A stretch of 64,000 nt of DNA from Solibacillus sp. FSL H8-0538 (GCF_038003525.1 NZ_JBBOPI010000001.1:2223001-2287000), one strand, 5' to 3'. Positions 1-64,000 are shown, counted from the stretch's first letter. A program made the numbers and translations. Notes: a model not told the origin generated them from the sequence alone.

Positions 1-39
1 TTCGCTTATGTTCAACAACTTATGAAAAAAAATCGGTGA
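1..39 (+). CDS. C-terminal end of a plus-strand gene entering from the left edge (unidentified)
   Basis: Frame 1 is open from the first base and ends at TGA 37-39, giving the tail FAYVQQLMKKNR. The residues read like a basic protein C-terminus, and a family A repeat follows at once, as it does after other genes here. Twelve codons are too few to name a product or exclude a chance open frame. Confidence 0.3.
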   Translation, partial: FAYVQQLMKKNR

Positions 40-44
40 GTATA

Positions 45-127
45 TTAGAAAGACACAACGCGCACAAGATAGGGCGAGTTGATGTCCTTACCTATGCGGA
101 TGGGAAAGTACTACTTTCTTATCCGCC
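45..127 (+). repeat. Family A interspersed repeat, copy A1 (both hairpins)
   Basis: The copy has the conserved opening TTAGAAAGACACAAC, a GGGCGAGTTGATGTCC right arm (the left arm is partly decayed), then hairpin 2 at 96-126. Hairpin 2 has arms GCGGATGGGAAAGT and ACTTTCTTATCCGC around a 3-nt loop. Compared with copy A5, one T-A pair has become C-G on both sides, a compensatory change. An open frame crosses it (from 36), but I regard that as non-coding. Confidence 0.8.
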
Positions 128-133
128 AAAAAA

Positions 134-163
134 GCTAGAAAAAGACCGAAATCTCTTTCTAGC
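134..163 (-). terminator. Terminator of cheW
   Basis: The arms GCTAGAAA and TTTCTAGC pair around a short loop. On the minus strand a T-run follows, directly after the cheW stop codon. Confidence 0.7.
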
Positions 164-169
164 GCTATT

Positions 170-655
170 TTATGCATTTATTTTTTCTTCATTTTCAAGC
201 ATTTTGTGTAAGTATGCAATAATTTCGCGAATACCTTCTAGAGAATCTACTAAAATTTTTGGGTCTACACATGTAATCATGCGATCTTCTAAATTAGCAA
301 CGGCTGTGAAATATTTTGTTTTTGCATAATTCACTAAGCCCATTTGCTTCAGTTCATTTTCACTAAAATCAAGTATTTCCTTCGCTTCTGTCACAAGCAA
401 ACCATAGTTCACGGTATCTGTATTTAACACGACAATACGCGCTAAATCACCTGTGCTTGGTTGGTTATACAATACTCGTTGAAAATCAATGACCGGAACG
501 AGCTCGCCCCGAATACGTGTAAAGCCTAATAAATAATTCGGAAGATGTGGAATAGGTGTAACACGTTCAAGCTTTTCAATTGAAACGACTTGATCCACTG
601 GTACGGCATATTCCTCTTGACCACAACCAAAAACGACTGCTTTTTCAAATGCCAT
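170..655 (-). CDS. cheW: CheW-type chemotaxis coupling protein
   Basis: The protein is 161 residues and consists of one CheW domain. CheW proteins link membrane chemoreceptors to the CheA kinase in the cytoplasm. Visible family features are the opening strand (FGCGQEEYAVPVDQV), the I-P-H-LPNYLLGFTRIRGELVPVIDF core, and the later GLLVTEAKEI segment. There is no receiver domain, so it is CheW-like and not CheV. The start is the ATG at 655, placed about 6 nt after AGAGGTG; an in-frame start three codons upstream has no ribosome site. It sits alone, away from che/fla genes, with its own terminator. It may serve one particular receptor, which is inference. Confidence 0.85.
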   Translation of the reverse strand: MAFEKAVVFGCGQEEYAVPVDQVVSIEKLERVTPIPHLPNYLLGFTRIRGELVPVIDFQRVLYNQPSTGDLARIVVLNTDTVNYGLLVTEAKEILDFSENELKQMGLVNYAKTKYFTAVANLEDRMITCVDPKILVDSLEGIREIIAYLHKMLENEEKINA

Positions 656-673
656 TAAATTCACCTCTATTCA

Positions 674-1786
674 TTACTTTGTAGTACACTTAACAACTTC
701 AACTAGCAAATCAGCTAATTTTTCAAGCTCTTCTACCGGCATACGTTCATTGGTTGTATGAATTTCCTCATAGCCAACTGATAAGTTAACTGTTGGGATA
801 CCGAATCCTGCAATAACATTGGCATCACTACCACCACCTGAAATCCCTAGCTGCGGTTTACGACCAATTGCCTCTACTGCAGCCATTGCCACTTGTACTA
901 CTTTATCCTTATCAGTAACGTTGAAACCAGGATACATAAGCTTCACTTCTACTTCTGCACGAGCGCCTAAATCTACTGCTACACGCTCAAACGTCTCCTT
1001 CATATGAGCCGTCTGTACGTTTAATTTCTCTTCATCAATTGAACGAGCTTCTGCTAAAATGTTTACTTCGTCGCATACGATATTTGTTGCTTGTCCGCCT
1101 TCAAAACGTCCGATATTCGCTGTCGTTTCTTCATCTAATCGACCTAGCTTCATTTGAGCAATTGCTTTTGCCGCAACCGTAATGGCAGATATCCCTTTTT
1201 CCGGAGCCACACCTGCATGAGCAGTTTTGCCGATAATTTTTGCCTGAATTTTCGCTTGGAAAGGAGCAGCAGTTACGATACCTCCTACTTTTCCATCACT
1301 ATCTACCGCAAAACCATATTTTGCTAGAATTAATGCTGGATCCAATTCTTTTGCGCCAACTAGGCCACTTTCTTCTCCAGCTGTAATAATAAATTGAATT
1401 GTTCCGTGCACGATATTTTGTTCTTTTAAACGACGTGCCATCTCAAATAATGCGGCCATGCCTGCTTTATCATCCGCCCCTAAAATTGTTGTGCCATCAG
1501 AGTATATATAACCGTCTTCACGGATTTCTGGCTTAATCCCGATACCAGGAAAGACTGTATCCATATGAACTGTGAAGTAAATTGGTTCTACGTCTAATGT
1601 ACCTTGTAGCGTCGCGATAATATTACCTGCCCCGTGTCCGTTGCGTGTATGTGCATCATCTTGGTACACTTCAAAACCCATACCTTGTAATTTTTTTACG
1701 AGAATTGGTGCGATCACTTCTTCATGCTTTGTTTCTGAATCAATTTGCACTAATTCTAAAAATTCATCTACTAAACGGCTATTCAT
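674..1786 (-). CDS. yqjE: M20 family peptidase, PepT-like (YqjE)
   Basis: The protein has 370 residues and matches the M20/PepT-like di-zinc aminopeptidases, cytoplasmic enzymes that release N-terminal residues from short peptides. Motifs seen are the first metal site with HMDTV near residue 73, GADDKAGM near 103, and the catalytic TAGEESGLVG near 136. GKTAHAG begins the dimerisation domain, and a late metal histidine lies in YEEIHTTNE. B. subtilis has the same gene next to yqjD and yqjC; here they are separated by the marR region. The precise substrate cannot be read from sequence. It ends 18 nt before cheW, so the two are probably co-transcribed. Confidence 0.85.
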   Translation of the reverse strand: MNSRLVDEFLELVQIDSETKHEEVIAPILVKKLQGMGFEVYQDDAHTRNGHGAGNIIATLQGTLDVEPIYFTVHMDTVFPGIGIKPEIREDGYIYSDGTTILGADDKAGMAALFEMARRLKEQNIVHGTIQFIITAGEESGLVGAKELDPALILAKYGFAVDSDGKVGGIVTAAPFQAKIQAKIIGKTAHAGVAPEKGISAITVAAKAIAQMKLGRLDEETTANIGRFEGGQATNIVCDEVNILAEARSIDEEKLNVQTAHMKETFERVAVDLGARAEVEVKLMYPGFNVTDKDKVVQVAMAAVEAIGRKPQLGISGGGSDANVIAGFGIPTVNLSVGYEEIHTTNERMPVEELEKLADLLVEVVKCTTK

Positions 1787-1836
1787 TAAAAAACCCCTCT
1801 TTATTAAAAGCTGTATTACTATTGTATTTTACGCCT

Positions 1837-2817
1837 CTACAATTGGAAAAACAACGATTCATCTTCAATTGCCAAAATCCCTTGTTTATCATTTAAAATT
1901 TTGGCTTGTTGCTCTATTGCCAGTGCAAGCTTCGAATTTAAATCAAATAACGTATTGGATACGTCATCTATTACGCGTGAAATTTGATTATTGGAAGTTG
2001 CAATTTTCGAATGCACCGACCAGGCTGAAAAAATATCATCGAAGAAATAATCAGCGAATTTAACAAAACCGTCAACTTCAACTTCGACTGCATTTTGCTT
2101 CATCTCTTGAATATCTAACAGTTCATTTTGGAAGCGCTGTAGTGCAATTTGCGCTTTATGAATATACGCATTCGATTGATCTAGCTTATCGTGCTTCAAC
2201 GCTGTTACAATAAATCCACCGCCAAAAAACGTATCCCATGTGGAATAGCTACTTGCACTATTTAAAGACCTAGCCGCCGTTGTTAGTGCATTCACTGCCG
2301 TTTTACCTGCTTCAATCGCTTCATTAATTTCAATGATCAATTGCTTCACTAGTAGCTCCTGTTCAATAATGTTCGTTAACTGATTCGCTACATTTGGAGC
2401 ATTCGCCATTAACCAGAATTGTTTTTTGTTTTCTAGTGTAGCTAACTGTTGTTTTGCATGGCCCTCATTTATTGCGTTAATTTTTTGTATCGTATCAACT
2501 AAATCATCTTGTAAATCCTCTTTTGTAAGCTGAGCTTCGATTAATTTTAATTCCTTAATTGCGATAAGATCTAGTCGCTCTTCAAGTAATTCATCATGCT
2601 TACCAGACCAAGTCCGAAATAAATTAATAAACGAAAACTTTTCTAATTTATGTAATTGTTTACGTGCTTCCGATAACTGAACATTAAAGTCTTCAATTTC
2701 ATGGTCTGTATGCCGTACTTGTCGCTCAATGGTTTCCTGCTGCTTCTTTAACTTCTCGATTGTTAGTAACTGTAGCTTTATACTTTCCGACGCTTCCTGT
2801 AATTGTACCCAGTTCAT
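1837..2817 (-). CDS. Coiled-coil protein of unknown function
   Basis: The protein has 326 residues and I do not recognise the family. Residues 1-75 and 90-150 are strongly heptad-like coiled coils (runs such as IEKLKKQQETIERQVRH), rich in Lys, Glu, Gln and Leu. A glycine-rich break, TWDTFFGGGFI, lies near the middle, followed by more helix. No signal peptide or membrane segment is visible. The start is ATG 2817, a few nt after a GGGGGCG ribosome site; a longer reading frame upstream runs through repeat A2 and is rejected. It lies 50 nt upstream of yqjE. A structural or envelope-stress role is possible but not supported directly. Confidence 0.7.
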   Translation of the reverse strand: MNWVQLQEASESIKLQLLTIEKLKKQQETIERQVRHTDHEIEDFNVQLSEARKQLHKLEKFSFINLFRTWSGKHDELLEERLDLIAIKELKLIEAQLTKEDLQDDLVDTIQKINAINEGHAKQQLATLENKKQFWLMANAPNVANQLTNIIEQELLVKQLIIEINEAIEAGKTAVNALTTAARSLNSASSYSTWDTFFGGGFIVTALKHDKLDQSNAYIHKAQIALQRFQNELLDIQEMKQNAVEVEVDGFVKFADYFFDDIFSAWSVHSKIATSNNQISRVIDDVSNTLFDLNSKLALAIEQQAKILNDKQGILAIEDESLFFQL

Positions 2818-2885
2818 TATAACGCCCCCTTGTATACTTAGTGTAATATGTATGCGGGTGAAAAGTCTAAGTGTTTCGAAAATAA

Positions 2886-2950
2886 TTAAAAAGACACACA
2901 TCATCCAAAATAGGGCGAGATGCTGTCCTTCCTTATGTAGATAAGAAAGG
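2886..2950 (+). repeat. Family A interspersed repeat, copy A2 (decayed)
   Basis: It shows AAGACACACATCATCC, AAAATAGGGCGAGATG and CTGTCCTTCCTTATG in family order. Hairpin 1 is only partly paired, and hairpin 2 is reduced to CCTTAT/ATAAGG. Confidence 0.7.
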
Positions 2951-3042
2951 TGTACGTCCATCACCGCACACCCACCTTTTTTCGTTGCCTAACTTCATAT
3001 TTATGAAGCCTTATGCGTGAGGATGAAGAAGCTTTAGTATTT

Positions 3043-3080
3043 AAAGAGGGGCGATGACAGCTATGTCATCGCCCCTCTTT
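3043..3080. terminator. Strong bidirectional-looking hairpin
   Basis: A perfect stem joins AAAGAGGGGCGATGACA and TGTCATCGCCCCTCTTT, with T-rich sequence after it on the plus strand. No large plus-strand gene ends here, so what it terminates is unclear. Confidence 0.6.
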
Positions 3081-3138
3081 TTATTATGGATTTTCTAAAG
3101 TTCCCGATAAAGTCCGGTAACCCTTCCCCTCCAAAAAA

Positions 3139-3173
3139 AAACACCACGCTGAACTTAAATCAGCGTGGTGTTT
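3139..3173 (-). terminator. Terminator of marR
   Basis: The arms AACACCACGCTGA and TCAGCGTGGTGTT pair. An A-run on the plus strand at 3132-3140 gives the T-tail on the minus strand, directly after the marR stop. Confidence 0.8.
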
Positions 3174-3617
3174 CTATTCTACTTCTCGATCCACTTTCCA
3201 ATCGAGCTTTAAAATATTCTTTAATAAAGTTAAGCTTTCTTCTCCAATTTCATTGGCAATTTTCCGCTCCAATTGCTGCGTAAGCTCCGCATATTGCTCA
3301 AAACACTGTTCACCAAGTGTCGTTAACTTAATACTTTTTAATTTTTTGTTTTGCTCATGATCTCGCACATCCACAAGCTGTTTGTCCTCAAGCTTTTTAA
3401 TAACCTTGTGTGTAGCTTGACGTGAAATGTTGACGCTTTTAGAAATACTAGAAATCGTCGTTTCTTGCTTATAAATCCTTGAAATCATATACCATTCAGA
3501 ATTGGCAATGGGAATTTCACTAAAAGCATCCCATTTATTTTCCATAATGCGTCTTAGCAACATAAGGCGCTCACTTAACAAGTCAACCATATCTAAATGT
3601 TGTAAATCGTAGCCCAA
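3174..3617 (-). CDS. MarR family transcriptional regulator
   Basis: The protein has 147 residues with the MarR winged helix-turn-helix in the middle. Residues around 50-90 (ISSISKSVNISRQATHKVIKKLEDKQLV) form the recognition helix, followed by the wing VRDHEQNKKLKSIKLT. The flanking helices form the usual dimer interface. The start is TTG 3617 with AGGTGA about 7 nt upstream. It is divergent from the CarD-like gene, and both -35 boxes sit in one perfect palindrome, so it very probably represses both itself and its neighbour. I see no cysteine that would suggest peroxide sensing, so the ligand is unknown. Confidence 0.85.
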   Translation of the reverse strand: MGYDLQHLDMVDLLSERLMLLRRIMENKWDAFSEIPIANSEWYMISRIYKQETTISSISKSVNISRQATHKVIKKLEDKQLVDVRDHEQNKKLKSIKLTTLGEQCFEQYAELTQQLERKIANEIGEESLTLLKNILKLDWKVDREVE

Positions 3618-3648
3618 ATTGCTTCACCTACTCTGTTAATATGCACCT

Positions 3649-3677
3649 ACTATACAAAAGAGACTGTTTTTTGTCAA
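3649..3677 (-). promoter_or_regulatory. Promoter of marR
   Basis: On the minus strand TTGACA (3672-3677) is followed after exactly 17 nt by TATAGT (3649-3654). The -35 lies inside operator 1. Confidence 0.75.
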
Positions 3678-3689
3678 CTTAGTTGACAA
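3671..3689. promoter_or_regulatory. Operator 1, probable MarR binding site
   Basis: TTGTCAACTTAGTTGACAA is a perfect 9-1-9 palindrome. It contains the -35 hexamers of both divergent promoters. Confidence 0.75.
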
Positions 3690-3711
3690 AAAAATATTCA
3701 TTCGATACAAT
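3683..3711 (+). promoter_or_regulatory. Promoter of the CarD-like gene
   Basis: TTGACA (3683-3688), a 17-nt spacer, then TACAAT (3706-3711). This is a near-consensus vegetative promoter placed between operators 1 and 2. Confidence 0.75.
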
Positions 3712-3719
3712 AGAATAAA

Positions 3720-3734
3720 GTCAACTAGGTTGAC
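3720..3734. promoter_or_regulatory. Operator 2, probable MarR binding site
   Basis: GTCAACTAGGTTGAC repeats the operator 1 half-sites (GTCAACT / GTTGAC) just downstream of the -10 box of the plus-strand promoter, where a bound repressor would block transcription. Confidence 0.65.
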
Positions 3735-3766
3735 AATATATTTAACAAGATAAGGGGCGACTACTT

Positions 3767-4261
3767 TTGTACAATGTTGGAGACTTAGCTGTATACTCAA
3801 CGCAAGGCATTTGTCGTATTATTGAAATCTGTGAAAAAACGTTCTCTGACATCACGAAAAAGTATTATGTGCTTCAACCATTAAATGATCCAAAGTTATC
3901 CATTAGTGTACCCGTTCATAGTGACAAAACCAATTTGTCCGATGTAGTAAATAAGGCGGAAGCTGAGGAAATAATCGAGTCATTCAAAGCACCTGCTGGG
4001 GAATGGATTGAAAAGAACTTACACCGTACTCAGGCATATAACGATATAATGAAAAAAGGGAATCGCCTAGAAATTAGTAACGTGATTAACACACTTATTC
4101 GAAAAAAATATGAATTAGAACAAATTGACAAAAAATTCGCGATTCAAGATTCTAAATTTTTACAAAGTGTACAATCTATGCTATTTACAGAGCTTGCCAT
4201 TTCACTTTCCACAACACCCGATTTAATTGCTGTTCGTGTAATGAAAAATATCGACTTATAA
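3767..4261 (+). CDS. CarD/CdnL-type RNA polymerase-binding regulator
   Basis: The protein has 164 residues. Residues 1-60 match the CarD/CdnL/TRCF RNA polymerase-interacting domain (MYNVGDLAVYSTQGICRI, then KKYYVLQPL and ISVPVHS). The rest is helical, as in the DNA-contacting domain of CarD proteins. CarD-type proteins bind the RNA polymerase beta subunit and stabilise or tune open complexes. The start is TTG 3767, with AAGGGGCGA about 8 nt upstream. It is a single gene under MarR-type operators, closed by a terminator. Resemblance is to B. subtilis YdeB; the regulated promoters cannot be inferred. Confidence 0.8.
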   Translation: MYNVGDLAVYSTQGICRIIEICEKTFSDITKKYYVLQPLNDPKLSISVPVHSDKTNLSDVVNKAEAEEIIESFKAPAGEWIEKNLHRTQAYNDIMKKGNRLEISNVINTLIRKKYELEQIDKKFAIQDSKFLQSVQSMLFTELAISLSTTPDLIAVRVMKNIDL

Positions 4262-4276
4262 TTGTATTGAATAAAA

Positions 4277-4316
4277 AAAACCTTATTCCTCCAAAGATCT
4301 TGGTGGAATAAGGTTT
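4277..4316 (+). terminator. Terminator of the CarD-like gene
   Basis: The arms AAAACCTTATTCC and GGAATAAGGTTTT pair around the loop. The T-rich tail follows 15 nt after the stop codon. Confidence 0.8.
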
Positions 4317-4451
4317 TCTTATTTTTTCTAGTCATACGCGCCACACCCTCGAGCTTAGGTCCCTCCAGCACCAGAAGATGACACGATGCCTAGTTATATA
4401 GGCAATGCACCTTTCGATACAGATGTAGACGGTGCGAATACGCTTTTTTGT

Positions 4452-6011
4452 TTATAGAGGAATATTGCCGTGCTTTTTCGCTGGGCGTGATTCTTCTTTT
4501 GTAGAAAGCATATCTAATGCTTGAATTAATTTAATACGAGTTTCGCGTGGGTCGATAACATCATCTACCATTCCTCGAGATGCTGCTACGTATGGATTTG
4601 CGAATTTTTCTTTGTATTCTTCAATCTTCTCTGCGCGTGTTGCTTCTGGATTATTTGATTTTGCAATTTCACCTGAATGGATGATGTTTGCTGCACCAGC
4701 AGCACCCATTACCGCGATTTCAGCATTTGGCCAAGCAAATACAAGATCCGCTCCGATTGCTTTCGAGTTTAGTGCTACGTAAGCGCCGCCGTATGCTTTA
4801 CGGACAATTACTGTAATTTTTGGCACAGTTGCTTCTGAGTATGCATAAAGGATTTTCGCACCGTGACGGATAATACCACCGTGCTCTTGTTTTACGCCTG
4901 GGAAGAAGCCTGAAACGTCTTCGAATGTGATGATTGGTACATTGTACGCGTCACAAGTACGAACAAAACGTGCTAATTTATCAGATGAATCGATATCTAA
5001 ACCGCCAGCAAGTACTTTCGGTTGGTTACATACAAGACCTACAGATTCACCTGCGATACGCGCGAAACCAACAACTACATTTTTCGCGAATTCTTTTTGA
5101 ACTTCCATGAAAGATCCTTCGTCTGCTACAAGCTCAACTACTTTACGAATATCGTAAGAACGAGTTTGGTCGATCGGTACAACGTCTACTAACTCTGAAC
5201 GATAGTCATCGCCTTCAGGACGCGGTTGTTTTGGTGCTTTTTCTTTATTGTTTTGTGGTAAGTAGCTTAGTAATTGCTGAATTTGTGCAATTGCTGCTTC
5301 TTCATTTTCGGCACGGAAATGCGCATTACCACTAATTGAATTATGCACTTTAGACCCGCCAAGACCTTCAGAAGAAATTTTTTCACCTGTTACAGTTTCA
5401 ATTACTTTTGGTCCAGTAATGAACATTTGAGATGTTTTATCAACCATTAAGATGAAATCTGTGATTGCTGGTGAGTAAACCGCACCACCCGCACAAGGGC
5501 CCATAATTACTGAGATTTGTGGAATTACACCAGAATAAATCGCATTACGGTAGAAAATATGCCCGTAACCATCAAGTGACAATACGCCTTCTTGAATACG
5601 TGCACCGCCTGAATCATTAATACCAATGAACGGTGTACCGTTTTTAGCTGCTAAATCCATTACCGATGCAATTTTTTTCGCATGCATTTCTCCAAGTGCG
5701 CCGCCAAATACCGTGAAATCTTGTGCAAATAAGTAAACGTTACGGCCATTTATTTTACCGAAACCAGTTACAACTCCATCACCAGGTCCCTCTAATTTTT
5801 CCATACCAAAATCTACAGTACGGTGAGAGATGAATGGATTAATTTCAACGAAAGTGCCTTCATCTAATAACAGATCGATACGCTCACGTGCTGTTAGTTT
5901 CCCTTTTTCATGTTGCTTTTCAATACGCGCGTCGCCGCCACCCTGTTCAATTACACTTTTACGATCATACAGTTCATTAATTTTATCAAACATATCAATT
6001 GTCAGTGTCAT
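4452..6011 (-). CDS. pccB: Acyl-CoA carboxylase carboxyltransferase, propionyl-CoA type (YqjD)
   Basis: The protein has 519 residues with two crotonase-like carboxyltransferase halves, as in propionyl-CoA carboxylase beta subunits. These transfer CO2 from carboxybiotin to propionyl-CoA, giving (S)-methylmalonyl-CoA. Family stretches seen are KLTARERIDLLLDEG, GGALGEMHAKKI, GPCAGGAVYSPA in the first half, and GVKQEHGGIIRHGAK and RKAYGGAYVALNSK in the second. Its start codon overlaps the epimerase stop by one base (TAATG), showing coupling. No dedicated biotin carboxylase or biotin carrier is adjacent. AccC/AccB at 38-40 kb may be shared, or a separate subunit may lie elsewhere (inference). Confidence 0.9.
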   Translation of the reverse strand: MTLTIDMFDKINELYDRKSVIEQGGGDARIEKQHEKGKLTARERIDLLLDEGTFVEINPFISHRTVDFGMEKLEGPGDGVVTGFGKINGRNVYLFAQDFTVFGGALGEMHAKKIASVMDLAAKNGTPFIGINDSGGARIQEGVLSLDGYGHIFYRNAIYSGVIPQISVIMGPCAGGAVYSPAITDFILMVDKTSQMFITGPKVIETVTGEKISSEGLGGSKVHNSISGNAHFRAENEEAAIAQIQQLLSYLPQNNKEKAPKQPRPEGDDYRSELVDVVPIDQTRSYDIRKVVELVADEGSFMEVQKEFAKNVVVGFARIAGESVGLVCNQPKVLAGGLDIDSSDKLARFVRTCDAYNVPIITFEDVSGFFPGVKQEHGGIIRHGAKILYAYSEATVPKITVIVRKAYGGAYVALNSKAIGADLVFAWPNAEIAVMGAAGAANIIHSGEIAKSNNPEATRAEKIEEYKEKFANPYVAASRGMVDDVIDPRETRIKLIQALDMLSTKEESRPAKKHGNIPL

Positions 6012-6424
6012 TATTTTTCCCCTTTTCCACTTTTATCACATAATTCATAAAGTACACCAAATGAATCTTTTGGATGCATAAATGCAACTTCCGCGCCACC
6101 TGCACCTGGGCTTGGTTCTTCAGAAAGAATTCGCACACCTTTTTCACGAAGCTCTTGCATACGCTCACGGATACCTGTAACGCCAAATGCGACATGGTGA
6201 ATCCCTTCGCCACGTTTTTCGATAAAGCCGTGAATCGTACTTTTTTCGCTCATTGGCTCTAAAAGTTCGATTTTTACGTTGCCTGCATCAAGGAAAGCGA
6301 CCTTTACTTGCTGTGATTCAACTTCTTCTACCTTAAGTAGCTTTAGCCCTAGTGTTTCTGTGTAATATGTAATACGTTCTTCCAAATTTCTTACTGCAAT
6401 TCCGATGTGGTCTACTTTTTCCAA
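6011..6424 (-). CDS. mce: Methylmalonyl-CoA epimerase (YqjC)
   Basis: The protein has 137 residues and belongs to the vicinal-oxygen-chelate (glyoxalase-like) fold. It interconverts (S)- and (R)-methylmalonyl-CoA between the carboxylase and the mutase. Two beta-alpha-beta-beta-beta repeats are visible: VDHIGIAVRNLEE with metal ligand His5-6, VKIELLEP, then EGIHHVAFGV and the C-terminal glutamate segment GVLYELCD. The length is normal for the family. It is first in a two-gene unit with pccB. The leader upstream (6425-6736) carries repeat C1. Confidence 0.92.
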   Translation of the reverse strand: MEKVDHIGIAVRNLEERITYYTETLGLKLLKVEEVESQQVKVAFLDAGNVKIELLEPMSEKSTIHGFIEKRGEGIHHVAFGVTGIRERMQELREKGVRILSEEPSPGAGGAEVAFMHPKDSFGVLYELCDKSGKGEK

Positions 6425-6454
6425 TGTTAAGACTCCCTTTCAACTGGCTAAAAA

Positions 6455-6655
6455 ATTCACTACAATCAAATTTGCCTTGGCGTAGTTGTGTCCAGATTTT
6501 GAATTGTGCTTACACAATTAACTCCCTTCAAAATCTGTGACATCCGCTCGAGGCTTTATCTTCATTCAGTTGCCGTTTGAACACCCACTGAAAAAAGATC
6601 GAACTGCATTCATCTCATCACCTATACAAGTAGGAGTCTTCTGCTGATTGAAGAT
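6455..6655 (+). repeat. Family C structured repeat, copy C1
   Basis: It shares with copy C2 (60283-60535), in order, AATCAAATTTGCCTTGGCG, CAGATTTTGAATTGTGCTT, CTTCAAAATCTGTGACATCC and CTTTATCTTCATTCAG. CAGATTTTGAA pairs perfectly with TTCAAAATCTG. GCCTTGGCG can pair with CGCTCGAGGC. The terminal stem is decayed. It fills most of the 312-nt gap between mce and the Prli42 gene. Confidence 0.75.
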
Positions 6656-6736
6656 AAACGCATAAAAGTCGATAGTACTTGAGAATTTTTTCAGATTTGA
6701 TAAACTATTTAGAGATAGAATGAAGGAGCGATTTCA

Positions 6737-6832
6737 ATGAGTAATAAAAAATTTCAAAAGATCGTTGTTTATACAATGGTTGCGATTATGTTAATTTCAA
6801 CATTAGCTATGGGCGTTGCCATGATTGGCTAA
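6737..6832 (+). CDS. prli42: Stressosome-associated miniprotein Prli42
   Basis: The protein is only 31 residues: a basic start (MSNKKFQKIVVY) and one membrane helix ending MGVAMIG. This is the pattern of Prli42, a miniprotein first described in Listeria that anchors the stressosome to the membrane. A strong ribosome site GAAGGAG lies 8 nt upstream of the ATG, and a terminator follows 6 nt after the stop. The equivalent gene is also found near yqjA in related genomes, which fits. Assignment rests on length, topology and position. Confidence 0.8.
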   Translation: MSNKKFQKIVVYTMVAIMLISTLAMGVAMIG

Positions 6833-6837
6833 AGACT

Positions 6838-6861
6838 AGAGGGTGCGATTTTGCATCCTCT
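6838..6861 (+). terminator. Terminator of prli42
   Basis: AGAGG(G)TGC and GCATCCTCT pair, followed by a T-run. It overlaps the stop codon of the converging membrane protein gene and may serve both strands. Confidence 0.7.
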
Positions 6862-7822
6862 ATTTTTTATTTAAGCCTTTAAACGATTGCTTAATAACTA
6901 AATACGCGTCCATTTCCTCAATGAATTGATACAGCGCTGCCATCGCCAAAAAGGTTTGGTGATTTGTTGGTAGCGGCATCTTTGCAAACTCCAACTTTAC
7001 AATGTTTAGCTTTTCTCTGAAATGACTTGCGGTATTTCCTGAATGAACATGCTTACTCAAATCTTCTAAAAAGTCAGCAACGAGTGGTGCTTGTGCAGTG
7101 ATGACTGGTAAGGCTGTAATTTGTGGCAACACGCGCTCGATAATTTCTAATTGTTTCTCTCGCATATCAAAATACACGTAATACATATTATCTTTTCGCG
7201 TTAAGTGGTTTTGTACATCATTAAAGGCAAGCGCCTTTGCTTTGTTCAATAACTCCATTGCCTCAATTAATTCTTTGCCATCCCACAACGTATCACCGTT
7301 TCTTAAATAGTTAGCAATTTCAGAAAATATTTTACGATAAAGTACCTCGATCTTCTGACGATAATGGACGAGCTCGTGCTGCATATCTGGCATATACATA
7401 TTAACTGCGAGCCCCGTCCCGAAACCAATTGCCATCAATCCTAGCTCATTTTGTAAAAATTCTATAGTAAAGTTTGCCTCTGAGTAAATATGCATCATAA
7501 TAACTGCACTAGATACAAAACCCTCTGCAACCCCTAGCGATACTATTGTTGGAATAAAGAGCACTAGTACGATTCCGAGTACAACCGGATGATAACCGAA
7601 TGTTCCGAAAAATACGAATGCAAGTAGCATACCTACCGTACTAGCAACAACGCGTGTATACACTGCGTGAATAGATTTTCTTTTCGTTGGCTGAATACAA
7701 AGAATTGTTAAAATCCCAGCAGCTGTAAAAAAGTGTAAATCGAAAAATTGTGCGATTGCTATCGCAATGGAAGCACCCAGCGCCGTTTTTAGCGTACGAT
7801 AACCGATTGAAAACTTTTTCAT
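6860..7822 (-). CDS. yqjA: Aromatic-acid-exporter-like membrane protein (DUF939, YqjA)
   Basis: The protein has 320 residues. The N-terminal half contains about five membrane helices (LKTALGASIAIAIAQFF, HAVYTRVVASTVGMLLAFVFF and VVLGIVLVLFIPTIVSLGVA among them). A soluble helical half follows, the layout of FUSC/DUF939 proteins related to aromatic acid exporters. The start is ATG 7822 with GGGAGTGGG upstream; the longer frame begins in a region without a ribosome site. It is the B. subtilis yqjA equivalent by position. The transported substrate is unknown. Confidence 0.8.
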   Translation of the reverse strand: MKKFSIGYRTLKTALGASIAIAIAQFFDLHFFTAAGILTILCIQPTKRKSIHAVYTRVVASTVGMLLAFVFFGTFGYHPVVLGIVLVLFIPTIVSLGVAEGFVSSAVIMMHIYSEANFTIEFLQNELGLMAIGFGTGLAVNMYMPDMQHELVHYRQKIEVLYRKIFSEIANYLRNGDTLWDGKELIEAMELLNKAKALAFNDVQNHLTRKDNMYYVYFDMREKQLEIIERVLPQITALPVITAQAPLVADFLEDLSKHVHSGNTASHFREKLNIVKLEFAKMPLPTNHQTFLAMAALYQFIEEMDAYLVIKQSFKGLNKK

Positions 7823-7868
7823 ATCGGGCCCACTCCCTTTATGTATTAGGAAGTGCAAGTCCCTAGTT

Positions 7869-7926
7869 AATTAGAACGACATAACTCACACAAAATAGGG
7901 TGAGTTGATGTCCTTACCCACTAACT
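7869..7926 (+). repeat. Family A interspersed repeat, copy A3 (hairpin 1 only)
   Basis: TTAGAACGACATAACTCAC and AGGGTGAGTTGATGTCC pair. Relative to other copies the stem carries CTCAC/GTGAG in place of CTCGC/GCGAG, a compensatory change. Hairpin 2 is absent: the sequence goes straight to TTACCCACTAA. Confidence 0.8.
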
Positions 7927-7953
7927 AAAGACTAACACGTTAAAACTACCTGA

Positions 7954-8394
7954 CTATACTTCTTCGCAGTATTCTTCGAAGTTTCCTTGTAGATTTGTTA
8001 CAACAGACATTGGATCATGTCCTTCAATTTCATAACGTCCTACTTCCCCTACTACTTTACCATCCTTTAATAATATAAATGACGGAGAAGATGGTAAATG
8101 GTCTTCACCAAATAGGTAGCGAGCTGCTGCAGTCGCTTCTTTATCTTGACCTGCAAATACAGTTACTAAGTAATCTGGACGTTTGTCATAGTGAACAGAT
8201 TGTGCTGCTGCTGGACGAGCTATGCCGCCTGCGCAACCACATACAGAGTTCACCATTACTAAAGTAGTGCCCTTACGTTCAAAAGCGGCTTCAACGTCTT
8301 CAACTGTGCGAAGTTGTTCATAACCTGCAGCTTCCATTTCAGCACGAGCAGTTGTTGTAATTTGTTGCATAAATAAATCATAGTCCATATTCAT
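7954..8394 (-). CDS. brxB: Bacilliredoxin BrxB (YqiW)
   Basis: The protein has 146 residues and is a thioredoxin-fold member of the DUF1094/BrxA-BrxB family. These remove bacillithiol from S-bacillithiolated proteins in the cytoplasm. The characteristic CGC active site is present (residues 52-54, NSVCGCAGG), followed by ARPAA and the cis-proline region [11 protein letters not shown]. The start is ATG 8394 with GAAAGGAG upstream; the longer frame is rejected on that basis. Its place next to meaB and yqjA matches yqiW of B. subtilis. Confidence 0.92.
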
Positions 8395-8492
8395 AAGCGT
8401 TTTCGCTCCTTTCAAAGTACCATTTTATCATAGCAGGACAAGTGTAGAACTGCAAAGAACAGTTACGCTAAAAATCTGTTTTTTGTTACCAC

Positions 8493-9584
8493 TTATGCTT
8501 GTCCGTCAGTAAATAATTCATTGACACCTTGCGTTACAGTTAAGCGCCCCTGTAGAATGGCCTCTTCAAGGGAACGTACTTGTAATTTTCGCGTTGAGTT
8601 TTGATAAAACGAATCTATTAAATGATCCGTTATCATTGAATGGAACCAATCACGCGTTTGCTCTAGGCGACGGGTTTCCCAGTAGCCCGTTGATTTCGTA
8701 GTTTGTTCAAAATCGCCAATCATTTCCCATGCTTTGTCTAAGCCCACCTTTTCAAGTGAAGAGACGGAAATCGACGTACTCATCCAGCCTGGGGTTGCCG
8801 GCTGAAGGAAATGAAGAATTTGCTTGTATTCCTGCATCGTTCTACGTGCGATCCGAATGTTATCACCGTCAGCTTTGTGTACAATAATGCCGTCTGCAAG
8901 CTCCATAATGCCTTTTTTCATACCTTGTAGCTCGTCTCCTGCTCCCGTCAATACAAGTAATAGGAAGAAATCAACCATGCCGCGCACATATGTTTCACTT
9001 TGGCCAACGCCGACTGTTTCAACTAAAATAACATCATAGCCAGCCGCCTCACAGAGAAGCATTGTTTCTCGCGTTTTTTTATGCACCCCGCCAAGTGTAC
9101 CTGCACTAGGGGATGGACGAACGAAAGCATTCGGTTGCCGAACAAGCTCTTCCATACGCGTTTTATCCCCTAAAATACTGCCACCAGATAACGAGGAACT
9201 TGGATCAATGGCAAGCACCGCAACCTTTTTACCTAATGCACATAGCATTGTGCCAAATGCTTCAATAAATGAGCTTTTACCTGCACCGGGTACACCTGTA
9301 ATGCCTATTCTTACACTATTTCCCGCAAAGGGGAGTAGCTCTTGTAGTAATTTTTGCGCTTGTTCCTTATGATCTGCGTTCGAGCTTTCGATGAGCGTAA
9401 TTGCTTTTGCAAGTGAAGTACGCTCACCTGCGCGTACTTCACTTGCTAGACTTGGGATATCAAGCTGATGTTGCTTTTTTTTACGAAACTTCTTTGGTGT
9501 TGTGTAGCTCATACCATCATGACCACCCTTTACGCCATCCATCACATATAAAGCACTCTCTTCCATCCCTTTTTTTTCACGCAT
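8493..9584 (-). CDS. meaB: Methylmalonyl-CoA mutase-associated GTPase MeaB
   Basis: The protein has 363 residues and is a G3E-family P-loop GTPase that protects and reloads methylmalonyl-CoA mutase with adenosylcobalamin. The Walker A GVPGAGKSS lies near residue 98, followed by AIDPSSSLSGGSILGDKTRM, VETVGVGQSE (switch region), and HKADGDN for guanine recognition. Its start overlaps the mutB stop by one base (TAATG). The first 60 residues form a longer, Lys-rich lead than in most MeaB proteins, so a later start cannot be excluded. Confidence 0.92.
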   Translation of the reverse strand: MREKKGMEESALYVMDGVKGGHDGMSYTTPKKFRKKKQHQLDIPSLASEVRAGERTSLAKAITLIESSNADHKEQAQKLLQELLPFAGNSVRIGITGVPGAGKSSFIEAFGTMLCALGKKVAVLAIDPSSSLSGGSILGDKTRMEELVRQPNAFVRPSPSAGTLGGVHKKTRETMLLCEAAGYDVILVETVGVGQSETYVRGMVDFFLLLVLTGAGDELQGMKKGIMELADGIIVHKADGDNIRIARRTMQEYKQILHFLQPATPGWMSTSISVSSLEKVGLDKAWEMIGDFEQTTKSTGYWETRRLEQTRDWFHSMITDHLIDSFYQNSTRKLQVRSLEEAILQGRLTVTQGVNELFTDGQA

Positions 9585-11734
9585 TACTCAGCCACTTCCT
9601 CATAGCCTAAACGTTTATAAATTTCTTCGATAATTTTTTGAGCGGATACAGGAATTACTGTCCCTGGTCCAAAGATTGCTACTGCACCGGCTTCGTATAA
9701 GAAGTCATAGTCCTGTGCTGGAATTACTCCACCACAAATAACGATAATGTCTTCACGACCAAGTTTTTTCAGCTCAGCTAACAATTCCGGTACTAACGTT
9801 TTATGACCTGCTGCAAGTGAAGATACGCCCACACAGTGAACGTCATTTTCATTGGCCATTTGCGCTGTTTCCTCAGGCGTCATGAATAACGGTGAAATAT
9901 CTACGTCAAAGCCAAGGTCCGCATAACCTGTTGCGACCACTTTGGCTCCACGGTCATGACCGTCTTGCCCCATTTTCGCTACTAAAATACGTGGGCGACG
10001 TCCTTCGTTTGCTTCAAATTCTTCCGTCATTTGTTTTACTTCTGAAATTGCTTCGTCATCAGAAAAGTTCGCAGAGTAAACACCAGAAATTGAACGAATG
10101 ATCGCTTTATGACGTCCTGATACGGCCTCGATTGCATCCGAAATTTCACCAAGTGAAGCGCGTGCACGGGCAGCATCAACTGCTACAGCAAGTAAGTTTT
10201 CTTCGCCGTCCTGTGCTGCCTTTGTTAAACGAGCAAGATGCTTTTGCACTTCTGCTTCGTCACGGCTTGCTTTCATCGCTTCTAGGCGCTCAATTTGCTG
10301 TACGCGAACTAAAGCATTATCAATATCTAAAATATCAATTGGCTCTTCTTCCGCTAAACGGTATTTGTTTACGCCGACAATCGTTTCTGTTTTCGAGTCA
10401 ATTTTTGCTTGTCGTTTCGCTGAAGCTTCTTCAACTTTCATTTTCGGCAATCCAGTTTCAATCGCTTTTGCCATACCACCAAGCTCTTCGATTTCTTCGA
10501 TTAATGCCCATGCCTTATCCGTTAGCTCTTGCGTTAATTTTTCAACGTAGTAGGAGCCGCCCCATGGATCGATTACTTTCGTCATACCTGTTTCTTCTTG
10601 TAAAAACAGCTGGGTATTACGGGCAATACGCGCGGAGAAATCAGTTGGTAATGCGATGGCTTCATCCAATGCGTTTGTATGAAGCGATTGAGTATGGCCC
10701 ATTGCCGCTGCATTCGCTTCGATTAATGTACGAGTCACATTATTGAACGGGTCCTGTTCTGTTAAAGACCAGCCAGACGTTTGTGAGTGTGTACGTAATG
10801 CTAATGTTTTAGCGTTTTTCGGGTTGAACGTAGACATCATTTGAGCCCAAATACGACGCGCTGCACGCATTTTTGCGACTTCCATGTAATAGTTCATACC
10901 AATTGCCCAAAAGAACGATAGTCGAGGTGCAAAGGCATCAATATCAATACCTGCTTTTAATCCTGTACGCACGTATTCAAGCCCATCTGCAAGTGTGTAG
11001 GCCAGCTCAATATCATTCGTTGCACCCGCTTCTTGAATATGGTAACCCGAAATCGAAATCGAGTTGAATTTTGGCATGAATTTCGCTGTATATTCGAAAA
11101 TATCCGCGATAATTTTCATCGACATTGCCGGTGGGTAAATGTATGTATTACGCACCATATATTCTTTTAAAATATCGTTTTGAATTGTTCCAGCAAGCTT
11201 GTCTGGTGTTACCCCTTGCTCTTCCGCTGCAACAATATAGAAAGCTAAAATCGGTAGTACGGCACCGTTCATTGTCATCGATACTGACATTTGGTCTAGT
11301 GGAATACCGTCAAATAAAATTTTCATATCTTCAATTGAGTCAATGGCAACACCAGCTTTCCCAACATCCCCTGTTACCCGTGGGTGATCTGAGTCATAGC
11401 CGCGGTGAGTTGCAAGGTCAAACGCTACAGAAAGCCCTTTTTGACCCATTGCTAAGTTACGACGGTAGAAGGCATTTGATTCTTCTGCTGTGGAGAAACC
11501 CGCGTATTGACGAACAGTCCAAGGACGTGCCACATACATCGTTGGGTATGGTCCGCGTGTATTTGGTGCGATACCAGCAACATCTTGAATATGTTTTACA
11601 TCTTGAATATCTTCTTGTGTATACACCGATTTGACTTCGATGCCTTCATTTGTCATGAAAGTACTAGTTGAAGTAATTGATTCCGCTTTTAATACGTCTT
11701 CAATGACAACTGATTCGAAATTTGCTTTACTCAT
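9584..11734 (-). CDS. mutB: Methylmalonyl-CoA mutase, large (catalytic) subunit
   Basis: The protein has 716 residues. An N-terminal TIM barrel binds the CoA substrate ([40 protein letters not shown]). A C-terminal flavodoxin-like domain binds B12, with the lower-ligand motif DGHDRG near residue 590 and later SSLAAGH and VICGGVIP. It converts (R)-methylmalonyl-CoA to succinyl-CoA with adenosylcobalamin. It overlaps mutA by 4 nt (ATGA) and meaB by 1 nt, forming one operon mutA-mutB-meaB. Confidence 0.96.
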
Positions 11735-13422
11735 CGTTGTACCTCCTTCATGCTCGCCGTTACAGAGTTTAGTTTTTCAATGATGTTCTGACCTGCAAAT
11801 ATGAAGCCATTTAAACCATTTTCTGTCCACTCTACGTGCTCTTCTTTATATTTACCAGCTGCATCAAGTACAACACTAGTGCGTTTTCCATCAAGTAAAG
11901 CTGGAATCAACGCTTTCGTATCATCATCTGTTGCCGCTACAACAACATAGTCATAATTCGAGCTATTTAACCAAGCTTTCGCTTCAGCAATCGATTTGAA
12001 CGCTTCTGATTGATCTGCTACAACGCCTGCTGTTGCAAAGAAGCCTGCAACAAAATCTGCACGAGGCTTGAAGTTTTTCAATTCGCCGTAAGTAAGGATT
12101 GCAATTTTAGCATTTGCTTGTGCAAAATTACGACGCAAGTTTTCAAAAGGAATAGCTAATCGTTGGACATCTGCAAATTGTGCGTTTTCTTCTGCTGGAA
12201 GCTCGTCCATTGAGTTTGCATAAATATTCGTACCAATTAGAGAATGCTTACGAGTTTCTACCGCTTTAATGCGAGTAGCATATACTTCTGCAATTTGCGT
12301 ATCTAACGCTGTATAAGCATCAATGCCGCCTGCTTGCTCAATTTCTAAAAATAATGCCCATGCTTCCTTCACAAAATCTGCCGTTAATGATTCGATGAAG
12401 TAAGAGCCGCCTGATGGATCCAGTACGTTTAATACTTGTGACTCTTCTTTTGTCACTAGTAATACGTTACGGGCAATACGAACTGATTGCTCTGTCGATT
12501 TTGTTAATACGTCATGCGGATGAACTGTTAGCACATCTGCACCGCCAATTGCTGCAGCGAATGCTTCATTGCCAGCGCGCAGTAGGTTTACGTATACATC
12601 AAGTTTTGAAAAGCTGCGGACAGATGTTTCTGCCACAACTGGGACAGCGCTTGCTTCATTGCCGAATGCTGAAGCAAAAGCTTTCCATAATACTTTAAAT
12701 GCACGAATTTTTGCAATTTCAGTAAAGAATTGTGTATCAATAGCAAAGTTTACGAAAAATTTCGAAGTAAATGCTTCAAATCTTTCTTCCTCATTTGCAA
12801 ACTTGCTCGCCTCCGCTAATGCAATGGCTAATTCTTGTACCGCATTGGCACCTTTATTATGATAAGGAACTGTATTGGCTGCGTATGTGCGGACGTTGGG
12901 ATAGTCCGTAAGTACGATTGTTTCGGGCGCTAGAATAAATCCTTCAACAGCTGAACGTTTTGCTGCTTCGATTTGATTAAATACTGCTAACACTGGGTCA
13001 TTTGCATTTTGCACGATTAACTTAAACGAATATTCAGTCAAATAATCTGCTAACTTGCCGACAATTTCACCATCCCATGCAAATGGAACACGGCTATCAA
13101 TAGTCAAAACTTCATTGCCACGCGCTAGGCTCTCTTCCAGATTTGCGATAAATGCATCAGCCGTTTCCCCAATAATTTGCTGTGCTACCTCGAAATCAGA
13201 CACCTTAGCTAATGTACGAATTGTTGAGACTTGCTTCTCCAACTCTTTGCCTAATTTTTCTACAAGCGTTGCCTGCGTATACAGTGGTTCAAGAGTTACG
13301 TTTTCAATCGTCTTCGTAAATAATGATTCAAAAGGTTTCCCCTTTAATGCTTTTACTGCCTGCTCTTGCCATTGCTCATAACTAGCTGCCTGAAATTCAA
13401 TCTCTTTCATGTTAGTTGACAT
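11731..13422 (-). CDS. mutA: Methylmalonyl-CoA mutase, small subunit
   Basis: The protein has 563 residues and is a diverged paralogue of MutB that pairs with it but is not itself catalytic. The barrel half shows related segments ([22 protein letters not shown]). The C-terminal half keeps the fold, but the B12 DGHDRG motif is replaced by unrelated sequence ([15 protein letters not shown]), as expected for small subunits. A GGGGGG-containing stretch lies about 18 nt before the ATG, farther than usual, so translation may start weakly or at an alternative site. It is first gene of the mut operon; the bkdB terminator lies just upstream. Confidence 0.92.
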
Positions 13423-13506
13423 ATGGACGCTAACTAGCTTCCCCCCTCGCTATATTCTAAATATTATTTTACATGAGAAAGTTCAGACAATAAAGAAAAA
13501 AAATGA

Positions 13507-13532
13507 AGGAAGCCTTTATTTATAGGCTTCCT
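13507..13532 (-). terminator. Terminator of the bkd operon
   Basis: The arms AGGAAGCCT and AGGCTTCCT pair. On the minus strand a T-rich run follows (A-run at 13490-13503 on the plus strand). It separates bkdB from mutA. Confidence 0.85.
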
Positions 13533-13541
13533 GGGGATATT

Positions 13542-14843
13542 TCAGTAGACTGACATCGTCTTTTTATTGACATTTTCGAGTATTTCCTTTACGCGATTAA
13601 GGAATTTACCGCAAATTAGCCCATCCAAAACTCGGTGATCTAATGACAAACATAAATTAACAATATGCCTTGGAGCGATCATATTCCCTTGTATTAGCAC
13701 AGGTTTTTTAACAATTTTTTCCACTTGCAAAATAGCAGCTTGCGGATAATTAATAATTCCCATTGACTGAATGGAACCAAAAGACCCTGTATTATTCACG
13801 GTAAATGTGCCTCCTTGCATATGCTCCTGTTTTAATTTTCCATTTCGTACGAGCTGCGAAAGGTCAAAAATGTCTTTTGCGACACCTTTTATCGATTTTT
13901 CATCGACCTGCTTTATAACAGGAACGAACAAAGCATCTTCCGTTGCAACGGCAATGGATAAATTAATGTCCTTTTTCTGGATGATTTTTTCTCCAGCCCA
14001 CATCGAATTCATCATGGGATACTCTTTTAAAGCTTGTGCAACAGCCTTCACAAAGAATGCAAAATACGTCAGATTATAGCCTTCGCGTTGCTTAAACTCG
14101 CCCTTAATGCTATCCCGGTATTCCACAAGCTCCGTCACATCTACCTCGATCATCATCCAAGCATGCGGTACTTCAAGTGTACTACGTAACATATTATTGG
14201 CAATTGCACGACGTACTGGCGTTACAGGAATTTCTATGTCCCCTGATACTGTAGCATGTTTTTCTAGTTCTTTCATTGGCATTTGTATATGATGTTGTGG
14301 TGCATGCTGCTCGGATTTAGACTCTAATTTTGGTACACCGGAAGCAATAACTGCCTGAACGTCTTTACGCGTAATCCGTCCTTCCATGCCCGAACCTTCA
14401 ACAAGTGCTAAATCTATGTCATGCTCTGCTGCTAACGCTAACACGGCTGGAGAATAGCGTGCAGGTGCTTTTGGTGTCTGCGGTTCATTGCCCTGCTTAG
14501 GCGATGACTTCGTCTCAAGTGGCTTATGCACTCCTGCATTCAAAATTGCTGAACTAATATTCGACTTCTTTTCTTCAGGCGGTAGTGGTAGTTCTGTAGG
14601 GCCTTCCAATTCAATCGTGCAAACGACAGCGCCGACTGGTAGTTTCTCCCCTTCTCTTGCAACTAATTGTTTAATTGTACCCGAAAAAGATGAGGGTACT
14701 TCTGCATTCACTTTATCAGTATTGACTTCCGCAATCGGATCGTATTTATTTACACGATCTCCTACTTGAACGAGCCATCGTTCAATCGTGCCTTCTGTTA
14801 CACTTTCACCAAGCTGCGGCATTAAAATATTCTGAACAGCCAT
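13542..14843 (-). CDS. bkdB: Branched-chain 2-oxoacid dehydrogenase E2 (dihydrolipoyl acyltransferase)
   Basis: The protein has 433 residues. It has an N-terminal lipoyl domain with the lipoyl lysine in VNTDKVNAEVPS (about residue 44) and a peripheral subunit-binding domain (YSPAVLALAAEHDIDL). The C-terminal acyltransferase domain has the catalytic HRVLDG near the end. It passes the branched acyl group from E1 to CoA. Two adjacent ATGs are possible; I chose the second (14843), which gives better spacing from AAAGGAG and matches the family N-terminus MA-x-x-x-x-MPQLGES. It is the last gene of the bkd operon. Confidence 0.95.
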   Translation of the reverse strand: MAVQNILMPQLGESVTEGTIERWLVQVGDRVNKYDPIAEVNTDKVNAEVPSSFSGTIKQLVAREGEKLPVGAVVCTIELEGPTELPLPPEEKKSNISSAILNAGVHKPLETKSSPKQGNEPQTPKAPARYSPAVLALAAEHDIDLALVEGSGMEGRITRKDVQAVIASGVPKLESKSEQHAPQHHIQMPMKELEKHATVSGDIEIPVTPVRRAIANNMLRSTLEVPHAWMMIEVDVTELVEYRDSIKGEFKQREGYNLTYFAFFVKAVAQALKEYPMMNSMWAGEKIIQKKDINLSIAVATEDALFVPVIKQVDEKSIKGVAKDIFDLSQLVRNGKLKQEHMQGGTFTVNNTGSFGSIQSMGIINYPQAAILQVEKIVKKPVLIQGNMIAPRHIVNLCLSLDHRVLDGLICGKFLNRVKEILENVNKKTMSVY

Positions 14844-14860
14844 CATCAGCTCTCCTTTCT

Positions 14861-15844
14861 TTAAAACGCCGCAAGCTCACGCATTGCTCGTTCTACTTTT
14901 TCAGGATTAATCATGAAATACTTCTCCATTGTTGGTGCATACGGCATGGCCGGTACATCAGGGCCCGCTAAACGTTTAATTGGGGCATCGAGTTCAAATA
15001 AACAGTGCTCTGCAATAATTGCCGCAACTTCACTCATAATACTTCCTTCTTTATTGTCTTCTGTTACGAGTAGAACTTTCCCAGTTCTACTGGCCGCTTC
15101 AATAATTGACTCCTGATCAAGCGGATAAACCGTACGAAGATCTAGTATATGCACCTCAATGCCGTCTGCCGCTAAACGTTCTGCAGCTTGCATCGCAAAA
15201 TGGACAGCTAAACCGTACGAAATGACCGTTATATCATCACCTTCGCGCTTTACAGCGGCCTTGCCAATCGGAACAGTATAATCCTCTACTGGTACCTCCC
15301 CTTTAATTAACCGGTAAGCTCGCTTGTGCTCAAAAAATAGCACAGGGTCTTCATTACGAATGGCCGCTTTTAGCAAACCTTTTGCATCATATGGAGTAGA
15401 AGGGATGACAATCTTTAAACCCGGTGTCCCTGCAAACATTGCTTCTACTGACTGTGAGTGATAGAGCGCTCCGTGAATACCACCTCCAAAAGGAGCACGC
15501 ACAACCAGTGGACAAGACCAGTCATTATTCGAACGATAACGGATTTTCGCTGCCTCTGATACAATTTGGTTTACCGCAGGCATAATAAAGTCTGCAAATT
15601 GCATTTCTGCAATCGGACGCATGCCGTACATCGCAGCACCAATTGCTACACCCGCAATTGCACTTTCAGCAAGCGGTGTATCGAGCACTCGGTATTCGCC
15701 GAACTGATCATATAAGCCCGCCGTCGCCTTAAATACACCGCCCTTACGTCCAACATCCTCACCTAAAATGAAAACGCGTTCGTCACGTTCCATCTCTTCT
15801 CTCATCGCTAGATTGATTGCATCAATATAAGACATGACCGCCAT
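14861..15844 (-). CDS. bkdAB: Branched-chain 2-oxoacid dehydrogenase E1 beta
   Basis: The protein has 327 residues, the usual length. It is the transketolase-like pyrimidine-binding and C-terminal half of E1. Segments seen include VFILGEDVGRKGGVFKAT, PIAEMQFADFIMPAVNQI and IHGALYHSQSVEA. With BkdAA it decarboxylates the keto-acids of Val, Leu and Ile using thiamine diphosphate. Its ATG overlaps the bkdAA stop by one base. In this lifestyle the products prime branched-chain membrane fatty acids or are degraded to propionyl-CoA (established for Bacillales). Confidence 0.95.
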   Translation of the reverse strand: MAVMSYIDAINLAMREEMERDERVFILGEDVGRKGGVFKATAGLYDQFGEYRVLDTPLAESAIAGVAIGAAMYGMRPIAEMQFADFIMPAVNQIVSEAAKIRYRSNNDWSCPLVVRAPFGGGIHGALYHSQSVEAMFAGTPGLKIVIPSTPYDAKGLLKAAIRNEDPVLFFEHKRAYRLIKGEVPVEDYTVPIGKAAVKREGDDITVISYGLAVHFAMQAAERLAADGIEVHILDLRTVYPLDQESIIEAASRTGKVLLVTEDNKEGSIMSEVAAIIAEHCLFELDAPIKRLAGPDVPAMPYAPTMEKYFMINPEKVERAMRELAAF

Positions 15845-16854
15845 TACTCATCGCCTCCTTCTGCATACACAAATTTGAGTGCATGATCTGGCTCTGCATA
15901 CGGCGCCGCTTCTGCATAATCTGTTGCTTCATTGACAATATGTGCCATTTTTTCATTAATCAGCTCAAGCTCTTCGTCAGTCACAACACCCATTTCTTTT
16001 AAATAATTCTCAAATAGTAAAATGGGATCTTTCGCACGGCCTTCAGCAATATCTTCTGCTGTACGATACTGACGATCATCATCATCGGATGAATGAGCCG
16101 TTAAACGAAAAGTAACCGTTTCGATTAAACTAGGGCCTTCCCCGCGCCTTGCACGTTCTGCCGCTTCCTTAACAACTTTATATACTTCTAGCGGATTTTT
16201 GCCGTCCACTGTTACGCCTGGCATGCCGTAGCCAATCCCGCGGTCAGATACTTTCGCACAACCTAGCTGACGCTCTACCGGTACTGAAATGGCGTACTGG
16301 TTATTTTCCACCATAATAATAACGGGTAATTTATGCACACCTGCAAAGTTGGCTCCCTCATGAAAATCACCTTGATTCGACGAGCCTTCTCCAAGTGTCA
16401 CAAACGTAATAAAGTCCTTTTGCTGTAAACGCCCTGCTAACGCCACACCAACTGCATGTGGTACCTGCGTCGTTACCGGAGAAGAGCCAGTTAAAATCCG
16501 GTTTTTCTTTTGACCAAAGTGCCCAGGCATTTGACGACCACCTGAGTTGGGATCTTCGGCTTTCGCAAAGGCTGATAACATTAAATCTTTAGCCGTCATC
16601 CCAAAGTGTAGAACAATTCCTATATCGCGGTAATAAGGGGCAATATAGTCCTTCGTAGAATCGAGCGCAAATGCGGCACCAACTTGAGCCGCCTCCTGTC
16701 CCTGACACGAAATAACAAATGGTATTTTCCCAGCACGATTAAGAAGCCACATGCGCTCGTCAATCCGGCGGGCAAGTAGCATCGTTTCATACATTTTTAT
16801 TACATCTTCATTTTTTAAGCCAAGTTCTTCATGTTTTAAAATTGCTTCTGTCAT
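15844..16854 (-). CDS. bkdAA: Branched-chain 2-oxoacid dehydrogenase E1 alpha
   Basis: The protein has 336 residues. The thiamine diphosphate-binding core is visible with GEGSSNQGDFHEGANFAG...VENNQYAIS, and the phosphorylation-loop-like HSSDDDDRQYR. The N-terminal substrate region has RRIDERMWLLNRAGKIPF. The start is ATG 16854, with AAGGGGATG about 8 nt upstream; an upstream in-frame ATG overlaps the lpdV end region and lacks a site. It sits between lpdV and bkdAB in the standard order. Confidence 0.94.
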   Translation of the reverse strand: MTEAILKHEELGLKNEDVIKMYETMLLARRIDERMWLLNRAGKIPFVISCQGQEAAQVGAAFALDSTKDYIAPYYRDIGIVLHFGMTAKDLMLSAFAKAEDPNSGGRQMPGHFGQKKNRILTGSSPVTTQVPHAVGVALAGRLQQKDFITFVTLGEGSSNQGDFHEGANFAGVHKLPVIIMVENNQYAISVPVERQLGCAKVSDRGIGYGMPGVTVDGKNPLEVYKVVKEAAERARRGEGPSLIETVTFRLTAHSSDDDDRQYRTAEDIAEGRAKDPILLFENYLKEMGVVTDEELELINEKMAHIVNEATDYAEAAPYAEPDHALKFVYAEGGDE

Positions 16855-16880
16855 ACGAACATCCCCTTTCGTATAGTGCA

Positions 16881-18305
16881 TTAAAAATGAATTGCCCTGC
16901 CATCTACAGCAAGTGCGGCTTCTCCTATCACTTCACTCAGTGATGGATGCGGATGAATCGTCGCACCTAGCTCCCATGGCGTAGCATTAAGTAAAATACC
17001 GAGTGCCGCCTCACTAATCATGTCTGTAACATGCGGCCCAATCATATGAACTCCTAGCACATCATTTGACTGCTCGTCAGCGATAACTTTGACAAAGCCT
17101 TCTGCATTTCCATTTACTAATGCTTTCCCGATCCCTTTAAACGGAAACTTACCAACCTTCACTGTATAGCCCCGCGCACTTGCTTGCTTCTCCGTGAGAC
17201 CAACGCTTGCTGCTTCTGGATAGGAATATATACAGCGTGCAATATTGTCATATGCGAGCGGTACGGTTTTAAGCCCTGCCATATGCTCCACCGCTAAAAC
17301 GCCTTCATGTGATGCGACATGTGCAAGCTGCACCCCGCCAATGACATCGCCAATTGCATATATATGGCTTTCTTTTGTTTGAAAGAAGTCATTTACTTGG
17401 ATATAGCTATTTTCAACAATAATTTCAGTATTTTCGGTGCCGATGCCGCTTGAGTTCCCAGTACGCCCTACAGAAATGAGCATTTTTTGTGCAGTAAAGC
17501 TTTTCATGTTGTCATCAGATTCAGCTTCAACTGAGACTTGATCGTTCGTTACTTGTAAAGTGTTGATTTTCAACTGTACTTTCTTCTCGATTTTAATTCC
17601 ACGTTTTATTAGTAACTTTTCCATTTCACTAGAAATATCCTCGTCTTCTGTCGGCAAAATCCGTTCACCTGCTTCTAGCACCGTCACTTCTACGCCAAAA
17701 TCAGCGAGCATTGACGCCCATTCTATACCGATAACACCGCCACCAATAATTAAAATGGATGCAGGTAGGTGTTCAAGCTCCAAAATATGATCAGATGTCA
17801 TTACTATTTGACCATCAACATGAATCCCTTCAATTGTACGTGGTTGTGAACCCGTAGCAATTAGTACATTGGTCGGAATCAGCATTTCATTTTCTGAGCC
17901 GTCCGCCATCTCCACTGAAATCGTACCCGGCATTGGTGAAAAAATAGAAGGCCCTAAAATACGTCCAATACCATTATATACATCAATCTTGCCTTTTTTT
18001 ATCAAACCTTGTACGCCTTTATGTAGCTGCTCAACGATTGACTCCTTACGCTGCTGAACAACTGTAAAATTCAAGTTCACCTCACCAACTTCCACCCCGA
18101 AATCGGTTGCCTGTTTTGCCTGCGTATACATCTCTGCACTCCGCAGTAACGCTTTACTCGGAATACAGCCTTTATGCAAACAGGTACCACCAAGTTTGTC
18201 CTTTTCGACGATCGCTGTTTTTAGCCCAAGCTGCGTGGCACGAATGGCGGCTACATAACCACCCGTCCCTCCACCTAAAATGACGACATCATACTCTTGT
18301 GCCAT
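16881..18305 (-). CDS. lpdV: Dihydrolipoyl dehydrogenase (E3) of the branched-chain complex
   Basis: The protein has 474 residues and is a flavoprotein disulfide reductase that reoxidises the E2 lipoyl arm with NAD+. Seen are the FAD-binding GGGTGGYVAA, the redox disulfide GGTCLHKGCIPSK (Cys42 and Cys47), NAD-binding GGGVIGIEWASMLADFG, the second FAD motif YAIGDVIGG, and the C-terminal HPHPSLSE with the active-site base. A GGAGGG ribosome site precedes the ATG. It follows bcd directly, without the buk gene usually found between them. Confidence 0.95.
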   Translation of the reverse strand: MAQEYDVVILGGGTGGYVAAIRATQLGLKTAIVEKDKLGGTCLHKGCIPSKALLRSAEMYTQAKQATDFGVEVGEVNLNFTVVQQRKESIVEQLHKGVQGLIKKGKIDVYNGIGRILGPSIFSPMPGTISVEMADGSENEMLIPTNVLIATGSQPRTIEGIHVDGQIVMTSDHILELEHLPASILIIGGGVIGIEWASMLADFGVEVTVLEAGERILPTEDEDISSEMEKLLIKRGIKIEKKVQLKINTLQVTNDQVSVEAESDDNMKSFTAQKMLISVGRTGNSSGIGTENTEIIVENSYIQVNDFFQTKESHIYAIGDVIGGVQLAHVASHEGVLAVEHMAGLKTVPLAYDNIARCIYSYPEAASVGLTEKQASARGYTVKVGKFPFKGIGKALVNGNAEGFVKVIADEQSNDVLGVHMIGPHVTDMISEAALGILLNATPWELGATIHPHPSLSEVIGEAALAVDGRAIHF

Positions 18306-18369
18306 GAAAAACCCTCCTTTAGAAAACCGGAAGCAAAGTAATTACCCCCTCCGCTCCATACGAACTTAG

Positions 18370-19464
18370 TTACCTGCCATTTAAAATGTTTTTTTCATTT
18401 TGTAAAAATTGACTGCGTGACTTTGCAACTCGCGCAATACGCTGTTCCGCTAGGCGATTTGCAGCTAAATACGTTGGAATGTTTTGTTCCTTAGATATCG
18501 CTGAAATTTTTATAATGCTATCGTAAATTGTTTCAACACGCTTCATTGCACGGTCACGATTATAGCCGTATAATTCGTCCGCTACATTAATAACTCCACC
18601 CGCATTAATAACATAATCCGGTGCATATACAATACCCATTTCATGTAAAATTTGACCATGTCGCGATTCTTGTAATTGATTATTGGCCGAGCCTGCGATG
18701 ACCTTCGCCTTTAGCTGTGGAATCGTGTCATCATTAATAATGGCGCCTAGTGCACACGGCGCGAAAATATCAACATACTGGCTATATATTTCATTTGGTT
18801 CCACTGCCGTTGCTCCAAATTCGTTAACAACCCGTTCTACTGCAGCCTTATTAATATCCGTTACAATGAGGTGTGCACCCTCCTTATGCAAGTAATCACA
18901 TAACGTGTAGGCAACATTTCCAAGACCTTGTACCGAAATCGAGCGACCGCTTAGAGAGTCATTGCCAAACGCTTCCTTTGCCGCGGCCTTCATTCCTATA
19001 TATACACCATATGCTGTAACAGGTGACGGATTTCCTGATGAACCGAATGCGGGAGAGATTCCTGTTACATAATTTGTTTCCTCATGAATTAAATCCATAT
19101 CTGACACGGTTGTACCTACGTCTTCTGCTGTAATGTAGCGACCATTCAGTCCTTGGATAAAGCGGCCAAGTGCGCGGAACATTTCTTCGTTCTTATCTTT
19201 AAATGGATCACCGATAATAACTGTTTTGCCACCACCTAAATTTAATCCTGCTGCCGCATTTTTATACGTCATACCTCGTGCAAGCCTTAGCGCATCTTCA
19301 ATCGCTTGCTCCTCTGTTGCATACGTCCACATGCGCGAGCCACCAAGTGCGGGGCCTAGTGTCGTATCATGAATTGCGATAATTGCTTTTAAACCTGATG
19401 CCTCATCTTGACAAAAAACGAGTTGCTCATAATCATGTTTCTGCATATACTTGAAGATTTCCAT
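18370..19464 (-). CDS. bcd: Leucine (branched-chain amino acid) dehydrogenase
   Basis: The protein has 364 residues, matching B. subtilis Bcd in length. It belongs to the Glu/Leu/Phe/Val dehydrogenase family and deaminates Leu, Val and Ile to keto-acids with NAD+. Seen are the glycine-rich GGSRMW, the catalytic lysines in [17 protein letters not shown], and the Rossmann [10 protein letters not shown]. The start is ATG 19464 after AAGGAGACGG; the longer frame is rejected. It opens the bkd operon, with a CodY-like box upstream. Confidence 0.95.
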
Positions 19465-19633
19465 AATCGACCGTCTCCTTTTCACAAAAAAGCGTCTACT
19501 TTCTCGTTTTAAAAAAAATCCGCTATTTTAAACAGAAATTATAGTGAACGCTACAATTTATTTATTCCTAATTTTACAATACTTTCTAATTGTTCATTAA
19601 TCAACTATAAACATAAATAATGCTTTTTGTGAG

Positions 19634-19648
19634 AATTTTCAATTAATT
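19634..19648. promoter_or_regulatory. CodY-like box upstream of bcd
   Basis: AATTTTCAATTAATT differs from the CodY consensus AATTTTCWGAAAATT at three of 15 positions. CodY control of the bkd operon is known in B. subtilis. AT-rich sequence makes chance matches common. Confidence 0.35.
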
Positions 19649-19718
19649 TAATATAGAGTTTTATTTCATAAATATTATACAATTTGGCTTTTCAATAGAC
19701 TGAAATTGTTTCGTATTC

Positions 19719-19746
19719 TTGACTTTCCAAATGCCCATTGTAAAAT
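19719..19746 (+). promoter_or_regulatory. Candidate vegetative promoter of yqzF
   Basis: TTGACT (19719-19724), a 16-nt spacer, then TAAAAT (19741-19746), about 27 nt before the start codon. Confidence 0.4.
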
Positions 19747-19772
19747 GAAAGTAGTTGTTAGGAGGTATATGC

Positions 19773-20006
19773 ATGGCACGAATGGCCGCTTTTGTTGTAC
19801 TGTTAATTCCTGGGCTCATGGCAGCAGCGGGAATTAAATTTATGCGCGATACATTATTCGGTATTTTACTTAATCCATTCCCATGGATTTGGCTTCAATT
19901 TGTTGTAGGAGTAATCTTCTTCCTCATCGGCTTCTCCTTCTTTGCAGGGTTTCTACTACACCGTGATCGCAAAAAAGGAACTGTTTCCGAGCGTTTTCAA
20001 AAATAA
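19773..20006 (+). CDS. yqzF: Small membrane protein, DUF2627 family (YqzF)
   Basis: The protein has 77 residues with two membrane helices (AAFVVLLIPGLMAAAGI and FVVGVIFFLIGFSFFAGFLL) joined by a short loop, and a basic C-terminal tail. It matches the YqzF/DUF2627 family, whose function is unknown. The start is ATG 19773, with TAGGAGG 8 nt upstream; an earlier in-frame codon overlaps the ribosome site. It is divergent from the bkd operon and next to the GDPD gene, as in B. subtilis. Confidence 0.85.
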   Translation: MARMAAFVVLLIPGLMAAAGIKFMRDTLFGILLNPFPWIWLQFVVGVIFFLIGFSFFAGFLLHRDRKKGTVSERFQK

Positions 20007-20012
20007 GAAAAG

Positions 20013-20057
20013 GGCAACCTTAAAAGTGTGAAAAACTCACTTTTAAGGCTGCCCTTT
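20013..20057. terminator. Bidirectional terminator between yqzF and the GDPD gene
   Basis: The arms AAAGGGCAACCTTAAAAGTG and CACTTTTAAGGCTGCCCTTT form a long stem, one base off perfect. It lies between converging genes. Confidence 0.85.
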
Positions 20058-20083
20058 ACTTTTACCTAATTAAAAGTAAATTA

Positions 20084-20800
20084 CTATTGCTTTTGCTGCT
20101 TTCGAACCCGATCAGGATAATCCGTGATCCACCCAATGACTGCAGGATGTGGCTGTTTTAGAAAGTCCTCATTTCCTTGAATGCCGTAAAAACGAATTCC
20201 TTTACCTGCATAATCACATGCCTTTAAGTACCGTCGTTTATAATACTTTTTACTCGCATGAACCACATCGATATATGTGCATGAGCCAAGCGTATCCCAG
20301 TTAAATTTTTTCGTCACAATTAAAGCCGTCTCCACATTAGGACGTAATACCTTCACTAACTGTAATAACTCCTCATGAAATGAAGAAAAGTGACTATTCC
20401 CTGACAATTCAGTCGTCAGAAGTGCTGCAATAAGTGGGGTTGGATCCATTAGGAGTGACTCTTTTATCTCAATATTGACCGCCATTTGCTGTTCATTAGC
20501 CCACTTCATTACCTCTTCAAAGGTTGGAATCTTTTTTGACGAAAAAAGACGACTAAATCGATACCCTAGCTTGTACTGCCCTAGTTCCTCAGCTGAACAA
20601 TCAAAAATAAATTTTTTTACCCCAGTGAGACGGGCTAAATGAAGATCATGAAAAACGACTAAAACATCATCATTCGAACGCTGAATATCAAATTCGATGC
20701 CATCTGCGCCAAGTAGCTTAGCCTTTATAAACGCTGTAAAACTATTTTCAAACGCGTACCCGGAAGCCCCACGATGCGCATAAATCGGTACATGAGCCAT
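20084..20800 (-). CDS. ugpQ: Glycerophosphodiester phosphodiesterase (YqiK-like)
   Basis: The protein has 238 residues with a GDPD TIM-barrel. It hydrolyses glycerophosphodiesters from phospholipid turnover to glycerol 3-phosphate and an alcohol. Catalytic and metal residues are visible in YAHRGASGYAFENS (His-Arg and Glu-Asn), GIEFDIQRSNDDVLVVFHD (Glu, Asp and the second His), and the VNIEIKE segment. There is no signal peptide, so it is cytoplasmic, unlike secreted GlpQ. Its start overlaps the fapA stop by one base. glpK and glpD lie 14 kb away and could use its product. Confidence 0.9.
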   Translation of the reverse strand: MAHVPIYAHRGASGYAFENSFTAFIKAKLLGADGIEFDIQRSNDDVLVVFHDLHLARLTGVKKFIFDCSAEELGQYKLGYRFSRLFSSKKIPTFEEVMKWANEQQMAVNIEIKESLLMDPTPLIAALLTTELSGNSHFSSFHEELLQLVKVLRPNVETALIVTKKFNWDTLGSCTYIDVVHASKKYYKRRYLKACDYAGKGIRFYGIQGNEDFLKQPHPAVIGWITDYPDRVRKQQKQ

Positions 20801-22371
20801 TATACATTCAGTTCTCCAAATTCTAAAATAAATTTCCCATTTGTCATCTTGGACAAAATGGTAGATTTTTTCCCAATTTGAATGTATGTACCAGAATACG
20901 CTTCCTTAGTAACATGGATTTCTTCTTTACCAGCATTGCGTAAATCATTCATCATTTGCTTAATTTCTCGGTCAAGTGTTATGGCTACTTCTTTATCTCT
21001 ATTTAATTTTTGCTTCGTCTGTTCAAATGCTGCAATTTGTTGCTTAGTCAAATTATTAACCAATGGTATCATTCTGTTAACTTGCGTTTCTAACTGTACA
21101 ATATCTTCATGTATCGATTTCAGTAACGCTGCTCTATCCTGAATCACAACTAGTCCTTCTTGTTTGTTCATGCTATTAATAATTAATTCGGTTCGTCTTT
21201 CGAGTCGATTACCTGAAATCGCTGTCACAATCATACTTTTTGCAATCGCTGTTCCACCAATAATCTTGCCCTTACGCTCATCAACTAAAATGGAGTGCCC
21301 TTTTAGATGTGATCCGAGCGCATAAAATCCAATATGAACGTCTTCACCAGCTACTAGATTCGCCTCATTCACATGCTTCACGAAAATATTACCGCCAGCC
21401 TCAACACGCGTTTGTCCTAAACCGAAAATCCCTCCACGAATAAACACATCGCCGTCTAATGATTTTATCAACTTGGCTCCTGAAACGCCTTCTGCACCTT
21501 CTATTGAGATATCTCCTTTTGCTGTAACGCTATAGCCAACCTGAACCGTTCCACGAATACTAATAGATCCTGCAAAGTCAATATTTCCCGTCTCTACACC
21601 AACATCGCCAGCAATGGGTAAATGATGATTAACAGACACCATCCCTTGTACATGCTCTAGAACGCCGCCTATACGAGATCTTAATATAGTTTTTCCGTTC
21701 TCTTCAACTTCATAGGCTGATTTTTTATCATATTTAAGCATTCCATCTCGACCAGGCTGTGCAGGCACTAAGTCATTATGCACATTGTAACCAGGTGTCC
21801 CTTGCTGAAGGGGGATTTTTTCCCCTAGCCAATCACCTTCACTAATTTCAAAAATAAAACTCATATCATAATAGTCGGCCTTACCATCTTCACGAATAAC
21901 GGGCTTACGTTCTGGAATTTCTAAATACGTAATTTTCGCATCCTCACCCTTCACAGGCGGAGTCCCTTGTGCTATTAACATTGCCTTACCAGTAACAATA
22001 CTCTCTAGATTAATACTTAAAACACCATGATTTATACTATTTTCTACTAACAATTTACGTACTATTTCTGAAATTTCTTGTTTATTTTCACGGACATATT
22101 CAGCGGTTTCATGTATAAACAATGACACAGACATTTTGTCTCGAGAAATTTCAAGGGCAACTGTCGGTAGCCATTCGCCAATTTCTGTTTTATTTTCATT
22201 TACTTTCGATAAGACATTTTTTAAAATTGCAAAGTTCGTTAATTTTATACGAGGATTTAAGCGTATAATGCTATCAAAATCTTTTAATAAAAATCCGGTT
22301 TGCATTGTTTTGATGTAAACTTTACCATTTTCTTCGGATACTTCTAAAAATTTATTTTCAAAGATGATCAC
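20800..22371 (-). CDS. fapA: FapA domain protein (DUF342)
   Basis: The protein has 523 residues. The centre is the repeating beta-solenoid of DUF342/FapA (GDVGVETGNIDFAGSISIRGTVQVGYSVTAKGDI..., with V-x-GG-x-I repeats). A coiled coil follows (about 400-470: LETQVNRMIPLVNNLTKQQIAAFEQTKQKL). FapA-type proteins are linked to polar or flagellar assembly and to regulation; the molecular role is not settled. The start is GTG 22371 after GGAAGGAGG; the longer frame starting at 22440 has no ribosome site. It is joined to ugpQ by a 1-nt overlap. Confidence 0.85.
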   Translation of the reverse strand: MIIFENKFLEVSEENGKVYIKTMQTGFLLKDFDSIIRLNPRIKLTNFAILKNVLSKVNENKTEIGEWLPTVALEISRDKMSVSLFIHETAEYVRENKQEISEIVRKLLVENSINHGVLSINLESIVTGKAMLIAQGTPPVKGEDAKITYLEIPERKPVIREDGKADYYDMSFIFEISEGDWLGEKIPLQQGTPGYNVHNDLVPAQPGRDGMLKYDKKSAYEVEENGKTILRSRIGGVLEHVQGMVSVNHHLPIAGDVGVETGNIDFAGSISIRGTVQVGYSVTAKGDISIEGAEGVSGAKLIKSLDGDVFIRGGIFGLGQTRVEAGGNIFVKHVNEANLVAGEDVHIGFYALGSHLKGHSILVDERKGKIIGGTAIAKSMIVTAISGNRLERRTELIINSMNKQEGLVVIQDRAALLKSIHEDIVQLETQVNRMIPLVNNLTKQQIAAFEQTKQKLNRDKEVAITLDREIKQMMNDLRNAGKEEIHVTKEAYSGTYIQIGKKSTILSKMTNGKFILEFGELNV

Positions 22372-22633
22372 GCGAATCCTCCTTCCACTTATTTTATAGT
22401 ATATACAATATTTAGTATTTTGTTTAGAGAATTTTATCACAAAAGGTTAAAATCCTTACTCGAAAATAAAACTAATCAAAATATTTATTTTATTTAGTCC
22501 TATAGATTTATTTGCATTAATTCCAACTGTGACTGAAGTTATACGAAATCTTATTAATACTGTTTATACACGATTACAAAGGTAATTATTCCATTGGAAA
22601 TGAGTAACTCAATTAAAGGAGGCAACGTATTTT

Positions 22634-22692
22634 TTAGTGGATAAGAAAGGACATCAACTCGCCCTATTTGGGGTGAATGATGTCTTTCTATA
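22634..22692 (-). repeat. Family A interspersed repeat, copy A4 (inverted)
   Basis: Read on the minus strand it gives TAGAAAGACATCATTCACCC, then GGGCGAGTTGATGTCC and CTTTCTTATCCACTAA. Hairpin 1 pairs with two mismatches. The hairpin 2 left arm is missing, so the copy jumps from GTCC directly to the right arm. Confidence 0.8.
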
Positions 22693-22747
22693 TGACTGGA
22701 TCGTCTTCTTAAATAAATTTTGTTAGATCATCGCGTTTTCTGTTCTC

Positions 22748-22802
22748 AAAAAAAAAAAAACACCTCCAAACGAGTAACAATACTCGAAATGAATGTGTTT
22801 CA
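22748..22802 (-). terminator. Probable terminator of spo0A
   Basis: On the minus strand CGAGTA-TTGT-TACTCG forms the core with flanking AACAC/GTGTT pairing, then a T-run of 12 or more. It lies about 110 nt after the spo0A stop. Confidence 0.65.
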
Positions 22803-22908
22803 ACAAGTAAATCAATTAAATAAAGTTTATTACTTTTAAAGAGTAGTTTGCTGGTAAAATTCTATGAATTACAGTGATCTAAATACTATAAACCCCGCCA
22901 AATCAAGC

Positions 22909-23700
22909 TTAACTCGCTACCATTTCAATGCGTATTTTATCCGCAATCATCGCAATGAACTCTGAATTCGTGGGTTTTGATTTTAAGTGGTGCACGGTAT
23001 AGCCGAACATCTCTGAAATCGATTCGTAGTTGCCACGGTTCCATGCGACTTCAATGGCATGGCGAATGGCACGTTCGACGCGGGATGGTGTTGTGTTAAA
23101 TTTCTTGGCGATTTCTGGATATAAAATTTTTGTTACAGAGCCCAAAAGTTCAATATCATAATAGACCATCTGAATGGCTTCACGTAAGTAAGAGTAGCCT
23201 TTAATATGTGCTGGCACACCAATTTCTTTAATTATAGCTGTAATTGTCGTATCTAACTGACGTTGGTCCAATTTTTGCGAAACTTGTGGTTGCAACACAC
23301 TTTTACGCTTTTCGCCATCGCCCCTTTGTCCTGCGCAATGTAGAATTTTTTGAACAAGTTGATCAAACTCGAACGGCTTGAGCATAAAATACGAAGCCCC
23401 AAAATTCACCGCTTGCTTCATTACATCCTCTTGACCAAATGCCGTTAGCATAATAACTTGCGTATTCATATGGCGTTCGTCATTATACATAGCCTCAAGA
23501 ACCGCTAGTCCATCCAAGTGCGGCATAATAATATCTAGGAGAAGTACGTCCAATTGATGTTCCTCTAACATTTTAATGCATATTTTACCATTCGAAGCAG
23601 TAGCTACTACTTCAATTTCTGGATGGTTTTGAAAATACAGCTCCATTGTTTTCACTAGTTCACGATTGTCATCAGCAATCGCTATTTTTACTTTCGTCAA
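22909..23700 (-). CDS. spo0A: Stage 0 sporulation protein A, master response regulator
   Basis: The protein has 263 residues. The receiver domain has the acidic pair in IADDN, phospho-acceptor Asp56 in LLLDIIMP, and the conserved Lys in FMLKPFEF. After a linker rich in Gln and Lys comes the Spo0A C-terminal DNA-binding domain, with [18 protein letters not shown] and the near-invariant recognition stretch [11 protein letters not shown]. It controls entry into sporulation through the phosphorelay. The start is TTG 23700, about 8 nt after AAGGGGGAA. The gene order spoIVB-spo0A is the classic Bacillales one, and 0A-box-like sites lie upstream. Confidence 0.98.
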
Positions 23701-23777
23701 AAATATTCCCCCTTTTTATTCTAATACTTCAAATTTCTTCTACACTCCAAATGTGTCCATTTGACATAGTTTTGATA

Positions 23778-23785
23778 TTTCGACA
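23778..23785 (-). promoter_or_regulatory. 0A-box-like site upstream of spo0A
   Basis: TGTCGAAA on the minus strand is the core of the Spo0A box (TTTGTCRAA). It lies 78 nt before the start codon, just after an AAAGAGG stretch that may belong to a sigma-H type promoter. Autoregulation of spo0A is known in B. subtilis. Confidence 0.5.
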
Positions 23786-23850
23786 TTCCCCCAAAAAAAC
23801 CTCTTTACTGCAAAAAAATGAGTAATGAGTAGTATGTTTTCGGTCTAAAA

Positions 23851-23884
23851 CGACAAAATTCATTTCCATTTTTATTTTGTCGAA
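23851..23884. promoter_or_regulatory. Pair of inverted 0A-box-like sites
   Basis: CGACAAAA (minus-strand TTTTGTCG, 23851-23858) and TTTTGTCGAA (plus, 23875-23884) face each other across 16 nt between spoIVB and spo0A. Both carry the TTGTCG core. Confidence 0.5.
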
Positions 23885-23923
23885 TTATCATTATGTATTA
23901 TGTTAATAAAAAAACTGAAAAAA

Positions 23924-23950
23924 GACTACACTTTTACAAAAAGTATAGTC
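23924..23950 (-). terminator. Terminator of spoIVB
   Basis: On the minus strand GACTATACTTTT and AAAAGTGTAGTC pair (one mismatch) around TGT, followed by a T-run. It starts 9 nt after the spoIVB stop. Confidence 0.8.
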
Positions 23951-23958
23951 AATATTCC

Positions 23959-24891
23959 TTAATTAGGCGTTTTTTTCAGCATTTCGATGATCAGTATCCC
24001 CGCGCCTTTTGTCGGTTCTTCAACATACATATGTGTTACTGCCCCGACAAATTGACCATTTTGAACAATTGGGCTCCCACTCATCCCTTGTAAAATGCCT
24101 CCCGTTTTTTCGAGTAATTCCCGGTCAGTTACTTTAAATTGGATAAGACTTCCTTCTATTTTATCTATTTCGATATCAAATGCGCGGACATCATTTCCTT
24201 CTATTGCTGTAAACAATTCAGCTGCGCCCAATTTCAAATCTTTTTCGTGTATAATTTTCATTGGACGTTGCACACTGTGTTGTAACTCTTGCTCCCAGTA
24301 GCCGAAAATGCCGTATACATCATTCTTCAAAATGCTACCTAGCCGCGCTGCTGATTTATCAACGACTGAAACCTTATAACCTGGTTGACCTGGTGTGCTT
24401 TTCTTAAGTTGTGTAATGGACGCTAAATAAATGGCTCCATTCCTAAATGACGGCGGCTGTTTTAATGTTGAGTCGATAATTTGATGCCCTAAAGCGCCGT
24501 ATTCCTTTGACTCCGGATCAATAAATGTTAAAGTACCGATGCCATCTGTTTCATCCTTTAAAAACGGTAATAAATTATTGACTTCTTCCTTAGATAATTC
24601 AAACGTTCGCTCCTTATTATTGTGCTCAATTGTTAATTGAATTGATTGTTGCTGTTTTTGTAAAACGGCAAGCTTTGAAAGCTTTTGACCATTCAGCTCA
24701 GTAACCATATCCCCCTGCTTCAACCATTGACCATCTGGCAAAAGCACGTCATGGGAAATATATACAAATGGTAGCTGTAGTTGAATACCTATCGATTGTC
24801 CCATTGGAATGAGCTGTCTCGCATAAATATTCGATGGTGCCAACATGACAAACACTACAATGAATAAAAAATTACGCAAATGGCACTTCAT
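23959..24891 (-). CDS. spoIVB: SpoIVB serine peptidase (S55), short form
   Basis: SpoIVB is secreted from the forespore and triggers sigma-K activation by cleaving SpoIVFA. This protein has 310 residues: membrane anchor 8-24, PDZ domain about 28-100, and the S55 peptidase domain. The catalytic residues are His136 (GALGHQI), Asp256 and Ser271 (GMSGSP), with spacing like the B. subtilis enzyme. B. subtilis SpoIVB is about 426 residues. The difference lies mainly before the PDZ domain, where its self-cleavage sites are, so that linker is nearly absent here. The start is supported by GGAGGAGGTG. Confidence 0.92.
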   Translation of the reverse strand: MKCHLRNFLFIVVFVMLAPSNIYARQLIPMGQSIGIQLQLPFVYISHDVLLPDGQWLKQGDMVTELNGQKLSKLAVLQKQQQSIQLTIEHNNKERTFELSKEEVNNLLPFLKDETDGIGTLTFIDPESKEYGALGHQIIDSTLKQPPSFRNGAIYLASITQLKKSTPGQPGYKVSVVDKSAARLGSILKNDVYGIFGYWEQELQHSVQRPMKIIHEKDLKLGAAELFTAIEGNDVRAFDIEIDKIEGSLIQFKVTDRELLEKTGGILQGMSGSPIVQNGQFVGAVTHMYVEEPTKGAGILIIEMLKKTPN

Positions 24892-24976
24892 ACGTCACCT
24901 CCTCCGTTTCGTTTCGCTTACTATGTGGAATTTTGACGGAGTTATGAACGGAAAATATTTGTCGTTTAAACAATAA

Positions 24977-25012
24977 AAAACGTAAAGGCCATTTTCGTAT
25001 CCTTTACGTTTT
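24977..25012 (-). terminator. Terminator of recN
   Basis: The arms AAAACGTAAAGG and CCTTTACGTTTT pair. On the minus strand it follows the recN stop within 4 nt. Confidence 0.8.
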
Positions 25013-25015
25013 CAT

Positions 25016-26707
25016 TTATTTCATCAATTGCTTTCGTTGATCGGCAATTTGCACAAGCTCTGAGGCATGCTGTAGCGTTAACTTAGTAATTTCAGTACCA
25101 CTCATCATACGACTTACTTCTTCAATGCGCGCTGCTTCAATTATTTCTGTTAATGTTGTAAATGTTCGATCATGCTCAACCTGCTTTTTAATTAAATAAT
25201 GCTGATCGGCCATTGCCGCCACTTGTGGTAAATGGGAAATACAAAGAACTTGTGAATGTATGGATATCGTTGCAATTTTTTCTGCAATGGCCTGCGCCAC
25301 ACGACCACTTACCCCTGTATCCACTTCATCAAAAATAATGGATGTTATGCCGTTAGAAGATGAGAAAATTGTTTTTAATGCTAGCATCATACGCGATAAT
25401 TCTCCACCCGATGCAATTTTTGGTAGTGATTTTGGGGGTTCTCCAACATTTGTTGAAATATAGAATGCCACATAATCTTTACCATTTGCATCAAACTGCT
25501 CCTGCTGCTCAAAATTAACAATAAATTTCGCCTTTTCCATATGTAATACACGGAGTTGCTCCATAATGGCATCGCTTAATTGAACGGCGTTTTCTTTTCG
25601 AATAGCAGTTAATTGTTCCGCTAGTTTCTCTAATTTTGCCTCCATTATACGAAGTAATTCATCATTTTTTTGAATCGTTTCGTCGCGATTAATTAATTGC
25701 ATTAATTCTTCTTCAATTTTTGCATAATACACCAAAATTTCTTCAACCGTTGTACCATATTTACGTTTCATCGTTTGGTAATGTGCTAGACGCTGTTCTA
25801 CCTCGTTTAAACGTTCCGGATCGAACTCTAGCTCATCTAGTACATTTTTTATTTGGTATGCAGCATCCTGCAATGCATAAAAGCTCGTTGTGACCGCTTC
25901 TGACGCTTCCTTAAAGCTTTCATCTAGGTTCACTATATCGTTTAGTGCATTCATTGAATTGCCAATAAAATCAAGGCCATGTGACTCTGCTGAAATTGCT
26001 TCATAGGCTACATTCGCTCGTTCAAAAATTTTATGGAAATTCAGTAAACGACGGCGTTCATCAAGTAAAGAATCTTCTTCCGCCACTTGCAAATTCGCTT
26101 GCTCAAGCTCCTGAATCTGAAACTGGTACAGGTCGATACGCTGTGCCGTACGCTGCTCATCAATATTTAAAGCAGCGACCTCACGCTTAAGCTCACGGTA
26201 GTCGTTGTATGCCTCTGTATACTGCTCTAATAGCGGTTGCAAGGCTTCTGCAGCGAAATGATCCAGTAAGTTGATATGTTGCTTCTCGTCCATAAGCTCT
26301 TGGTTTTCATGCTGTCCATGAATATCTATAAGGCTGCCACCAATTTCACGTAGTACAGATAAAGGGACAAGCTTGCCATTTACTCGACATACACTTTTCC
26401 CGTTGTCATTTAGGTCGCGACGTAGAATAATCGTGTCCTCTTCCGATTCAATCCCGGCTTCCTCAAGTTTCGCGTACACCGGATGTGAATCACTTGGCAC
26501 CTGAAATAATCCACCTAGCTCGGCCTTTTTTGTGCCGTGACGAATAAACTCGGTTGACCCCCGTCCGCCAGCTAGAATATTTACTGCATCAATAATTATG
26601 GACTTCCCCGCGCCGGTTTCACCTGTTAACACGGTCAAACCTTCTGAAAAACTCACCGTTAAATCATCAATGATGGCAAAGTTTCGAATACTTAGTTCTC
26701 TTAACAA
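25016..26707 (-). CDS. recN: DNA repair protein RecN
   Basis: The protein has 563 residues and is an SMC-like ATPase acting early in double-strand break repair. The Walker A GETGAGKSIIIDA lies at about 29-41. A long coiled coil spans 160-370, then the ABC signature SGGELSRMMLALK and Walker B IIFDEVDTGVSGRVA, and the His-loop CISHLPQVA. The start is TTG 26707 after GAGGTGGA. It follows ahrC with 16 nt between, the standard order. Confidence 0.96.
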   Translation of the reverse strand: MLRELSIRNFAIIDDLTVSFSEGLTVLTGETGAGKSIIIDAVNILAGGRGSTEFIRHGTKKAELGGLFQVPSDSHPVYAKLEEAGIESEEDTIILRRDLNDNGKSVCRVNGKLVPLSVLREIGGSLIDIHGQHENQELMDEKQHINLLDHFAAEALQPLLEQYTEAYNDYRELKREVAALNIDEQRTAQRIDLYQFQIQELEQANLQVAEEDSLLDERRRLLNFHKIFERANVAYEAISAESHGLDFIGNSMNALNDIVNLDESFKEASEAVTTSFYALQDAAYQIKNVLDELEFDPERLNEVEQRLAHYQTMKRKYGTTVEEILVYYAKIEEELMQLINRDETIQKNDELLRIMEAKLEKLAEQLTAIRKENAVQLSDAIMEQLRVLHMEKAKFIVNFEQQEQFDANGKDYVAFYISTNVGEPPKSLPKIASGGELSRMMLALKTIFSSSNGITSIIFDEVDTGVSGRVAQAIAEKIATISIHSQVLCISHLPQVAAMADQHYLIKKQVEHDRTFTTLTEIIEAARIEEVSRMMSGTEITKLTLQHASELVQIADQRKQLMK

Positions 26708-26723
26708 AAATATCCACCTCGAA

Positions 26724-27173
26724 TTAAAGCATATCTAATAAGCGATTTTTAATACCTTCTCGATCTTCTTCGGTACGACAGATTATCATAATCGTATCAT
26801 CACCACAAATTGTTCCTAAAATTTCAGACCAGTCTAAATGGTCGAGTAGTGAACCGATTGCATTTGCGTTACCAGGTAATGTTTTCATTACTAAGATATG
26901 AGATGCACCGTCAATACTTACAAACGCATCAGCTAGTGCTCGGTGTAGCTTTTGGATTGGATTAAAGCGTTGGTCAGCTGGTAAGCTATATTTATAGCGC
27001 CCATCTTGCATTGGTACCTTTACTAAATGTAATTCCTTAATATCACGTGAAACCGTTGCTTGCGTCACATTATAACCAGCATTTTTTAACTGCTCTACTA
27101 AATCATCTTGTGTTTCTATCTCGTTGTTTGTAATAATATCGCGAATACGAATATGGCGTTGGCCTTTGTTCAT
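26724..27173 (-). CDS. ahrC: Arginine repressor ArgR/AhrC
   Basis: The protein has 149 residues, identical in length to B. subtilis AhrC. The N-terminal winged helix has [34 protein letters not shown]. The C-terminal hexamerisation and arginine-binding domain has the [13 protein letters not shown] motif, whose Asp pair contacts arginine. It represses arginine synthesis and activates catabolism. The start is ATG 27173 after CGAGGTG; a GTG three codons upstream lies in the ribosome site. Confidence 0.96.
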
Positions 27174-27301
27174 ATCGTTCACCTCGTCGTTTTATGTATT
27201 GTATATTTACACTAACATTTGCATAAAAAAAAAACAAGAAAAACTGCAAAGAGAACTAAAAATCCGTATATAACCTATTGCCCTAAACTTTCAAACTATT
27301 C

Positions 27302-27338
27302 AAAAAGGGAGAATCTTACGTATAAGATTCTCCTTTTT
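27302..27338 (-). terminator. Terminator after the folD-to-tlyA gene cluster
   Basis: The arms AAAAAGGGAGAATCTTA and TAAGATTCTCCTTTTTT pair with a T-run on either strand. It separates tlyA from ahrC, which are adjacent without such a stop signal in many relatives. Confidence 0.8.
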
Positions 27339-27396
27339 TGTCACTATGAAGGGACATCATATCTTCCAATTCCAGGTCAATATGTGCCTTTGTAAT

Positions 27397-28215
27397 CTAT
27401 ATTAATTCACTATGCGCTTGTTTAACGAGTGAGCCAAAATCAGTAAATGCCTCTACCTTTTCCCCGTCTTTCGGGTTATATAAATGGAATAAGAACTCGA
27501 TATTGCCCTCTCCACCAGTAATTGGTGAATACGACGCATCTTTTACGATGAAGCCCACATTTGTTGCCATTTTCGCCGTTTCTTCTAATACAGCTAAGTG
27601 GACTTTCGGCTCACGTACAATGCCTTTTTTACCGACATTTTCACGGCCAGCTTCAAATTGAGGCTTTACAAGTGCCATCACATCTCCGCCAGGCATTAAG
27701 ATTGTTTTTAATACTGGTAAAATAAGTGCTAATGAAATAAATGATACATCTATTGTTGCAAAATCCGGTAATCCTTCTACTAAATCTTCCGGTTTTGTGT
27801 AACGGAAATTTGTTTTTTCCATTACAGTTACACGCTCGTCTGAACGAATTTTCCATGCTAACTGATTGGAACCTACATCAAGCGCATAGCAATGACGGGC
27901 GCCGTTTTGCAAAGCACAATCTGTAAAGCCACCTGTTGATGAGCCAATGTCTAACATTAGTTTGCCATCAACAGACATATCAAAAATTTCTAGAGCCTTT
28001 TCAAGTTTTAAGCCACCACGACTTACATACTTCAGTTGTGATCCTTTCACTTGTAAAGGTAAGTCAATGGCAATTTTTTCGCCTGCTTTGTCAATACGAA
28101 CTTCGTTTGAGAACACAAGTCCTGCCATTATGGTACGCTTTGCCTTCTCGCGTGTTTCGCATAAACCGCGTTCAACAAGTAGGATATCTACACGTTCTTT
28201 CGGTTGTTTCGTCAT
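27397..28215 (-). CDS. yqxC: TlyA family rRNA 2'-O-methyltransferase / hemolysin-like (YqxC)
   Basis: The protein has 272 residues. An N-terminal S4 RNA-binding domain ([20 protein letters not shown]) is followed by an FtsJ-like methyltransferase domain. SAM-binding [14 protein letters not shown] is at about 90, [15 protein letters not shown] further on, then [19 protein letters not shown]. TlyA in actinobacteria methylates 16S and 23S rRNA; the role in Bacillales is not settled. It overlaps the dxs stop by 4 nt. Confidence 0.9.
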
Positions 28216-30137
28216 ACTATATTAGAACCTACCTGTTTTTTGTCTTTAACGAACTTCTGAATACGTTTTACCGTTTCTTCTGTCGTTACATTAATTTCTT
28301 CTAGTAACTGGTCAACATTACCATGCTCAATAAACTCATCTGGAATACCGATGCGGTCAATGGCAACATTACGGTAGTGGTGATTTGCTGCAAATTCTAA
28401 CACGGCGCTACCAAAACCACCTTGTAATACTGCCTCTTCAATTGTTAGGATTGGCATATTTGCTGACATCAGTTCGTGCAACATTGTCTCGTCTAACGGT
28501 TTAATAAAGCGTGCATTGATAACGCGAACACTTATACCTTGCTCCGCTAGCTGTTCTGCCGCTTCCATCGCCATCGGAATTGTCGTACCGAATGTTAAGA
28601 TTGCTGAGTCCGTACCGTCGCGTAATACTTCCCATGAACCGATTGGAATAGCTCTCATTACTTCGTCCATTGCTACGCCTAACCCATTACCGCGTGGGTA
28701 ACGTAGTGCGATTGGACCTCCATCATAATCGATTGCTGTTTTCACCATATGCTGGCCTTCATTTTCATCCTTTGGCATCATCAATACGATGTTTGGAATG
28801 TGACGAAGGAAGGCAATATCAAATACACCTTGATGCGTTTCACCGTCTGCTCCTACTAATCCTGCACGGTCAATGCCAATAAAGACATTTAAGTTTGGAC
28901 GTGCGATATCATGAAGCACTTGATCGTATGCACGTTGTAGGAAAGTTGAGTAAATCGCAAGGAAAGGCTTCATTTGTTGAGTTGCAAGACCCGCCGCCAT
29001 TGTTGCTGCGTGTTGCTCGGCAATTCCCACATCAAAGAATCGATTCGGGAAATTCTTTTGGATGCCTTCTAGCTTTGAACCTACTGGCATTGCTGGTGTA
29101 ATCGTTACAATGCGCTCATCTTCTTCCATGCATTTACGAACAGAGTCTGCTACTAAGCTACTCCAGGCTGGGCCTTTGACTGCTGACTTTACAAATGCAC
29201 CTGTCTCCATTTTATATGGACCTGTGCCATGCCATGTGCCGACTGTATCTTCCTCAGCTGGTTTGTAACCTTTCCCTTTTTTTGTTAAAACATGTACAAG
29301 CACCGGGCCTTTTACTTTTTTAGCATACTCGAGTGTTTTCTCAAGCGCTTCAAAGTCATGACCATCGATTGGACCTAAATATTTAAAGCCCATTTCCTCA
29401 AAAAATACGCCGGAAACGACTAAATATTTTAAGCTATCTTTAACACGTTCCGCCGTGGAAGCAAGCTTGCCGCCAACAACTGGTATTTTGTTCATTAATG
29501 ATTCAAGCTCTTCTTTTGCCTTTGAATATTCTTTTGCTGTACGAAGACGCCCAAGAACATTGTGCAGTGCGCCTACATTCGGTGCGATGGACATTTCGTT
29601 ATCGTTTAAAATAACGATCATATTTGTTTTTTCATGACCGATATGATTCAGTGCTTCAAGTGCCATTCCACCTGTTAATGCACCATCACCAATAATCGGT
29701 ACGACGTAGTTTTTATCCTTTTTAATATCACGTGCTGCCGCCATCCCCATTGCAGCAGATAAAGACGTTGAACTATGCCCAGTCTCCCATTCATCATGTT
29801 CACTTTCAACAAGCTTTGGGAAGCCACATAAACCCTTAAACTGACGAAGCGTATCGAATTGATCAGCGCGTCCAGTTAAAATTTTGTGCACATAGGCTTG
29901 GTGTCCTACATCCCATAAAAATTTATCCTTTGGACTGTTAAAAGCTTTATGCAATGCGATCGTTAGCTCGACAACACCCAGGTTCGGCCCAATATGACCA
30001 CCAGTAGCAGAGCATTTTTCTATTAAGAAAGCGCGAATATCTCCAGCTAGCGCCTCTAATTGCTTTTTATTCAAGTCTTTTAAAAAGGATGGACTAGAAA
30101 TCTTCGTTAAATCCACCTCATCCACACACCTTTTCAT
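28212..30137 (-). CDS. dxs: 1-deoxy-D-xylulose-5-phosphate synthase
   Basis: The protein has 641 residues and catalyses the first step of the MEP isoprenoid pathway, joining pyruvate and glyceraldehyde 3-phosphate with thiamine diphosphate. Seen are [18 protein letters not shown], the ThDP motif [18 protein letters not shown]...[21 protein letters not shown], and [17 protein letters not shown] with the catalytic histidine. The start is uncertain: the first ATG has only a weak GGTGA site, and a GTG seven codons later would match the family N-terminus better. It lies between ispA and tlyA. Confidence 0.96.
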
Positions 30138-30208
30138 CTAATTATTCACCGTATCGTGATTTACCTATTATAACAGTGTAAAACTGCAGAAAAAAGTTTT
30201 ACACTTTA

Positions 30209-31090
30209 CTAATGCTTGCGTTTTACAATATATGTTGCGAATTCATGTAATAAACTACTATTTGTTTGTACTTTTTCTAGTGCCGCAATTGCTTGTTCAT
30301 AATGATCATCTAACTTTGCTTTCGCGCCTTCTAAAGAAAGCAGTGCTGGATATGTACTTTTATCACTTGCTATATCCTTACCTGCTGTTTTACCTAGTTG
30401 CTCTGACGTACCTTCAATATCTAAAATATCATCTTGGATTTGGAAGGCTAAGCCAATATGATGCGCATATTCAACAAGTGCTGCTCGCTCATCGGCTGCC
30501 ACATCGGCTAAAACTGCGCCTGATTCAATACTGAAGCGTAGTAGTGCCCCTGTTTTATTAACATGGACATGCTCTAGCTCTGTTAGATTCAGTAAACGCT
30601 CCTCGCCGTCCATATCTAAAATTTGACCACCAACCATGCCCTCAGCACCTGCTGCTATACTTAGTAGATTCACTAACTCGATGCGTTTTTCAGCTGGGAG
30701 GTCCATTCGTGCAATTACGCCGAACGCTAATGTATTTAATGCATCCCCGGCAAGGGTTGCAAGTGCTTCACCGTAAACGACATGGTTTGTCGGCTTACCG
30801 CGGCGTAGCTCATCATCATCCATACATGGGAGATCATCGTGGATTAATGAATACGTATGAATCATTTCCACTGCAGCCCCTACTGTTAAACTAGGCGCTA
30901 GATCCTTCTTATACATTTCACATACTGCGGCAACGAATAATGGACGAATACGCTTACCACCAGCGTTAAGCGAATACAGCATCGACTCTTTTAAATGCGA
31001 CGGGGCAACGATTTTTTCAACTAGTGCGGACATTTCCTGCTCAATTGCCGGAGTGTTTGACTCGATAAATTGCTTCAATGCTTCATTCAT
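30209..31090 (-). CDS. ispA: Polyprenyl (farnesyl) diphosphate synthase
   Basis: The protein has 293 residues and is an all-helical trans-prenyltransferase. The first aspartate-rich motif DDLPCMDDDELRRGKPTNH and the second DDILDIEGTSEQLGKTAGKD are intact, with GGKRIRP for diphosphate binding. The residues before the first motif (HTYSLIH, with Tyr at the fifth position) suit a C15 product. It is coupled with xseB upstream (3 nt between) and dxs downstream, linking two steps of isoprenoid synthesis. Confidence 0.94.
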   Translation of the reverse strand: MNEALKQFIESNTPAIEQEMSALVEKIVAPSHLKESMLYSLNAGGKRIRPLFVAAVCEMYKKDLAPSLTVGAAVEMIHTYSLIHDDLPCMDDDELRRGKPTNHVVYGEALATLAGDALNTLAFGVIARMDLPAEKRIELVNLLSIAAGAEGMVGGQILDMDGEERLLNLTELEHVHVNKTGALLRFSIESGAVLADVAADERAALVEYAHHIGLAFQIQDDILDIEGTSEQLGKTAGKDIASDKSTYPALLSLEGAKAKLDDHYEQAIAALEKVQTNSSLLHEFATYIVKRKH

Positions 31091-31093
31091 AAA

Positions 31094-31321
31094 TTAACCT
31101 TCTCCATTTCCTGGATTGAACGGCTGTTTTTCACCGTTTTCTCCAACAATTGAAATTAACTGTTGCTCTGCACCTTGTAACGTCTCATGACAAAAGTGCG
31201 ACAGTTCCATCCCTTTTTTATATAAATCAATCGCTTCCTCTAAAGGGACATCTCCTTGTTCTAGCTTGCGTACAACCTCTTCAAGCTCAGTCATTGCGAC
31301 AGCAAACGTTTGTTTTGACAT
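31094..31321 (-). CDS. xseB: Exodeoxyribonuclease VII small subunit
   Basis: The protein has 75 residues and is helical, with the family signature FAVAMTELEEVVRKLEQGDVPLEEAIDLYKKG. Several copies bind one XseA to form exonuclease VII, which degrades single-stranded DNA. It lies 3 nt after xseA and 3 nt before ispA. Confidence 0.95.
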   Translation of the reverse strand: MSKQTFAVAMTELEEVVRKLEQGDVPLEEAIDLYKKGMELSHFCHETLQGAEQQLISIVGENGEKQPFNPGNGEG

Positions 31322-31324
31322 GTG

Positions 31325-32677
31325 TTATTCCCCCTTTTGATGTAGTTGCGTTGAGACTATTTTAGCCTGCGCAACACCGTCTTGAAATTGAATTGAAATC
31401 GCATCATTTACAGCAAGCTCAGCCGCAGTTTTGACAACTTTATCCCCTACATAGGTCACACTAAACCCTTTATTCATAAGGGCTAACGGATTAAGTGCTT
31501 CAAGCGTTCGAACAACTGAGCCAAATGCAGACTTTTTTTGCTCCATTACCGATTGCATAGAACGATGCAGCTGTTTTGTAGCGTGGTTTAGTTGCTGACT
31601 AGAAGCAGCTAGTAAATGCTGTGGTGAATGCATTTTCAACTTTGCTTCGCTCGCTTGCATTTCACTTTTCTTCTTTAAAAAATAGACACTCATTGATTTT
31701 TCAAGCGCCGTATCTACTTGTAAAAGCTTCTCTGTAAAAGGACGATAAAGACGCTCAGGTGTTGCAAGTGGATAGGAAGTTTGTAATTTCGTTAAGCGAC
31801 TGCGTTCGAAATTTAGCCGTGACGTGATCATTTGATGAAGCTGTGACTGCTGTACGAGTACGCGCTGGTATAATTCCTGCTGATTCGGTACAGCCAGTTC
31901 TGCTGCGGCAGTTGGCGTCGGGGCACGGAGATCTGCCACAAAATCGGCAATCGTCGTATCGGTTTCATGACCGACCGCACTAATGACCGGAATTTGGCTT
32001 TCAAAAATAGCGCGCGCAACGATTTCTTCATTAAATGCCCATAAATCCTCAATCGACCCTCCACCGCGACCTACGATTAACACATCACAAAGCCCTTGCC
32101 GATTCGCAAGATAAATATTTTCTGCAATATTCGGTGCCGCACCTGCTCCCTGAACGAGCGTTGGGTAAATAAGTATTTCCGTTTTGGGGAAACGTCTATT
32201 AATTGTCGTATAAATATCCCGAATCGCTGCACCTGTTGTTGCCGTAAGTACACCAACTGTTTTCGGGAATGTTGGAATTGGCTGCTTAAAGTTCGGGTTA
32301 AAGAGCCCTTCTTTTTGCAGACGTTCTTTTAATTGATTAAAGGCAACGAATAGTCCACCAATGCCATCCGGTTCCATTGTTTGCGCATAAAGCTGGTATG
32401 CACCGCTCGACTCGTAAACATTAACATCGCCGCGTATAAATACCTTCATACCCTCTTCTGGCTTAAAGGCGAGTCGAGCCGCTTGACTACGAAACATCGT
32501 GGCATTAATGCGTGATGCGTCGTCCTTTAACGTGAAATAAATATGACCTGAGCTATGAATTTTGACATTCGAAAGCTCCCCCATTACGTAAACATCACGT
32601 AAATGTGGGTCTGCATCAAATTTGCGTTTAATGTATTTCGTTAACGCTTTAACCGTTAAATAAGAAGACGATGTCAT
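31325..32677 (-). CDS. xseA: Exodeoxyribonuclease VII large subunit
   Basis: The protein has 450 residues. An N-terminal OB-fold (YLTVKALTKYIKRKFDADPHLRDVYVMGELSN) is followed by the catalytic domain, with GVLTATTGAAIRDI, GRGGGSIEDLWAFNEE and SAVGHETDTTIADFVAD. A long coiled coil to the C-terminus binds XseB. The start is ATG 32677, since the first eight residues of the longer frame lie in the ribosome-site region AAAGGAG. Confidence 0.95.
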   Translation of the reverse strand: MTSSSYLTVKALTKYIKRKFDADPHLRDVYVMGELSNVKIHSSGHIYFTLKDDASRINATMFRSQAARLAFKPEEGMKVFIRGDVNVYESSGAYQLYAQTMEPDGIGGLFVAFNQLKERLQKEGLFNPNFKQPIPTFPKTVGVLTATTGAAIRDIYTTINRRFPKTEILIYPTLVQGAGAAPNIAENIYLANRQGLCDVLIVGRGGGSIEDLWAFNEEIVARAIFESQIPVISAVGHETDTTIADFVADLRAPTPTAAAELAVPNQQELYQRVLVQQSQLHQMITSRLNFERSRLTKLQTSYPLATPERLYRPFTEKLLQVDTALEKSMSVYFLKKKSEMQASEAKLKMHSPQHLLAASSQQLNHATKQLHRSMQSVMEQKKSAFGSVVRTLEALNPLALMNKGFSVTYVGDKVVKTAAELAVNDAISIQFQDGVAQAKIVSTQLHQKGE

Positions 32678-32757
32678 GACCTTTTCGGCTCCTTTTCTCA
32701 TAAAATGTGTATTTATGTATATCTACTTTTGTCGGTCTATTAATTTTTCGCAAAAGA

Positions 32758-32786
32758 AAAGCTGTTTCTCGTCAGAAAAACAGCTT
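32758..32786 (-). terminator. Terminator-like hairpin between folD and xseA
   Basis: On the minus strand AAGCTGTTT and AAACAGCTT pair, followed by TTCTTTT, 30 nt after the folD stop. Confidence 0.65.
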
Positions 32787-32815
32787 CTGTCCTACTTATT
32801 TTACATGTTTCTAAA

Positions 32816-33676
32816 TCATTTGTCGTGCAATAACTTTTTTTCAGCAGCCTGCACAGTGTTTGAAAGAAGCATTGTAATTGTCATCGGACCGACGCCACCT
32901 GGAACTGGGGTAATATGAGACGCAATTCCGTCCACATCCGCAAAGTCCACGTCGCCGCATAATTTATCATGTTCATCACGGTTAATCCCAACATCGATTA
33001 CGACAGCACCATCTTTAATATGTTCTTTCGTAATGAAGTTTGGACGGCCTACCGCAGCGATTAAAATATCTGCTTGCTTTGTGTAGGCTGGTAGATTTGG
33101 TGTTTTAGAATGTGTATATGTAACTGTCGCATCTTTTTGAAGCAACAATTGACCCATTGGTTTACCTACAATATGGCTACGACCGACGATCACGGCATGT
33201 TTACCTGCAATCTCAATACCAGAATGCTCAAGTAATTTCATGACACCATAAGGAGTACATGGCAAGTACGTTTCTTGTCCTAACATCATTTTCCCAACAC
33301 TTACTGGCGAGAAGCCGTCAACATCTTTCTCAGGAGAAATCGTTGCAATAACTGCATCTTCATTAATATGCTTTGGAAGAGGGAGTTGAACAAGAATTCC
33401 GTGAATGTCCACTCGATCGTTTAGTTCACGTATTTGTTCCAATAAAGCTTGTTCAGAAATATCTTCAGGTAATTTAATTAACTCTGAGAACATACCAATT
33501 GCCTCACAAGATTTTTGTTTGTTGGCTACGTATGTTTTTGAAGCTGGGTTGTCCCCCACTAAAATAACCGCTAAACCAGGTGTTAAACCTTTTTCTTTAA
33601 GCACCTCTACGCGTTCAGCTACAGACTTTCGTATTTCTTGACCGATTTCTTTACCATTTATGATTGCACTTGACAT
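32816..33676 (-). CDS. folD: Bifunctional methylenetetrahydrofolate dehydrogenase / cyclohydrolase
   Basis: The protein has 286 residues and interconverts 5,10-methylene-, methenyl- and 10-formyl-tetrahydrofolate. Signatures seen are VGDNPASKTYVANKQKSCEAIG with catalytic Tyr and Lys, QLPLPKHI, DVDGF, the NADP-binding GRSHIVGKPMGQLL, and PVPGGVGPMT near the end. The start is ATG 33676 after GGAAGGAG. It depends on one-carbon units that the glycine cleavage system at 56-60 kb also supplies. Confidence 0.96.
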   Translation of the reverse strand: MSSAIINGKEIGQEIRKSVAERVEVLKEKGLTPGLAVILVGDNPASKTYVANKQKSCEAIGMFSELIKLPEDISEQALLEQIRELNDRVDIHGILVQLPLPKHINEDAVIATISPEKDVDGFSPVSVGKMMLGQETYLPCTPYGVMKLLEHSGIEIAGKHAVIVGRSHIVGKPMGQLLLQKDATVTYTHSKTPNLPAYTKQADILIAAVGRPNFITKEHIKDGAVVIDVGINRDEHDKLCGDVDFADVDGIASHITPVPGGVGPMTITMLLSNTVQAAEKKLLHDK

Positions 33677-33712
33677 GTTGTTACTCCTTCCAATGATCAC
33701 TACTACAAATTG

Positions 33713-34099
33713 TTATTGCTCAGTAAATTTCGAAAGTACTCCATTTACGAATTTGCTTGATTTTTCATCACCAAATAGTTTACAAAGCTCAATTGCTTCG
33801 TTCATTACAACTCTACTCGGTGCATCTTGCATGAATAATAATTCGTAAACTGCTAGGCGTAAAACAGTTCTTTCAATTTTTGGGAGACGACTTAGCGTCC
33901 AATTTTCAAGTTTATTTTCTAGCGTTGTGTCAATTTCTTCTTTATGTTCAGTTGTTCCACGAACTAATTGGTCTAAGAATGCATTCGTCTTTTCTTCTTC
34001 AAGAAGAACGTGACTAATTGCTTCTTCGACTGAAAGTTCCGTGCTGTCTAACTGAAACAATGCTTGCAACGCTTTTTTGCGTGCTTCAGTTCGTTTCAT
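33713..34099 (-). CDS. nusB: Transcription antitermination factor NusB
   Basis: The protein has 128 residues and is all-helical. The arginine-rich RNA-binding start MKRTEARKKALQALFQLD and the later LPKIERTVLRLAVYELLF and VVMNEAIELCKLFGDEKSSKFVNGVL are typical. With NusE it binds boxA in rRNA leaders. In B. subtilis it follows yqhY directly; here glpK, glpD and two terminators separate them. Confidence 0.95.
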   Translation of the reverse strand: MKRTEARKKALQALFQLDSTELSVEEAISHVLLEEEKTNAFLDQLVRGTTEHKEEIDTTLENKLENWTLSRLPKIERTVLRLAVYELLFMQDAPSRVVMNEAIELCKLFGDEKSSKFVNGVLSKFTEQ

Positions 34100-34272
34100 G
34101 TTTAAAGCTCTCCTTCTTAAGTAGCATTACGTCCTATAATAGCATATTTTTGTTGTCATAACACAGTTTGAATTAATTTTTCAAAATTAAGTCGACTCGC
34201 TTAGAATGCTAATTTCTATAGATTTATTCTATCCTTTATTAGTTAAATAATCAGAAAAAAACAAGAAATAAA

Positions 34273-34304
34273 ACTAGAGCAAGGAGATTTCCCCTCGCTC
34301 TAGA
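34273..34304 (-). terminator. Terminator of glpK
   Basis: The arms CTAGAGCGAGG and CTTGCTCTAG (minus strand) pair around GGGAAATCTC, followed by TTTTATTT. Confidence 0.75.
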
Positions 34305-34306
34305 AT

Positions 34307-35797
<1,491 letters not shown>

Positions 35798-35813
35798 TCA
35801 ATCCCCTCCTAGC

Positions 35814-37448
35814 TCAGGCTTTTTTCGCATTAGCCAATGCCTCTTGTAATTGTATTGTATGCAGTACTTTTTGCTCAACTGTCCATTCAAACAGCGTGCT
35901 CATTTCATCAATAACAGCTTCTTTATGCTCCTCTACAAAGGCAATGTTGAAAAATAACGCACCCGTTCGTCGAATAAAGAAGTCTACTGGCTTGGCAACT
36001 GCTTCATAAAAAATACTGTAATAAAGCAGTCCGTAAATAACTGGGGGAAGCGAGCCCTTTGCCTGCTTCATATAGGCATACACTTTGTTCACATTTGTTC
36101 CATAGTGACGAGCAAGCTGTTCAGTTTCTTCAACCGATAACCCAAGCTTTACGCCATTGCCAATTTGCGCCTGCACATAATGATCGAAAAACTTCGATCC
36201 ACTAACATCCCCACCTGAAATCGATAAATGCTTTGTTATACAAGATGTAGACTTTTTCCCGAATTCATTTTGGAGCTGCTTGCATAGTAAGTCAACAATT
36301 TTTTCTGCCATTTTACGGTAACCAGTCAATTTCCCACCTGCAATTGTTATCAGGCCATTTTTCGATTGCCATATTTCATTTTTCCTCGAAATTTCAGACG
36401 GACTTTTGCCATCCACGTGAATAAGTGGACGCACTCCTGCCCAGCCAGATTCTATCTTCAGCCCTTTACTAGCAAGAGACGGGAACATAAAATAAATGGC
36501 ATCAAGCAAATACACGCGCTCCTCTGCCGTAATGTGCATATCCTTTGGGTCCCCTTCATAAAATGTATCCGTCGTGCCTACATACGTTTTGCCGTCACGC
36601 GGGATCGCGAAAACCATACGTCCATCTTGTGTATTAAAGTAAATCGCCTGTTTTAACGGGAAAACCTCTTGGTCAAAAACAAGATGCACACCTTTTGATA
36701 AAATTAACTGTTTTTCAGTCAGCTCTCCAGCCAGTTTGCGCACTTCATCTACCCAGGGACCTGCTGCATTCACTACCTTTTTGGCCTTCACCTTATACGT
36801 TTCACCTGTCAGCTGATCTTCTAACGTTACAGTGAAGGTAAAATTATTGCTACGAATGCTAATTGCTTTTGTGTAATTAAGTGCTATCGCTCCTCGTTCA
36901 GCCGCCGCTTTTATCACCTCAATCGTTAATCGCGCGTCATCTGTTCGGTATTCGACGTACAAACCCCCACCGAGTAAATCTTCTTTTTTTACGAGTGGTT
37001 CACACTTCGCTGTGTCATCCGCTGACAGCATAAAACGACGCTCACTCTTTTTCACACCTGCTAGGATGTCATATATTATTAACCCTAGTGCCGTAAAAAA
37101 CGGACCAAATGTACCTCCTTTATAAAACGGCAGTAGCATTCTTACTGGCGTTGTGACGTGCGGACCATTTTCATATACAATCGCTCGCTCACGTCCAAGC
37201 TCTACCACTTCTTTTATTTGTAGCTGTTTTAAATATCGTAGTCCGCCGTGCACAAGTTTAGTGGAACGACTAGATGTACCTTCTGCAAAATCCTGCATTT
37301 CTACGAGCCCAACTGTTAATCCGCGCGTTACCGCATCGAGTGCAATGCCGACTCCGGTAATACCACCGCCGATAATAAGTAAATCTAGTACACCCTCTTT
37401 TAGCGACTGAGTCATTGGCTCCCTGTCAAATGCTGAAAATGTTTTCAC
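35814..37448 (-). CDS. glpD: Aerobic glycerol-3-phosphate dehydrogenase
   Basis: The protein has 544 residues and is a membrane-associated FAD enzyme. It oxidises glycerol 3-phosphate to dihydroxyacetone phosphate and feeds electrons to quinone. The FAD site LLIIGGGITGVGIALDAVTRGLTVGLVE is N-terminal, followed by EGTSSRSTKLVHGGLRYL and later FDVxP-like YVGTTDTFYEGDP; the C-terminal domain is the alpha-glycerophosphate oxidase type. The order glpD-glpK is reversed relative to B. subtilis (glpFK-glpD). It could use glycerol 3-phosphate from the GDPD enzyme at 20 kb. Confidence 0.95.
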   Translation of the reverse strand: MKTFSAFDREPMTQSLKEGVLDLLIIGGGITGVGIALDAVTRGLTVGLVEMQDFAEGTSSRSTKLVHGGLRYLKQLQIKEVVELGRERAIVYENGPHVTTPVRMLLPFYKGGTFGPFFTALGLIIYDILAGVKKSERRFMLSADDTAKCEPLVKKEDLLGGGLYVEYRTDDARLTIEVIKAAAERGAIALNYTKAISIRSNNFTFTVTLEDQLTGETYKVKAKKVVNAAGPWVDEVRKLAGELTEKQLILSKGVHLVFDQEVFPLKQAIYFNTQDGRMVFAIPRDGKTYVGTTDTFYEGDPKDMHITAEERVYLLDAIYFMFPSLASKGLKIESGWAGVRPLIHVDGKSPSEISRKNEIWQSKNGLITIAGGKLTGYRKMAEKIVDLLCKQLQNEFGKKSTSCITKHLSISGGDVSGSKFFDHYVQAQIGNGVKLGLSVEETEQLARHYGTNVNKVYAYMKQAKGSLPPVIYGLLYYSIFYEAVAKPVDFFIRRTGALFFNIAFVEEHKEAVIDEMSTLFEWTVEQKVLHTIQLQEALANAKKA

Positions 37449-37525
37449 TTAAAGCACTTCCCTTCAATCAAAGTTGCCCACTTTCTTTCCCCAGAAAATA
37501 TGCAAATAAGCATTAAATGAAAAAA

Positions 37526-37552
37526 AGCAGCACTACATGATGTAGTACTGCT
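37526..37552 (-). terminator. Terminator of yqhY
   Basis: On the minus strand AGCAGTACTACA and TGTAGTGCTGCT pair (one mismatch) with a T-run after. It lies 18 nt after the yqhY stop and isolates it from glpD. Confidence 0.8.
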
Positions 37553-37569
37553 CAAGCTGCCACTAAAAA

Positions 37570-37974
37570 TTATTCGCCGTCCTTAGCGTTTTCAAATTGA
37601 ATGCCTGTTATATGGACATTCACTTCACTCGTTTCAATAGCTGTCATATTTAAAATTGCTTGGCGGATCGTTGACTGAATATTTTTCGCCACTTTCGGAA
37701 TCGCAAAACCGTATTTCACTGTGCAGAAAACATCAATTACGATATTTCCTTCTTCAGACATCGCAGATTTGATTCCTTTAGAGTGCACTTTTTTACCAAA
37801 GCGTTCTACAACACCTGATGCAAAATTACCACGAGTTGCTGCAACACCTTCTACTTCAGTTGTTGCGATACCTGCAATTACTTCAATCACTTCAGGTGCC
37901 ACCTCGATTTGACCAAGCTCTTCTTTACCTGATGGTGTTGGTTGTACAAATGATAATGGTTGTTTTTCAGCCAT
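37570..37974 (-). CDS. yqhY: Asp23/Gls24 family protein (YqhY)
   Basis: The protein has 134 residues with the Asp23 domain: GQIEVAPEVIEVIAGIATTEVEGVAA, then VFCTVKYGFAIPKVAKNIQSTIRQAI. In B. subtilis and relatives yqhY is always next to accB-accC and affects acetyl-CoA carboxylase activity, which is consistent with its place here. It lies 204 nt downstream of accC with a terminator between, so it may have its own promoter. Confidence 0.9.
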   Translation of the reverse strand: MAEKQPLSFVQPTPSGKEELGQIEVAPEVIEVIAGIATTEVEGVAATRGNFASGVVERFGKKVHSKGIKSAMSEEGNIVIDVFCTVKYGFAIPKVAKNIQSTIRQAILNMTAIETSEVNVHITGIQFENAKDGE

Positions 37975-38135
37975 TTTCGAACATCCTCTCTTTATGTAAA
38001 CTTGCCTTAAATAGGCATTTCATTTTTCATTATGCTTCCATATAGTATACTACAATTTAAAAAAGTTTGTGCGTTGGGGAATAGCTTTTAGTGAAATAAT
38101 TGTGTTTCTACACAGCAATTTATAAATCGCCAAAA

Positions 38136-38166
38136 AACCCCTTCCCATAGAATAAAGGAAGGGGTT
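38136..38166 (-). terminator. Terminator of accC
   Basis: The arms AACCCCTTCC and GGAAGGGGTT pair. On the minus strand a TTTTTT-containing tail follows (A-run 38132-38137), 13 nt after the accC stop. Confidence 0.8.
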
Positions 38167-38178
38167 ACTAAATAGTAA

Positions 38179-39543
38179 TTATGCTTTTACAGCTGTATTT
38201 AAAATGTCGTTCTCTTCCAGGAATTTCGTATTGAATTTCGCTGATTTAAAGACATCGTTGTTCATTAATGCTTGGTGGAATGGAATTGTTGTGTTAATAC
38301 CAGGTCCAGCTACTTCAAACTCACTAAGCGCACGATTCATTTTTGCGATTGCTTCTTCACGTGTATCTGCATGCACGATCAGCTTCGCTACCATTGAATC
38401 GTAGTATGGTGGAATTGTGTAACCTGCATAAACCGCAGAGTCAATACGTACACCGTAACCACCAGGAACTACATACGTTTCTACCGTACCAGCTGAAGGC
38501 ATGAAGTTTTTATAAGCGTTTTCAGCGTTAATACGGCACTCCATTGCCCAACCATTAATTTTAATATCTTCTTGAGCGAATGGTAATTTCTCACCAGACG
38601 CGATTTTTAATTGTTGTTGCACAAGGTCAACGCCTGTAATCATTTCTGTTACTGGGTGCTCTACTTGAATTCGTGTGTTCATTTCCATGAAGTAGAAACG
38701 ATCTTCCTGGTAATCGTAAATGAACTCGATTGTACCAGCGCCTTCGTAGTTACAAGCTTGTGCTGCTTTCACTGCCGCCGCGCCCATTTCCGCACGACGC
38801 TCTGGGCTTAGTGCTGGAGATGGTGCTTCTTCAACAAGTTTTTGCATACGGCGTTGTACCGTACAGTCACGCTCACCTAAATGAACAACATTGCCATGAC
38901 CATCAGCAAGAACTTGGATTTCACAGTGACGGAAGTACTCGATGAATTTTTCTAAATACACACCAGGGTTGCCAAATGCCGCAGCTGCCTCTTTTTGTGT
39001 AATATCGATGCCTTTTACAAGGTCTTCTTCAGTGCGCGCGACACGGATCCCTTTACCGCCACCACCAGCTGTTGCTTTAATGATAACTGGGTAACCGATT
39101 TTCGCTGCCCATTCTTTACCTGTTTCGATATTAGGAACAATGCCTGTACCTGGAACTAAAGGTACATTTGCTGCTTCCATTGTGTCACGAGCTACATCTT
39201 TAATCCCCATGATTTTGATCGCATCAGATGATGGACCGATAAATTTAATACCTGCATTTTCACAAGCCTCAGCAAATGCTGCGTTTTCAGCTAAGAAGCC
39301 GTAACCAGGGTGAATGCCGTCAACACCTGTTTTTTGTGCAACACCTAACACAGCCGGGAAACTCAAGTAAGAGTCTTTTGATAATTTAGGACCGATGCAA
39401 TATGCTTCGTCCGCTAATTTCACGTGTAATCCTTCTGCGTCCGCTTCTGAATATACTGCTACAGTTTGGATACCTAGTTCTTTACAAGCACGAATAATAC
39501 GTACTGCAATTTCACCACGGTTTGCAATTAATACTTTTTTCAT
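38179..39543 (-). CDS. accC: Acetyl-CoA carboxylase, biotin carboxylase subunit
   Basis: The protein has 454 residues with an ATP-grasp fold. KKVLIANRGEIAVRIIRACKELG starts the biotin carboxylase N-domain, the ATP-binding GGGGKGIRVA is at about 165, then the catalytic region FMEMNTRIQVEHPVTE. It carboxylates the biotin on AccB for fatty acid synthesis. The start is ATG 39543 with AAGGGGTG 9 nt upstream; an in-frame GTG within that site is rejected. As the only biotin carboxylase here, it might also serve PccB (inference). Confidence 0.95.
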   Translation of the reverse strand: MKKVLIANRGEIAVRIIRACKELGIQTVAVYSEADAEGLHVKLADEAYCIGPKLSKDSYLSFPAVLGVAQKTGVDGIHPGYGFLAENAAFAEACENAGIKFIGPSSDAIKIMGIKDVARDTMEAANVPLVPGTGIVPNIETGKEWAAKIGYPVIIKATAGGGGKGIRVARTEEDLVKGIDITQKEAAAAFGNPGVYLEKFIEYFRHCEIQVLADGHGNVVHLGERDCTVQRRMQKLVEEAPSPALSPERRAEMGAAAVKAAQACNYEGAGTIEFIYDYQEDRFYFMEMNTRIQVEHPVTEMITGVDLVQQQLKIASGEKLPFAQEDIKINGWAMECRINAENAYKNFMPSAGTVETYVVPGGYGVRIDSAVYAGYTIPPYYDSMVAKLIVHADTREEAIAKMNRALSEFEVAGPGINTTIPFHQALMNNDVFKSAKFNTKFLEENDILNTAVKA

Positions 39544-39558
39544 TGTTGTAAGCACCCC

Positions 39559-40047
39559 TTACTCAGCTTTTACTAGGAATAATGGTTGACCATATTCTAC
39601 TAGTTGGCCATCTTTCACAAGTACTTCAACGATTTCCCCTTTGATTTCAGCTTCAATCTCGTTGAATAATTTCATTGCTTCAACGATACATACGATCGAT
39701 TCGTCGCCCACTTTATCGCCAACTTGAACGAATACTGGTGAATCTGGGTTTGGAGCTGCATAGAAAGTTCCTACCATTGGTGATGTGATTTTATGTAGTG
39801 ATGCATCTTCAGCTACAGGTACTGCTGGTGCCACCTCTACTTTAACTGGTGCCGCAACTACTGGAGCTGTTGGAGCCGCTTGTTGTACTACAGGTGCAAT
39901 AACTTCTTTTTTCGGTGCTACAACTTCAGTTGCTCCGCCGTTCTTTTTAAGTTTAACTTTAGCGCCGTCTGCTTCGTATACGAACTCGTCTATTGAAGAA
40001 GCATCTACTAATTTAATAATTTCACGAATTTCTTGGATTTTGAACAT
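39559..40047 (-). CDS. accB: Biotin carboxyl carrier protein of acetyl-CoA carboxylase
   Basis: The protein has 162 residues. The N-terminal part (about 1-35) is followed by a flexible Ala/Pro/Val-rich linker (about 45-80) and the biotinyl domain. The biotin lysine is Lys126 in EAMKL, and the thumb loop is seen in [15 protein letters not shown]. It carries carboxybiotin between AccC and the carboxyltransferase. It lies 15 nt before accC in one operon. Confidence 0.96.
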
Positions 40048-40245
40048 TATTATCTCTCCCTTATGCGTAATAATTCACTACAGATTCTATTTTATATTTT
40101 ATTGGGGCATTTTGAAATAGATATTTTGAAAATCAAAAAAAATACACATAATTCAGAACATAATATCGATAAGTGAATGAAATTCGTGAAATACTGCTAT
40201 ACAACACAATTATTAACTATTTCCCTATTATGAAACACTTTCAAA

Positions 40246-40782
40246 TTAATACATGGATTGAATATCCACCGATACTTGAATTTTTTCATCTAATTCCGAT
40301 TTGACGAGATAAACAATTTCATTCGCCTGCTCTTTTGACATTTCATCTGACATAACCGTTACGGCTACCTTTTCTTCCTCGATACGGACCAATGCATCTG
40401 TATAGCCAACGGACTTGATGAGCATTTCTAACATAGCTTCCGAAGATTCTGTCTTAATGAGTGCGTCCATTTCATTAAATGCTTCACTTTTTTCTTCAGC
40501 TGTGTGTTGCTCTGACGCAATTTTTTGTGTTAGTTGTTCGCGTAATTGACTACGTTTGTTGCTTAACTCTAGGCGCATCTCTTGGAACAGATCGCTTTCA
40601 GAGTTAACCGTTGTTGTCTGTTCATCATCAACACCGAAAATTTGTGTTTCATTAAGTGTGTCATCTGTAAAGATCGTTAAAATGTTTGCTCCGCGATCCA
40701 CTTCAAATACATAATACACAGAAATTACAGCTACTAAACTAAATAATGTTAGTAACCAAACTGTTTTTTTCTTCACCTTCAT
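40246..40782 (-). CDS. spoIIIAH: Stage III sporulation protein AH
   Basis: The protein has 178 residues (about 218 in B. subtilis). One membrane helix near residue 8-26 (VWLLTLFSLVAVISVYYVF) is followed by a long Glu/Gln-rich helical region. The YscJ/EscJ-like C-terminal domain (DALVRIEEEKVAVTVMS...VYLVKSELDEKIQVSVDIQ) comes last. SpoIIIAH in the mother cell binds forespore SpoIIQ across the septum to form the feeding channel. The start overlaps the spoIIIAG stop by 4 nt. Confidence 0.88.
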   Translation of the reverse strand: MKVKKKTVWLLTLFSLVAVISVYYVFEVDRGANILTIFTDDTLNETQIFGVDDEQTTTVNSESDLFQEMRLELSNKRSQLREQLTQKIASEQHTAEEKSEAFNEMDALIKTESSEAMLEMLIKSVGYTDALVRIEEEKVAVTVMSDEMSKEQANEIVYLVKSELDEKIQVSVDIQSMY

Positions 40783-41180
40783 GATTTGTCCTCCTTTTTT
40801 TGCATCGGTACAATGACAATTCGGTGTTGCGGTAATTGCATTACACTACTCACACTGTCTTTCAGTAATTGTTTAATCGCTGGATTTGATGCGCCTTCCG
40901 CGACAATTAATACACCCGTAATCCCTGCTTCGCCTCCTGCAGAACGAAAATAGTTACTCAGCATAAACTGTTCCTCGCCCACTAACTCTCCGTAATGAAA
41001 ATAGACCGTTACTTGTCCCACCTGATGAATTTCCTGTAACACCTGTGCCAATTGTTGCTCCGATGTTACGCTACCTGCTTGACTATCAGATGATGTTGAT
41101 GTCCACATACTATAAGCTATGACCACAATCATTACAGCTAGAATTAAAAGAAGAGGACGACCTGCTCGCTTCTTTTCCAC
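40779..41180 (-). CDS. spoIIIAG: Stage III sporulation protein AG, short form
   Basis: The protein has 133 residues from GTG 41180, against about 229 in B. subtilis. A basic start (VEKKRAGRP) precedes one membrane helix (LLLILAVMIVVIAYSMW). The ring-building domain is reduced: QVTVYFHYGELV..., then AGITGVLIVAEGASNPAIKQLLKDSVSSVMQLPQHRIVIVPM, the conserved C-terminal part. The frame is open further upstream (from a stop near 41225) but has no ATG/GTG/TTG, and the ribosome site GGAAGGGGG lies 16 nt away. The start is therefore uncertain. Confidence 0.8.
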   Translation of the reverse strand: MEKKRAGRPLLLILAVMIVVIAYSMWTSTSSDSQAGSVTSEQQLAQVLQEIHQVGQVTVYFHYGELVGEEQFMLSNYFRSAGGEAGITGVLIVAEGASNPAIKQLLKDSVSSVMQLPQHRIVIVPMQKKEDKS

Positions 41181-41244
41181 ATATTCGCGTAATGCGCCCC
41201 CTTCCGAATTGATTTCAACATAGTGTATGAAGCACTTCTAAGCA

Positions 41245-41379
41245 TTATGCGAAAGTATTTAGCACGAGCCCGTATAAGGTTAGAAACAACGCAAGCTTCA
41301 CATACACAATGAACTCTTTTTCATCTGCTAACACTAGTAGACAGCTCCCAAGTAAAATTAGCATCATTATTAACTTCAA
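41245..41379 (-). CDS. spoIIIAF: Vestigial SpoIIIAF-like membrane peptide
   Basis: It has 44 residues starting at TTG 41379, which overlaps the spoIIIAE stop (TTGA). It is preceded by GGGGGTGGG. Two short membrane helices (LIMMLILLGSCLLVL and VKLALFLTLYGLVLN) separated by ADEKEF resemble the N-terminal membrane hairpin of SpoIIIAF, which is about 206 residues in B. subtilis. The soluble C-terminal domain is missing. The name rests on position and topology only. Confidence 0.5.
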   Translation of the reverse strand: MKLIMMLILLGSCLLVLADEKEFIVYVKLALFLTLYGLVLNTFA

Positions 41380-42287
41380 TAGCTCTTGCCCACCCCCAGT
41401 TGAATAATAATCACACAAATCAAGACAATAAAGACTATTGCAAAGCCTAGTAAAAACCCAATCGCGCAAAGTACAAACAGCGTTTTCCCAACATCATCAA
41501 AAAGCCCGCTTATTCTTCCATTTGTAAATGGTTCTGTCAGTGCACCGAGTAGTTTAAATGTTAATGCATGAATTAACAGCGTACCTGCTGGATAAAAGGC
41601 CGCTGCCCAAACTGCAGACAAAAATGAAAGGCCAAAAATTGTCGTTGCCGTTGATTGGTATTTATTAAACAGTGAGAAGCCTTCTACAATAAGTCCACCA
41701 ATCAGCGGAATATTTTGCTCAATTAATTTTTTTATAGGGGATTTAATGGCATCATTTAATTGAAAAAAAGCAATTCCTGAAAAGGACAAAATGGCAGTTA
41801 ACGCAAGGACAGATGCGATTACCATACTCAATACAGACGCACGGAGTAGATCGCTGGCCTTCGAAAAAGAAATAGCTGGTAAAATACGCGTTGCACCATC
41901 TAAAAAAAGTGCAATAAGTAGCGCGGGTATCAATACTTTTGTACATATAAATAACAATAACTGCATCACCGATAGCACAATTGGATTCCATGCTAGTAAG
42001 GAAAAGACAGCTTGTACAGCAAGAAGCATCGTTGACAAAATGGGCATGAGCGCTGCAAAAAATCCTTGTAGCACTGTAATCAACTGCCCCATTACAACAA
42101 ATGCCTCAACAATCCTTTCCGCAAATGTAGCAATGAAAATCAGGATAAACAGCTGTTCAAGCAACTTTTGCTCATCAGGTAAAAACGCTTGTAAGATGAG
42201 AAAGAGAAGCACATACAAAACTGCTAGAACAATGGCAAATAGCGCGGATGATAAAGGCGCTGCAAAAATGGTTGTTAGCTGCGTCAT
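41376..42287 (-). CDS. spoIIIAE: Stage III sporulation protein AE, N-terminally short
   Basis: The protein has 303 residues from ATG 42287 (or 310 from TTG 42308). It is a polytopic membrane protein with about eight helices. The family core ILQGFFAALMPILSTML, LIEQNIPLIGGLIVEGFSLF and AAAFYPAGTLLIHAL is present. B. subtilis SpoIIIAE is about 400 residues with a signal peptide and an extracytoplasmic N-terminal segment, and about 90 residues of that are absent. It overlaps or abuts spoIIIAD. It is thought to be part of the mother-cell feeding-channel base. Confidence 0.88.
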   Translation of the reverse strand: MTQLTTIFAAPLSSALFAIVLAVLYVLLFLILQAFLPDEQKLLEQLFILIFIATFAERIVEAFVVMGQLITVLQGFFAALMPILSTMLLAVQAVFSLLAWNPIVLSVMQLLLFICTKVLIPALLIALFLDGATRILPAISFSKASDLLRASVLSMVIASVLALTAILSFSGIAFFQLNDAIKSPIKKLIEQNIPLIGGLIVEGFSLFNKYQSTATTIFGLSFLSAVWAAAFYPAGTLLIHALTFKLLGALTEPFTNGRISGLFDDVGKTLFVLCAIGFLLGFAIVFIVLICVIIIQLGVGKSY

Positions 42288-42291
42288 AGCA

Positions 42292-42669
42292 TCACTGTAG
42301 CCTTTCAAACAATGACATTAACTGCCGGAATACCGGCGTAAGCTGTAGTAACCAAAACGACAACAACGTGATACGAACAGAAGTTTTCACGAGCTCAGCA
42401 ATGGCATCGTAATCCTGCTCTTCAAATAGCATTGAAAAGTGTTGTCCAAGTAGAAGCAGGAGTGCGGTAAAAATTAATTCTGTCCCATATGGAAGATCGG
42501 TAATTAGCTGCTGTAGCCCTGTTAAAAATGGGATAAGCTGCTGTAACACAACAGCTTGAAATAAGATGAAAAAGAAAATTACCATTAGGAGCGGGTGAAG
42601 CTTGCCAACAGATTCTTTTAATAGCATTAGCAACAATAGAAAGATGACGGCAAAAAAAAGGAAAATCAT
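42292..42669 (-). CDS. spoIIIAD: Stage III sporulation protein AD
   Basis: The protein has 125 residues with three to four membrane helices (FLFFAVIFLLLLMLL, PLLMVIFFFILFQAVVL and ELIFTALLLLLGQHFSMLF). It matches the SpoIIIAC/AD family in length and order. Its ATG follows the spoIIIAC stop without a gap. Sequence is diverged; position between AC and AE gives most of the confidence. Confidence 0.8.
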   Translation of the reverse strand: MIFLFFAVIFLLLLMLLKESVGKLHPLLMVIFFFILFQAVVLQQLIPFLTGLQQLITDLPYGTELIFTALLLLLGQHFSMLFEEQDYDAIAELVKTSVRITLLSFWLLQLTPVFRQLMSLFERLQ

Positions 42670-42879
42670 TTAACTAGACGCGGTAAGCCATTGAAAAAAC
42701 ACTAGAATTTCCCCAAAAAACAAGCGTAAAAATCGAATCAGCTCTGCCGTCATATAGAGATACGCTATAAAAAAGAGAAAGAAGGAAAATTCTTTTTTTC
42801 CTGTTTGTTCAAAAAAAACATGTAGGAGTGCAATAACCAGTCCAACCCCCGCTACCCGTAGCACATCTTGCAGTTCCAC
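42670..42879 (-). CDS. spoIIIAC: Stage III sporulation protein AC
   Basis: The protein has 69 residues with two membrane helices (VAGVGLVIALLHVFF and FSFFLFFIAYLYMTAELI). The length matches SpoIIIAC (68 residues in B. subtilis), and EQTGKKEF is the family loop. The start is GTG 42879 after AAAGGGGGG. It is now the first gene of the operon: spoIIIAA and spoIIIAB, normally upstream, are not here. Instead repeat B1 begins about 80 nt upstream. CATATATT (minus strand, 42906-42913) resembles a sigma-E -10 box, but no -35 was found. Confidence 0.82.
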   Translation of the reverse strand: MELQDVLRVAGVGLVIALLHVFFEQTGKKEFSFFLFFIAYLYMTAELIRFLRLFFGEILVFFQWLTASS

Positions 42880-42960
42880 AAGCAGTGCCCCCCTTTCCGT
42901 ACGCTAATATATGCAGTAGTGGCTTTTTTCAGCACTTGAAACTTCATACGTTCACGTAAG

Positions 42961-43085
42961 AAAAGCGCATTCGCGCCCGTTTGCACGCGGGCAAGCTGCT
43001 TGCGAGCCCGAAGCGAAAGTAAACGCCCCACCACTTTCGCCGAGGGATCGAAGCGACCTCGAGCGTGCGGCGCTAATGCCTAGAC
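42961..43085 (+). repeat. Family B GC-rich palindromic repeat, copy B1
   Basis: It shares with copy B2, in the same orientation, GAGCCCGAAG, CGAGGGATCGAAGCGACC, TCGAG, GGCGCT and CCTAGAC. Nested inverted repeats (GCGCCCG...CGGGC, GAAAGT...ACTTTC, GAGG...CCTC) could form a large multi-arm structure. GC content is far above the surroundings. Similar elements are common in Bacillaceae genomes, from general knowledge. Confidence 0.8.
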
Positions 43086-43091
43086 ATTATC

Positions 43092-43200
43092 AAAAAGTTA
43101 TACTTTCTTATCGTGTTAGAAAGACACAACTCGCCCAAAATAGGGCGAGTTGATGTCCTTACTTATGTGGATGGGAAAGTTATACTTTCTTATCCACTAA
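43092..43200 (+). repeat. Family A interspersed repeat, copy A5 (best preserved)
   Basis: Hairpin 1 (43123-43157) pairs GACACAACTCGCCC with GGGCGAGTTGATGTC. Hairpin 2 (43167-43197) pairs GTGGATGGGAAAGT with ACTTTCTTATCCAC, with two G-T wobbles, around TAT. An extra partial hairpin 2 right side (AAGTTATACTTTCTTATC) stands just upstream at 43095, like a half-duplicated unit. Confidence 0.85.
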
Positions 43201-43283
43201 AAAAGAGTAGGCAATTGCCTGCTCTTTGTATAAATCGAATACTCATTATTGGACAATTAACTCCCCTCACTCACTTTCCTATT

Positions 43284-43292
43284 TGCTATAAT
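43284..43292 (+). promoter_or_regulatory. Extended -10 promoter of the PCYCGC lipoprotein gene
   Basis: TGCTATAAT is an extended -10 element (TGnTATAAT), 25 nt before the start codon. No good -35 is present at the usual distance. Confidence 0.5.
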
Positions 43293-43316
43293 AACGATGA
43301 ATGGAGTGATAAAACG

Positions 43317-43802
43317 ATGAAGAAATTTTCAATAACGGTGATTTTACTCTTGGTACTAAGTGCATGTGGGCAGGAAACTGTAACTCACCAACATGAAGAG
43401 AAAGAAGCTGTACAAAGCCATGTTTCTGGCGATATTCAAGAAGTAACAACAGGCCCAGAAATTTTGCCTAGCTTTTTAGACGATAAGAATGAAACAATAC
43501 GCCTGTCGTATCAAGTAGCAGCAAATTATTCAGATGTATTAGAATGGGTGCCTTGTTACTGTGGCTGTGGGGATTCTGTAGGACACCGCAATAATTTAAA
43601 TTGCTTTATTCAGGAACGTCACGCGGACGGCACTATTACATGGGATGATCATGGAACACGTTGCAATGTATGCATAGAAATAGCCATACAAGCTGCTCAA
43701 ATGTCAAAAGACGGCGTAGAGTTGAAAGACATTCGTGAAAAAATTGATTCAATGTACAAAGAGGGCTATGCAACGCCAACTAATACTGAAATGCCCGCAT
43801 AA
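43317..43802 (+). CDS. PCYCGC-motif lipoprotein
   Basis: The protein has 161 residues. A lipoprotein signal peptide (KKFSITVILLLVLSAC, lipobox LSAC, lipidated Cys about residue 16-17) is followed by a short His/Glu-rich linker. The domain has PCYCGCGDSVGHRNNLNCF, then CNVCIEIAIQA, with five to six conserved cysteines that could bind metal or form disulfides. The family's role is not established. The start is ATG 43317 after ATGGAGTGAT; the same frame stays open back through repeat A5, but that extension is rejected. It is bracketed by direct repeats B1 and B2, with its own promoter and terminator. Confidence 0.85.
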   Translation: MKKFSITVILLLVLSACGQETVTHQHEEKEAVQSHVSGDIQEVTTGPEILPSFLDDKNETIRLSYQVAANYSDVLEWVPCYCGCGDSVGHRNNLNCFIQERHADGTITWDDHGTRCNVCIEIAIQAAQMSKDGVELKDIREKIDSMYKEGYATPTNTEMPA

Positions 43803-43805
43803 GAA

Positions 43806-43927
43806 CAAAAGCGCTAAAGCGCCTGCTTAGCCCCGACAAGCGCTGGAGAGCCCGAAGTGAAGGCACTCTCTTCGCCTTCACCCGAGGGATCGAAGCGACC
43901 TCGAGGGGCTGGCGCTTTAGCCTAGAC
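43806..43927 (+). repeat. Family B GC-rich palindromic repeat, copy B2
   Basis: The outer pairing joins GCTAAAGCGCC to GGCGCTTTAGC. Inner arms pair AGCCCC with GGGGCT, GTGAAGG with CCTTCAC, and GAGG with CCTC. It ends CCTAGAC like B1. It begins four bases after the lipoprotein stop codon. Confidence 0.85.
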
Positions 43928-43993
43928 GTAGCATTTACTTTTTTGAAAGTTATCCACATGGCGAAAATATATAATTTCCTTAACAAAAATAAG

Positions 43994-44028
43994 GCATGTG
44001 AACGTTCGCTGCAACGTCGTTCACATGC
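43994..44028 (+). terminator. Terminator of the lipoprotein gene
   Basis: GCATGTGAACG and CGTTCACATGC pair perfectly, followed by TTTTT, downstream of repeat B2. Confidence 0.8.
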
Positions 44029-44148
44029 TTTTTAAATCTTCTAATAGAAGAACATTACTATATAGCTCGTATACTCTTCTAAGATCAATTCGCCTCCTCC
44101 CTTACCTATAAACCATAGCTACCCTATATCTCGTTGTTAATAAACGAA

Positions 44149-44173
44149 AAAAACCGACAAACTTTGCCGGTTT
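44149..44173 (-). terminator. Terminator of the nitronate monooxygenase-like gene
   Basis: On the minus strand AAACCGGCAAAG and TTTGTCGGTTT pair (one mismatch) with a T-run after. Confidence 0.7.
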
Positions 44174-44189
44174 CTTTTGGGACATGAAG

Positions 44190-45200
44190 TTATATCTTTG
44201 CTAGTAAAGTATCGACAATTTCTTGTACAGAAGCTTCTTTTGCCATAAAGCTGTTTTCACCCATCCATAATGATAAATATTCTGAACGATTTTGCTTTAC
44301 ACTTTCCTGGCGAATTTTTATCGTTAAGTAATGCTGGATGGGGTAAGGTGCGACGATGGCATCTTTCAAATCCTCAGTGAATTTATTTTTTAATCCACGT
44401 GCATATTTCCCAGAAAATGCTTTCGTTAAGGTCGTGTCCTTTTCATGTGACTGTAAAATCGCGTTTTTATGTAGTTCACTTGCTTTACATTCAGTCGCCG
44501 TAAGAAGCGCCGTCCCGATTTGAACCGTAGACGCACCATGTTGAAGCATCGTTTGCATATGCGCTGTCGTCATAATACCGCCAGCTGCAATAATAGGTAA
44601 TGAAACTTTTGGTACTACTTGCCTTAATAGCTCTTCTATCGAGAAAAGCTCGATATCCTCTGTAAATGAACCGCGATGTCCACCCGCCTCACTACCTTGC
44701 AAAACAATGGCATCAAGCCCTGCAGTCTCAACGGCAATAGCCTCTTGCAAAGTGGTCGCCGTCCCAATTAAATATGTCCCATTTCCTTTTAATCGCTCAA
44801 TAATATCCGCAGATGGCAAACCAAATGTAAACGAACAAATTGGTACTTGTTCATCAATTACTGCTTGAACTTGTCCATCAAAGACATTATTCGAAACAAC
44901 GCGCTGTAAATTGCTAATACCAAGCTCCTCATAAATTGGCTGTAATGCCGTTCTCGCCTGCTGCAAAACAGAGATATCAATCTTTGGTTCATCTTGAATA
45001 AATAAATTGACACTAAACGGTTTATCGGTAAGTGCCTTTACTTGTTGGATAAAAGATTTTGTTTCCTCACCGTTTAAGTAGCCTGCACCAATTGAACCTA
45101 AAATACCTGCCTCACAACAAGCAGCCACAAAATTTGGTGACGTAATCCCTGCCATTGGTGCTTGAATGATTGGTTTTTTAATTGCAAATTGTTTTAACAT
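44190..45200 (-). CDS. Nitronate monooxygenase / FabK-like FMN enzyme
   Basis: The protein has 336 residues and is a TIM-barrel of the 2-nitropropane dioxygenase family. Seen are IIQAPMAGITSPNFVAACCEAGILGSIGAG at the N-terminus, FTFGLPSADII, the FMN phosphate site GSEAGGHRGSF, and IAAGGIMT...GASTVQIGTALLTATE. These enzymes oxidise alkyl nitronates; FabK relatives reduce enoyl-ACP, so the exact reaction is open. The start is ATG 45200, 8 nt after AAGGGGTG. It occupies, with the lipoprotein, the place of spoIIIAA/AB and yqhV in the B. subtilis order. Confidence 0.8.
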   Translation of the reverse strand: MLKQFAIKKPIIQAPMAGITSPNFVAACCEAGILGSIGAGYLNGEETKSFIQQVKALTDKPFSVNLFIQDEPKIDISVLQQARTALQPIYEELGISNLQRVVSNNVFDGQVQAVIDEQVPICSFTFGLPSADIIERLKGNGTYLIGTATTLQEAIAVETAGLDAIVLQGSEAGGHRGSFTEDIELFSIEELLRQVVPKVSLPIIAAGGIMTTAHMQTMLQHGASTVQIGTALLTATECKASELHKNAILQSHEKDTTLTKAFSGKYARGLKNKFTEDLKDAIVAPYPIQHYLTIKIRQESVKQNRSEYLSLWMGENSFMAKEASVQEIVDTLLAKI

Positions 45201-45529
45201 CTCCATCACCCCTTACATAAATTGTAAGTTATTCCGCCGTATTTAGCCACTAAATGTTGTATTTTCAATATAAAACACTCATTTAAAATATGGCTCTACA
45301 CCAAAATCTGTACTTGACAGCACATTGCACTCCAGGCGGACGCTTTCCGTTCCATGTGCTTATAAAGTTGTACACTTTCTTTTAAAGTAAAGCACATGTT
45401 TTGGTAAGACCCTAAAATATATTAGAGGAAATTCAACTAAATTAACGGTTTTGTAGTTGGCTTCCGCAAATTAGAAAGACACATCTAAATAAATTAGTGT
45501 GAGACGACATCCTTACTTACGTAGATAAA
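45201..45529. other. Gap between efp and the nitronate monooxygenase-like gene
   Basis: It contains CCAAAATCTGTACTTGAC and CTCCAGGCGGACGCTTTCCG (about 45298-45349), a decayed GC-rich repeat of a type frequent in related genomes. A stem CATGTGCTT / AAAGCACATG (45353-45402) and repeat A6 follow. No gene seen. Confidence 0.5.
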
Positions 45530-45530
45530 A
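45471..45530 (+). repeat. Family A interspersed repeat, copy A6 (decayed)
   Basis: It keeps TTAGAAAGACACATCT at the start and GACATCCTTACTTACGTAGATAA at the end in family order and spacing. The central stem has lost most pairing. Confidence 0.65.
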
Positions 45531-45561
45531 AAGAGGGTGCGATATAACTCGCACCCTCTTT
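45530..45561 (-). terminator. Terminator of the yqhS-yqhT-efp operon
   Basis: AAAGAGGGTGCGA and TCGCACCCTCTTT pair perfectly. On the minus strand a TTTTTTATC tail follows, supplied by the end of repeat A6. Confidence 0.85.
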
Positions 45562-45568
45562 CACTTAT

Positions 45569-46129
45569 TTATTGTGCACGTGATACGTACGAAGAGTCAG
45601 TTGTGTTGATGATTAATTTATCACCTTGGTTAATGAAGAATGGTACTTGTACAGACAGACCAGTTTCAAGGATTGCTGGTTTCGTACCACCTGAAGCTGT
45701 ATCCCCTTTAATACCTGGTTCCGTTTCTGCAACTTCAAGCACTACAGTATTTGGTAATTCTACACCTAGCATTTCACCTTGGAAAGACTGGATGTGTATT
45801 TCCATGTTTTCTTGTAAGAATTTTAATTCGTATTCGATTTGAACTGCAGCAAGTTCAGTTTGCTCATAAGATTCTAAATCCATGAATACATGCTCGTCAC
45901 CTTGTGCATATAGATATTGCATTTTACGGTTGTCGATTTGTGCTTTTTCTACTTTCTCACCAGCGCGGAAAGTTTTTTCTTGTACGTTACCATTACGTAG
46001 GTTACGTAATTTAGAACGTACGAATGCAGCGCCTTTACCTGGTTTTACGTGTTGGAAATCCATAACGCGGTATAATTGGCCATCAACAATAATTGTTAGA
46101 CCAGTACGGAAATCGTTTACTGAGATCAT
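45569..46129 (-). CDS. efp: Elongation factor P
   Basis: The protein has 186 residues with three beta-barrel domains. [41 protein letters not shown] has the tip loop at GKGAA, whose lysine (about 32) is the site modified in EF-P proteins. It relieves ribosome stalling at proline runs. The ribosome site GGAGGAATAACAC precedes the ATG. It lies 17 nt after the upstream peptidase gene. Confidence 0.97.
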
Positions 46130-46146
46130 GTGTTATTCCTCCAAAA

Positions 46147-47208
46147 TTATAAGTTAAGTAGTTGTTTTGTCGAATGCGTTAATAGTTCATTCCCTGTTTC
46201 AGTGATTACAATATCGTCTTCGATTCGAACGCCACCTATACCAGGTAAGTATACACCTGGTTCAATCGTTACGACCATATTCGGCTCTAACACCGTGTCT
46301 GAGCGGAATGAAAGTCCTGGTCCTTCATGTACTTCTAAACCGATACCATGTCCTGTTGAGTGACCAAATGCCTCGCCGTAACCTTTTGATGTCAAATAAT
46401 TACGCGCTACTGCATCCGCTTCAATCCCAGTCATGCCTGGACCGACTTTTTCTAAAGCAAGCAGTTGTGATTCAAGTACAACATTGTACATCTCAACTAA
46501 TTTTTCAGAAGGTTGACCAATAGCAATTGTACGTGTGATGTCAGAAATGTATCCGTTATAGTATGCACCGAAATCAAGTGTTACAAAATCACCTTGTTCA
46601 ATGACTTTATTTGTTGCTACGCCATGCGGCAACGCAGAACGAACGCCACTAGCCACAATAATATCAAAAGATGAGCTTGTAGCACCCTGTTTACGCATGA
46701 AAAATTCGAGTTCATTCGAAACTTCAAGCTCCGTTTTACCGGGCTCAATAAAGCTTAATATATGTGTGAATGCATTATCTGCAATTTCACATGCAACCTT
46801 AATAATATTAATCTCTTGTTCACTCTTAATCAAGCGAATTTTTTCAATTAAACCTGAAAGTGGAGCAAAATCAACATTTACTGCCGATTTATAAAGCTCA
46901 TATAGCCCATAGCTCATCGCATCCTTTTCAAAGCCTAACGTTTTTACGCCCATTAAAGCGACTTGTTTTCCTACTTCTGCAGAGATTAGACCCGTGTGCG
47001 TCACGATGCGGAAATCTTGAATTTGCGCTGCAGCTTGCTCTGTATAGCGAAAGTCCGTAATGAATACAGCATCTTGTTGTGACACGATTGCCACACCAGC
47101 TGTACCAGTAAAGCCTGTCATGTAACGACGGTTATACTCATTTGTAATTAAAAGTGCATCAACATTATTGTCTAGTAAAGCTTGACGCAATTTTGCTAAT
47201 TTAACCAT
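46147..47208 (-). CDS. yqhT: M24 family Xaa-Pro dipeptidase/aminopeptidase (YqhT)
   Basis: The protein has 353 residues with a creatinase-type N-terminal domain and a pita-bread M24 domain. Metal ligands are visible: DFGAYYNGYISDITRT (two Asp), FGHSTGHGIGLEVHEGP (His), MVVTIEPGVYLPGIGGVRIEDD (two Glu). It cleaves X-Pro bonds in cytoplasmic peptides. Its neighbour efp also deals with proline, a long-known pairing. Both possible names (dipeptidase PepQ or aminopeptidase PapA) are used for this family. Confidence 0.92.
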   Translation of the reverse strand: MVKLAKLRQALLDNNVDALLITNEYNRRYMTGFTGTAGVAIVSQQDAVFITDFRYTEQAAAQIQDFRIVTHTGLISAEVGKQVALMGVKTLGFEKDAMSYGLYELYKSAVNVDFAPLSGLIEKIRLIKSEQEINIIKVACEIADNAFTHILSFIEPGKTELEVSNELEFFMRKQGATSSSFDIIVASGVRSALPHGVATNKVIEQGDFVTLDFGAYYNGYISDITRTIAIGQPSEKLVEMYNVVLESQLLALEKVGPGMTGIEADAVARNYLTSKGYGEAFGHSTGHGIGLEVHEGPGLSFRSDTVLEPNMVVTIEPGVYLPGIGGVRIEDDIVITETGNELLTHSTKQLLNL

Positions 47209-47225
47209 TCATGTTACTCCCCTTT

Positions 47226-47654
47226 TTACTGTTGTAAAAACTTTCTAAGTGCTAGTTCATAGCCAAATGTTCCGAGTCCACAAATTTGACCTACACATTC
47301 TGCCGCAAGCCATGAATGATGTCTGAATGACTCGCGTTTATGTATATTTGAGATATGCACTTCAATAACCGGCACATTAACTGCTGCAATGGCGTCACGT
47401 AGTGCAATACTTGTATGAGTATACGCACCAGGATTAAACACAATGCCATCAACATGCGTATCTTCAGCTTCGTGCACCCAATCGATTAACTTACCCTCAT
47501 GATTCGACTGACGAAAATCAACGCTAGCCCCGAATTCAGCTGCAATTGACGTACATTTACTTGCTACATCTGCTAACGTTTCAGAACCGTAAATTTCCGG
47601 CTCACGTTTACCTAAACGGTTTAAATTTGGACCATTTAATACAAAAAGCTTCAT
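47226..47654 (-). CDS. aroQ: Type II 3-dehydroquinate dehydratase (YqhS)
   Basis: The protein has 142 residues and converts 3-dehydroquinate to 3-dehydroshikimate. Seen are [18 protein letters not shown] (catalytic Arg and Tyr), [24 protein letters not shown], and [17 protein letters not shown] (catalytic His). The start is ATG 47654, 8 nt after AAGGGGA; an ATG two codons upstream directly abuts the ribosome site. aroK lies 14 kb downstream in the map. Confidence 0.95.
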
Positions 47655-47715
47655 TGTCATTCCCCTTTATATGGCGTACTTTCCTTATTTTATCACAGTC
47701 AATTTATACGGCAAC

Positions 47716-48138
47716 TTATTTAGACTGTCTAAATAGGCTTCCCCGCCGGCCGAATGAAGCCGTCTCAAAAATAAAGCGTAGCGTAATAATAACCATTACA
47801 ATAAATGGAATTGACAGCTTTTTAAATGATGTTAGTTCTGCGGGATAATCAAAAATCACCCACTCTGCTACGATTGCAAGCGCCAGTCCAATTACAAATG
47901 ATGTAAATATTGCAGGCACGCGCGTCACAAACTGCATAACAACATAAAACAGCATCGCTACAACAAAGAGCGCCACGATTAATAGCAGCCATTTCCCAAA
48001 CGTCCCTACTCCTTCCATTTCCCATTTTTTCGCGTACCCAACCGGCTTCCACTTAATTAAATGGAATAAATGTAATAGCTTTAGAGTAATCGCAAAGAAA
48101 ACTGCACTCACTAAAGATGTCATAAGACTTACTTGCAT
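47716..48138 (-). CDS. yqhR: YqhR family membrane protein
   Basis: The protein has 140 residues with four membrane helices (LMTSLVSAVFFAITLKLLHLF, WLLLIVALFVVAMLFYVVMQF, SFVIGLALAIVAEWVIF and LSIPFIVMVIITLRFIFE). Position between aroQ and the divergent yqhQ, plus topology, identify it as YqhR; the function is unknown. The start is ATG 48138 after AAAGGAGTGG, 12 codons inside the longest frame. Confidence 0.82.
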   Translation of the reverse strand: MQVSLMTSLVSAVFFAITLKLLHLFHLIKWKPVGYAKKWEMEGVGTFGKWLLLIVALFVVAMLFYVVMQFVTRVPAIFTSFVIGLALAIVAEWVIFDYPAELTSFKKLSIPFIVMVIITLRFIFETASFGRRGSLFRQSK

Positions 48139-48275
48139 AAGAAACCCACTCCTTTTTACCTTTAGTTTCACCAATTTCTACGATTGCTATGCGTAAACGT
48201 AGAGCTTTTCGTAAAAATCTAGTACAATAATAAAGTTAATATTTAGATACTAATTATAGAGAGTGGTGTACATAA

Positions 48276-49214
48276 GTGAGTAATGGATCTCCTGTATACG
48301 GAGGACAAGCACTACTAGAAGGTGTTATGTTCGCTGGTAAAGATCATATGGTAACCGCGATTCGCCGTAATGACGATTCTATTGATTATTTCCATGTGGA
48401 AAAAAAGAAAAAACCAATTTTACAGAAATTAAAAAAGATTCCGTTCGTGCGTGGGGTTGTCGCATTAATTGAATCAGCGGGATTTGGTTCAAGACATCTG
48501 CAATTCGCCAGTGAGCGTTATGAAGTTACGCCTGGTGAAGAAGAAGATGCAGAGCCCGAGGAAACTTCGAAGCTTCAAATGATATTGGGAGTAGCCGTTG
48601 TTGGCGTACTATCATTCTTATTTGGAAAATTCGTATTTACGTTAGTCCCAGTATTCTTAGCAGAATTATTCTCTCCTTGGGTAACAGGTAAAATAGGACA
48701 AGTTTTCTTAGAAACGGGCTTTAAGCTCATCTTATTACTAAGCTATTTGCAAATTATCGCGATGACGCCACTGATTAAACGCGTGTTTCAGTATCACGGT
48801 GCTGAGCATAAGGTCATTAACTGTCACGAGGCCGGGATGGAACTTACTGTGGCAAACGTACAAAGCCAGTCACGCCTGCACTACCGCTGTGGCTCAAGCT
48901 TTATTTTATTTACAGTTATTGTCGGGATGTTTATTTACTTCTTCGTGCCTACCGATCCACTATGGTTACGTCTTGTAAACCGTATTTTATTAATACCAGT
49001 TGTACTTGGCGTATCGTTTGAAGTTCTACAAGCTACAAATGCTGTCCGCAACATTCCAGTACTACGTTTCCTTGGCTACCCTGGACTTTGGCTACAACTA
49101 CTAACAACAAAAGAGCCAAAAGACGATATGGTTGAAGTAGCCATCGCTTCATTCAAAAAATTACATGAAGTCGAAAAAAATCCAGAAATCGCCGCTACAA
49201 TGGCGCATGACTAA
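48276..49214 (+). CDS. yqhQ: YqhQ family membrane protein (DUF1385)
   Basis: The protein has 312 residues and matches DUF1385. Seen are the opening VYGGQALLEGVMFAGKDH, three to four central membrane helices, and the conserved YHGAEHKVINCHEAGMELTVANVQSQSRLHYRCGSSF with His and Cys residues that look like a metal site. A C-terminal helical region follows. The start is GTG 48276 behind AGAGAGTGGTG. It is divergent from yqhR. DUF1385 proteins have been linked to envelope processes; the chemistry is not known to me. Confidence 0.88.
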   Translation: MSNGSPVYGGQALLEGVMFAGKDHMVTAIRRNDDSIDYFHVEKKKKPILQKLKKIPFVRGVVALIESAGFGSRHLQFASERYEVTPGEEEDAEPEETSKLQMILGVAVVGVLSFLFGKFVFTLVPVFLAELFSPWVTGKIGQVFLETGFKLILLLSYLQIIAMTPLIKRVFQYHGAEHKVINCHEAGMELTVANVQSQSRLHYRCGSSFILFTVIVGMFIYFFVPTDPLWLRLVNRILLIPVVLGVSFEVLQATNAVRNIPVLRFLGYPGLWLQLLTTKEPKDDMVEVAIASFKKLHEVEKNPEIAATMAHD

Positions 49215-49218
49215 AAAG

Positions 49219-49256
49219 GAAGAGAGTGGCTCACGCGGGGTGGGTCACTCTCTTTT
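49219..49256 (+). terminator. Terminator of yqhQ
   Basis: AAGAGAGTG and CACTCTCTT pair around a GC-rich loop, followed by TTTTTG. Confidence 0.8.
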
Positions 49257-49380
49257 TGTTGGATTAATAGTAAAGATGGCTGATTCGGAGTATTGTTCGG
49301 AACTTTGACCGGTATACTCAAAAAATAGGCGCTTTATTCAGAACTTCACCTTTTTTGAATCCCACACCACTCTCTCGCTA

Positions 49381-50268
49381 TCAAACTAACCAGACCACTA
49401 AATATAGAATCACAATTGCGTAACAGCCATCCGTGACAAAGCTAAATTTTCGCCAATTATTTTGACCATACTTTTCTTCAAGAACTAAACAGAACAAATT
49501 CCCACAAATAATTATTGCAACAGGCATAAAGAAATGTACATGTGGAATGAAAAATAACATACTAGCAACACTAATAATCATCACAATGACAACCAGCGAC
49601 TGCATGTACGTTGAATGGCGAGGAAGCTTGCGACCTGGTTCCCCTATTACTCGCATATTTTTATTAATATAATGGTGTAAGCCGACCAGAACAAACAGCA
49701 CAACCAACCAGAAAAGAGATGCATTGCTAACAAGAATCGTTTCTATAAACATTGGATTATACCGCTGTTTATCCGCCTGAGCTAGCTCGAAATAGCTATC
49801 GGTAGCTGGCTCATAATAATAATTTTGCACCTGTCCAATATACTGTTTTAATATGCGCTCTGTTCCATCCGAATACATAAACTTCACGGTATAATCAGGT
49901 ACAGCTACCTGGTCAATTGGTTGTATAGGCTGTAGGACATCTAAAAACTTAGAGAAATGCGCAAGCCGCTCTTTATCCTTCTCTTCCTTTACTCCGCGCT
50001 GCCATTTTGTTGTTGGCACAAAATCATCTCTTGTAATGAGCGCTTTCGTCATAACATTTGCATCCGTTGTTGCAGTTTGCTGCGGAATCCATGTTTCCGT
50101 CATGACAAGGAAGAGAGTAATCGCAATCATCGCAATAATTAACGAAGGAATTTTACAATTAAACTTCGATGTTTTAACTAGCCGTTGCTCAATTTTTTCA
50201 AAATTACGTTGTCGCTCTATTTGTGATGGCTGAATTGCGCTTAACTCCTTCAATAGTTCTTCACGCAT
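49381..50268 (-). CDS. Membrane protein, probable anti-sigma factor for the adjacent ECF sigma
   Basis: The protein has 295 residues and I do not recognise the family. The cytoplasmic N-terminus (about 1-45, REELLKELSAIQPSQIERQRNFEKIEQRLVK) is short and helical, the right size for a sigma-binding segment. One membrane helix follows (SLIIAMIAITLFLVMTETWI), then an outside domain of about 110 residues (includes FMYSDGTERILKQYIGQVQNYYYEP) and four further helices. No zinc His-x3-C-x2-C motif is seen. The start is ATG 50268 after GGTGGGG. It overlaps the sigma gene by 8 nt, which supports the pairing. Confidence 0.6.
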   Translation of the reverse strand: MREELLKELSAIQPSQIERQRNFEKIEQRLVKTSKFNCKIPSLIIAMIAITLFLVMTETWIPQQTATTDANVMTKALITRDDFVPTTKWQRGVKEEKDKERLAHFSKFLDVLQPIQPIDQVAVPDYTVKFMYSDGTERILKQYIGQVQNYYYEPATDSYFELAQADKQRYNPMFIETILVSNASLFWLVVLFVLVGLHHYINKNMRVIGEPGRKLPRHSTYMQSLVVIVMIISVASMLFFIPHVHFFMPVAIIICGNLFCLVLEEKYGQNNWRKFSFVTDGCYAIVILYLVVWLV

Positions 50269-50743
50269 CGTCTTCCCCACCTTCCATCACTTGACGTAGT
50301 GCCTTTAAGCCCCGCGCAGTATTATTTTTCACCTGTGCTTCACTGCAACCAAGAGCTATAGCTACTTCTTTTACAGATAGTTCTTCTATATAACGTAGTA
50401 CGACTGATTCTCTGTAGGATAATTTAATTTGTTGAAGGGCCCTGTACAATACAGCTACTTCCTCACCCCGTTCTACAATCTCATCTGGTAATGGCTGCTC
50501 ATCTACACGTTTATCTTCCTTTAGTGAAATAAACGATAAAATCCGCTTTTTACGGAAATGATCATAAACGAGATTGCGCGCAGTTTTAATTAATAATGCA
50601 CGTTCTTTTTTTACAAAATCCTGCTTGAAAAAACGATAAAAGGTTTCCTGCAATAAGTCATGTGTTAAATCGATATTGCCGGTTAAATAAAGTATGTATT
50701 TAAATACGGAATCGTAATGTTCATCATACGTCCGACGCCGCAC
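50261..50743 (-). CDS. ECF-type RNA polymerase sigma factor
   Basis: The protein has 160 residues. Region 2 (YDSVFKYILYLTGNIDLTHDLLQETFYRFF, then KTARNLVYDHFRKK) and region 4 (LSYRESVVLRYIEELSVKEVAIALGCSEAQVKNNTARGLKALR) are clear, with a short linker between. The start is GTG 50743 after GGGAGG. It forms an operon with the membrane protein downstream. The signal and regulon are unknown. I could not find a convincing self-recognised promoter upstream. In B. subtilis other genes (yqhP, yqhO, mntR) occupy this place. Confidence 0.9.
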   Translation of the reverse strand: MRRRTYDEHYDSVFKYILYLTGNIDLTHDLLQETFYRFFKQDFVKKERALLIKTARNLVYDHFRKKRILSFISLKEDKRVDEQPLPDEIVERGEEVAVLYRALQQIKLSYRESVVLRYIEELSVKEVAIALGCSEAQVKNNTARGLKALRQVMEGGEDDA

Positions 50744-50910
50744 AAAAGCACCTCCCTCAGTATTTAAAGACGAACGAGCAGCATAACGGAATCACCACAA
50801 TATAAATAAATAATATTCAATCCCAAAAATTCCATAATTTATAATATCATTCATTTACAAGATCAGAAAACTCCGATACTATTTCCTTACAGAGAAAAGA
50901 GGTATCTTTT

Positions 50911-51675
50911 ATGGAAATTGATATTATTACAGTTGCACTACTTATATTATTCGGCTTTTTAGGGGCTTTTCTGAACTCCATCGTTGGCGGTGGTGGACTA
51001 ATTACACTGCCTGCCCTACTATTTGTCGGCTTGCCTCCAACTACTGCCATTGCAACAAATAAACTTGCAGCATCAATGGGAAATTTAACAAGCATGCTAA
51101 CGTTTCTGCGCGCTGGGAAAATTGATATAAAACTGCTTGGACCTATTTTACCGCTCGTATTCGGTGGTTCAATGCTCGGTGCCTGGACAGTACATTTCAT
51201 TTCACCTGATTTATTAAAGCCACTTGTGCTCGTTATGCTGGTCGTCGTGCTCATTTATACGCTATATAAAAAAGATTGGGGAAGCATTGAAAAGCGCAAA
51301 GAGATGACGAAAAAAAGTAGCATCCTTTTTTTCGGTGCACTCGTTGTCATCGGCTTCTACGACGGCTTTTTAGGACCGGGTACGGGGTCGTTTATTATTT
51401 TTCTCTTTCTTATGATGGGCTTTGACTTTCTGCAAGCTTCCGGTAATGCGAAGCTTCTGAATTTCATAAGTAATCTAGCTGCACTTATAATGTTTATCAT
51501 ACTTGGTGCAGTAAATTTTACATACGGTTTTATTATGGGCTTTGCGATGATTATTGGGGCATTTTGCGGGGCGAAATTTGCACTCGGGCGCGGTACAAAA
51601 TATGTCCGTTTACTTTTTATCGTCGTGACAAGCTTGCTTATTGCAAAAAATGCATATGATTTTTTTGTAAAATAG
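50911..51675 (+). CDS. TSUP (TauE/SafE) family membrane transporter
   Basis: The protein has 254 residues with seven to eight membrane helices. The first family repeat begins LLILFGFLGAFLNSIVGGGGLITLPALLFVGLPPTTAIATNKLAAS; the second has FYDGFLGPGTGSFIIFLF. TSUP proteins export sulfite, sulfonates or related anions, and the substrate here cannot be told. A ribosome site AGAGG precedes the ATG. It is a single gene, divergent from the ECF sigma operon. Confidence 0.9.
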   Translation: MEIDIITVALLILFGFLGAFLNSIVGGGGLITLPALLFVGLPPTTAIATNKLAASMGNLTSMLTFLRAGKIDIKLLGPILPLVFGGSMLGAWTVHFISPDLLKPLVLVMLVVVLIYTLYKKDWGSIEKRKEMTKKSSILFFGALVVIGFYDGFLGPGTGSFIIFLFLMMGFDFLQASGNAKLLNFISNLAALIMFIILGAVNFTYGFIMGFAMIIGAFCGAKFALGRGTKYVRLLFIVVTSLLIAKNAYDFFVK

Positions 51676-51907
51676 AAAATGGTTCCTAGTAATTTTTTTA
51701 GTGGTTACGAAAATATTACGTTATAGAGGGCGTCATCTCTCCTTTTTGTGGCGATGTTTTTTCTAACGTAAAATGTTGAATTTGGCGAGATTGACATACA
51801 ACTTATTTGAAATTAAGCGCCATTGACACTTATTTATTGTTAAGTCGTATGTTCAATTGGTCAATTTCCACTTTTCAATAAAAAAAACAGCTCATTAATA
51901 ATTAAAA
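51676..51907. other. Gap downstream of the TSUP gene
   Basis: It holds repeat A7 and AT-rich sequence, with no gene. The converging nrdJ terminator starts at 51908. Confidence 0.45.
51698..51767 (-). repeat. Family A interspersed repeat, copy A7 (inverted, decayed)
   Basis: Plus-strand TTTAGTGGTTACGAAA and GGGCGTCATCTCTCC, then TTTTTGTGGCGATG and TTTTTTCTAACG, align with the reverse complement of copy A8. The hairpin 2 region is scrambled. Confidence 0.55.
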
Positions 51908-51944
51908 AGCATGTTACGAAGCGACTAACGCCTCGTAACATGCT
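51908..51944 (-). terminator. Terminator of nrdJ
   Basis: AGCATGTTACGA and TCGTAACATGCT pair perfectly, with an inner GCG/CGC pairing. On the minus strand TTTTT follows, 13 nt after the stop codon. Confidence 0.85.
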
Positions 51945-51956
51945 CATTTTTTTATG

Positions 51957-54527
51957 TTATAGTCCACATTTTAGCTGTGCACCACAGTTTGTACATGTGT
52001 TGCAGCCGCCCATTTCTTCTACCGTTCCTTGACGGCATACCGGGCATGTGTTGCCGACTTCAGAACCAATTGTTACGTTTGTTTGTGCAAGTGGTGCAAT
52101 CGTATCTACTAACACGACTGGACGTTGTTTTGCGTCGTCTCGGCCAAGATCTTCTTCAAATGTTAATTGCTCATCTGAATTCGCTTCTTCTGCTTTTAGC
52201 GTTAGTACTTGTGAATCACGTGATCCGTCTACGTAAACTGTACCACCTTTAGCGCCGCCTTTATATAGACGTTCGTACACTTGTTGTACTTGCTCAACGC
52301 CGTAGCCTTTTGGTGCGTTTACTGTTTTTGAAATCGATGAATCGATCCAATTTTGGATGATGCACTGTACGTCCGCATGCGCTTCAGCAGATAATTGCAT
52401 TGATGATTTGAACCAGTGCGGTAAGTTTTGCTCATCTGTACCTGGGTTCGCGTCTAAATATTCTTTCACGATTTCAGCTTTTACCTCAATAAATTTACCT
52501 AAGCGACCTGAACGGTAATATGTGAATGAGAAGTACGGCTCCAGACCTGTTGCCACACCAACCATTGTACCAGTTGAACCTGTTGGCGCTACTGTTAGTA
52601 AGTGTGAGTTACGGATACCGTTTTCAAGAACACCTTCACGAATATGTGCAGGCATTTTCTTCATAAAGCCTGTATTAATAAATGCTTGACGTAAACGAGC
52701 GGTCTCAGCCTCTGTTTCACCTTGTAAGAATGGGAAGCTCCCGCGCTCTTTACCAAGCTCAATAGACTGCTCATAAGCTGCTGTGCCAATCGTTTCAAAA
52801 ATTTCGTTCACGAGCTTGTTGCCCTCTTCAGAACCATATTCTTTTTCACAGTAGATTAGTAAATCAGCAAGTCCCATAACCCCTAAGCCAACACGACGCT
52901 CGCCTAGTGCTTGCGTTTTATTGTCTTCAAGGAAATATGGCGTTGCGTCAATTACGTTATCTTGCATGCGCACGCCGACTTTTACCGTCTCACGTAGCGC
53001 GTCGAAGTCTACTGTTTTCAACTCTTTATTTGCAAACTGCGCTAAATTCACCGCAGCCAAGTTACACACTGAATAAGGTGCAAGTGGTTGCTCTCCGCAA
53101 GGGTTCGTCGCAACTACTTGTTGCCCGTATGCCTTTGCATTTGTCATGTCGTTTGCGTTGTCGATGAAGAAAATGCCTGGCTCTGCTGCATACGTTGCAC
53201 ATACATTAACTAAGTTCCAAAGTTCTTTTGCCTTAATTGTACGGTATGTGCGGACCGCGTAACCTAGTTTTTCCCACTCACGAACATCGCCGACTTCATG
53301 CCATTTTTCGTTGTAGATTTTCATTTCTTCTGGACTATAGTTGGCAACGTCTGGGAAACGAAGCTCGAAGTCTTCATCGTTTTCAACAGCTTCCATAAAC
53401 TCTTTTGTTAATGTTACAGAAATGTTCGCACCCGTTAAGAATTCTGAGTTATGCACTGAGTAGTTCCCACCGTCGCGTAGTTTTGTTTCAGCTTCACGAA
53501 TAATTCCTTCGTCAAAACCGCCATAACCTGGAATATTTTTGTAATTTACAATACTTTGATACATTGCCTCTTCTTGCGCTGTTAAAGGTTTAAATTTCAA
53601 CTTTTCTTTTGCAATACGCATGATTGACTCATCTGATGTATTTTCAATCAGATAACGCAAAATACGAGGGTTTTGCATTTTCGAAATAATAAATTCCACG
53701 ATATCAGGATGCCAGTCCGCTAACATTATCATTTGAGCGCCCCTGCGCGATCCACCTTGTTCAACAAGGTGCGTCAGTTTGGCGATATCATCTAACCATG
53801 ATACCGAGCCAGATGATTTACCATTTACACCACGTGCTAATGTGTTGCGCGGACGAAGCGTACTACCATTCGTACCGACCCCACCACCACGGCTCATAAT
53901 TTCCATTACTTGCTTACGGTGATCACTAATTCCTTCGCGTGAGTCAGCTACAAATGGCATGACATAACAGTTAAAGAATGTTACATCGGTTTCTGAGCCT
54001 GCTCCATAAATCACACGTCCAGCAGGAATGAATTTCAAGCTTACAAGCTGCTCGTAAAATTTCTCGAACCACTCTTGTTGTTTTTCAGGCGTTTTTTCAA
54101 CAGTTGCTAAGCCTGTTGCATTACGTTTTGCAATTTGCTCATAATAAATTTCAAGAGGTTTCTCGATAATATCAAGTGCGCGTTCGATGACACCCGTTTC
54201 TTGCTCGACGCCTTCTAACACATGACGATAATCTTCCTCGATTAAAATTTTCGCTTTTTTAGTTTGTTGGTTAATAGACTGAATATACCCTAAGCCGCGT
54301 GCAGGGAATTTTGGATCTTCCTTCACTGTCAGTACGACAAAGTCGCCTGGCTTTAATGTTTTCTTTTCCGTGTCCTTAAACGAGTAGCGATCGATCATGA
54401 CAAGACGTGATACCCCTTTATGCGTAAGATGCATATCCGGTGTAATCGGATGTACTTGTTTGAATTGCTCGATGTCCTTGTTTAATTGGTCCACGAGGAT
54501 GGTTGTTTGATTATTTAACACTACCAT
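51957..54527 (-). CDS. nrdJ: Adenosylcobalamin-dependent (class II) ribonucleotide reductase
   Basis: The protein has 856 residues and reduces ribonucleotides with a B12-generated radical, independent of oxygen. The catalytic barrel shows SRGGGVGTNGSTLRPRN, SGSVSWLDDIAKLTHLVEQGGSRRGAQM, the radical-site NPCGEQPLAPYSVCNLAAVNL, and SHLLTVAPTGSTGTMVGVATGLEP. The C-terminus ends in a zinc-ribbon-like CPVC...CNTCTNCGAQLKCGL, as in many B12-type enzymes. The ribosome site GGGAGG precedes the ATG. A perfect NrdR box lies 71 nt upstream. No NrdA/NrdB pair is in the window. Confidence 0.96.
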   Translation of the reverse strand: MVVLNNQTTILVDQLNKDIEQFKQVHPITPDMHLTHKGVSRLVMIDRYSFKDTEKKTLKPGDFVVLTVKEDPKFPARGLGYIQSINQQTKKAKILIEEDYRHVLEGVEQETGVIERALDIIEKPLEIYYEQIAKRNATGLATVEKTPEKQQEWFEKFYEQLVSLKFIPAGRVIYGAGSETDVTFFNCYVMPFVADSREGISDHRKQVMEIMSRGGGVGTNGSTLRPRNTLARGVNGKSSGSVSWLDDIAKLTHLVEQGGSRRGAQMIMLADWHPDIVEFIISKMQNPRILRYLIENTSDESIMRIAKEKLKFKPLTAQEEAMYQSIVNYKNIPGYGGFDEGIIREAETKLRDGGNYSVHNSEFLTGANISVTLTKEFMEAVENDEDFELRFPDVANYSPEEMKIYNEKWHEVGDVREWEKLGYAVRTYRTIKAKELWNLVNVCATYAAEPGIFFIDNANDMTNAKAYGQQVVATNPCGEQPLAPYSVCNLAAVNLAQFANKELKTVDFDALRETVKVGVRMQDNVIDATPYFLEDNKTQALGERRVGLGVMGLADLLIYCEKEYGSEEGNKLVNEIFETIGTAAYEQSIELGKERGSFPFLQGETEAETARLRQAFINTGFMKKMPAHIREGVLENGIRNSHLLTVAPTGSTGTMVGVATGLEPYFSFTYYRSGRLGKFIEVKAEIVKEYLDANPGTDEQNLPHWFKSSMQLSAEAHADVQCIIQNWIDSSISKTVNAPKGYGVEQVQQVYERLYKGGAKGGTVYVDGSRDSQVLTLKAEEANSDEQLTFEEDLGRDDAKQRPVVLVDTIAPLAQTNVTIGSEVGNTCPVCRQGTVEEMGGCNTCTNCGAQLKCGL

Positions 54528-54597
54528 CTGCCAGCCTCCCTTTGAAAAATTAATTGATGCTTACTATATGGTTTGCCTAACAGTTCTTTTTATCATA

Positions 54598-54613
54598 ACA
54601 CAATATATAGTGT
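54598..54613. promoter_or_regulatory. NrdR box upstream of nrdJ
   Basis: ACACAATATATAGTGT fits the NrdR consensus (acaCwAtATaTwGtgt) as a near-perfect palindrome. It sits beside a TATGAT candidate -10 on the minus strand (about 54591-54596). A weaker related site (TACTATATGGTT, 54562-54573) lies 38 nt away. Confidence 0.8.
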
Positions 54614-54789
54614 ATCATACAGGAATTAGGGTACTAGATATAGATCCTTTTTATTCACTTAAAAAAGATTACATCAAAACTTTTTTCTGCGCAAGGGGTT
54701 GATTTTTTTTAAACAGTGATTAAAGCCCAATTATCAAGGCTTTGCAGATTTATAAATTTTTTGCGACAAATAAAACAGACGTTCGTAAA

Positions 54790-55623
54790 TTATTTTTTGA
54801 AATTCCATTCGTCTGTCAAGTATTTTGTTTGCTCAAGTTGTTCTACATATTGATGCTGCTCCGCCGTTAATTCATAAGGAATGAGCTTAATTTGTAGTGC
54901 TTCTTCAAAGCCTGAATGGAAGGCTTTAACACATTGCTCCACAGAAAGCGGCTGTTCGACTAAACGATTCATCGCGACCGCTTTTTCAGGCAGTTTTGCA
55001 CGCATTCTTTCTTTCGCTTCTGGTGAAGAGAAATTAAATACAGACAATAACTTATCTTCATCTAAATCAAGTAAAATTGCACCATGTTGTAATATCACGC
55101 CTTTTTGACGAGTTTGTGCACTTCCTGCTACTTTTTTGCCTTCAACTACAAGCTCATACCAACTCGGTGCATCAAAGCATACGGCACTTTTTGGCTTTTT
55201 TAAATCATCTCGCTGTTCTTTTGTTTCCGGTACACTAAAATAAGCATCAAGTCCTAAATTTTGAAAGCCAACTAATAATCCTTCACTTAGCACACGATAC
55301 GCCTCTGTTACTGTTTGCGGCATATTAGGATAGTTTTCTGACACAATAATGGAATATGTAAGTTCCTGATCGTGTAGCACCGCACGACCACCTGTAGGGC
55401 GACGTACAAATCCTAAACCTTGCGCTCGTACTGCTTCTAAATTTATATCTTTTTCCGCTCGTTGAAAATAGCCAATTGATATTGTGGCTGGGTTCCATTC
55501 ATAGAATCGAATGACTGGTGGAATCGCTCCTGTACTATGCCAATCGAGTAATGCTTCGTCTAGTGCCATATTATATGACGCACGACATGGACCTGAATTA
55601 ATAAAATACCACGTTGAATCCAT
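54790..55623 (-). CDS. lipM: Octanoyltransferase LipM
   Basis: The protein has 277 residues in the lipoate ligase/octanoyltransferase fold. LipM moves octanoate from acyl carrier protein to GcvH as the first step of lipoate synthesis. Seen are [18 protein letters not shown], the catalytic cysteine in [10 protein letters not shown] (Cys149), and the lysine motif [24 protein letters not shown]. It lies beside the glycine cleavage genes, and its product also supports the Bkd E2 lipoyl domain at 14 kb. The order lipM-yqhL-gcv matches B. subtilis. Confidence 0.94.
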
Positions 55624-55723
55624 ATTATCATCTCCTTAAAGTATACATTTTATCAAACTCACTCGACTATCTCCAGTTAATCTCTTATAATAGAGGGTAG
55701 AGAAAGAAAGGGGCAATATCGCA

Positions 55724-56107
55724 GTGACAATACTTTACACAATTGCAGTCATCCTAGCTGCTGTCATCGTTTACGTTTTAGTGAACTCATTCCGCTTGAA
55801 AAAAGCTGTAACAAACTTAACTCAAGAAGAATTTATTCAAGGGTATCGTAAGGCACAACTAATCGACTTACGTGAACAAAAAGAGTTCGAGGCAGGACAT
55901 ATTTTAGGTGCTCGTAACATTCCAACAACGCAGTTCGGTCAACGTTACAAAGAAGTTCGCCCTGACCTACCTGTTTACCTGTATTGTCAAAATACAGGCC
56001 GTAGTGCACGTGCTGCGCTTTTACTAAAGAAAAAAGGCTATAACCAAATTTATCAGCTACAAGGTGGATTTAAAACCTGGACTGGTAAAGTAAAATCAAA
56101 AGCATAA
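55724..56107 (+). CDS. yqhL: Membrane-anchored rhodanese domain protein (YqhL)
   Basis: The protein has 127 residues. An N-terminal membrane helix (ILYTIAVILAAVIVYVLVN) is followed by a single rhodanese domain: EEFIQGYRKAQLIDLREQKEFEAGHILGARNIP, then the active-site cysteine in YLYCQNTGRSAR. It may carry sulfane sulfur at the membrane; the partner is unknown. The start is GTG 55724 after AAGGGGC. It is divergent from lipM. Confidence 0.9.
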   Translation: MTILYTIAVILAAVIVYVLVNSFRLKKAVTNLTQEEFIQGYRKAQLIDLREQKEFEAGHILGARNIPTTQFGQRYKEVRPDLPVYLYCQNTGRSARAALLLKKKGYNQIYQLQGGFKTWTGKVKSKA

Positions 56108-56113
56108 CGCAAT

Positions 56114-56146
56114 AGTTCCTCAACTCGTTCTACGAATTGAGGAACT
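56114..56146 (+). terminator. Terminator of yqhL
   Basis: AGTTCCTCAA and TTGAGGAACT pair, with further CG/CG pairing in the loop, then TTTTC. Confidence 0.8.
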
Positions 56147-56280
56147 TTTCTTTTGTCCAGCGCCTCATAACTGTCTATTTCTCCCAAAGAAAACGAGTTT
56201 CTTCCTATTATAATAAAAATTAACAAAAAAAACGAACAACTACCCTTTAACAGCACTTTACTAACATAATTTAACGGAAA

Positions 56281-56309
56281 ATAAGCCGAAGTACAAGACC
56301 TCGGCTTAT
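56281..56309 (-). terminator. Terminator of the gcv operon
   Basis: On the minus strand ATAAGCCGA and TCGGCTTAT pair around GGTCTTGTACT, followed by TTTT, 13 nt after the gcvPB stop. Confidence 0.75.
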
Positions 56310-56321
56310 CTTTCATTATTA

Positions 56322-57791
56322 CTATGCTTCTTGCTTTGTATAACGAAGAATCGGTGTACGAGCAGCTCGTGTTTCGTCTAAACGATTCACAACCGTTGTA
56401 TGGGGTGCTTCTTGTACAATTGCAGGATTCTCAATCGTTTCTTTTGCGATTTGAATCATTGCGTCACAGAATGCATCTAGTGTTTCTTTTGATTCTGTTT
56501 CAGTCGGCTCGATCATAATACCTTCTTCCACGTTTAACGGGAAGTACACTGTTGGTGGATGGTAGCCAAAGTCTAACAAGCGTTTTGCAATATCAAGAGT
56601 ACGCACGCCAAGTTTTTTCTGACGACGACCTGATAATACAAATTCATGCTTACAGTGACGGTTGTATGGAAGATCGAAATGCTCTTCTAAACGACGCATC
56701 ATGTAGTTGGCATTTAATACTGCATATTCCGTTACCGCTTTAAGACCATCTGGACCCATTGAGCGGATGTACGTGTATGCACGAACATTAATACCAAAGT
56801 TGCCGTAATATGGCTTTACGCGTCCGATAGATTGCGGACGATTGTAATCGAAGTGGAACGTGCCATCTTCTAACTTAACAAGTACTGGTTTTGGTAGGTA
56901 CGGAATTAAGTCTGCCTTTACGCCAACTGGACCAGAACCCGGACCACCACCGCCATGAGGACCTGTAAATGTTTTGTGTAAGTTTAAGTGTACGCAGTCA
57001 AAGCCCATATCACCAGGACGTGCTTTACTCATTACAGCGTTTAAGTTCGCGCCGTCATAGTAAACTTTACCACCTACATCGTGAATCATTGCAGCCATAT
57101 CTAGAATGTTTTCCTCAAATAAACCAAGTGTGTTCGGGTTTGTTAGCATAAGCGCTGCTGTATCTTCACCGATTACGCGGCGTAAGTCTTCAAGATCAAC
57201 TAAGCCATCTTCGTTTGATTTTACTGTAATTGTTTCAAAGCCTGCTACAGATGCAGATGCTGGATTTGTACCGTGTGCTGAGTCTGGAACAATCACTTTG
57301 TTACGGTGACCTTCTCCGTTTGCTTCATGGAACGCACGAATCATCATTAACGCTGTCCACTCACCATGTGCCCCTGCAGCTGGTTGTAATGTTACTTCAT
57401 CCATACCCGTAATTTCTACTAGAGATGTTTGTAGCTCATAAAGAAGCTCCATTGCCCCTTGAACTGTTGACTCATCTTGTAATGGGTGAACATTTGCAAA
57501 GCCTGAGTAGCGTGCAACCGATTCATTAATTTTTGGATTGTATTTCATCGTACAAGAACCAAGTGGATAGAAGCCTGAGTCTACACCGTGGTTACGACGT
57601 GATAATGCTGTGTAATGACGCATAATATCAAGCTCTGAAACTTCTGGAAGTTCAGCAGCTTCTGCGCGTACTAAACCTTCTGGTAAAAGGTCTGCTAGAT
57701 CGAAATCTGGCACATCAAGCGGCTCTAGGTTATAACCTACACGGCCTTCTTTTGTGATTTCAAAAATGAGTGATTGGTTTTCGTTAAGCAT
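56322..57791 (-). CDS. gcvPB: Glycine dehydrogenase (decarboxylating) subunit 2
   Basis: The protein has 489 residues and is the PLP-carrying half of the split P-protein. The PLP lysine is in [22 protein letters not shown]. Other family segments are [29 protein letters not shown] and [13 protein letters not shown]. With GcvPA it decarboxylates glycine and loads the aminomethyl group on GcvH. The start is ATG 57791 after GGGGGC. It overlaps gcvPA by 8 nt. Confidence 0.96.
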
Positions 57792-59130
57792 TATAAGCCC
57801 CCATTTCTGCAACTAGTGCATCGATTTCTTCTTTTGTACGTAATTCTGTAACTGCGATTAACGCATGATTTTCAAGCTCTGGATAAACGCGACCTAAGTC
57901 AAATCCACCAATAATGCCTTTTTCGATTAATGTTTTATTAATAGCAGTTACAGAAGCGTTTGTTTTAACAACGATTTCGTTGAAGTGAGCGCCTTGGTAA
58001 GCTACTGTAAAGCCCGCCGCTTCAAATGCATTTTTTGCATAGCGCGTTTTTACGATATTTTGCTTCGCCATTTCTTGCATGCCTTGTTTACCAAGAGCTG
58101 TCATCGCAACTGATGCAGCAAGTGCAAGTAATGCTTGGTTCGAACAAATATTAGAAGTTGCTTTATCACGACGGATATGCTGCTCACGTGCTTGTAATGT
58201 TAATACATACCCACGACGGCCATCTTGGTCAACTGTTTCACCAACAAGACGTCCTGGAACTTTACGCATTAATTTATTCGTAACAGCGAAGAATCCACAG
58301 TGCGGACCACCGAACGCTTCTGCGATACCGAAGACCTGTGCATCCCCAACTGTAATATCAGCTCCTACTTTCCCAGGAGGTGTTAATACGCCAAGTGCTA
58401 AAGGATTAGAAGAAACGATAAATAATCCTTTTACTTCGTGTGTAATGTCAGCAAGCGTTTGTAATTGTTCTACTTGACCGAAGAAGTTCGGATACTGCAC
58501 GATTACACCAGCAGTTTGATCATCTACTAAGCCTTTAAGTGCTTCAACGTCCGTAACGCCATCTTTTGTCGGGATTGTTACGATTTCAATTGATTGGCCG
58601 TATGCATATGTAGCAACAACGTCTTTATATTCTGGATGAACAGCCCCAGATACTAAAAGCTTCTTGCGGCGTGTATGACCAGCAGCAAGCATTCCTGCTT
58701 CAGCAAGTGCTGTACCTCCATCGTACATTGATGAGTTTGCAAGGTCCATACCAGTAAGTTCTGCAATCATCGTTTGGAATTCAAAAATTGCTTGTAATTC
58801 CCCTTGAGAAATTTCTGGTTGGTAGGGTGTATACGCAGTGTAAAACTCAGAACGTGAAATGACATGGTCCACAATAACTGGTTTATAGTGGTTATAAACA
58901 CCTGCACCTAAAAATGATACGTTTGTATCAGTATCTTTATTTTTAGCAGCCAGGCTTGATAATTCCTTCGCTAACGCTGATTCTGATTTTGCAGCCTTAA
59001 TATTGTAAAGTCCTTCGAAGCGAACTTGCTCCGGAATGTCTGCGAATAACTCATCTACTGAAGAAACGCCGATAAGCTCTAACATTTCTTTTTTATCTTG
59101 TTCCGTCATAGGTAAATAACGATGATTCAT
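57784..59130 (-). CDS. gcvPA: Glycine dehydrogenase (decarboxylating) subunit 1
   Basis: The protein has 448 residues and is the PLP-fold half of the split P-protein that lacks the PLP lysine. It opens [20 protein letters not shown], with [33 protein letters not shown] and [29 protein letters not shown]. It forms the heterotetramer with GcvPB. It lies 22 nt after gcvT. GcvH is not in this window. Confidence 0.96.
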
Positions 59131-59152
59131 GCTTAGCCCTCTTTTCGAAATT

Positions 59153-60256
59153 TTATTTGGTACGCTTATAAAATGGAGTTTCCACTGTTACTACTTTCGC
59201 GAATTTGTTACGTATTTCAACTTCTAACTCAATTCCTACTTCCGCAAATTTTGCATCAATTAATGCTAGACCGATGTTACGTTTCGTCATAGGAGATTGT
59301 GTACCTGTAGTTACTTCTCCGATTTCTACGCCGTCTTTAAATACTTTGTAGCCGTGACGTGGTATACCTTTGTCAATCATCTCAATACCAACCGATTTGC
59401 GCGGAAGGCCTGCTTCTTTTTGTGCAATTAGTGCGTCTTGACCGATGAACTTTGTTTCTTTTTGAAGCTTTACTGCAAACCCGATACCAGCTTCAAGCGG
59501 TGAAATATCTTTTGATAATTCTTGTCCATAAAGCGGTAAACATGCTTCAAAACGTAATGTATCACGTGCTCCAAGACCTGTAGCAACAACACCTTTATCT
59601 TTACCTGCATCTAGAATTTTGTTCCATAGATCCACGATTGCAACTGGTGCTCCGTAAATTTCAAAACCATCTTCACCTGTATAGCCGCTGCGAGAAACTA
59701 ATACTTTATGACCTGCAACGTCAACGCCATCTTGGAATTTAAAGTAGCGAATTGCGGATAAATCTGTGTCCGTTAATGTTTGAAGGACTTCCTCTGCAAG
59801 TGGTCCTTGCAGCGCAATTTGTGCAAATTCATCAGATTTATTCGTGATAACAACATCACCCTCTGCATGCTCTTGCATCCACGCAAAATCTTTCTCAATA
59901 TTTGCTGCATTGACACATAATAAGTAGCGCGTTTCATCTAAACGATATGTTAAAAGATCGTCGACAACCCCACCATTTTCATAGCACATTGCACTATATT
60001 GTGCACCGCCAATTGCAATTTTTGAAATGTCATTTGATAATAGCTTTTGTAAGTAATCTAGTGCTCCAGGACCTTCAACGAAAACTTCACCCATATGTGA
60101 TACATCGAAAAGACCCGCGCGGTTTCTTACAGCATCATGCTCTTCTTTAATCGAAGAAAATTGTACTGGTAATTCCCAGCCGCCAAAATCAATCGTTTTG
60201 CCACCGTATTTTGCATATTCGTCAAAAAGTGGTGTGCGTTTTAATTCATTTCCCAT
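59153..60256 (-). CDS. gcvT: Aminomethyltransferase (glycine cleavage T-protein)
   Basis: The protein has 367 residues. It releases ammonia from the GcvH-bound intermediate and makes 5,10-methylene-tetrahydrofolate. Seen are [30 protein letters not shown] (catalytic Asp region), [16 protein letters not shown], and [21 protein letters not shown]. The start is ATG 60256, about 8 nt after GGAGG; an earlier in-frame ATG lies only 3 nt from that site. It is first gene of the gcv operon, behind a long leader with a glycine riboswitch. Confidence 0.96.
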
Positions 60257-60282
60257 TTCATTGTCCTCCTTCAATAATTAAA

Positions 60283-60535
60283 TCAAATTCGCCTTAGCGT
60301 ATTTGCACTTGCCGCTATGCTTTTAAGTGCAGATAAATAATGCATACAGATTTTGAATTGTGCTTGAGCCTGCAGGAGGGACGACACGATATCAGTCATT
60401 TCCACGGTCCTACAAGAAGCGACAAATTTAGCGATCATCCTATACTCACTTCAAAATCTGTGACATCCGCCGGACGCTTTATCTTCATTCAGTGGGCGTT
60501 TGTACGCCCGCTGAATGAAGATAAAGAAGTGTTGT
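60283..60535 (+). repeat. Family C structured repeat, copy C2 (well preserved), inside the gcvT leader
   Basis: CAGATTTTGAA pairs with TTCAAAATCTG across about 100 nt. The 3' end forms a stem of about 20 pairs, CTTTATCTTCATTCAGTGGG against its complement, around CGTTTGTACG. Shared blocks with C1 are AATCAAATTCGCCTTAGCG, ATTTTGAATTGTGCTT and AAAATCTGTGACATCCGC. It lies between the riboswitch terminator and gcvT, read antisense to the operon. Confidence 0.8.
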
Positions 60536-60562
60536 CAATAGTAGCGTACAAAAAAATGCATT

Positions 60563-60643
60563 ATAAAAACACATCTCGCCACAAGATAGGGCGAGATGAT
60601 GTCCTTTATTATGTGGTGAAGAAAGATATTCTTTCTTAGCCAC
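60563..60643 (+). repeat. Family A interspersed repeat, copy A8 (both hairpins), inside the gcvT leader
   Basis: Hairpin 1 pairs ACATCTCGCC with GGGCGAGATG (CATCTCG/CGAGATG, where A5 has CAACTCG/CGAGTTG: compensatory). Hairpin 2 (60613-60643) is again 31 nt, arms GTGGTGAAGAAAGA and TCTTTCTTAGCCAC, with AAAGA/TCTTT replacing AAAGT/ACTTT. Confidence 0.85.
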
Positions 60644-60644
60644 T

Positions 60645-60684
60645 AAAAAAAGACAGAGGAACCCCTTTTACGAGATTCTCTGTC
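60645..60684 (-). terminator. Riboswitch-controlled terminator of the gcv operon
   Basis: On the minus strand GACAGAG (60678-60684) pairs with CTCTGTC (60652-60658), followed by a T-run (A-run 60645-60651). The 5' arm belongs to the end of aptamer 2, so glycine binding can release the terminator. Confidence 0.85.
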
Positions 60685-60685
60685 C

Positions 60686-60882
60686 TTGCACCTGAAAGTT
60701 ACACCCATAATTGATAGAGAACTATCACATTTTAGGCTTTCCCCTTTGGTGGCTGTATGTTGTATTAATACAGCGCTCTCCAGAGTTGCGTCCTGTACGA
60801 GTCTTTTTGCCTGAGAGATTCATAGCGTCTGCTATTTGCTCCTTCGGCGACGTGACTTCACGTTCTCTCCCCGCACAATCAT
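60686..60882 (-). ncRNA. Tandem glycine riboswitch (gcvT type)
   Basis: On the minus strand aptamer 1 shows GGGGAGAG, GCCGAAGGAGCAA and AATCTCTCAGGCAAAA, then GGAC. Aptamer 2 shows CTGGAGAG, CACCAAAGGGGAAAGC and AACTTTCAGGTGCAAGGAC. These are the hallmark blocks of the two-aptamer glycine riboswitch. It controls gcvT-gcvPA-gcvPB by termination, switching the operon on when glycine is high. The distance from terminator to gcvT (about 390 nt) is unusually long because repeats C2 and A8 lie between. Confidence 0.93.
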
Positions 60883-60883
60883 C

Positions 60884-61016
60884 CGCGATTTCTATTCATA
60901 ATTTAATGTACAAATATGACGACTCTTAGGCATATCCTAACATTGAATGTAATGAAAAGGCAATCTTTTTTTGATACTACCTCAAAAACGAATGATTTTA
61001 TACTTTGAAACAGAAA
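60884..61016. other. Gap between aroK end and the gcv leader
   Basis: AT-rich region that should contain the gcv promoter (minus strand). I could not single out a convincing -35/-10 pair. No gene seen. Confidence 0.35.
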
Positions 61017-61529
61017 TCATTCGCCTTTCAAACGATTCACTTGAAAACCTATATATTCCACAATTTGTCTTAATGAGCGATTTTCCGTTAAAACTTGAAT
61101 ATGCCCAGCATCACGATAAAATTTCTTTCTGTGCTGATACAGCTGTTCTAATTCACCCTTTGTTGAGCTTTGAACGATTGGACGATTTTTATCATTTTTA
61201 ATACGCATATAAATATCGTCAAATTTCGCATCCAAAAAGAACACTAGTCCCGAACGACGCATAATTCTTCGATTTTCTTCTCGCATAGCTACGCCGCCGC
61301 CTGTTGAAATTATGCACGATTCGTTCCGGAAAGAGCGTAAAAATTCAGTTTCAATGTTTCGAAAGTGAGTCTCCCCATATTTTTCAAAAATCTCCGGTAT
61401 CGTCATTCCTTGCTGTCTAACTATTTCGTGATCCATGTCGTAGTACGGCATTTTTAAAAAGTAGCTTAACCTTCTCCCAATCGCACTTTTTCCACAACCC
61501 ATAAATCCAACTAAATATATTTTCCGCAT
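61017..61529 (-). CDS. aroK: Shikimate kinase
   Basis: The protein has 170 residues and phosphorylates shikimate with ATP. Walker A GFMGCGKSAIGRRLS (residues 8-15 form the P-loop), the substrate-binding DMDHEIVRQQG, FRNIETEFL with its Arg, STGGGVAM, and a lid with NRPIV are present. The start is ATG 61529, 6 nt after AGAAGGTG; an in-frame GTG lies inside the ribosome site. It follows the comG operon, as in several Bacillales. Confidence 0.94.
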   Translation of the reverse strand: MRKIYLVGFMGCGKSAIGRRLSYFLKMPYYDMDHEIVRQQGMTIPEIFEKYGETHFRNIETEFLRSFRNESCIISTGGGVAMREENRRIMRRSGLVFFLDAKFDDIYMRIKNDKNRPIVQSSTKGELEQLYQHRKKFYRDAGHIQVLTENRSLRQIVEYIGFQVNRLKGE

Positions 61530-61565
61530 GCCAGTCACCTTCTTTATTACTTCAACCTACTACCA

Positions 61566-61751
61566 TTATCTATCAATTTTTTCTAGTACGTTTATCGTAG
61601 CACGAACATTGACAGATTCCAATGAATTATAAGTTTTTATTTGTGCATTAAAGGTATTTATATACAGTAGGCATGCACCAGTGACGACAAAAAGTAACAC
61701 GATTGCAATAGGAAATAATAATCCTCGTTCATTTGCTAGTAGTTGGGACAA
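61566..61751 (-). CDS. comGG: ComGG-like minor pseudopilin, short
   Basis: It has 61 residues from TTG 61751, with GGGAGAGGATC upstream. The stretch NERGLLFPIAIVLLFVVTGACLLY is a pilin-like membrane helix after a short basic start. A short tail of about 30 residues follows. B. subtilis ComGG has about 124 residues, so the globular part is largely absent. The name rests on last position in the comG operon. It overlaps comGF by 23 nt. Confidence 0.6.
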   Translation of the reverse strand: MSQLLANERGLLFPIAIVLLFVVTGACLLYINTFNAQIKTYNSLESVNVRATINVLEKIDR

Positions 61752-62196
61752 TAAAGATCCTCTCCCTTTTCACACCATTTTTCATCGTAACTTGCAGCAG
61801 TAGCTCATTTCCATTAACTGAAAACGTCGCAGAATCAACAAAGCCAAGCATAATTTCATTGCCCCCTAAAGTCGATGCTTTGCGAATATGCTTTTCTGAT
61901 TTTTCGATAATATATATTTTTTGCTCACCAAACATATGTGCATTCACTTTAATCCCAGCGCCTCTACTCAGTAGCTCGAATTCTTTTGAGTGGAGTAAAT
62001 ACTGATTCACGTCAAATACAAAGAGCTCCCAGTTAATTTGATCCTTCATCTTGTCGATTGTTTGAAATTGAGTAAACCACATAATAATTAAAATAACAAT
62101 TTGTGCGAATAACATAAATACAATTAGCTGAAAAACTGCTTCAATGAATGTATATCCCGCATCGCCTAAGTAGGATCGCCGTTTTGGTATACGCAT
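61729..62196 (-). CDS. comGF: ComGF minor pseudopilin
   Basis: The protein has 155 residues. GDAGYTFIEAVFQLIVFMLFAQIVILII is a prepilin-type N-terminus (cleavage expected after Gly, Glu at +5), then a domain matching ComGF (WELFVFDVNQYLLHS...SATFSVNGNELLLQVTMKNG). It helps build the competence pseudopilus for DNA uptake. It overlaps comGE by 31 nt. Confidence 0.82.
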   Translation of the reverse strand: MRIPKRRSYLGDAGYTFIEAVFQLIVFMLFAQIVILIIMWFTQFQTIDKMKDQINWELFVFDVNQYLLHSKEFELLSRGAGIKVNAHMFGEQKIYIIEKSEKHIRKASTLGGNEIMLGFVDSATFSVNGNELLLQVTMKNGVKRERIFIVPTTSK

Positions 62197-62480
62197 TTTT
62201 GTCGTTCCTCATGTATATTTTCAAATCGTATACAGATTACACCACGATCATACGACCACGTATAGACAACATCATCTATAAACTGCGCGCCTGCTTGTTC
62301 ACCGTATTGCTGTGCAACTAATGCACCGTTTAGAGCAACCTCACTCGCATGCACTTCTAGTTTTTTATTATGCAGTGTAGTGCGCAACTGGTGCGTCATC
62401 GGGATTAGAGCACTTGTCAGCAGAAATAAAATTACAACAGCCAAAATTGTTTCCATGAAGGAAATTCCATGCTCATTCAA
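62166..62480 (-). CDS. comGE: ComGE-like minor pseudopilin
   Basis: The protein has 104 residues from TTG 62480 behind GGGAGG. The N-terminus NEHGISFMETILAVVILFLLTSALIP is a prepilin signal (cleavage after Gly, Glu at +5). The rest is a small globular part with two Cys near the end (ICIRFENIHEERQKC). Named by position and signal. It overlaps comGD by 8 nt. Confidence 0.72.
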   Translation of the reverse strand: MNEHGISFMETILAVVILFLLTSALIPMTHQLRTTLHNKKLEVHASEVALNGALVAQQYGEQAGAQFIDDVVYTWSYDRGVICIRFENIHEERQKCVYQNGDPT

Positions 62481-62925
62481 GTAATAAAAACCTCCCTTTC
62501 CCCATGTTAATGGAGTAACTTATTGACTCATCCCCCATTTCAAATATAATTCGTCCTGTATTATAAATATTTCCGAAGCTATTAAAGTCAATTCTTCTCG
62601 AAGCTGTTACTACGTATACACTCATCCCCTCTGGAAAATCTTGCACATATATGGGCGCATCGTAATAACCGCGATGAATAAGAAGACGTTTCCCAAATTC
62701 AACATAACAGAAAATTGCGTTTTCTTCTTCAATTGCTTGCATTTGAGCTGCACGGATTGTTAATTCAAACTGATCAACCGTTTTCATAAAGGTGTAATGC
62801 ACAAGTTTCTTATGGGAAAATTGAAAAACGACGAGGCAGATAATACTTACGACAAATAATACGGCGAGCATTTCAATTAATGTATGACCATACTCATTTG
62901 AAACGAATCTACTACGGCGATTCAT
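62473..62925 (-). CDS. comGD: ComGD minor pseudopilin
   Basis: The protein has 150 residues when started at ATG 62925, which overlaps the comGC stop region by 14 nt. EYGHTLIEMLAVLFVVSIICLVVFQF is the prepilin N-terminus. The frame is open 38 codons further upstream, but that part lies wholly inside comGC, so the inner ATG is preferred. The length agrees with ComGD (about 143). Confidence 0.82.
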   Translation of the reverse strand: MNRRSRFVSNEYGHTLIEMLAVLFVVSIICLVVFQFSHKKLVHYTFMKTVDQFELTIRAAQMQAIEEENAIFCYVEFGKRLLIHRGYYDAPIYVQDFPEGMSVYVVTASRRIDFNSFGNIYNTGRIIFEMGDESISYSINMGKGRFLLLE

Positions 62926-63247
62926 TACTATTGCTTGGTGCTTTACTCGATGCGGTTTTAACATGTCCACCTTCCTCAATGATGATTGTCTCACCGTTTG
63001 GGCACGTTGTATTTTCTGTTTGCAAATATTGATTATCAACTAAATCTTGCATCGTTGGATACTTCATCGTTTCTACTCGATATGCCTCGACTTGTCCTTG
63101 TACCATATTGACATACGCATCGCAGCCCTTTGCATCTATGGAAGCAAAATGCTTTGTCACGTTTGGAATCGTGACTAAAATCAGCACTGAAATAATTAAT
63201 AAAACAATTAACATCTCAATAAGTGTAAAGCCTCGTTCATTTTTCAA
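62912..63247 (-). CDS. comGC: ComGC major competence pseudopilin
   Basis: The protein has 111 residues. RGFTLIEMLIVLLIISVLILVTIPNV is a textbook type IV prepilin signal. GCDAYVNMVQGQVEAYRVE and the later PTMQDLV...TTCPNGE hold the two cysteines typical of ComGC. It polymerises into the pseudopilus that pulls DNA to the membrane. The start is TTG 63247, about 10 nt after GAGGAGAACG. Confidence 0.93.
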   Translation of the reverse strand: MKNERGFTLIEMLIVLLIISVLILVTIPNVTKHFASIDAKGCDAYVNMVQGQVEAYRVETMKYPTMQDLVDNQYLQTENTTCPNGETIIIEEGGHVKTASSKAPSNSNESP

Positions 63248-63262
63248 ACATTCGTTCTCCTC

Positions 63263-64000
63263 TCAAATAAAATCGAGTAAGTTGTACATCGGAATCAAAA
63301 TACTTAAATATGCGGCAATGACACAAGCAGCAATCATTATAAACATTACAGGCTGAATAATCGCCATCGTCGTTCGAATAATCGTTTGTAGTCGGGCCTC
63401 TAATAGCTCACAATAAATGATTAATTCTCGGCCAAGTAAACCACTTGCTTCTCCATGTGCAATAAACTGTTCAAACTTCGGGAAGAAATATCCGAGCTGC
63501 TTTACAGTTAGCGCAAGACTGTCCCCAAAAATAATTCGCTTCTGCATCACCCCAGCAACATATGCAAGTTGTGCCTGATGTTCCTGCTGCTTCAGATGCT
63601 CAAGTGCTTGTTGTAGAGAAAAGCCAGTTAACAGTAAATTGCCAAGAGAGCGCCCAAATTGCCGCGTTAAAATAAGCTTCCAAAAATAACCGATGACCGG
63701 TAATTTAAATAATATATTCAGTTGAATATCTACACGTTTTCGTTGAATATAAAAAAACATTCCGAATATGCCAAGTGCCAATAAACATCCAACTGCAATA
63801 AAATAATCTGGCATGTGCAAAAAAAATTTTGACCACTGAATGCTTGACGTTTCTTGTCCTTGTGCTCTCGAAGTAACCATCAAAGATATATTCGGTAAGA
63901 AATATGTGCGAAATGCAATAAATAAACTAATTAAAAATATGAAGAGAATTGTCGGATACGTCAGAAGTTTTATTAGTTGGGCCTTCATTTTAGTAAAAAA
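63263..64000 (-). CDS. comGB: ComGB platform protein, cut by the window edge
   Basis: At least 245 codons are open to base 64000, so the start lies outside. The visible part contains a membrane helix pair (LLTYPTILFIFLISLFIAF and YFIAVGCLLALGIFGMFFYI). The second type II secretion F domain follows (LPVIGYFWKLILTRQFGRSLGNLLLTGFSLQQALEHL, then AIIQPVMFIMIAACVIAAYLSILIPMYNLLDFI). ComGB is the polytopic base of the pseudopilus machine. An internal ATG at 63988 is not the true start. Confidence 0.88.
   Translation of the reverse strand, partial: FFTKMKAQLIKLLTYPTILFIFLISLFIAFRTYFLPNISLMVTSRAQGQETSSIQWSKFFLHMPDYFIAVGCLLALGIFGMFFYIQRKRVDIQLNILFKLPVIGYFWKLILTRQFGRSLGNLLLTGFSLQQALEHLKQQEHQAQLAYVAGVMQKRIIFGDSLALTVKQLGYFFPKFEQFIAHGEASGLLGRELIIYCELLEARLQTIIRTTMAIIQPVMFIMIAACVIAAYLSILIPMYNLLDFI

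Follow-up and report, generated by a model that had tools for sequence, protein, structure and literature searches.

A reduced spoIIIA operon without spoIIIAA and spoIIIAB in spore-forming Planococcaceae

We found that the spoIIIA operon of Solibacillus sp. FSL H8-0538 starts at spoIIIAC and contains neither spoIIIAA nor spoIIIAB, and that the loss of these two genes is a Planococcaceae-wide trait. What the locus encodes is probably a SpoIIIA-SpoIIQ (A-Q) complex that is reduced yet functional, that has been inherited by the spore-forming members of the family, and that would operate without a dedicated ATPase. The window analyzed here is a stretch of 64,000 nt (C1:2223001-2287000) from a genome of 3.93 Mb, assembled in two contigs and 99.96% complete. 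The operon lies on the (−) strand of the window, from AC (42879) to AH (40246), and is followed by accB-accC. Profiles, synteny, and a whole-genome search agree with the initial annotation of this DNA, which had described AC to AH as present and both AA and AB as absent at the locus.

Profile searches for SpoIIIAA and SpoIIIAB were run on the whole genome, with B. subtilis as a positive control that gave a match. Neither protein was found above cut-off; the SpoIIIAA profile (TIGR02858) gave two weak matches (E = 1.6e-5 and 9.9e-4), which their sequences identify as Rho and ComGA. With 150 relatives included, SpoIIIAA and SpoIIIAB above cut-off were each found in 0 of 151 Planococcaceae genomes, while SpoIIIAE is kept in 114 of them. 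Outgroups were drawn at the class level; an order-level sample gave only Planococcaceae. Specifically, among 200 genomes sampled across the class, 135 from outside the family bear AE and every one of them has SpoIIIAA, compared with none of the 11 AE-bearing members of the family. The proposal that AA and AB had simply moved is, therefore, refuted at profile sensitivity for this genome and its 150 relatives, and a plain operon split with both genes relocated elsewhere in the genome retains next to no probability.

Two sets of loci were compared, namely 40 Planococcaceae loci from a dozen or so genera and 77 named loci from a SpoIIIAE genome scan, the latter covering Solibacillus, Ureibacillus, Lysinibacillus, Metasolibacillus, Rummeliibacillus, Viridibacillus, Sporosarcina, Psychrobacillus, Bhargavaea, and a few others. 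The gene set proved identical across the 77 named loci, except for one short contig ending before AC and AD, and the closest genus by SpoIIIAE identity was g14 (Solibacillus), at 59–62%. Because the arrangement without AA and AB recurs in the 40 family loci and on the 77 named contigs, an assembly error at 42.9 kb, which had been raised as a way to explain the gap, is excluded. Two records in the collection deserve mention on their own account: a contig titled Arthrobacter beigongshangensis strain REN13 (L201) carries a Sporosarcina-type spoIIIA operon and is probably mislabelled, and a single metagenome bin (RH52_bin.043) holds two different spoIIIA operons (L170 and L189) and is most likely mixed.

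The interval upstream of the operon has the layout first assigned to it. Proceeding toward spoIIIAC, it comprises efp (45569..46129, (−) strand), a nitronate monooxygenase (NMO)-like gene (44190..45209, (−) strand; PF03060, 4e-87, and synteny), repeat B2 (43801..43927, (+) strand), a PCYCGC-motif lipoprotein gene (43317..43802, (+) strand; PF13798, 2.8e-60), an A-type repeat pair (AAAGTTATACTTTCTTATC twice; 43094..43206, (+) strand), and repeat B1 (42958..43085, (+) strand). By synteny across the 40 family loci, efp directly adjoins spoIIIAC in most genera, leaving no room for AA or AB. The NMO gene separates the two in several genera related to Solibacillus, which form a subclade, and the PCYCGC gene with its repeats is present at the spoIIIA locus only in this genome (0 of 39 relatives). 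Since efp adjoins AC in most genera, the NMO and PCYCGC insertions came later than the loss of AA and AB. The idea that the repeat-bounded cassette took the place of the two genes is thus not supported: the cassette does sit at the AA/AB position, between B1 and B2, but relatives without it, in which efp or the NMO gene abuts AC, lack AA and AB as well. Displacement of both genes by the cassette in this strain is, accordingly, extremely improbable; the operon without AA and AB is general, the cassette is a later insertion beside it, and the loss is neither local nor caused by the cassette. As to the repeats themselves, B1 and B2 match at 85% over 46 nt, and the B repeat core (GAGGGATCGAAGCGACCTC) occurs in 21 copies in the genome (reversed control, 0). 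All 10 copies at 0.23–1.95 Mb of C1 lie on the (−) strand and all 11 copies at 2.27–3.72 Mb on the (+) strand, so that the B element, roughly 150 nt long, seems to follow the direction of replication, like elements inserted on one replication strand.

The membrane core of a B. subtilis-type A-Q complex, formed by AC, AD, and AE, is present at the locus. spoIIIAC (42670..42879, (−) strand; 69 aa), with which the operon now begins, matches TIGR02848 (5.8e-6) and PF06686 (3.5e-4), and its comparison with outgroup AC reaches 98% in hhalign. spoIIIAD (42292..42669, (−) strand; 125 aa), identified by synteny and profile-profile comparison, has no match in the Pfam and NCBIfam profile libraries, and the same is true of AF. 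A family profile detects AD in 38 of the 40 family loci and also recognizes outgroup AD, at 3.7e-7 to 1.8e-3; comparison with outgroup AD gives 93.8% in hhalign, and the gene occurs in 76 of the 77 named loci, the exception being the short contig. On this basis, spoIIIAD is judged to be present, diverged beyond the library profiles. The spoIIIAE core (41376..42308, (−) strand; 310 aa) is recognized by PF09546 (7.4e-19), and its TIGR02829 match starts only at profile position 104. Outgroup AE carries a signal peptide followed by an extracytoplasmic stretch at its N-terminus, whereas Planococcaceae AE aligns with it only over the membrane core (hhalign, 99.6%) and lacks both of these N-terminal parts. 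Consistent with such a truncation, the span from the AC stop to the AE stop, a measure that is independent of start-codon choice, is 1242–1390 nt in Planococcaceae versus 1543–1943 nt in outgroups. A structure model of AE (pLDDT 74.7) returned no meaningful match in the PDB. At the other end of the operon, spoIIIAH (40246..40782, (−) strand; 178 aa; PF12685, 6.2e-26) is the best conserved among the exposed parts, with a profile that matches 3uz0/3tuf at 1e-29. The accC and accB genes (38179..40047, (−) strand) form the conserved downstream flank by synteny. Further along, at 34310-37448, glpK-like and glpD-like genes lie between folD and an asp23-like gene, within the normally conserved acc-nusB-folD neighborhood.

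Further reduction is apparent in AF and AG. In Planococcaceae, AF is a conserved small ORF of about 45–60 residues with two hydrophobic helices; here, it occupies 41245..41379 on the (−) strand and would encode about 44 aa with two TM helices from a putative TTG start. An alignment of these short proteins matches the N-terminal TM hairpin of full-length SpoIIIAF at 90.7% in hhalign, and one single family AF matches the outgroup profile at an E-value of 0.0016. Because single AF sequences are short and hydrophobic, their homology rests on profile comparison and synteny. By profile-profile comparison, the ring-building domain of SpoIIIAF is missing and only the N-terminal TM hairpin is left; AF is, as first annotated, present at the locus, but as a two-TM remnant rather than a full SpoIIIAF. 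spoIIIAG (40779..41180, (−) strand; 133 aa; TIGR02830, 3.5e-13) has lost a different part. The family AG profile, placed on the solved 30-mer ring (5wc3), matches positions 42–85 and 129–178 and skips 86–128. An AlphaFold model of AG (mean pLDDT 78.7) shows an alpha-beta-beta-alpha-beta arrangement with a loose, low-confidence loop at the insertion site, and its PDB neighbors are the ring domains of PrgK, SpoIIIAG, and FliF, all at modest E-values. Profile and model together indicate that AG has retained its ring-building domain but not the barrel-forming insertion known from B. subtilis. This insertion makes up most of the cup of the B. subtilis ring (PMC6934232), and that ring has a unique cylindrical beta-barrel (PMC8092281). 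The stop-to-stop span from AE to AG, which holds both AF and AG, measures 518–742 nt in the 40 family loci and 524–904 nt in the 77 named loci, compared with 994–1492 nt in 18 outgroup loci.

Individual loci add to the picture of AG. L156 (G226, family f6), an outgroup with SpoIIIAA, also seems to have an AG without the barrel insertion, which suggests a second, independent loss. L152 (G331, family f38), the closest outgroup by AC and AH score, has SpoIIIAA, an AF ORF of ring-domain length, and a long AG insertion, making it a candidate for the state before reduction. In L194 and L104 (Rummeliibacillus sp. POC4), the C-terminus of AG is altered, longer, and runs into AH, suggesting a frameshift near the end of the gene.

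With AA and AB gone, the operon appears to start at spoIIIAC behind a sigma-E-like promoter. A sigma-E-like −10 box (CATATATT; 42906..42913, (−) strand) lies upstream of AC. The form CATANNNT, which is that of the −10 of sigma-E promoters, occurs in the 60 nt preceding AC at 39 of the 40 family loci versus 4.8% of background windows, and in many family loci, a −35 of the type TCATATT or GTCTATT is found 13–14 nt further upstream. In the window itself, the −10 is present and the −35 is degenerate. The full sigma-E consensus scores weakly per locus (mean p = 0.21), and only the positional test of the −10 across loci is informative; the promoter is best regarded as a motif of the family with a weak −35 here.

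We found that all six genes of the operon are under purifying selection. Specifically, median dN/dS values from pairwise comparisons between close species were 0.02 for AC, 0.06 for AD, 0.03 for AE, 0.11 for AF, 0.13 for AG, and 0.04 for AH, and the reading frames are intact in the named loci with rare exceptions. The presence of the operon also tracks that of SASP genes, which occur in 114 of 114 AE-bearing Planococcaceae genomes; genomes without SASP genes have no AE. The only three SASP-positive genomes without AE all belong to genus g2. In this genus (G001, G037, and G053, with L072 in G019), one SASP gene is kept and AE is undetected in three of four genomes, while in the fourth (L072, G019), the operon is the most diverged of all and AD escapes detection. 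Sporulation in g2 may be decaying, or the complex may have been reduced further.

The genome analyzed here also carries much of the surrounding sporulation machinery. Within the window, spo0A (22912..23715, (−) strand) was identified by sequence and spoIVB (23962..24894, (−) strand), between recN and spo0A, by sequence and position. Outside it, consecutive genes encode SpoIID, SpoIIQ, and SpoIIID, and the genome further has four SASP genes as well as a SpoIVFA/SpoIVFB-like pair. SpoIIQ matches NF053738 at 7e-51, which is below the curated cut-off, and its gene sits between spoIID and spoIIID; the SpoIIIAH and SpoIIQ pair is thus present. SpoIIM above cut-off was found in 0 of 151 Planococcaceae genomes, and GerM (PF10646) had no match in this genome. 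Weak GerM matches elsewhere in the family were mostly proteins of about 400 residues and were not taken as GerM. The initial annotation had offered, as its second explanation, that this lineage no longer completes engulfed-forespore development in the usual way. That holds insofar as the loss is real, family-wide, found in reported spore formers, and accompanied by further reduction of AE, AF, and AG; sporulation as such, however, looks retained, judging from spo0A, spoIVB, the SpoIID-SpoIIQ-SpoIIID genes, the SpoIVFA/FB-like pair, and the SASP genes.

The reduced complex can be pictured as follows. An ancestor of the family lost the ATPase SpoIIIAA together with SpoIIIAB, as the distribution of both shows, and an ancestral change may have made the ATPase and its partner AB dispensable. 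Trimming has removed the N-terminal extracytoplasmic domain of AE, the ring-building domain of AF, and the barrel insertion of AG, with SpoIIM and, in this genome, GerM missing too. What remains is the AC-AD-AE membrane core, the AF hairpin, the ring-type domains of AG and AH, and SpoIIQ. We infer that this core links the forespore to the mother cell and sustains it up to the point at which sigma-G takes effect. No dedicated traffic ATPase would hydrolyze ATP for it, and the core would serve as a conduit or anchor of a passive kind, not as a secretion system driven by ATP. Whether sporulating Planococcaceae maintain the forespore with such an ATP-independent minimal A-Q complex (an AC-AD-AE-miniAF core, bare AG and AH ring-building domains, and SpoIIQ) is, in our estimate, an evenly balanced question. 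Walker mutants of AA and null mutants of AB are nearly spore-negative in B. subtilis (PMC2703783; PMC12720343), and ATP independence would, therefore, need compensation elsewhere.

One way in which ATP could still be used is through another ATPase acting in trans, e.g., the type II-like ComGA, with ComGB standing in for SpoIIIAB, or an unrelated protein. In this genome, no traffic ATPase comes closer than ComGA, whose gene lies just beyond the window edge, and the joint loss of AA and AB fits a swap to a ComGA/ComGB-type pair. However, ComGA-like competence ATPases are general in Bacilli, including species with AA, and the one found here belongs to a competence operon of its own. Moreover, the search showed no duplicate specific to the family (the TIGR02858 matches in this genome being only Rho and ComGA), and the trimming of AE, AF, and AG favors simplification over an exchange of parts; we consider this explanation unlikely.

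Changes in what the complex does have also been weighed. SpoIIIA could now be confined to anchoring SpoIIQ at the septum or acting as its zipper there, with forespore feeding or sigma-G control taking another route. The conservation of AH, the retention of SpoIIQ, and the absence of the ring domain from AF and of the barrel insertion from AG would all suit such a role, but the membrane core proteins AC and AE, which a pure AH-Q anchor would not need, are the most constrained, and this makes the proposal rather improbable. A reading of the operon as a relic, decaying while the lineage loses sporulation, is very doubtful. Several Planococcaceae genera lack both AE and SASP genes, and genus g2, with its SASP-positive genomes without detectable AE and its one highly diverged operon, would fit decay. 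Against this stand the strong purifying selection on all six genes, the intact frames, the same operon across the sampled genera with a conserved promoter motif, and the reports of spore-forming members in PMC7924749. As a reading for the whole family, the relic was rejected on the basis of dN/dS and the co-occurrence with SASP genes.

The nature of the A-Q complex has been debated for considerably more than ten years, the options being a secretion machine powered by ATP, a feeding tube that works passively, and a mechanical link. In the large natural group of spore formers described here, SpoIIIAA and its partner in the membrane are gone, as are the ring domain of AF and the barrel insertion of AG, while the rest is under strong selection. 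This natural deletion series would mark AC, AD, AE, the AF hairpin, the AG and AH domains, and SpoIIQ as the indispensable parts. If the reduced complex works as proposed, ATPase-driven secretion is not the essential function of the A-Q complex, and the AE core is.

The loss itself has been described before. According to PMC7924749, AA, AB, SpoIIM, and GerM are lost in spore-forming Planococcaceae and Lysinibacillus, and its authors note that the mechanism has yet to be elucidated; Galperin and colleagues, in their 2012 study (PMC3533761), saw the loss in L. sphaericus C3-41 but dismissed that genome as unreliable. Both sources report members of the family that form spores. Our results agree with the pattern in these texts as regards the absence of AA, AB, SpoIIM, and GerM in spore formers. 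Unlike PMC7924749, in which every member is scored as lacking SpoIIIAF and five as lacking SpoIIIAD, we found AF as a mini-protein and AD in a diverged form, which corrects the published scoring of both as lost in Planococcaceae. The available portions of the two papers make no mention of the AE and AG truncations, the hairpin AF, or the promoter at the operon start, and other earlier descriptions are possible; the form of what remains of the complex, i.e., the reduction of AE, AF, and AG, appears to be new.

Compared with the SpoIIIA-SpoIIQ "feeding tube" of B. subtilis, the Planococcaceae locus shares the AC-AD-AE-AF-AG-AH order before accB-accC, AH and SpoIIQ, and the ring-building domain of AG, together with a putative sigma-E-type promoter that is seen as a motif across the family and has a poor −35 in this window. 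It differs in having no SpoIIIAA ATPase and no SpoIIIAB, in a GerM that is unmatched in this genome, and in an AE without its N-terminal domain, an AF reduced to a TM hairpin, and an AG devoid of the barrel insertion. C. difficile depends less on ATP hydrolysis by SpoIIIAA than B. subtilis does (PMC6934232), but it keeps the spoIIIAA gene. Among proteins with ring-building motifs, the alpha-beta-beta-alpha-beta fold of the AG model matches SpoIIIAG (5wc3), PrgK, and FliF, whereas Planococcaceae AG lacks the vertical beta-collar insertion that SpoIIIAG and FliF possess.
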